DNA of 22,503 nt from a virus. A model generated the notes under the pieces. It worked only from the letters and a program-made list of their open reading frames with translations. It was not told the DNA's origin and made no database searches. The translations under genes and the position numbers were made by a program. How positions within the stretch are numbered: position 1 is the first letter of the stretch; the number at the start of each line of letters is the position of its first letter. Location: positions 1 to 22,503 of the IMG/VR virus record IMGVR_UViG_3300025141_000844; one strand, 5' to 3'. Positions 1-22,503 of the stretch are shown one piece after another.

Positions 1-87
1 TTAATTAGCATCGGTACAATTTTAATAACTATATCATTGCTGTGGATTGCAAACGGCATAATGAAAATAAAAGGAGAACCAAAATGA
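1..87 (+). CDS. 3' end of a small membrane protein (partial)
   Basis: The first 84 bases are open in frame 1 and end at a TGA at 85-87 that overlaps the next ATG (ATGA). The 28 visible residues are strongly hydrophobic, rich in Ile, Leu and Thr with one Trp, followed by a short basic tail. This looks like the C-terminal membrane segment of a small inner-membrane protein whose start lies left of the window. The ATGA coupling is the same arrangement as several later gene pairs, which supports it being real. The function is unknown and no family is recognised. The main alternative is chance openness over a short stretch. Confidence 0.5.
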   Translation, partial: LISIGTILITISLLWIANGIMKIKGEPK

Positions 88-311
88 CAGAAACTGTAGA
101 ATGGTATGCATGGGCAATGTTTACAGGTTTAGAAACCAACGCGTGGTGGCTAATGATGTGCGTGTTCACGTTTACCTGTATAACTTTTATCATAACAAAT
201 ATCATGATAAGAGATGACATACATGCTATAAGGAAGTATTTTAACATCAAAACTAAAGATGAATACAAGGAGTCTTGGATTGATAAAATAAGAGATATGA
301 TAGGTGTATGA
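84..311 (+). CDS. Small membrane protein, unknown function
   Basis: This 75-residue protein has an aromatic-rich N-terminus (WYAWAMF), one clear transmembrane segment at about residues 21-42 (WWLMMCVFTFTCITFII...), and a charged C-terminal cytoplasm-type tail. I chose the ATG at 84 because an AAGGAG sequence lies at 71-76 with 7-bases spacing. An in-frame ATG at 42 would add a basic stretch with no ribosome binding site and would run through the previous gene. It overlaps the preceding stop (ATGA). It sits in the early operon, so it could act on host membrane physiology or anchor replication proteins, but that is speculation. No family is recognised. Confidence 0.7.
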   Translation: MTETVEWYAWAMFTGLETNAWWLMMCVFTFTCITFIITNIMIRDDIHAIRKYFNIKTKDEYKESWIDKIRDMIGV

Positions 312-313
312 TT

Positions 314-649
314 ATGCCAACATGGAATGAAATACTACTTGACCTTGAATCTTATATGGAAAAGTATAGAAGTGCTCTGGAAGAAATTGCCATATCTGGG
401 CCACAGGCTAACCCAATACATTTACAAAAGGTTGCTAATGATGCTCTAAAGGGATTTGCTATTGGCGAAGATTTAAAAAGTGCTTTAAAAACTGGAAAAA
501 TTAAAGTAGACCAAGTTGATACCGATTGGAAAGTTCATGACCCCGGAGATGAAGATAAAAACGCACGGAAATCAAAAGTTACCCATGTTGACCTATGGGA
601 TAAAGAGCGTAAGAGTTTTGATGTTGTTGGTACTCAGGAGGAAGAATAA
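314..649 (+). CDS. Hypothetical acidic protein
   Basis: This 111-residue soluble protein has a helical N-terminal half (EILLDLESYMEKYRSALEEI) and a charged, probably disordered C-terminal part ending TQEEE. I prefer the ATG at 314 over the ATG at 308 because the AGGTG at 302-306 is 7 bases from the former and only 1 base from the latter; both share the same frame. The upstream stop at 309-311 is just before this start. No conserved domain is recognisable. By position it belongs to the early DNA-metabolism operon, ahead of the annealing protein. Confidence 0.7.
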   Translation: MPTWNEILLDLESYMEKYRSALEEIAISGPQANPIHLQKVANDALKGFAIGEDLKSALKTGKIKVDQVDTDWKVHDPGDEDKNARKSKVTHVDLWDKERKSFDVVGTQEEE

Positions 650-778
650 TTAGCCGGGTTACTTTAACATACGGTATGTATGGTATAGGTAGGCTGTGGC
701 TGGCTACCGGCTATAATTTGTTAGATAGATGATTCAGGTCGTCTGGGAGAGTCTAATAGGTGATGGGCACACCTAAAA
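650..778 (+). other. Structured intergenic region
   Basis: This is the longest gene-free stretch of the + strand arm. TAGCCGG at 651-657 can pair with CCGGCTA at 707-713. Inside it ACATA (667-671) pairs with TATGT (675-679), and GGTA occurs three times at short spacing between 673 and 691. A perfect TATAAT lies at 712-717 but without a recognisable -35 box at the right distance. The region ends in the hairpin/pseudoknot listed at 757-784. It could be an early promoter, an mRNA leader for the recombination genes, or part of a replication origin. The sequence does not decide between these. Confidence 0.35.
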
Positions 779-784
779 ATGCCC
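757..784 (+). promoter_or_regulatory. Possible H-type RNA pseudoknot over a start codon
   Basis: TAGGTG (757-762) is perfectly complementary to CACCTA (770-775), giving a six-pair stem with a seven-base loop. Five loop bases, GGGCA (765-769), are also complementary to TGCCC (780-784), which lies after a four-A linker. This is the geometry of an H-type pseudoknot: first loop 2 bases, second linker 4 bases. The second stem includes the last two bases of the ATG at 779-781. A GGAG at 746-749 lies upstream, so the first stem would bring it to about 10 bases from the ATG. The pairing is seen directly; a regulatory role is inference. Confidence 0.35.
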
Positions 785-1015
785 AATATTTTGATTATAG
801 AAAAAGTATTAATAACTGCCATGTTGCTATGGTTTATAGTAGACACGGCAATTTTCATAGGAAAAAGAACAGGAGGCAATAATGCCAAAGACAAACAAAA
901 ACATGAAACTGTGGGAGTCGGTGGAAACGACAGACCCAGCGTTCACAACGAGAGTGAACCAGAGAGGCGGTTTCACAGCGATTGGAGCTCAGTACCAACT
1001 AAGAACGGCAACTGA
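779..1015 (+). CDS. Possible small membrane protein overlapping the annealase gene
   Basis: This 78-codon ORF has a hydrophobic segment at about residues 4-27 and a charged tail. The membrane segment is encoded entirely before the annealase start at 882. The remaining 134 bases overlap that gene in another frame and give a low-complexity hydrophilic tail. The ATG follows the possible pseudoknot, and a GGAG lies 30 bases upstream in linear distance. The fit of a transmembrane stretch to the free 103 bases argues that it is expressed. The long overlap and weak ribosome site argue against it. The function is unknown. Confidence 0.35.
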   Translation: MPNILIIEKVLITAMLLWFIVDTAIFIGKRTGGNNAKDKQKHETVGVGGNDRPSVHNESEPERRFHSDWSSVPTKNGN

Positions 1016-1514
1016 AACATTTGGGCCGTTTGGTACAGGATGGGGAGTAAAAAATGAATCAATAGAAAAATGGGAAGATGTTGGATTAGCTGTATATACA
1101 GCAACTCTATGGTATCTACCGAAGGAATTTAAAAACGGTGTACCTGTTATAGTTACTGGGCCATCTGAATTTCCAATTAACTCATCTATTAAATATCATA
1201 GCAACGGCAGAGTTGATGATGACTTCATGAAGAAAGTTGCAACTGATGCCCTTACCAAAGGATTAAGTAAACTCGGATTCAATGCTGATGTATTCATGGG
1301 CAAGTTTGATGACAACAAGTATGTCAGTAAGCTGACAGACATGAGCGGCACTTGGAAGAAGGAAGTGGTTGATGCTATGGATGGATTAAGTGATGAAGAT
1401 ACATTAGCTATAAATGGCTATCTTGAGGACGGCTCAATCAACTTCAAAAACTACAAGAAAGCCCTTACAAGAATCACCGACCTTAAATCAGCCTATGTAA
1501 CTAACGGTTCATAG
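882..1514 (+). CDS. Rad52/Sak-like single-strand DNA annealing protein
   Basis: This 210-residue protein probably anneals complementary ssDNA during phage recombination and replication. Two blocks support this. An N-terminal segment at residues 10-56 runs LWESVETTDPAF...RGGFTAI followed by RTATETFGPFGTGWGV, a pattern I associate with phage annealases. A second block at residues 119-148 (ATDALTKGLSKLGF then DVFMGKFDDNKYV) resembles the Rad52-type helix KAVTDALKRALR...G plus its following loop. An AGGAGG at 871-876 sits 5 bases before the ATG, the best ribosome site in this arm. Its C-terminus overlaps the next gene by one base (TAGTG), consistent with an annealase plus ssDNA-binding partner operon. 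An Erf- or RecT-type label is the alternative. Confidence 0.65.
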   Translation: MPKTNKNMKLWESVETTDPAFTTRVNQRGGFTAIGAQYQLRTATETFGPFGTGWGVKNESIEKWEDVGLAVYTATLWYLPKEFKNGVPVIVTGPSEFPINSSIKYHSNGRVDDDFMKKVATDALTKGLSKLGFNADVFMGKFDDNKYVSKLTDMSGTWKKEVVDAMDGLSDEDTLAINGYLEDGSINFKNYKKALTRITDLKSAYVTNGS

Positions 1515-2005
1515 TGGCCAATATAAAAGACCTCGTCGCTGATGTGAACAGTGATGAGGTCTACTACGAAGAGGCGGTTAAAGAAACTCTAATCGAACCG
1601 GGCACGTATGAGGCTGATATTGTTGGACTTAGGCGTAAGCTGAACACCAAGACAAAGGCGGGATATAAGTGTGATATATACTGGCCACGCTATAAAATAG
1701 CAGAGGACAGCCCCAAGTCTGCCAATAGATTGGTACGTGACAGGGGGCAGTTCAGATTCAACTCACCTGAAGCGCGCAATAAGAATATATACTATAAAAA
1801 GTTCCTTGACGCTGCGCGAATCCCCTTGGAAGAAAAGGAAAAAGATGGTAAAATTATGTACCTTCTACCGTCGATATCAGCAGATATGATAGAGGGGAAA
1901 AAGGCACTTATTAACGTATACCACGAGGAATGGAGTGACTCCAATGGATATCACAAAGAATCAGTTGCTAAGCTATTAGAAATAATAAGCGATGTTAAAT
2001 ACTGA
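1514..2005 (+). CDS. Probable ssDNA-binding-type phage protein (DUF669-like)
   Basis: This 163-residue protein starts at a GTG that shares one base with the upstream stop. The N-terminal half contains LIEPGTYEADIVGL followed by a lysine-rich strand and a later R-G-Q-F-R-F segment. That resembles the beta-rich pattern (PxGxYEAxI...) of DUF669-type proteins commonly found beside phage annealases. I infer that it coats or processes ssDNA together with the upstream annealase. There is no acidic SSB-type tail: the C-terminus is helical (AKLLEIISDVKY). No strong Shine-Dalgarno is visible, so translation is probably coupled to the annealase. The family link is moderate at best. Confidence 0.55.
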   Translation: MANIKDLVADVNSDEVYYEEAVKETLIEPGTYEADIVGLRRKLNTKTKAGYKCDIYWPRYKIAEDSPKSANRLVRDRGQFRFNSPEARNKNIYYKKFLDAARIPLEEKEKDGKIMYLLPSISADMIEGKKALINVYHEEWSDSNGYHKESVAKLLEIISDVKY

Positions 2006-2234
2006 TTGGCTGAGATTTCAACGTATGATAGACTTAATGGAAACAGAATTTAATGGACACATGACCTTTAGAGAAGCGGTCTTTACTACAGGACTGCCAT
2101 TATATTATAAGGGGGATACATATGTTCCTAAGTTTATGAAGGATAAATTAAAGGCTATATTACCTAAAGGAGAAGAAGAGCAAGTATACATAATTAGGAG
2201 AGACAATGGCACAGTTGAGCCCTCACAGCATTGA
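1992..2234 (+). CDS. Small hypothetical protein
   Basis: This 80-residue protein overlaps the upstream gene by 14 bases and the helicase gene by 29. It starts with a helix (DWLRFQRMIDLMETEF), and MTFREAVFTTGLPLYYKGD then looks like a small helix-turn element. A helicase loader or other DNA-binding adaptor would fit a place directly before a DnaB gene, but no motif proves this. No clear ribosome binding site precedes the ATG. An internal ATG about eleven codons downstream is no better supported. Confidence 0.6.
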   Translation: MLNTDWLRFQRMIDLMETEFNGHMTFREAVFTTGLPLYYKGDTYVPKFMKDKLKAILPKGEEEQVYIIRRDNGTVEPSQH

Positions 2235-3525
2235 AGCTGAAAGATTAATATTAGGTCAGGCTATGGTTGATAACTCAGTCATAGACCAGATAGCACAGTA
2301 TATACCGGAAGAAACAGTATTCTACGACATGAAGCATCAACATATATGGAAGTCAATACTCAGCCTCCACAGAGAGGGGGCTCAGGTCATAGACCCCATA
2401 ACTGTTGTTGCCCAGATACCAAAAGATGCTGTTGAAGAGCCGAACTATTATTTAACTGGATTAACAAGTGATGTACACACCACGGCTAATGCTGAACATT
2501 ATGCAAAGGTTGTGTATGAGAAATGGCTATTAAGAAAGGTTATAATTCAATCTAAGAAAATTACTAGAGTTATGGACATGGATGGCGACGGAGCCCATCA
2601 TGCTCTACAGCGAATGAACCGAGAGATAGAGGACATACTCAATCTCCGCATACGTCAGGATTTTGACCTTGACAGTCTTCTTAGCAACACTATAAGAGAT
2701 ATAACAGTTACCGATAATATCGTACCGTTTGGGTTTAAATCTATTGATAATTTAACAGGCGGCATGACCAAAGGAGAGATTACTGTTGTTGCTGGCAGAC
2801 CGGGGCACTTTAAATCTACTATGACAATTAATATTGTCAACAGTTTGCTAAACCGGGGATACAATGTACTCGTGTTTAACCGTGAAATGTCTAATGTAGA
2901 GATGATGAAAAAGCTTATCATACTTGAAAGCAATTCGCTATCATACCATAATATGAGGATGGGAACCTTTTCAGATAAGGATATTCAAGAGTTAAGTGCC
3001 GTAAAAGATATTGTTAGTGAAAAGTATAAAAATCTAATCATGTATGATGATGTATTTGATATAGACAGAGCCATGCGTGAGATAAGGAAACACCGCCCTG
3101 ATGTAGTTGTTGATGATTATATAGGGCTGATTGATGTTATAGGTATAGAAGATAACAGGATACGTATAGATAACATCATGAAACAGTATAAAAGAGCCTG
3201 TAAAACTTACAGTATGGCGGCATTGCTTGTATCTCAGTTGAACAGGGCATGTGAAGACAGGAACAATAAGAGACCTATATTGCGTGACTTACGTGATTCA
3301 GGCTCCATTGAGCAGGATGCAGAGATGATACTGTTCATGTACTATGATTGGAGATATAACTACCATGAGTCTATGGTAGGTGAGCACGGCATAGAGGTTG
3401 TACTTGGTAAGAACAGGTACGGTAAGACAGGCAGTAAGGTTCTCGGTGTAGTTGGTGACAGATGTAAGATACTGAATAGTAAAGATGATGCTATGTCAGA
3501 AATGAAAAGGCTAAAAAATGAGTAG
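2206..3525 (+). CDS. DnaB-family replicative DNA helicase
   Basis: This 439-residue hexameric 5'-3' helicase would unwind the phage replication fork. Residues 4-105 match the DnaB N-terminal helical domain (SIEAERLILGQAM...). The RecA-like ATPase follows: Walker A at 197-205 (GRPGHFKST), the catalytic glutamate in NREMS (E227), Walker B in VVVDDYIGLID (D303/D304), the SQLNRACEDR...RPILRDLRDSGSIEQDA block at 343-372, and an arginine-finger region KNRYGKTG at 402-409. The usual glycine just before the Walker A lysine (GxxxxGK) is a phenylalanine here (F202). AGGAG at 2196-2200 precedes the ATG by about 5 bases. The length is close to that of bacterial DnaB. No loader is recognised nearby. Confidence 0.95.
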   Translation: MAQLSPHSIEAERLILGQAMVDNSVIDQIAQYIPEETVFYDMKHQHIWKSILSLHREGAQVIDPITVVAQIPKDAVEEPNYYLTGLTSDVHTTANAEHYAKVVYEKWLLRKVIIQSKKITRVMDMDGDGAHHALQRMNREIEDILNLRIRQDFDLDSLLSNTIRDITVTDNIVPFGFKSIDNLTGGMTKGEITVVAGRPGHFKSTMTINIVNSLLNRGYNVLVFNREMSNVEMMKKLIILESNSLSYHNMRMGTFSDKDIQELSAVKDIVSEKYKNLIMYDDVFDIDRAMREIRKHRPDVVVDDYIGLIDVIGIEDNRIRIDNIMKQYKRACKTYSMAALLVSQLNRACEDRNNKRPILRDLRDSGSIEQDAEMILFMYYDWRYNYHESMVGEHGIEVVLGKNRYGKTGSKVLGVVGDRCKILNSKDDAMSEMKRLKNE

Positions 3526-3766
3526 TAAAGTAGGAAAGTATGGGGTATGGCTATCTCCCGGTGAGATGGATATAATAGAGAGGTCTCTGGATTGGTTTGA
3601 GAACAGCACTCATTACTTCGACAGAACTTTAAAAATTGGAGCGATAAAAAATCTGCAAAATGACCTTCAAAAAATCAAGGAAAATGGGCCTCAAATACCA
3701 AAAAAGGTTGAGATTAGCGATGAAGAGTATATCCAATCTCAAGTAGAATGCAAGGAGTGCGACTAA
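3518..3766 (+). CDS. Small hypothetical protein
   Basis: This 82-residue protein overlaps the helicase end by 8 bases. It has a YGVWLSPGEMDIIERSLDWFE segment that reads as a helix-rich fold, then a lysine-rich linker and an acidic end with a CKEC pair. The two cysteines alone are too few for a zinc site. AAAGG at about 3505-3511 supports the start. No family is recognised. Its overlap with both neighbours indicates that it is expressed as part of the helicase operon. Confidence 0.65.
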   Translation: MSSKVGKYGVWLSPGEMDIIERSLDWFENSTHYFDRTLKIGAIKNLQNDLQKIKENGPQIPKKVEISDEEYIQSQVECKECD

Positions 3767-4104
3767 TGGCAAAATATAGAAACAAAAAGCCTACAATAAG
3801 AGACTTACAGGGAGATATAGGGATATGCATTAGGAGAATACTGAAAGTTGAAGAACATATAACTGAAGTAATAACTCCAGCCTTATCTCAAACAGCAAGT
3901 CTTTTAGAGAACTTTATCCAGTACACAGGCAACATTGATGACTTTGTGAAGTACATGGAAGAAAAGGAGAGTGAATATGAGAAGAAAATTAAGAACAAAG
4001 GCTCAGAAAAAAGGCCGCAGAAACAGACAGCGAGGAGCAGAACTGCAAAGACAGGCAGTAAGAATGTCAAAAGAATTGGACCTCGAAGCCCACAACAGGG
4101 ATAG
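3766..4104 (+). CDS. Hypothetical helical protein with basic tail
   Basis: This 112-residue protein has an N-terminal basic patch (MAKYRNKKP), a long helical middle (residues about 14-75), and a Lys/Arg/Ser-rich tail. I chose the ATG at 3766, which overlaps the previous stop (TAATG), because AAGGAG at 3752-3757 lies 8 bases upstream; an in-frame ATG at 3748 lacks this. The last 128 bases are read in a second frame by the resolvase-like gene. The tail is of low complexity, so the functional part is probably residues 1-75. The function is unknown. Confidence 0.6.
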   Translation: MAKYRNKKPTIRDLQGDIGICIRRILKVEEHITEVITPALSQTASLLENFIQYTGNIDDFVKYMEEKESEYEKKIKNKGSEKRPQKQTARSRTAKTGSKNVKRIGPRSPQQG

Positions 4105-4303
4105 GGGAGGAGCACAGCATGAGAAGGGTGATGTTGAAATCGAAGGATTGTACTATGGGTGCAAAAGAAAAAAGGTCATACCATCATGGGTTATGCCTGA
4201 GAAGGAAGAGATTGGCGTGATATTCAGAGCAGATAGGATGGAGCCATACATATCCATACCTTTGGACAGGTACTTAATACTAATGGCGGCTCTAAAAATA
4301 TAA
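3977..4303 (+). CDS. Holliday-junction-resolvase-like PD-(D/E)XK protein
   Basis: This 108-residue protein resembles Hjc/RusA-scale PD-(D/E)XK nucleases that cut branched DNA. A basic N-terminus (KKGRRNRQRGAELQRQ, with E22) leads to the core RDRGGAQHEKGDVEIEGL (D52) and then YGCKRKK (K63). A later FRADRMEPYISIPLDRYL segment is typical of this group. The normal E-x-K of the active site (as in VECKRR) reads G-C-K here (G61). The ATG at 3977 has GGAG at 3966-3969, 7 bases away; a GTG at 3971 is less likely. It overlaps the upstream gene by 128 bases. Its position after the helicase and annealase suits branched-DNA processing. Activity is uncertain given the missing acid. Confidence 0.6.
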   Translation: MRRKLRTKAQKKGRRNRQRGAELQRQAVRMSKELDLEAHNRDRGGAQHEKGDVEIEGLYYGCKRKKVIPSWVMPEKEEIGVIFRADRMEPYISIPLDRYLILMAALKI

Positions 4304-4307
4304 AAAG

Positions 4308-4362
4308 GGGTCAGCGTGCGGGGTTACGCCTCCTTTCCTCCCCGCTTCCGGAACGCTGGCCC
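4308..4362 (+). promoter_or_regulatory. GC-rich two-part hairpin between ribosome site and ATG
   Basis: GGGTCAGCGT (4308-4317) pairs with ACGCTGGCCC (4353-4362), ten pairs including one G-U. Directly inside, GCGGGG (4318-4323) pairs with CCCCGC (4340-4345), six more pairs, with a seven-base bulge on one side. The region is far richer in G+C than its surroundings. A purine run AAAAAGGG lies just before or at the base of the stem, and the ATG at 4370 follows the stem by 7 bases. Folding would therefore bring the ribosome binding site and start together. It is not followed by a U-tract, so it is not an obvious terminator. Confidence 0.45.
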
Positions 4363-4369
4363 TCTTCCA

Positions 4370-4621
4370 ATGATAGAAGTTAAGCAAGGTAAGAAACACG
4401 AGAAAGATAAGATTGTCTTTATAAATGGGCATCAAATTACGTACAGGGAACTTGCTGAGATATGTATTGTTTTCTGCAAGAATGAAGATAATATATACCC
4501 TCCTCCATTCTATCGCGGGGGCCAATATTTTATTGACTTCATTACAGAATGTATGAATGATAGATGCGTGAGTGAAGAAATATTAAAGAAATATAAATTG
4601 ACAGATGGAGATAAAGAATAA
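4370..4621 (+). CDS. Hypothetical protein behind a structured leader
   Basis: This 83-residue protein has a beta-strand-like start (IEVKQG...KIVFINGHQITYREL), a helix with two cysteines, a PPPFYRGGQYFIDFI segment and a charged helical end. The frame is open from a GTG at 4316, which has AAAGGGG 5 bases upstream and would add 18 residues. Those extra residues are encoded wholly by the GC-rich hairpin and have an atypical Arg/Pro/Gly composition, so I favour the ATG at 4370. It overlaps the methyltransferase gene by 17 bases. No family is recognised, and it is not visibly a restriction endonuclease. Confidence 0.6.
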   Translation: MIEVKQGKKHEKDKIVFINGHQITYRELAEICIVFCKNEDNIYPPPFYRGGQYFIDFITECMNDRCVSEEILKKYKLTDGDKE

Positions 4622-5444
4622 AATAATTACTGGTGACTGTCGTCAGGTGCTAAAGGAATTTCCTGAAGCTGTTGTTAATACTACAGTTACGTCACCACCG
4701 TACTACAACCTTAGAGACTACGGCAACGAGAATCAAATAGGATTAGAAGATTCTATTGACGATTATATTGAGCAACTCTGCCTCGTGTTTGATGAAGTGT
4801 ACAGAGTTACTGTACAGGACGGCACTCTATGGCTGAACATTGGAGACTGCTACGCTGCTGGTGGAGAGATTAATTCTGATGGTAGGAGAGGATTCTCAGG
4901 TGCTGAAACTATGGGATACCGTAGCAAGGCTGTAGGTGGGCTGACATCAAAAGATTTAATAGGTGTGCCGTGGAGGTTAGCCTTTGCCCTGCAAAAACGC
5001 CAATGGATACTACGTAGTGATATCATATGGTCTAAGTACAATCCTATGCCTGAGTCAGTAACAGACAGACCCACGATGAGCCATGAACATATATTTCTAT
5101 TTGCTAAGAATAAAAAATATTACTATGACCATGAGAGCATCATGGAGAGAACAGATGACATAAAATATCCAAAAAGAAATAAGAGGGATGTATGGCAGAC
5201 AAGAGTTGCCAGTTATCCCGAAGCACATTTTGCTACCTTTCCAATGGAGTTAATAACTCCCTGCATAAAGGCTGGTAGCCCTGAAGGTGGGTTGGTACTC
5301 GACCCCTTCATGGGCTCCGGTACTGTAGCGGAAACAGCAAAGAGATTGAGCCGTAACTATACTGGTTGCGAACTTAATCCAGAGTACCATAAGATAATAA
5401 ACAACAGACTAAAACAGGAGGAGTTATTCCATGCCAGAATATGA
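4605..5444 (+). CDS. Beta-class DNA methyltransferase (N4-cytosine or N6-adenine)
   Basis: This 279-residue S-adenosylmethionine-dependent DNA methyltransferase modifies an exocyclic amino group. The catalytic motif IV is TSPPYYNLRDYG at residues 29-40 and comes before the SAM-binding motif I, LDPFMGSGT, at 232-240, the order of the beta class. Between them are LWLNIGDCYA (75-84), KDLIGVPWRLAFALQ (116-130), IWSKYNPMPESVTDRPT (141-157) and AHFATFP (207-213). All are typical of phage and bacterial N4/N6 enzymes with SPPY. CELNPEY after motif I completes the SAM pocket. No restriction enzyme is visible, so this is an orphan enzyme that may protect phage DNA from host nucleases. The ATG lacks an upstream Shine-Dalgarno, so coupling to the previous gene is likely. 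Confidence 0.92.
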   Translation: MEIKNKIITGDCRQVLKEFPEAVVNTTVTSPPYYNLRDYGNENQIGLEDSIDDYIEQLCLVFDEVYRVTVQDGTLWLNIGDCYAAGGEINSDGRRGFSGAETMGYRSKAVGGLTSKDLIGVPWRLAFALQKRQWILRSDIIWSKYNPMPESVTDRPTMSHEHIFLFAKNKKYYYDHESIMERTDDIKYPKRNKRDVWQTRVASYPEAHFATFPMELITPCIKAGSPEGGLVLDPFMGSGTVAETAKRLSRNYTGCELNPEYHKIINNRLKQEELFHARI

Positions 5445-5667
5445 CAACACTAACAGGGGAGTTCTGTTCCCCAATAAATACAAGGAAGAGTCAGACAGTA
5501 AGCCTCATTTCCTTGGCACAATCAACGTAGAAGGTATAGAATTTCGCTTAGCTGGTTGGGAGAATACTTCCAAGAACGGCAAGGACTACATTAGTGTACG
5601 TGTAAGCGAGATGGACTACAAAGGCGAAGGCAAAGAAAAGGAGTCTTCATCTGACGTCCCTTTCTGA
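5431..5667 (+). CDS. Small SSB-like protein with DVPF tail
   Basis: This 78-residue protein starts with NTNRGVLFPNKYKE and contains INVEGIEFRLAGWENTSKNGKDYISVRVSEM, a beta-rich pattern I associate with small phage proteins often annotated DUF736-like or ssDNA-binding. The C-terminus is a Lys/Glu/Ser linker ending DVPF, like the acidic DDIPF tip of bacterial SSB that recruits repair and replication proteins. A strong AGGAGGAG at 5417-5424 lies before the ATG. It overlaps the methyltransferase by 14 bases. I infer a role in protecting ssDNA and recruiting partners. It is far shorter than canonical SSB, so it may bind as an oligomer. Confidence 0.65.
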   Translation: MPEYDNTNRGVLFPNKYKEESDSKPHFLGTINVEGIEFRLAGWENTSKNGKDYISVRVSEMDYKGEGKEKESSSDVPF

Positions 5668-5845
5668 CAAGAAATGGGAATTAATTAAGAGTTATGCTAT
5701 TGCTCAATCTATAATTGGCATAAAAAAAACTCTTAAAGCTAAAAGAAAGATAGTAGGCTATGGGCCATTATCAGACGCATCAATAACTAAACTTAAGTTT
5801 TTAATTGAAAGACTGAGGAAAATATATGTCGATGAAAATAGATGA
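5651..5845 (+). CDS. Hidden 64-residue gene, apparent CTG start
   Basis: The apparent 158-base gap after the SSB-like gene is open in one frame to a TGA at 5843-5845. The translation looks coding: SDKKWELIKSYAIAQSIIG, then a lysine-rich stretch, KIVGYGPLSDASITKLK, and an amphipathic end. No ATG, GTG or TTG exists in the frame after the upstream TAA at 5603-5605. The only near-cognate candidate with a ribosome site is CTG at 5651, with AAGGAG at 5638-5643 exactly 7 bases away. The gene would overlap its neighbours by 17 and 20 bases, as is normal in this operon. A +1 frameshift at TTC-TGA-C (5662-5668), fusing it to the SSB-like protein, is the alternative. The function is unknown. Confidence 0.5.
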   Translation: MTSLSDKKWELIKSYAIAQSIIGIKKTLKAKRKIVGYGPLSDASITKLKFLIERLRKIYVDENR

Positions 5846-6095
5846 TGATGGCTCTGTGCTTGCTGCTGTAATGCTTGGCATAACTAGCAAGGTAGCTAGG
5901 TCTGACATAAGTAGAAAGAATAACATGGATAAAAAGGCTGACAGAACTATGTATTTATGTGAAGAGTGCGATAGAGTATGGGAGTATCCTATCAACGGCT
6001 CAGGATATTATTATAAAGTTGCTAACTATTATTCAAGCGTGCCATCATATGGAAAAGGACGTAAAACGTGTCCATTTTGTAAAAGACAGGGGTAA
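5826..6095 (+). CDS. Zinc-ribbon protein, last gene of the + strand arm
   Basis: This 89-residue protein has four cysteines in two CxxC knuckles: C45-E-E-C48 followed by DRVWEYP, and C82-P-F-C85 at the end. This is a zinc-ribbon pattern, usually used to bind nucleic acid or protein partners. The N-terminal 40 residues are helical and hydrophilic. GAGGA at 5815-5819 is 6 bases from the ATG. It overlaps the CTG-start gene by 20 bases. It might be a small transcription or translation modulator, but the sequence gives only the zinc fold. The gene is followed by the convergent virion gene block. Confidence 0.75.
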   Translation: MSMKIDDDGSVLAAVMLGITSKVARSDISRKNNMDKKADRTMYLCEECDRVWEYPINGSGYYYKVANYYSSVPSYGKGRKTCPFCKRQG

Positions 6096-6164
6096 GGTCG
6101 AATAAATCATAATACCTCCGTAAACGTGAGCCTAGCCCCCTTTAAACGTACTGTATTGACCTTA
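6093..6164. repeat. Inverted repeat spanning the convergent gene junction
   Basis: TAAGGTC at 6093-6099 is perfectly complementary to GACCTTA at 6158-6164. After one bulged G, AATA (6101-6104) continues pairing with TATT (6154-6157). The TAA at 6093-6095 is the stop of the zinc-ribbon gene, and the TTA at 6162-6164 is the stop of the opposite-strand gene, so each arm holds one stop codon. The loop also holds two direct copies of TAAACGT (6121-6127 and 6143-6149). There is no U-run, so it is only a weak bidirectional terminator candidate. Confidence 0.4.
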
Positions 6165-6983
6165 TCTAGTTAATCGCTCCAATCCTCTAGCAGTTTCCCA
6201 AACAGATTTTTCATTTGATGGACTCACCATGCCACTTTCGCTATACTGTTTCATTATTCTTTCCAGCACTTTATCTAAACTAACTCTGGCTTTGCTAACT
6301 TTTTCAGACTTCTTGGTTGGTATTTCTAAATCGTGTAATTTAAATATTACATCTTCCAACTCTCTTTGTGGAGCATCTTTATATTTTTGAGAATAACCAA
6401 TCTTAGACTGCCATTCCATCATCCTTTTCATTTCTTCTTTTGGTAATGAACCTTGTTCAAATGACCTTAGTCTTTTCGCAGCTTCAATCAATCCTCTTCT
6501 TTGACTCTGAGAGCCAATCAAATTAGACATTTTTAATTGCGATAATATATTCTTTATTTTATTTGAACTGGCAGGTATTAAAGCTCCAGCTTTACCAATA
6601 CTGCCTATTGCTTCAAGAGCCCCACCGGGGCCACCACGGTATTCAACATCAGGCTCTTTAGTAATACGTTCATAGAGCCAAGATAAATTCTCTGGAGTTA
6701 CTTTACCTGTTTCAGATAATTGTGGTATGTCCTTAGATGTTTTCCATTTGCCACCAGTAATCCATCCTAATATAGTTTTACTTCTATCAATTTCATTATT
6801 TATATTATCATGAGCATATCCAACAGAACCTCCATTTTCAAATTTTAAATGTGGCATCGTTGGTGTCTCCTCGTATACAGGAGTAGTATCTTTGACCTGA
6901 CCAGACTCATTGAACATCTTATCAGAATTTACCTGCTCATTCATTATACTTGGTTGCTGCATATAGTCTATAAGTTTTGGCAT
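6162..6983 (-). CDS. Hypothetical protein, probably virion-associated
   Basis: This 273-residue protein is the last gene of the leftward block. It has a hydrophilic N-terminus, then PHLKFENGGSVGYAHD (residues about 44-59), a Gly-rich motif of the type seen in minor virion proteins of marine phages. RGGPGGALEAIGSIGKAGALIPAS follows at about 115-138, and then a long helical, basic C-terminal half. It has a strong AGGAGG 7 bases before the ATG and begins 2 bases after the giant gene's stop. Its place behind the giant protein suggests an internal or ejected virion protein, but no family is recognised. Confidence 0.65.
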   Translation of the reverse strand: MPKLIDYMQQPSIMNEQVNSDKMFNESGQVKDTTPVYEETPTMPHLKFENGGSVGYAHDNINNEIDRSKTILGWITGGKWKTSKDIPQLSETGKVTPENLSWLYERITKEPDVEYRGGPGGALEAIGSIGKAGALIPASSNKIKNILSQLKMSNLIGSQSQRRGLIEAAKRLRSFEQGSLPKEEMKRMMEWQSKIGYSQKYKDAPQRELEDVIFKLHDLEIPTKKSEKVSKARVSLDKVLERIMKQYSESGMVSPSNEKSVWETARGLERLTR

Positions 6984-6985
6984 CC

Positions 6986-9900
6986 TTAAACCTCCTTGTA
7001 ATATTTACTTCTATATTGCTGTATTATATTATAAAATTCTTTTCTTTTTTGATTGTATAAAATATTCAAAGACTCTTCTTCAGCGGATTGCTCAGGAGTT
7101 ATCTTATTTATATATTCATTGTACCTTGATTTACCAGTAGCCCCTCTTGTCTTTCTCCAACTCTTAGGTATTGGCCTTATTTTTGATACGGTATTTTTTA
7201 ATCTGGTTCTAGCTTCTTTTTGAGCAACCCTAGCTGAGACATATTTTTCTTCCATGATTCTGTGTGTTAAAAAAGCTAATGATGAATAATATGCTCTGGC
7301 CCTGTACTCATCATTATTAGACCAGAATACATCTTTTAATGCTCTGTAATATGGAGTCTTTGCAGTCATTCCATCATCATAATCGAGATTTATTTTTTCT
7401 CTTGGATAATATGCATCAAGGAATTGATACTGCCTACGTTTTGAATCATCAACTCTTTTTGTTGTAGAGCCTACTAAATTTTTTAATACTCTTTGGTATC
7501 CACCATAAGCTGCAACTACTTCTTTTAATCCATCATCTAATGCAGTTGTTCCCATTTTTTTACCCTGAGCCACATCAACAATATTATTAAATACTTCTAT
7601 AGCATTCCTTATAGGTACTGGTTTGTAAGCTTCAGCAAATCCACCATACTCACTAAAACCATTACTAAATAATGCAAACCCTTCAGCTTTTAAAAAGTAA
7701 TCAAACACTCTTGATGGTGTACTCTTAAAATTATTTGTACGTTCCTCATCAAAAAGAAAATCATAAACTTGATACAAAGTCCATCCACTAGCAACATTAC
7801 CAGAAAAATATTTCATAGCTGGAACCATATTACCTTCTATAATAGCTGGCTTTATTACATATTTACTTAAGTTTTCTGTCATCCTGTAAGCTACTCTGTA
7901 GAATAGAGTAAGCGGCTTTGCCCATCCCTGCCCCATCCAGTACGGTACATAAGGCAAGTCTCCAGAGCCCTGAGTAACAAGATGAGCCTGTTGCCTAGCT
8001 TGAACCAGCTCTTTGTTGTTGAATTTCATTGAAAAATTACGGCCATCATTTTTATATGATTTCATGTATGATGCTTTCTGGTCTCTGTATCTATACACCA
8101 TATTATTTATATCATCTGGTGTAAATTCAAAAGCATCCATTAATATCCTTCTACTAGCTTCACGGCTTACACCCTTAGTATTTATTTTTTTAACACGAGC
8201 TAAATTTGATACATGGGTTTCCAAAGCAAATGGGCCTATTGATTGAGCTACCTTACGGTTTAGCACTTCAGTAGTTCTCATAAGTCCTAAATTCGGCAGC
8301 CATTTTCTCATAAATTTTGACGGCAGCTTTGTTTCTAAATATAAATCGTAAGCTCCTACATACGGGGCTCCTATGGCAGCTGAACGCTCAGTTTCAGTCT
8401 TCCAGTTTTCGCTTATACGATTGCCCTTACTAAATGGATTTATCAATCTGTTATAAGATTTAAACAATTCCTGCCCTGTAAAGACAGTTAAATTCTGTAC
8501 GTTACCTAATAGTAGGTTTTTTAAACCACTTATAGGAAATGATAGACCAGCTATGGCAGACCATCTTGTTATTGGAGACATTACCTTATCAAACATTCTC
8601 TGCTTTTCACCGTATACCTGACTACGCATTACTTTCCTAGACCAATTCTTATAATATGAATCCTTTGTCTCTAATCCTACATTCTCTGACAATTTATTTA
8701 TCATTCTGTTTACATCTGGAGATTTAGCACCACCATAAGCATGATAAGTTGCAGTTGAATGGGCTAACCTGCTGAAATAATCATCAACAACATTTACATA
8801 ATCAGTTTCATAAACTTTTATTACCTTATCTACAAGCCATTTATTCCCATCATTCCCCTTTATCACATTACCCACTTTATAAGGCTCTCCTTTTGGAGTA
8901 AATTCTTTTCCCCTATCTAGTGGGATTATATCTCCCCATTCTCCTCGGCCTCTCATAACATAAAAATAAGCTGGAAGCTCAGCACTTCTTGTATACTGCT
9001 GACCGTGAATATTTTCTGTGCTATGTATCTTTTTTAAATCATCTAAGAATTGCTTAGCTAAGTCAAATTTTTCTTCATACTTTAAGTTTAAACCTTTATA
9101 ATTTTTATCATTCTGAGCCAAGTAATCAGCTGCCATATTAATATTTCTATCATCAGCATTAACAAAGTCTATAAAGTCTTTAGTTGCAGCTCTTGGAGAA
9201 TATCCCGGGGTTTTTTCATCAGTCCCAACAAAATGACTTCTTGATTTTTTGGGGTCTATAAGCACTGACTGACCTTTTGAATTTGGTATGCTATATACAC
9301 TCCTACCGGCTGCTGTTTGACCTATTGGCCTTTTCTTGAGAAAGTCCATAGCTTTCCTTACCTGCTCGGAATGTAAATCAAAGTCTTTATTTATATTTAC
9401 TATTTCTATATAGTTGCCCTCAGTATCATATAACTCAAGAAATCTTTCCCTTTTTAAAGTTTTTGTTCTGGTATTCCTTGTCCATGAATTTGAACTTATC
9501 TGGGCAATAGCACCTTCATCAAATAAATCAGAGTACCTATCAACAACAGCTTTTAACCCATCAATTCTTTGACCTTCCATTCCTTTTAATGTTGCACCTG
9601 ATAATTTTTCAGCAAGTTTTATTGCCCCTTCAGATTTCTGCATCGGCCCAAAGACATCAGGGTCTTTCCAAGCTATGATATATTTACTAACATCAGCTAA
9701 ATCCACACCAGTACCTTTTAAATCTCTGTGCAGCTTGCCGTGGTGATTAATAGCAAGACCTATAGTATGCTGTCTAAACCTACCGTGATTTAACTTTGTT
9801 TTTCCAACTTCAGCTCCAGATGGGCCTAAGCCAAAAGCTATTGTTGATGTTGGCAGACCTGTTTCTTTTAATTTCCTACCTGCAGTTTTTAAGAATTGTC

Positions 9901-12688
9901 CAAACTCAGGGCTGATTTTTTCTATAAAATTTTCATTTGGCAAAGACACTCGTGTATTCCATAGGTCTACAGAAACATTCTCATCCCCCTGAACTACATC
10001 TATAACTCTTTTTAACTGACGCTCAGTTAAATTCTCTGGCTTACCTTTTGAATTTGGCCAAACTGTTGATATTACTGCTCTCTTTTCAAAGTCTTCAAAT
10101 TTTCTTTCATCAAGAACTGATTTTAATTTGTCTCTAGCTATTGCCCATTGCTGCCTTTCCGGAGCTGTTTCAAGAGCCCCAATCTTAGATTTTAATAAAC
10201 TAATTTTCTCATTTATAATTGGATTATCTTCACCTATTTTACCGGCCCAATTTTTCTTTGCATATGCTACAGCATCATCAAACTTGCCAAATATAAGTTC
10301 ACTAGGCTCTCCCCAATCTGTGGGCTTTACTATTGTTTTTCTATAAGCCCTGCCTGTATCCGGATTTTTCTGTCCTTTCATTCCCTTATAGTATTCAAGC
10401 TCTAGCTTCCATTTAGGTTCTTTCTTTGCAAGTACGTTCTTTCTTACAATTTTCATTTCCGACAATGGTATTTTGTATTCCTTTATTTGCTCTTGAGATT
10501 TCTCCCTTATCATAGTTTCAATTTGCTTTGCATAATTTTGCTGCAACTGCATTTCTTTCTTAGACCACTTCGGCTTGCCTGTACCAAGTATAATTTTTTC
10601 AACAATATTGTTGACAGCTTTTAAATCTTTTGCTGGTATTGGTTTAAGTGTTGTCGGCTCTTCAATAGCTGTAAATAGAGAACCCTTCTCCGGCTTCTTT
10701 ACTACTTTTTCTGGGGATAGCATTTTATCAAAAACCTCTTCCGGAGCTGTAGAGCGTTTTTTATTTATATAAGCAAAGTCACCTTCTATTCTGTCAACCT
10801 TTAATGGATAAAGGTTGCCTTCTTTATCAACGAACTGTTCTTTACCGCCTTTGACCCACTGTACTAAATCTCCTTTAGTACCTGCGTCGCTTTCTTTATG
10901 AATCCTTACAGTATAATCTCTGTATCTATCTTTTGTTGAAGTATATAATCTTAATTGTTTTCTATAATATGAAGCACGTTCAGCATTTTCTTTTGAGTAA
11001 GTAGGCATTTCACGACCTTTTAACTCATGAGAGTCAGATATTTTCCATTGCCCAGTAGTTGCCCAATTTGCTTCAGCCTGCTGCATCATTGCATCTGCGC
11101 TTTTCATAGCTTCAATAGGTATATCATCAATTAAATCAGGGTTCTTAAAATCTATTCTATTATACTTTTTAGTTAATTGATTCCTAGCTTCTTTTAATGT
11201 TTTACCTCTGAATGTCCCAGTTTTTCCTGTATTTAAATATTGATAGGTTATAAATCCCTGTTGCAATTCCCCTTCTGCAGCTGCTTTACCTTTAAATTCG
11301 CTAACTATTATAACGTCTTCAGGGTTCTTCTTATTAATATAATATGCCCCCTGTTTCTGTATTGTGTCCCTATGTAATGTCATTATACTATCTGTGAATT
11401 TCTTCCCCTTGCCATAAACCATGTCCATAGCTACTGGACTATCAAAATTCATGTCAAGTAATGCTCTATACATTTTTTCTTTAGCCCCTATATTGCTCAA
11501 TCCCTGAGCAACGTAATGGAATCCAACCAAAGATAGACCATGAAGAACCCTATCTCTAATATCCATATCAGGGTCGCCTCTTCCAGTTAGATAATCTTGA
11601 TAAGCCCCAACAGCCATCAGAGTTACAGGTTCAGTTATAGGCCCAAACTTTGCCCCGGCTAGTGTTGGTATACCTGCTGCTCCGAATAAAGCACCAGCAA
11701 ATAAATCTTTGGGGACATCTAATGCCCTGTCAACCAATCCTTCCCCCGGTTTATTAGATACAGCCCCAATCGCTGCAAATGTAAGAGCACTGTTTGCCAG
11801 TCTGTCAACGGCTGCAGCTCCTCCGTATCCCCATCTTTCAGCTGCATCTTTTATTATTTTCTTATACTTTTTACTATTACTTAATACAGAGCCGTAAGGT
11901 TTTGCAACAATAAGACCTTCAGCAGTCTTGCCCATTCTCGATACTCTACTTGCCTGAAACCTCGCCCCCTTTGATGCTAAGTCTTCTATATACTCTTTTT
12001 GCCTGTCTCTGATAAATTTTTCAGCCATCAGTTTTCTACTCTGATGATGAGATACAGTTTGCTCAAGCCTTGCTACTTTTTCAGCAAAGTCAGCTCTTAA
12101 TCCACCTTCTTGTTCTACAGTTTTTTGTAAAAATTTAGGCTTAGGCTTACCTTCCCTAAACATAGCAGCTGATGTTTTCTTAATTTTATCAATCTGAAAT
12201 TGAGCATCTTTAATTTTTTTTGATGACTTGCCTAATACCCTTAATGCCTTATAGGACTTCTGCATAGTCTTACCTGCTAAGGCAACAGGGGCCCCAACTC
12301 CACCAGTAAGTAAACTTACACCAAGAAAAGGAAGTATACCCCCAGCTAATTCACCCGTCATCCTTGCAATTTGCTCACCAGTTGTCATGGCTTCTGATGC
12401 TGCTGGCTCACCTCCCCAATATCCCAAGCTAATACCAGACTTTAAACCAGCCCCAAGTGATTCTAAAAATCCTACTGACTCTTGCTCTGTCAACTCCGTG
12501 CCTGTCATAGCTACAGAACGTGACATATCATTTATATTTAATGATGGAGTGCCATATGTTCTAGCTAAGTAATTATCATATGGACTTGATGTTCCAGATA
12601 TTCTGGATAAGTAGCTTTCGTATGGACTATCTTCTTGGTTGAAAGTTCCGCCAGTTCTAGCTAGATAATTTTCATAAGCGGACGGCAT
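6986..12688 (-). CDS. Giant 1,900-residue virion protein (putative DNA-ejection protein)
   Basis: The size, Ala/Gly-rich hydrophobic stretches (about residues 115-139, 291-311, 328-363), long helical lysine-rich regions, and position after other virion genes suggest a large internal or ejected virion protein, comparable in role to T7 gp16 or to 'polyvalent' phage proteins. Three copies of a YxxYLxR motif stand at residues 3-47. A segment at about 1370-1400 (WSAIAGLSFPISGLKNLLLG) and another near 1585-1610 (YVPYWMGQGWAKPLTLFYRV) could contact membranes. I see no lytic transglycosylase, peptidase or polymerase motif by eye. The ATG comes 6 bases after the previous stop with no Shine-Dalgarno, so translation is probably coupled. 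It takes a quarter of the window. Confidence 0.6.
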   Translation of the reverse strand: MPSAYENYLARTGGTFNQEDSPYESYLSRISGTSSPYDNYLARTYGTPSLNINDMSRSVAMTGTELTEQESVGFLESLGAGLKSGISLGYWGGEPAASEAMTTGEQIARMTGELAGGILPFLGVSLLTGGVGAPVALAGKTMQKSYKALRVLGKSSKKIKDAQFQIDKIKKTSAAMFREGKPKPKFLQKTVEQEGGLRADFAEKVARLEQTVSHHQSRKLMAEKFIRDRQKEYIEDLASKGARFQASRVSRMGKTAEGLIVAKPYGSVLSNSKKYKKIIKDAAERWGYGGAAAVDRLANSALTFAAIGAVSNKPGEGLVDRALDVPKDLFAGALFGAAGIPTLAGAKFGPITEPVTLMAVGAYQDYLTGRGDPDMDIRDRVLHGLSLVGFHYVAQGLSNIGAKEKMYRALLDMNFDSPVAMDMVYGKGKKFTDSIMTLHRDTIQKQGAYYINKKNPEDVIIVSEFKGKAAAEGELQQGFITYQYLNTGKTGTFRGKTLKEARNQLTKKYNRIDFKNPDLIDDIPIEAMKSADAMMQQAEANWATTGQWKISDSHELKGREMPTYSKENAERASYYRKQLRLYTSTKDRYRDYTVRIHKESDAGTKGDLVQWVKGGKEQFVDKEGNLYPLKVDRIEGDFAYINKKRSTAPEEVFDKMLSPEKVVKKPEKGSLFTAIEEPTTLKPIPAKDLKAVNNIVEKIILGTGKPKWSKKEMQLQQNYAKQIETMIREKSQEQIKEYKIPLSEMKIVRKNVLAKKEPKWKLELEYYKGMKGQKNPDTGRAYRKTIVKPTDWGEPSELIFGKFDDAVAYAKKNWAGKIGEDNPIINEKISLLKSKIGALETAPERQQWAIARDKLKSVLDERKFEDFEKRAVISTVWPNSKGKPENLTERQLKRVIDVVQGDENVSVDLWNTRVSLPNENFIEKISPEFGQFLKTAGRKLKETGLPTSTIAFGLGPSGAEVGKTKLNHGRFRQHTIGLAINHHGKLHRDLKGTGVDLADVSKYIIAWKDPDVFGPMQKSEGAIKLAEKLSGATLKGMEGQRIDGLKAVVDRYSDLFDEGAIAQISSNSWTRNTRTKTLKRERFLELYDTEGNYIEIVNINKDFDLHSEQVRKAMDFLKKRPIGQTAAGRSVYSIPNSKGQSVLIDPKKSRSHFVGTDEKTPGYSPRAATKDFIDFVNADDRNINMAADYLAQNDKNYKGLNLKYEEKFDLAKQFLDDLKKIHSTENIHGQQYTRSAELPAYFYVMRGRGEWGDIIPLDRGKEFTPKGEPYKVGNVIKGNDGNKWLVDKVIKVYETDYVNVVDDYFSRLAHSTATYHAYGGAKSPDVNRMINKLSENVGLETKDSYYKNWSRKVMRSQVYGEKQRMFDKVMSPITRWSAIAGLSFPISGLKNLLLGNVQNLTVFTGQELFKSYNRLINPFSKGNRISENWKTETERSAAIGAPYVGAYDLYLETKLPSKFMRKWLPNLGLMRTTEVLNRKVAQSIGPFALETHVSNLARVKKINTKGVSREASRRILMDAFEFTPDDINNMVYRYRDQKASYMKSYKNDGRNFSMKFNNKELVQARQQAHLVTQGSGDLPYVPYWMGQGWAKPLTLFYRVAYRMTENLSKYVIKPAIIEGNMVPAMKYFSGNVASGWTLYQVYDFLFDEERTNNFKSTPSRVFDYFLKAEGFALFSNGFSEYGGFAEAYKPVPIRNAIEVFNNIVDVAQGKKMGTTALDDGLKEVVAAYGGYQRVLKNLVGSTTKRVDDSKRRQYQFLDAYYPREKINLDYDDGMTAKTPYYRALKDVFWSNNDEYRARAYYSSLAFLTHRIMEEKYVSARVAQKEARTRLKNTVSKIRPIPKSWRKTRGATGKSRYNEYINKITPEQSAEEESLNILYNQKRKEFYNIIQQYRSKYYKEV
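12548..12682 (-). repeat. Triplicated YxxYLxR motif at the giant protein's N-terminus
   Basis: Residues 3-15, 21-33 and 35-47 of the giant protein read SAYENYLARTGGT, SPYESYLSRISGT and SPYDNYLARTYGT. The shared pattern is S-[AP]-Y-[ED]-x-Y-L-[AS]-R-x-x-G-T, with start-to-start spacings of 18 and 14 residues. The DNA copies have diverged at synonymous positions, so selection on the peptide is more likely than recent duplication. It may be a docking or packaging peptide. Confidence 0.8.
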
Positions 12689-12694
12689 TATATA

Positions 12695-14431
12695 TTATTT
12701 ACGAAGAGACATTATAGCTTCTTGTATTGTAACTCGTTCCCAAAACGGCCAAGTATCTTTTGCTATAATACCTCTTTTAGCATAAGTAAAAGATTGTTTA
12801 TTTATTCTGACCTTAACAGACTCCCCTTTCATTACTTTATTAGAAATAGGGTCTACTGTTAATCCCTTCTTTTTTAAATCTGCACCTGTTTTATATGGTT
12901 TTTCTGGGTCTTTTAGACCTCTTTTTAGTAAATGAAGAAATGGTATTCTTCCTTTTTCAGTAACAACTTCTTCTGATTCAGATGGGACTGCTGTTGGCAG
13001 TGCTCCCATTGTTCTTTCGCCAGTAAACCATTGCATAAATTTGGCTTTATCATTGCCAAAATGTTTTTTAGTAAACCCCTCACCAAAAGTTTCACCCATC
13101 TTTGCTTGCTGCCATTGGTCTTCATAAAAAGCTCCAGCATCTGTATATCCTAATTCCGCAGGTGTTGCTTTTTTCATCCCAGCCTTACTCAAAAACCCGG
13201 GGCCTAGAAAAGCTCTACCAAGCCTAGTTTCTCTTGGGACTAGAACTTCTTCAGCGTCAATCCCCGGAAGAGTACCTACACCAGCTAATTGTACATTTGC
13301 TTCATCTTCAGCCTGTTCCTTTTGACTTTGGGTTAAGAGCTCATAATCTTTATTAAACATAATCATGGCTGATTCCTGAGCCTTTTTATCAAACAATGAT
13401 TTCTTATCATCATCATCAGCTTGACCGAAGAAATACTCAGGCAAATTATTTAAAGCCATTTCCTTCATTCTTATCAAATCATTTATAATTGGGGCACTGG
13501 CATCTAAACCAGCTTTACCTAAAGCAACTGATATTGTAGGTACTAGATTAGCCCAATATTCAGAAGCCTGCTTTTCATTGGCAAACTGTCTACTTATTTC
13601 TCCAGCTACTATTTGTAATTCAGCAGATGATACTGGCTTGTCATCCTTTAGGAGTGATGTTCTTATTTTTTGAGCATCCATTCCCGCTGGCAATGTTTGA
13701 GAAAGTATAGCATCTAAAGTCTTCTGGTTTTCCTCATACATTAACGCTCTATTGTATGAATCTTCATAACCAGATACGTCTTCAGATATAAAAGATTTAG
13801 AAGCTAAGTTTTTTAATAAAGGCCAATTTGCTACTTTATTTTCTCTTGTCATACTGCCCGAATCCCAAGAGTCTTTAAGTAATTGAAATTTTAATCTATC
13901 GCCTTCGTCACTTTTAGCTAATTCTAAATCTGTTGAAGGAGCTACGGGAATTTCTTTAAGTGATTTAATACCATTACTGTCTTTATAGGGAATTTTAAAG
14001 GTTCTACTGCCAAACTTATTATATATTTCTCTCCTTAAGTCAGGTCTATTCCCAGCCTGTTCCATAGCCATCGTATATGTTTCTCTAGCTCTATTAAAGT
14101 CATCCTGAGCAGTCTTTTGAGATTGTTCAAAAATATAATCTTGCCTAGCCTCTGTATCCTTTGTTTTTTTATAATTAAATTTCTTATCTTCCTCAAGTTT
14201 ATCATAAAAATATTCTTTTTTACCTTGTTCAAGAACGTCTTCTCTATAAACTACATCTTCAGCTCTTTCCTTTTTTTCCTGCTGAAGACTTTCATAATCC
14301 AATCTAGCTTCAGTAATGGCTAAAAGAGTTTCTGGAGTAAGCCATTTACCGGCCGTCTCATAGAATCCTGCAGCCGCTGAGGAATCACCTATAGTAATTG
14401 ATGGTCTTCTTAATAAACTGCCTTCAGCCAT
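12695..14431 (-). CDS. Large coiled-coil virion-type protein, unknown function
   Basis: This 578-residue soluble protein has a short N-terminal extension rich in Ser and Gly. A long charged helical region follows at about residues 40-125, very rich in Glu, Lys, Gln and Tyr, and likely a coiled coil. The rest is mixed helical and ends in a compact C-terminal segment (MKGESVKVRINKQSFTYAKR and on). AAGGAG lies 5 bases before the ATG. It directly precedes the giant gene and follows two Gly-rich proteins, an order typical of internal or ejected virion proteins in podoviruses. No enzymatic motif is visible. A scaffold or tail-core role cannot be excluded. Confidence 0.65.
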   Translation of the reverse strand: MAEGSLLRRPSITIGDSSAAAGFYETAGKWLTPETLLAITEARLDYESLQQEKKERAEDVVYREDVLEQGKKEYFYDKLEEDKKFNYKKTKDTEARQDYIFEQSQKTAQDDFNRARETYTMAMEQAGNRPDLRREIYNKFGSRTFKIPYKDSNGIKSLKEIPVAPSTDLELAKSDEGDRLKFQLLKDSWDSGSMTRENKVANWPLLKNLASKSFISEDVSGYEDSYNRALMYEENQKTLDAILSQTLPAGMDAQKIRTSLLKDDKPVSSAELQIVAGEISRQFANEKQASEYWANLVPTISVALGKAGLDASAPIINDLIRMKEMALNNLPEYFFGQADDDDKKSLFDKKAQESAMIMFNKDYELLTQSQKEQAEDEANVQLAGVGTLPGIDAEEVLVPRETRLGRAFLGPGFLSKAGMKKATPAELGYTDAGAFYEDQWQQAKMGETFGEGFTKKHFGNDKAKFMQWFTGERTMGALPTAVPSESEEVVTEKGRIPFLHLLKRGLKDPEKPYKTGADLKKKGLTVDPISNKVMKGESVKVRINKQSFTYAKRGIIAKDTWPFWERVTIQEAIMSLRK

Positions 14432-14444
14432 AAAAACTCCTTAG

Positions 14445-15446
14445 TTAAGGGCCTTCCCAAGAAAAAAGACCTTTTTCAAATCCGCCACTGCCACTCAAAT
14501 CTTCACCAGATAAATCTTTTCCTTCATCTCCATATTGAGTATCTCCACCAGCTTCGTCTTTATATTGGTCTCCTACTATTTTCCATCCTTCACTTTCATC
14601 CCAATAGAATGTGTTACCTGCATATGTCGTTATCTCACCCGGATAACTACCATCGTAAGTTGGTCTCTCCGTTTCATCTCTATCTGCAAATCTTGTAGCA
14701 CCGGGGATTCGTGAAACAACATCAAGCATGCCGTAGATATCGCTTACATACCTATCTCTTTCAGATTTTACACCTTTTTGAAGTGTTGAAGAAGCAGAAG
14801 CCATACTTGCTTCAAGCATAGTTTTTGCTGATGCTCCTTTTGTTAAATAATCTTTTAATATACCACTCCTAGCTTCTCCCATTCCCTGCTCTCTCTCCCC
14901 AAATCCGCTAAATCCCTTACCCAAACCAAGTGATTTTTGGTACGACTTCTCAAGACCTAATTGACCCAATTGCTTATATTGTCCAATTTTAGACTCATAT
15001 CCCTCTTGAGCTGCTCCTGTAGTTGCCATATAATCCTCATAAAAAATCTGCTCTCCTTCTGGATTATACTCTTGAAACCTTTTAGCATATCTTCCAGTTG
15101 GCTCATATCCATATTGTGAATATAAATCTTGTAGGTCCGGTGTTCCCCCTTCAATACCATATCCACTAGCGCCGGTGCTTTCATCATATGAATAATCATC
15201 ACCTTCATGATATCCGCCATGGCTATAACCGGGAACTGATTCAGTATATCCTCCCGCAGACATTCCTAAGAAATCTGACAAAATAGACTTATCCATATTT
15301 TTATTTTTATTTCTTGGAAATAGAACAAAATTCAGTAAGTCTAATGGTTTTTTACCTATTGCTTTAACAACTTCTTTATTCAACACATATTCACCTACAG
15401 GGTCTTGTTTTGTTGGGCCTTCTACTGCTATTACTTGATTATCCAT
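14445..15446 (-). CDS. Gly/Tyr-rich virion-type protein
   Basis: This 333-residue protein has a helical start, then a Gly/Tyr/Ser-rich stretch at about residues 63-125 with SAGGYTESVPGYSHGGYHEGDD. A helical middle with many Gly follows (about 148-215), and a Gly/Asp-rich tail carries DLSGEDLSGSGGFEKG. The HGGY element also occurs in the next upstream gene's product. The stop of that gene overlaps this ATG (TAATG) and there is only a weak ribosome site, so coupling is likely. The composition suggests a flexible structural or internal virion protein. No family is recognised. Confidence 0.65.
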   Translation of the reverse strand: MDNQVIAVEGPTKQDPVGEYVLNKEVVKAIGKKPLDLLNFVLFPRNKNKNMDKSILSDFLGMSAGGYTESVPGYSHGGYHEGDDYSYDESTGASGYGIEGGTPDLQDLYSQYGYEPTGRYAKRFQEYNPEGEQIFYEDYMATTGAAQEGYESKIGQYKQLGQLGLEKSYQKSLGLGKGFSGFGEREQGMGEARSGILKDYLTKGASAKTMLEASMASASSTLQKGVKSERDRYVSDIYGMLDVVSRIPGATRFADRDETERPTYDGSYPGEITTYAGNTFYWDESEGWKIVGDQYKDEAGGDTQYGDEGKDLSGEDLSGSGGFEKGLFSWEGP

Positions 15447-16216
15447 TATCTTACAGGGCTTTGCATATGACTAAGAAGCCCTCCTCCCATAAAACCTTCA
15501 ATAGCCCCTCCATGTAATTTATTTTCTAGTAAAGTGCTACCATATCCCCCATGTCCATAAGTTGTTTCTGACCTAATTCCGTACCCCTCCGGTGGTTCTA
15601 CATTAAGAAATCTCCTTAACCACTGATTATTAAGCTCATCAGAACTATAATCATCACCAACAACAGCATCACCAGCAGCATCACCAGCAGCATCACCAGC
15701 AGCATCAGGAGCAAATTTACTAAATAAACCTTTGCCAGACTCACTTACTAATGAGCCTAAAAGAGACACTACGCCCGAACCCTTAGCCATACCCTCAAAA
15801 TATTTATCTTTTTTACCATATTCTTTTCTTAATTTATCGAAATCTTCTTCATATAATCCTGTAGGAGAAGACCCAATCTTTATTCCCTCACCTTTAGCAT
15901 ATTCTGAACCCTTCTCTGCGCCTTTCCAAGCTGAATATCCTTTAACTAATGACTTTAAAAGAGGTCTACCATACTTATAAGCTGCACTTGCTGCACTTGC
16001 TTGTGGAAAGGCAAGTTTAACAGCCAAATCGAATAACAGACCTGATGCAACACTGCCGCCCATAGCCCCAAGGCTAGAATATAATTTTCTTTCATCAGTT
16101 TCAGTTTTTATATCTGAAGCATAATCACCAAGAGATGACTCTGTTTCCCATATATCTCTTGATAAATCAGACCTTAAAGGCGCTCCCCAAACACTTGACG
16201 GTATATTATACGCCAT
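15446..16216 (-). CDS. Gly/Ala-rich virion-type protein with DAAG repeat
   Basis: This 256-residue protein has a hydrophobic helix at about residues 49-72 (LGAMGGSVASGLLFDLAVKL). A second Gly/Ser-rich hydrophobic stretch lies near 145-160, and a DAAG tetrapeptide repeat near 169-182 comes from a 12-base tandem repeat. The C-terminal part contains TTYGHGGYGSTLL and LHGGAIEGFMGGGLLSHM. AAGGAG lies 7 bases before the ATG, and a sigma70-like promoter candidate is just upstream, so this may be the first gene of the internal-protein operon. The amphipathic glycine-rich helices suit a protein that enters or crosses the host envelope during DNA ejection, which is an inference. Confidence 0.65.
   Translation of the reverse strand: MAYNIPSSVWGAPLRSDLSRDIWETESSLGDYASDIKTETDERKLYSSLGAMGGSVASGLLFDLAVKLAFPQASAASAAYKYGRPLLKSLVKGYSAWKGAEKGSEYAKGEGIKIGSSPTGLYEEDFDKLRKEYGKKDKYFEGMAKGSGVVSLLGSLVSESGKGLFSKFAPDAAGDAAGDAAGDAVVGDDYSSDELNNQWLRRFLNVEPPEGYGIRSETTYGHGGYGSTLLENKLHGGAIEGFMGGGLLSHMQSPVR
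15665..15708. repeat. 12-base tandem repeat, 3.7 copies
   Basis: The unit AGCATCACCAGC occurs at 15665-15676, 15677-15688 and 15689-15700, followed by a partial copy to 15708. On the - strand it encodes GDAA repeats in the Gly/Ala-rich virion protein. The copies are base-identical, which implies recent slippage; copy number may vary between relatives. Confidence 0.9.
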
Positions 16217-16236
16217 ATTAAAACTCCTTGTTATAA

Positions 16237-16263
16237 ATTAAGCTGGCACAATTCAAGCTTAAT
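16237..16263. promoter_or_regulatory. 8-base inverted repeat at a promoter (possible operator)
   Basis: ATTAAGCT (16237-16244) and AGCTTAAT (16256-16263) form a perfect inverted repeat with an 11-base spacer. One arm overlaps the candidate -10 box and the other lies in the early transcribed leader of the - strand gene starting at 16216. A repressor operator or an RNA hairpin after the fibre gene are both possible. The stem is AT-rich and there is no U-run, so a terminator is less likely. Confidence 0.35.
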
Positions 16264-16290
16264 ATAAAGATATTAACGCTAAAGTGACAA
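16261..16290 (-). promoter_or_regulatory. Candidate sigma70-type promoter
   Basis: Read on the - strand, TTGTCA (16290-16285) and TATATT (16266-16261) are separated by 18 bases. Each differs from the consensus TTGACA/TATAAT at one position. A start site near 16254 would give a leader of about 38 bases to the ATG at 16216. It lies in the only gene-free gap of the left half of this arm, which supports it. AT-rich DNA yields such matches by chance. Confidence 0.4.
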
Positions 16291-16299
16291 CCGTTATAA

Positions 16300-16992
16300 T
16301 TAAGTATCATAAGTAACTTCCATGAATGCATTGAAATCATCAACCTCAACCGCACTGCCGCCATTAGAAGTAAATACAACTTTCAAAGTTAAAACGTCAC
16401 CTGCAACAAATGCGTCTGCATCCATTGCCTGTACATCTGATACACCTGTATCACCAGTGCTTGTTGGGTCTGAAGATTTAGAGAAAACCTTAGTACCATC
16501 TTTATAAACGCCAATATTTACAGTGCTATATGTTGACCCACCACCACCCGCGGTAACACTGGTAACATTATATTGACAGGAAACACCAGTAATACTACCG
16601 GGCCTATGTTGTCTATATCCCTGAGTAGCAGACATCTGTGTACCATTATTAAAATCTAAATACCTATCAGTAGTAAATGCACTAGCTTCACCACCATCAA
16701 AATATGCACGAGTACCACCTTTAATTGCCCCATCAACTACTATATTTCCATGCACAGTAAGATTTCTATCTACAATTTGGTTCCCATCATGGGAAAGATA
16801 AACCTTATATAATCTACTCTTAACCTTTTTAAAAAGGGCTAATGGCTTATTCGGCTCTTGAACAAATACCTGTTCACCCTCTTTCATACTAATTGATGAT
16901 GGGGTATGGCTGTAAGTAGATTTTGTATCACCAGATGGAAGCGTAGATTCTTTTATATTTTGCAGTCTACGTATATCTCTATAGGTTGGCAT
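16300..16992 (-). CDS. Fibre-like virion protein
   Basis: This 230-residue protein starts MPTYRDIRRLQNIKESTLPSG, then a beta-rich segment that includes QVFVQEPNKPLALFKKVKSRLYKVYLS, a pattern seen at the N-terminus of phage tail-tip and fibre proteins. NLTVHGNIVVDGAIKGG (about residues 77-94) looks like a trimeric beta stalk. From about 130 to the end a Ser/Thr/Gly-rich beta-sandwich (VTAGGGGSTYSTVNIGVYKDG, EVTYDT) would be the distal domain, perhaps receptor- or sugar-binding. The preceding tail gene's stop overlaps this ATG (TAATG). I infer a short tail fibre or virion appendage; a capsid-decorating fibre is the alternative. Confidence 0.55.
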   Translation of the reverse strand: MPTYRDIRRLQNIKESTLPSGDTKSTYSHTPSSISMKEGEQVFVQEPNKPLALFKKVKSRLYKVYLSHDGNQIVDRNLTVHGNIVVDGAIKGGTRAYFDGGEASAFTTDRYLDFNNGTQMSATQGYRQHRPGSITGVSCQYNVTSVTAGGGGSTYSTVNIGVYKDGTKVFSKSSDPTSTGDTGVSDVQAMDADAFVAGDVLTLKVVFTSNGGSAVEVDDFNAFMEVTYDT

Positions 16993-19622
16993 TATCCCAC
17001 CTTCTTATGTAAAGTTCTATATTCTATAGTAATATCATTTATTTGTATACCCGCTGTACTTCCAACGACATTAGTCGGATTAGTTATTTTTAATTGCAAA
17101 CTCTGGCAGGTAAATGGAGTAGATGGATATGCTTTTAAAATAGCCCACGATGCACTTGCTGAAAAATTACCAGTTAAATTTGTATAGGAATTTGTAGTTC
17201 CATCTGTTTCATATGATATTGGAGTAGTTTGCGCATTGTCACTCTTATATGTTATATATACAGCATAAATCTTTTTTAGAACACCGGGCTGTCCAAAATC
17301 TATATCTTTTGTTTTTACTAGAAATGTACTGGTTGCTCCATTATATAAAGTTGTATTAACATATTTTTTAACATTGAATGAATGTAGTACCCCACCTTGG
17401 GCATTAGAATGAGTTGCTGCAGTAGTACCATTATATCCCCTTTTTACAGTTAATGTATTGCTGCTTATAGATAAGACCTTCATACTCTCTGCATCATAGT
17501 TTACTATATCACCAGAATCATAATCGCCTCCAGCTCCTACATCAAATGTTACTGCGGTTGTATCGGTAATAGCCCCGTCAAGTTCTCCGTCACCCGGCTC
17601 ATACTCATTAAATAACTGAAGACATAAATCTCCATTATAATCTATGTCAAAATTACTGTACTGGTCTTTATTGGATGCATCACCATCTGTTAATAAATCA
17701 GTAGCAAATATCCAACTCTTAAACTTAAAATCATATATATAAGCATTTCCGCTGTCAGTTACAGAAGCAAAACAATCTTTCATAACAATAATTTGTTTAC
17801 GTTTCTTTTCGTATCCAACTATTGACCCATCTGTAATAAATGAAGACCAAGATGGGCAGTCACCGCTGGCAGTGCCATCCTCTAAAATTTTACCCTCTAT
17901 CAAATTTGTTATTCTACTACCATTATATAAATAACAACCATTCTCATTTACCCAGCAAATTCCATAATCAGTTCTAAACGCAGCCGCAGGATGAACTATC
18001 CCATTATGTTTTACATTCTCTTCTAAAAACCATCCCGTATCAGATGAAGATGAAACATTAATTATCTGAACAGATTTTTGTTTGAAAGCTAAAATCCTAT
18101 CAGCATACTCCATTAAATGCACATATACTTCATTATCACCACGGACAACATCAATAAAATTAAATGATGGAAATGTATCAAATCTATTAGGCATACTATA
18201 CATTATTCTATCGCCATAACTGGTAGGCTGGTCACTGCCCGGTGGAATAATCTTTATATTAGCAATAAATGCTCTTCTATTACATACAACAGCACACCCC
18301 CATCCCTCACCAGCCTTACCAATACTATTAGAATCTACAGAACTAGGATATCCATTTAGTGTTTCGTAAGTATCCAAATTGGGATTTAAAGAATCAACAC
18401 TTGCGCTATAAAACTGAGGAGGTGTATCATCTGTCCACGCTCCATCGTAATCTGATAACAATGACACCCTTGCACCTTCTTTTAAACTAATATCAGCAAG
18501 AAGAGTCCAAGGGCTGTCACCGGAACCATTTGGCCTAAAATAAGCTCTCCCACCGCTTATCCTTTCATCGTATGGACCTTCTGCTCTTATTACTATAGCA
18601 ACCTTCTGGCCTGCGGTTACAGAAAATGTTTTATTTGAACTCGGTGCATATAATAAAGACTCTTGATTATCGTCATATATAAAACTTATTGCTATCTGGT
18701 ATGTATCAGCTTCCCATGTACTGGCAGCATCGGATGACATTGTAGTTGTTATATTAAAACCAGCCCCTGCTGTAGAAAGATATCCAGAACCAATAGCGGC
18801 TTCTGTAGGGGGTGTTAGTCTATTATTATTTGCATAAAATCCCATATAACTATATTTACTAAGACTTGGTTCAAAATGAACCCTCTTAACAAAACCCCAC
18901 CACTGAACCTCACCAGCATTACTACCTACAGTTGAATCCCTCATTCTTGTATCGCATACTCTTACTGCATTATCAACAACATAATACATAAACCTTGCCG
19001 GAACCATTGGCACATAAGCACCAGAAAATGTTTTTACAACCTCTTCAGTAACAGCATCTGTTGATTTTAAATAATGACCTACACTTGGTTCTCCAGCATC
19101 TCCAAGTAAAAATAGTGATTCTCCGTACTTATGATAACTAATAGATGTTGAATCGCCAGCCGCTTCTGTTGTTGTAGTATCTCCAACAACTAAATATTTA
19201 TTAGCGGCGGGAGCGGCATGAGATTTAACAGTATGAAATCCATCATTGCTAGTGCTTCCTGTAACAAGTATTTCAGAGCCAACTGGAAAAACAGGTCGTA
19301 AATCAGTACCAGTTGTATAAATAATATGATTACCGGCAGATGCCGCTGTATATCCAATATCTGTTCGGCTGGATATACTTGTAGCTCCAACAGTATAATC
19401 TATTTCAAAAGATTTAAACCCATATCCACCCTCTATAGAACCCTCATATCTAGCTCCCGCATCTCCATGAGTAGCAAAACTACCACGACTGCGAATAATA
19501 CCATTGTGGTCTAGCATCACATTCTGAGCTGTAACCAACTGGTTATTATCTATATCTCTTGGGTCTCTTAAATTATTTACACCACCTGAGAAATTATTTA
19601 AGGTTAGAAGCTGTTTAGGCAT
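16992..19622 (-). CDS. Large tail protein (nozzle or stabilization type)
   Basis: This 876-residue protein begins MPKQLLTLNNFSGGVNNL and continues with DPRDIDNNQLVTAQNVMLD, an N-terminus I recognise from large tail proteins of environmental podoviruses, comparable in place to T7 gp12 or P22 gp10. Residues about 77-146 hold a beta module with GSTSNDGFHTV. Residues about 700-745 hold MKVLSISSNTLTVKRGYNG followed by TTAATH, a small beta module recurrent in phage tail proteins. The length, beta-rich composition and position between the endolysin and fibre genes support a tail hub or nozzle. The exact family is uncertain. The ATG overlaps the endolysin stop (TAATG) and lacks a strong ribosome site. 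Confidence 0.6.
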   Translation of the reverse strand: MPKQLLTLNNFSGGVNNLRDPRDIDNNQLVTAQNVMLDHNGIIRSRGSFATHGDAGARYEGSIEGGYGFKSFEIDYTVGATSISSRTDIGYTAASAGNHIIYTTGTDLRPVFPVGSEILVTGSTSNDGFHTVKSHAAPAANKYLVVGDTTTTEAAGDSTSISYHKYGESLFLLGDAGEPSVGHYLKSTDAVTEEVVKTFSGAYVPMVPARFMYYVVDNAVRVCDTRMRDSTVGSNAGEVQWWGFVKRVHFEPSLSKYSYMGFYANNNRLTPPTEAAIGSGYLSTAGAGFNITTTMSSDAASTWEADTYQIAISFIYDDNQESLLYAPSSNKTFSVTAGQKVAIVIRAEGPYDERISGGRAYFRPNGSGDSPWTLLADISLKEGARVSLLSDYDGAWTDDTPPQFYSASVDSLNPNLDTYETLNGYPSSVDSNSIGKAGEGWGCAVVCNRRAFIANIKIIPPGSDQPTSYGDRIMYSMPNRFDTFPSFNFIDVVRGDNEVYVHLMEYADRILAFKQKSVQIINVSSSSDTGWFLEENVKHNGIVHPAAAFRTDYGICWVNENGCYLYNGSRITNLIEGKILEDGTASGDCPSWSSFITDGSIVGYEKKRKQIIVMKDCFASVTDSGNAYIYDFKFKSWIFATDLLTDGDASNKDQYSNFDIDYNGDLCLQLFNEYEPGDGELDGAITDTTAVTFDVGAGGDYDSGDIVNYDAESMKVLSISSNTLTVKRGYNGTTAATHSNAQGGVLHSFNVKKYVNTTLYNGATSTFLVKTKDIDFGQPGVLKKIYAVYITYKSDNAQTTPISYETDGTTNSYTNLTGNFSASASWAILKAYPSTPFTCQSLQLKITNPTNVVGSTAGIQINDITIEYRTLHKKVG

Positions 19623-20002
19623 TAATCACGCAGCTCCACATGAACTAAGTCATCAAAGTTATTATCTTTAATCTCACCATCTGAATCCCAATCTCCTCCC
19701 CAGCGTATCTTAACTCCCATAGATTGACCTATGCCTCGTACCATGCCACCCATATAATGAAACCTTTCACGGTCATCCCAATCAATAGGATAAGGAGATA
19801 AGTCAACAGCTTTTCCTGCCATGTGCTTACTGTACTTGACCTTTGTAGCTCCCTTAGCCAAAAGCTCTTTCTGACGCTCTTCAGTTCGTAAACCCTCTAT
19901 AATCGTAACGTCCATAATCTTTATAAGTTCATTAAGAACATTTACAAGTTTAGTATTTACACCCTTCAGCCTTTCTTTTGACCTTTTGCCAAATCTGGGC
20001 AT
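19622..20002 (-). CDS. M15-family peptidoglycan peptidase (endolysin)
   Basis: This 126-residue zinc peptidase probably cleaves the L-alanyl-D-glutamate (or a D-Ala) bond of the cell wall for lysis. It shows the VanY/Peptidase_M15_4 signature: a GLRTEERQKELLAKGAT segment (37-53), SKHMAGKAVDL (58-68) with zinc ligands H60 and D67, IRWGGDWDSDG (99-109), and the final VHVELRD with H121 as third ligand. D117/D118 just before it are candidates for the catalytic acid. The length matches single-domain phage endolysins such as T5 endopeptidase. It has no signal peptide, so export would depend on the holin-type membrane proteins encoded just upstream. Confidence 0.88.
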   Translation of the reverse strand: MPRFGKRSKERLKGVNTKLVNVLNELIKIMDVTIIEGLRTEERQKELLAKGATKVKYSKHMAGKAVDLSPYPIDWDDRERFHYMGGMVRGIGQSMGVKIRWGGDWDSDGEIKDNNFDDLVHVELRD

Positions 20003-20003
20003 C

Positions 20004-20243
20004 TTAAAACAGCCCCCATTTAGCTTTCAGAACTGCTTTGCCTACATCAATCACTTCTTTCATTACAGCATCTTTCTCAGCCTTTGTAAGCTTACCATCT
20101 CTATATCCTTCTTCTAATTTTTTCATGACATCACCAAACTCTTTGACTATGTTCTTGTATTTAGCTGCTACAAGAGTAGCGATACCAGCTACAATAACAC
20201 CACCCATATAGAAGGCGTTTGTCCAACTTACCCATTCACTCAT
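20004..20243 (-). CDS. Small membrane protein, holin candidate
   Basis: This 79-residue protein has a WVSWTNAFYMGG start and one transmembrane segment at about residues 11-28 (GGVIVAGIATLVAAKY). A charged amphipathic tail follows, with KLTKAEKDAVMKEVIDVG. The size, topology and position one base before the endolysin gene fit a holin or holin partner. It overlaps the upstream gene by 4 bases (ATGA), and a TGGAG lies 7 bases before its ATG. Which member of this membrane-protein cluster makes the lesion cannot be decided from sequence. Confidence 0.6.
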   Translation of the reverse strand: MSEWVSWTNAFYMGGVIVAGIATLVAAKYKNIVKEFGDVMKKLEEGYRDGKLTKAEKDAVMKEVIDVGKAVLKAKWGLF

Positions 20244-20446
20244 TTAAAACTCCATGTTATTATTGTTGTTAATATTGCCATTCCACCAATTATATAGTTT
20301 CTCCAGTTCTCAAGAGACCTTGTACGTCCATTGAGAGCTTTTAATTGGTGCTTTATATCAGGCAATTCTCTATTAAGTATAGTTTCAATTCTAACTAAAC
20401 GCTCTTTAACATCGTTTCTGTATACATCTATTGGTTCGTAATCCAT
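20240..20446 (-). CDS. XhlA-like coiled-coil protein with C-terminal membrane anchor
   Basis: This 68-residue protein has a charged coiled-coil N-terminus (VKERLVRIETILNRELPDIKH), then NGRTRSLENWRNYIIGGMA and a C-terminal transmembrane helix ending ITWSFK. This layout matches XhlA-type hemolysin/holin-associated proteins, which work with a holin to release cell-wall enzymes. I choose the ATG at 20446 (MDYEP) because GGTAGG lies 7 bases upstream and the previous stop is 1 base away. An in-frame ATG at 20461 has no ribosome site and would add five residues. Confidence 0.6.
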   Translation of the reverse strand: MDYEPIDVYRNDVKERLVRIETILNRELPDIKHQLKALNGRTRSLENWRNYIIGGMAILTTIITWSFK

Positions 20447-20447
20447 A

Positions 20448-20768
20448 TTAATGCCTACCATTTATTCGGCTAACATTACCTTTTATTTCCATCAGAACAT
20501 CAGACATATCATTAATCTCACTTACCATATCTTCATGCCGTCTATCTCTTGTTTCATCACTACGGTTCCATCTATCTAAGAATTTAAGCACAATACTTTC
20601 AATATTAGAAATTCTTACAGACTGCTCTTCATTTTCCACTTTAAGATTTTCAAGTGCTTCAGCTTGTTGACTGGCTCTCTTGTTCATTGAATAAACCAAG
20701 AACATAAACATTGCACCCACAACACCTATCATTCCCGCTTCTGAGTAGAGTGTTAAAAATTCCTTCAT
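20448..20768 (-). CDS. Membrane-anchored coiled-coil protein in the lysis block
   Basis: This 106-residue protein has an N-terminal transmembrane helix (about residues 8-27, GMIGVVGAMFMFLVYSM). A long helical, heptad-like domain follows, with EALENLKVENEEQSVRISNIE and SEINDMSDVLMEIKGNV, ending SRINGRH. One N-terminal anchor plus a coiled coil is the topology of an inner-membrane spanin (Rz-like) or an antiholin. The neighbouring XhlA-like protein has the mirror layout, so the two may pair. AGGA lies about 10 bases before the ATG. Confidence 0.55.
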   Translation of the reverse strand: MKEFLTLYSEAGMIGVVGAMFMFLVYSMNKRASQQAEALENLKVENEEQSVRISNIESIVLKFLDRWNRSDETRDRRHEDMVSEINDMSDVLMEIKGNVSRINGRH

Positions 20769-20773
20769 TCGGT

Positions 20774-20845
20774 TTAGTTCCTCGGAAGATTACCATGTAT
20801 ACTTACATAATGATTTATTTTAGCTAGTATCTCACTAAAAGACAT
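20774..20845 (-). CDS. Possible 23-residue peptide gene
   Basis: The 82-base gap between two lysis-block genes holds an ATG (20845-20843) that opens 5 bases after the previous stop and reads 23 codons to a TAA at 20776-20774, five bases before the next ATG. The peptide is amphipathic: MSFSEILAKINHYVSIHG then NLPRN. The ribosome site is weak (TAAGAG). The gap is filled almost exactly and adjacent genes are coupled the same way. However, a 23-codon ORF is expected by chance fairly often. Confidence 0.3.
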   Translation of the reverse strand: MSFSEILAKINHYVSIHGNLPRN

Positions 20846-20850
20846 AGCTC

Positions 20851-21186
20851 TTACTTTTTCTTTTTCTTTCTCCAACTTAGTGGATTTAGATTTAATTCTT
20901 TTTGGTACCATTGTAATTCTTCTTCCATCTTAGCATATCTTTGCTGTTCATCTATTATATGTCTATCAACCAATTCAGCGATTTGGGCAGTCGAAGTATC
21001 CATCCCCTCTTCGAGTGCTTCAATTCGTGCGACAATATTCCAGAAACCGTAAACCAACATCCCACACAGAACCAAAATCTGTCCCAACCATTTAATGTTG
21101 AAAGAGAAAACCATGTTATCATCCACGAGAGTTCCCCTATAGCTTCTGGCGGTATTTGGTTTTCCATTTATGTGTTTGTCAGCCAT
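20851..21186 (-). CDS. Single-pass membrane coiled-coil protein with poly-Lys end
   Basis: This 111-residue protein has a polar N-terminus (MADKHINGKPNTARSYRG), a membrane-associated stretch NMVFSFNIKWLGQILVLCGM and VYGFWNIVARIEALEEGM (about residues 24-50), and a long charged helix with EEQQ-type repeats. It ends NPLSWRKKKKK. I recall similar short proteins (FSFN.KWL plus .W..E..LNP.SW) in marine phages, without a known function. The ATG lies within the overlapping end of the 30-residue gene. It could be a spanin-like or holin-related protein. Confidence 0.6.
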   Translation of the reverse strand: MADKHINGKPNTARSYRGTLVDDNMVFSFNIKWLGQILVLCGMLVYGFWNIVARIEALEEGMDTSTAQIAELVDRHIIDEQQRYAKMEEELQWYQKELNLNPLSWRKKKKK

Positions 21187-21260
21187 GCCATTAAGTAGAA
21201 TACTCCGATGAGAAAAACTCCAATACCTAACCAGAAATGGTATTCTTTACTATCATTCAT
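21168..21260 (-). CDS. 30-residue single-pass membrane peptide
   Basis: The ATG at 21260 overlaps the previous stop (ATGA at 21260-21257) and the frame ends with TAA at 21170-21168. The product MNDSKEYHFW plus LGIGVFLIGVFYLMAWLTNT is a polar head and one transmembrane helix. It overlaps the next gene by 19 bases. Its length, overlap on both sides and hydrophobic helix are typical of tiny phage membrane proteins. A regulatory partner of a holin is possible; no function is known. Confidence 0.55.
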   Translation of the reverse strand: MNDSKEYHFWLGIGVFLIGVFYLMAWLTNT

Positions 21261-21382
21261 TTGATTTCCCATCCAGCCACAGACCATCCAGAATCACATC
21301 CTGTTGCTAAAGTTACTATACAAAGTATTATAATTAATAAAATTATCCATACCGACAATACAACAAATTCATTTTTTTTCAT
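21257..21382 (-). CDS. 41-residue putative lipoprotein or membrane peptide
   Basis: The ATG at 21382 overlaps the upstream stop (ATGA) and the frame ends with TGA at 21259-21257. The sequence has a basic start (MKKNE), a long hydrophobic helix (residues 6-27) and LATGC at 25-29, which partly fits a lipobox with C29 as the acylated residue. The usual -3 leucine is alanine here. About 12 residues (DSGWSVAGWEIK) follow. A tiny outer-membrane lipoprotein near an endolysin suggests an Rz1-like o-spanin, but it would be too short to span the periplasm alone. A plain membrane peptide is the alternative. Confidence 0.55.
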   Translation of the reverse strand: MKKNEFVVLSVWIILLIIILCIVTLATGCDSGWSVAGWEIK

Positions 21383-21672
21383 ATTACTATCCATATTGCT
21401 ATTGCTGTTTCTACAAACAAATCTGCTGCTGTATTATAAGCCCACTTACTCTTAGTGCCATATACTTCTTCAGTACCTTCTATGAAGTATTCAGCAACCT
21501 CCCACAGTAATCCAAGTAGAAATACTATCATTACAGCCCAGAATGCACTTGCCCCTAGCCATAGTGACACTTTACACAGAAAAGCTCCGCCAGCGAGGTG
21601 ATAGGCTGTCCAGTGGTCAAGCTGTCCTGTAGACAGTTGCCAACCAACAAACTTGTGTAAAAAATTAAACAC
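21379..21672 (-). CDS. Multi-pass membrane protein, unknown function
   Basis: About 97 residues. The segment DHWTAYHLAGGAFLCKVSLW is followed by a hydrophobic stretch (FWAVMIVFLLGLLWEVAEYFIEG), an acidic loop with EEVYGTKSKWAYNTAADL and a C-terminal helix. Two or three membrane spans are expected. The His-x-x-Gly-Gly, W-E-x-x-E and N-T-x-x-D residues within helices may form a polar site. I chose a GTG at 21672, which shares one base with the upstream stop, as at 1514. An in-frame ATG at 21723 would overlap the upstream gene by 52 bases. It may be a holin or a host-envelope modifier. Confidence 0.6.
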   Translation of the reverse strand: MFNFLHKFVGWQLSTGQLDHWTAYHLAGGAFLCKVSLWLGASAFWAVMIVFLLGLLWEVAEYFIEGTEEVYGTKSKWAYNTAADLFVETAIAIWIVI

Positions 21673-21992
21673 TATCCTAAATAACACCAAACAGCGCCGC
21701 TGCCAAGTGTAATGGAAGTCCATCTTCCATATACTGTAACACCAGCTATTAATGTCTCACTTGCAGATAAAGCATCTCCATTACCACTGCCGTCTGCAGT
21801 TGAAGCTCCTGCTGTATTTACATAATCATCAGTCTCAGCTACAAGAGCGCTGATAGCTGAAGTTTCTGTAGCTGTAATAGCAACTATAACTCCACTTTTT
21901 GGTGTATGGGCTGATGTATCTTTTGCAAGAAAAGAACCACATTGCCCAAGCTGAGCATTTTTAGCCTCTACTGAATTTAGTTTTATTTTCAT
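21672..21992 (-). CDS. Small virion-type beta protein
   Basis: This 106-residue protein is rich in Ala, Ser, Thr and Gly. It has beta-type stretches (SGVIVAITATETSAISALV) and a C-terminal TVYGRWTSITLGSGAVWCYLG. The YGRWT-x-I-x-L-x-S-G-x-V-x-x-YLG ending is one I associate with small proteins near the head genes of environmental phages, possibly decoration proteins. GAGGT lies about 6 bases before the ATG, within the overlapping end of the upstream gene (ATGA). The structural role is inferred. Confidence 0.6.
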   Translation of the reverse strand: MKIKLNSVEAKNAQLGQCGSFLAKDTSAHTPKSGVIVAITATETSAISALVAETDDYVNTAGASTADGSGNGDALSASETLIAGVTVYGRWTSITLGSGAVWCYLG

Positions 21993-22294
21993 TTCGGTAC
22001 CTCGTTATAATTATAACATATACTATCTACAAGCCTATGTTTACAAATATCAATTCTTCCATGACCATTGTCATGTTTCTTAGCGCATTCTCTCACGTAA
22101 AATTGTTCTGCTATTTCAAAACTATTAGTACGTTTTGCTATTTCTCCATCTACATCAACAAAGTATGAGTAACTCGCAGGGTAAGTCAGAGCTTCGGTAG
22201 TTCCATCTTGATATGCCTTAGTTCGGGTGACCCCGGGTGTGTTATTTTTATGAATCCTAACACGATGACCCTGACTACACCTGCGTACTATCAT
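21989..22294 (-). CDS. Hypothetical protein with several Cys and His
   Basis: This 101-residue protein overlaps the next gene by 4 bases and shares one base with the previous stop. It begins MIVRRCSQGHRVRIHKNN and later has VRECAKKHDNGHGRIDICKH and VDSICYNYNEVPK. The four Cys and several His could bind a metal, but they are not in clear CxxC knuckles. The middle (PASYSYFVDVDGEIAKRTNSF) looks beta-rich. GAGG 4 bases before the ATG supports the start. No family is recognised. Confidence 0.6.
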   Translation of the reverse strand: MIVRRCSQGHRVRIHKNNTPGVTRTKAYQDGTTEALTYPASYSYFVDVDGEIAKRTNSFEIAEQFYVRECAKKHDNGHGRIDICKHRLVDSICYNYNEVPK

Positions 22295-22503
22295 TATGCC
22301 TCAGCTTCCACCAATTCAGCTTCTTCTTCGGCTTCAGGTTCTTTTAGAGACTCTCGGAGCATATTAACGAATGCTTCCTTGCCTACGTCCAACTGCTGTT
22401 TCATAAAAGCATTTGTATTCAGCTTGTTCTGCATATCATTAATATGATTAAGAATCTGTTTTGATTCATCCGACATCTCTTCTATGACATATTCATTGCC
22501 ATC
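22294..22503 (-). CDS. Small acidic-tailed phage protein, 5' end outside window
   Basis: The frame is open to the right edge, giving at least 69 residues. The internal ATG at 22476 has no spaced ribosome site, and the residues before it (DGNEYVIEEM) continue the fold, so I treat the gene as truncated. The pattern DGxEYxIxxxSxExKxxL followed by a helical, Gln/Asn-rich stretch resembles short marine-phage proteins I recall as DUF6447-like. The C-terminus is extremely acidic (EPEAEEEAELVEAEA). The function is unknown; the proximity to head-type genes suggests a structural or assembly role. Confidence 0.55.
   Translation of the reverse strand, partial: DGNEYVIEEMSDESKQILNHINDMQNKLNTNAFMKQQLDVGKEAFVNMLRESLKEPEAEEEAELVEAEA

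Follow-up and report, generated by a model that had tools for sequence, protein, structure and literature searches.

The 64-residue reading frame at positions 5651 to 5845 (plus strand) of a 22.5 kb linear virus record, here called the window and analyzed over its full 22,503 nucleotides, is probably a conserved gene of a phage replication module that starts at the CTG codon at 5651, where this codon would have replaced an ancestral ATG, with the preceding single strand DNA binding protein (SSB)-like gene ending normally. A gene starting at CTG had been proposed in an earlier note on this DNA, and it is now supported as the best reading by homologues that start with ATG, by amino-acid-level constraint and by a relative, L069, whose ATG occupies the same place.

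The replication module and the open frame after the SSB-like gene

The left 6 kb of the window carries a rightward replication module consisting of a helicase, found to be of the DnaB type in a Pfam search, an N6/N4 DNA methylase, the SSB-like gene and small genes. The SSB-like gene (5431..5667, plus strand, 78 aa) matches PHROG 7364 (single strand DNA binding protein) with an E value of 7.8e-14. Its predicted core is beta-rich, with a pLDDT of 67 in a model built from 10 sequences, which bears on the question of an OB fold, and its disordered acidic tail (pLDDT < 50) has the end ...SSSDVPF before the stop TGA at 5665-5667. This Pro-Phe end is invariant in the alignment of the close set (A2), and 105 of 114 distinct relatives terminate in PF or GF. 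In bacterial SSBs, the Pro-Phe tip binds partner proteins. The next gene in the ORF list (5826..6095, plus strand, 89 aa) encodes a CxxC zinc-ribbon-like protein with homologues in the corresponding position of L066-L072.

Between the SSB stop and the ATG at 5826, 158 bases are without a listed ORF. The earlier description of this gap (5668-5825) as fully open in one frame was confirmed, the frame of 5651 being open from 5606 to 5842 with its stop at 5843-5845, and each of the remaining five frames across the gap being interrupted by stops. Also as described, no ATG, GTG or TTG is present in the open frame 5606-5842; the CTG at 5651..5653 (plus strand) is the sole NTG upstream of the conserved core, and an AAGGAG Shine-Dalgarno (SD) sequence lies 7 nt before it, inside the SSB gene (5638..5643, plus strand). 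The resulting protein, P0001, would overlap both neighbors, with 17 nt shared with the SSB gene and 20 nt with the zinc-ribbon-like gene. Two other points of the note were imprecise. The composition of the gap, described as like that of its neighbors, is clearly poorer in G+C (29%, against 39.5% for the module and 44% for the SSB gene), and relatives of the P0001 gene are often AT-rich as well. Nor is the gap the only one in the operon, another stretch without a clear gene being found near 654-778. A fully open plus-strand frame across a gap of such composition has a chance of about 2%, and it is homology, rather than this openness, that is the real proof of a gene.

The duplex of AAGGAG with the 16S tail was calculated at -8.2 kcal/mol, stronger than at any compared ATG start of the relatives (0.1 to -3.3 kcal/mol, and -6.9 for L090). 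Within the module, 4.3% of positions attain this value of -8.2 kcal/mol, as do 4 of 81 CTGs. The same six bases encode Lys-Glu in the SSB tail, and that coding role may explain their presence. A possible mRNA hairpin just after the CTG, spanning the SSB stop (5657..5679, plus strand; -9.8 kcal/mol, z -2.6), was chosen after the fact and has no counterpart in L069 or L066; being weak, post hoc and not conserved, it was set aside as a stimulator of frameshifting or initiation.

Other features of the module were observed during the same comparison. The ORFs at 3748-4104 and 3971-4303 lie in different frames and share 134 nt; the pair, including the overlap, is retained in L066-L073, L079 and L082. 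At 4316-4366, a conserved N-terminal V(W/R)GYASFPPR... follows a GTG and then gives way to unrelated sequence, with counterparts in L066 (6349), L067 (8492) and L068 (8153); the ORFs of L066 and L067 reach a stop after 18-22 codons and resemble a short leader peptide ahead of the methylase region. The methylase (4605-5444, against 8745-9575 in L069) is 90% identical between the two phages and the helicase 79%, which suggests, on these identities, that the methylase was recently exchanged. The ORF at 779-1015 runs in another frame into the beginning of the 882-1514 gene; nearly its whole length is matched in L066 (45%, E = 5e-16), and it is perhaps a real overlapping gene.

The P0001 family and its start codons

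Relatives of P0001 were reached through a helicase search of viral contigs. Homologues were found directly after the SSB gene in L066, L069, L070/L071, L072, L073, L079 and L082 (tblastn E values of 7e-7 to 1e-14), as well as in L090, and profile matches had E values of 1e-16 to 1e-34. More distant members follow the helicase gene in L083 and L084 or occur in other phages (L093, L095, L096, L097 and L182-L187). The genes of this family adjoin those for SSB, helicase or recombination proteins. When viral contigs were scanned with the single P0001 sequence, no match was obtained, because the relatives are only about 50% identical, and scans of genome contigs with the helicase and with the P0001-family alignment gave no relative. 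The one tblastn match in phage GenBank (E = 1) was rejected as a chance hit, since it lies in another frame inside a TraC-like gene and has no profile score.

Outside the SSB overlap, the 58 codons compared with L069 gave a pS of 0.74 and a pN of 0.30, and the comparison with L066 gave 0.71 and 0.38, respectively; as pS exceeds pN in both cases, P0001 is under amino-acid-level constraint. No indel or stop was found, and all the residues that were invariant in the first alignment (A16, Q19, G23, T27, K31, L55 and R56) are present. The lack of any homologue and of purifying selection, which the earlier note had named as grounds for abandoning the gene, was therefore not observed, and the comparisons indicate that the gap contains a real gene. 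In close relatives, the slot between the SSB gene and the zinc-ribbon-like gene also holds something else, an unrelated Cys-containing gene in L067 (10034-10342) and L068 (9659-9952), and the slot is on this account read as a site of gene exchange.

P0001 was predicted by AlphaFold2 to fold into three helices with a mean pLDDT of 90, helix 1 comprising residues 4-22, and it is basic, with a pI of 10.1 (8.8-11.1 in the family). Searches of Pfam, PHROGs and PDB sequences with P0001 yielded no convincing family, and a PDB fold search with the model returned nothing significant. A viral protein of 63 aa in BFVD (A0A516KX23) has a nearly identical predicted fold (TM 0.93/0.95, 35% identity, Foldseek E = 5e-4). 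From gene neighborhood and charge only, P0001 is probably a replication accessory protein of the SSB or helicase, perhaps an SSB partner, and with its relatives it makes up a small family of proteins from phage replication modules that has no convincing Pfam or PHROG match.

The starts of the homologues were compared, as the earlier note had advised. All eight distinct SSB-linked homologues lie in the +1 frame relative to the SSB gene and have their own ATG inside its 3' end, 14-50 nt before the SSB stop; none is fused to the SSB. The ATG of L069 (9791) stands 14 nt before the stop, at the exact place of the window CTG (alignment A5), and those of the other relatives 26-50 nt before it. The sequence after the start is also alike in the window and L069 (CTGACGTCCCTTTCTGA against ATGAAGTCCCGTTCTAA). 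The window gene thus shares with L066, L069, L070-L073, L079, L082 and L090 its family, its place after the SSB gene, the +1 frame and the overlap with the SSB end, but these relatives all start with ATG, mostly with a weak SD or none, whereas the window has CTG and a strong SD. Among the distant members, the first available start is ATG or TTG, and the window is the only member of the family without a standard start. In the helicase tree, the window is placed among L066-L069 with a support of 99/100, amid ATG relatives, and the CTG is for this reason most simply taken as derived from an ancestral ATG. In a distant phage (L116, near 3263), an HTH-like gene starts at a +1-frame ATG inside the acidic SSB tail, where GAT-GAN gives ATG, and start codons for following genes may readily arise in SSB tails.

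Alternative readings of the start

The true phage might instead have ATG, GTG or TTG at 5651 and thus an ordinary overlapping gene, the CTG being a base error or a rare variant. CTG and ATG are one base apart, the record comes from one metagenome assembly, with no other IMG/VR record matching the start region GGAGTCTTCATNTGACGTCCCT in an exact-pattern search, and the prior of a consensus base error is of about the same order as that of an AUG to CUG switch. The SSB frame nevertheless vouches for the C, because base 5651 falls in the second position of an SSB codon, TCT (Ser), and A, G or T there would give Tyr, Cys or Phe, residues never found at this place among 105 distinct relatives (D 68, S 19, E 14, V 2, G 1, K 1). 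Ser is the usual SSB residue there in close relatives, and an SD as strong as that of the window is unusual among relatives, so a base error or variant is considered unlikely. The loss of the start in a gene no longer translated, that is, a young pseudogene, would agree with the lack of a standard start and the weakness of CUG, and also with the dispensability of the gene in this clade, seen in that L067 and L068 carry an unrelated gene in its place. Decay, however, is not what the frame displays: stops, indels and losses of invariant residues are absent, the divergence is of the third-position type, as between intact relatives, the strong SD stands at the right spacing, and the overlap with the next gene is kept. 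A pseudogene is accordingly judged quite unlikely.

A +1 frameshift at TTC-TGA-C, by which the P0001 product would be fused to the SSB in the manner of release factor 2 synthesis, had been offered as the alternative in the earlier note, which pointed to the likeness with the release factor 2 site. That likeness is partial. The window shares with prfB a zero frame that ends in TGA with C as the next base and a continuation in the +1 frame, and all eight SSB-linked relatives have TAA instead. The TGAC (5665-5668) is not special, though, because TGA followed by C also occurs in the genes of 4 of 114 SSB relatives. Release factor 2 frameshift sites need CTTT preceded at three nt by an SD-like element (PMC12421855), and the window is without both the CTT-T slippery codon and the SD at 3 nt found in prfB: the codon in the P site is TTC, the tRNA of which would be poorly matched to TCT on re-pairing, and AAGGAG precedes TTC by 18 nt. 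The TGA-C site is, moreover, not conserved in the relatives, each of which has an ATG of its own, and the conserved Pro-Phe at the C-terminus of the SSB would be buried in a fusion. The fusion is consequently disfavored and regarded as very improbable. Re-initiation after SSB termination at the in-frame ATT at 5684 (or at 5699) would give a shorter protein, and the former lies 17 nt after the SSB stop with a weak SD-like sequence (-4.2 kcal/mol). Such a start would cost the protein half of helix 1, some of the conserved block and residues conserved in the family, and AUU is even rarer as a start (PMC5622118), making this the most improbable of the readings considered.

Proposed CTG initiation and comparison with known systems

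For the preferred reading, initiation at the CTG, the course of events would be as follows. Ribosomes translating the SSB gene would open the mRNA, a 30S subunit would bind AAGGAG (5638-5643), and initiation with fMet would occur at CTG 5651, 14 nt upstream of the SSB stop, yielding the 64-residue basic three-helix protein, while SSB synthesis itself would terminate normally at TGA 5665. Both the initiation at CTG and its coupling to SSB translation are inferred from sequence. If CTG replaced an ancestral ATG, the strong SD and the overlap with SSB translation presumably offset part of the weakness of the new start. The rarity of CTG initiation in bacteria, stated in the earlier note, agrees with published values: CUG drives about 0.86% of AUG expression in E. 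coli and is the start of about 0.024% of annotated genes (PMC11497404). Switches from an ancestral AUG to CUG were counted in 2 of 61,358 cases, and switches to weak start codons are accompanied by a stronger SD (PMC5622118), a trend that the strong SD at the window CTG fits, as expected for compensation. With T as the preceding base, only CTG among the NTG codons fits an ordinary SSB residue, which suggests why the start became CTG. A further proposal holds that the CTG is kept by selection, since the SSB tail requires Ser (TCT) and the overlapping frame can therefore offer CTG only, the strong SD and the coupling being tuned for a fixed low ratio of small protein to SSB; this is thought rather unlikely.

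CTG initiation is thus already known but rare, and the window would represent a well-supported phage case by comparison, a clean example of a switch from ATG to CTG in which the overlapping frame limits the possible base. Genes of this kind are missed by gene finders limited to ATG, GTG and TTG, as is that of P0001. The closest parallel is the rep gene of the FIB replicons of F-type plasmids, also a bacterial replicon gene for which a CTG start with a good ribosome binding site has been demonstrated, and which is often mis-annotated with a later start (PMC11983097). The start of FIB rep was proven by N-terminal sequencing and mutation (PMC11983097), whereas that of the window gene is derived from comparison with its relatives; FIB rep encodes a replication initiator and has no overlap with an SSB gene, in contrast to the window gene, which would begin inside one.
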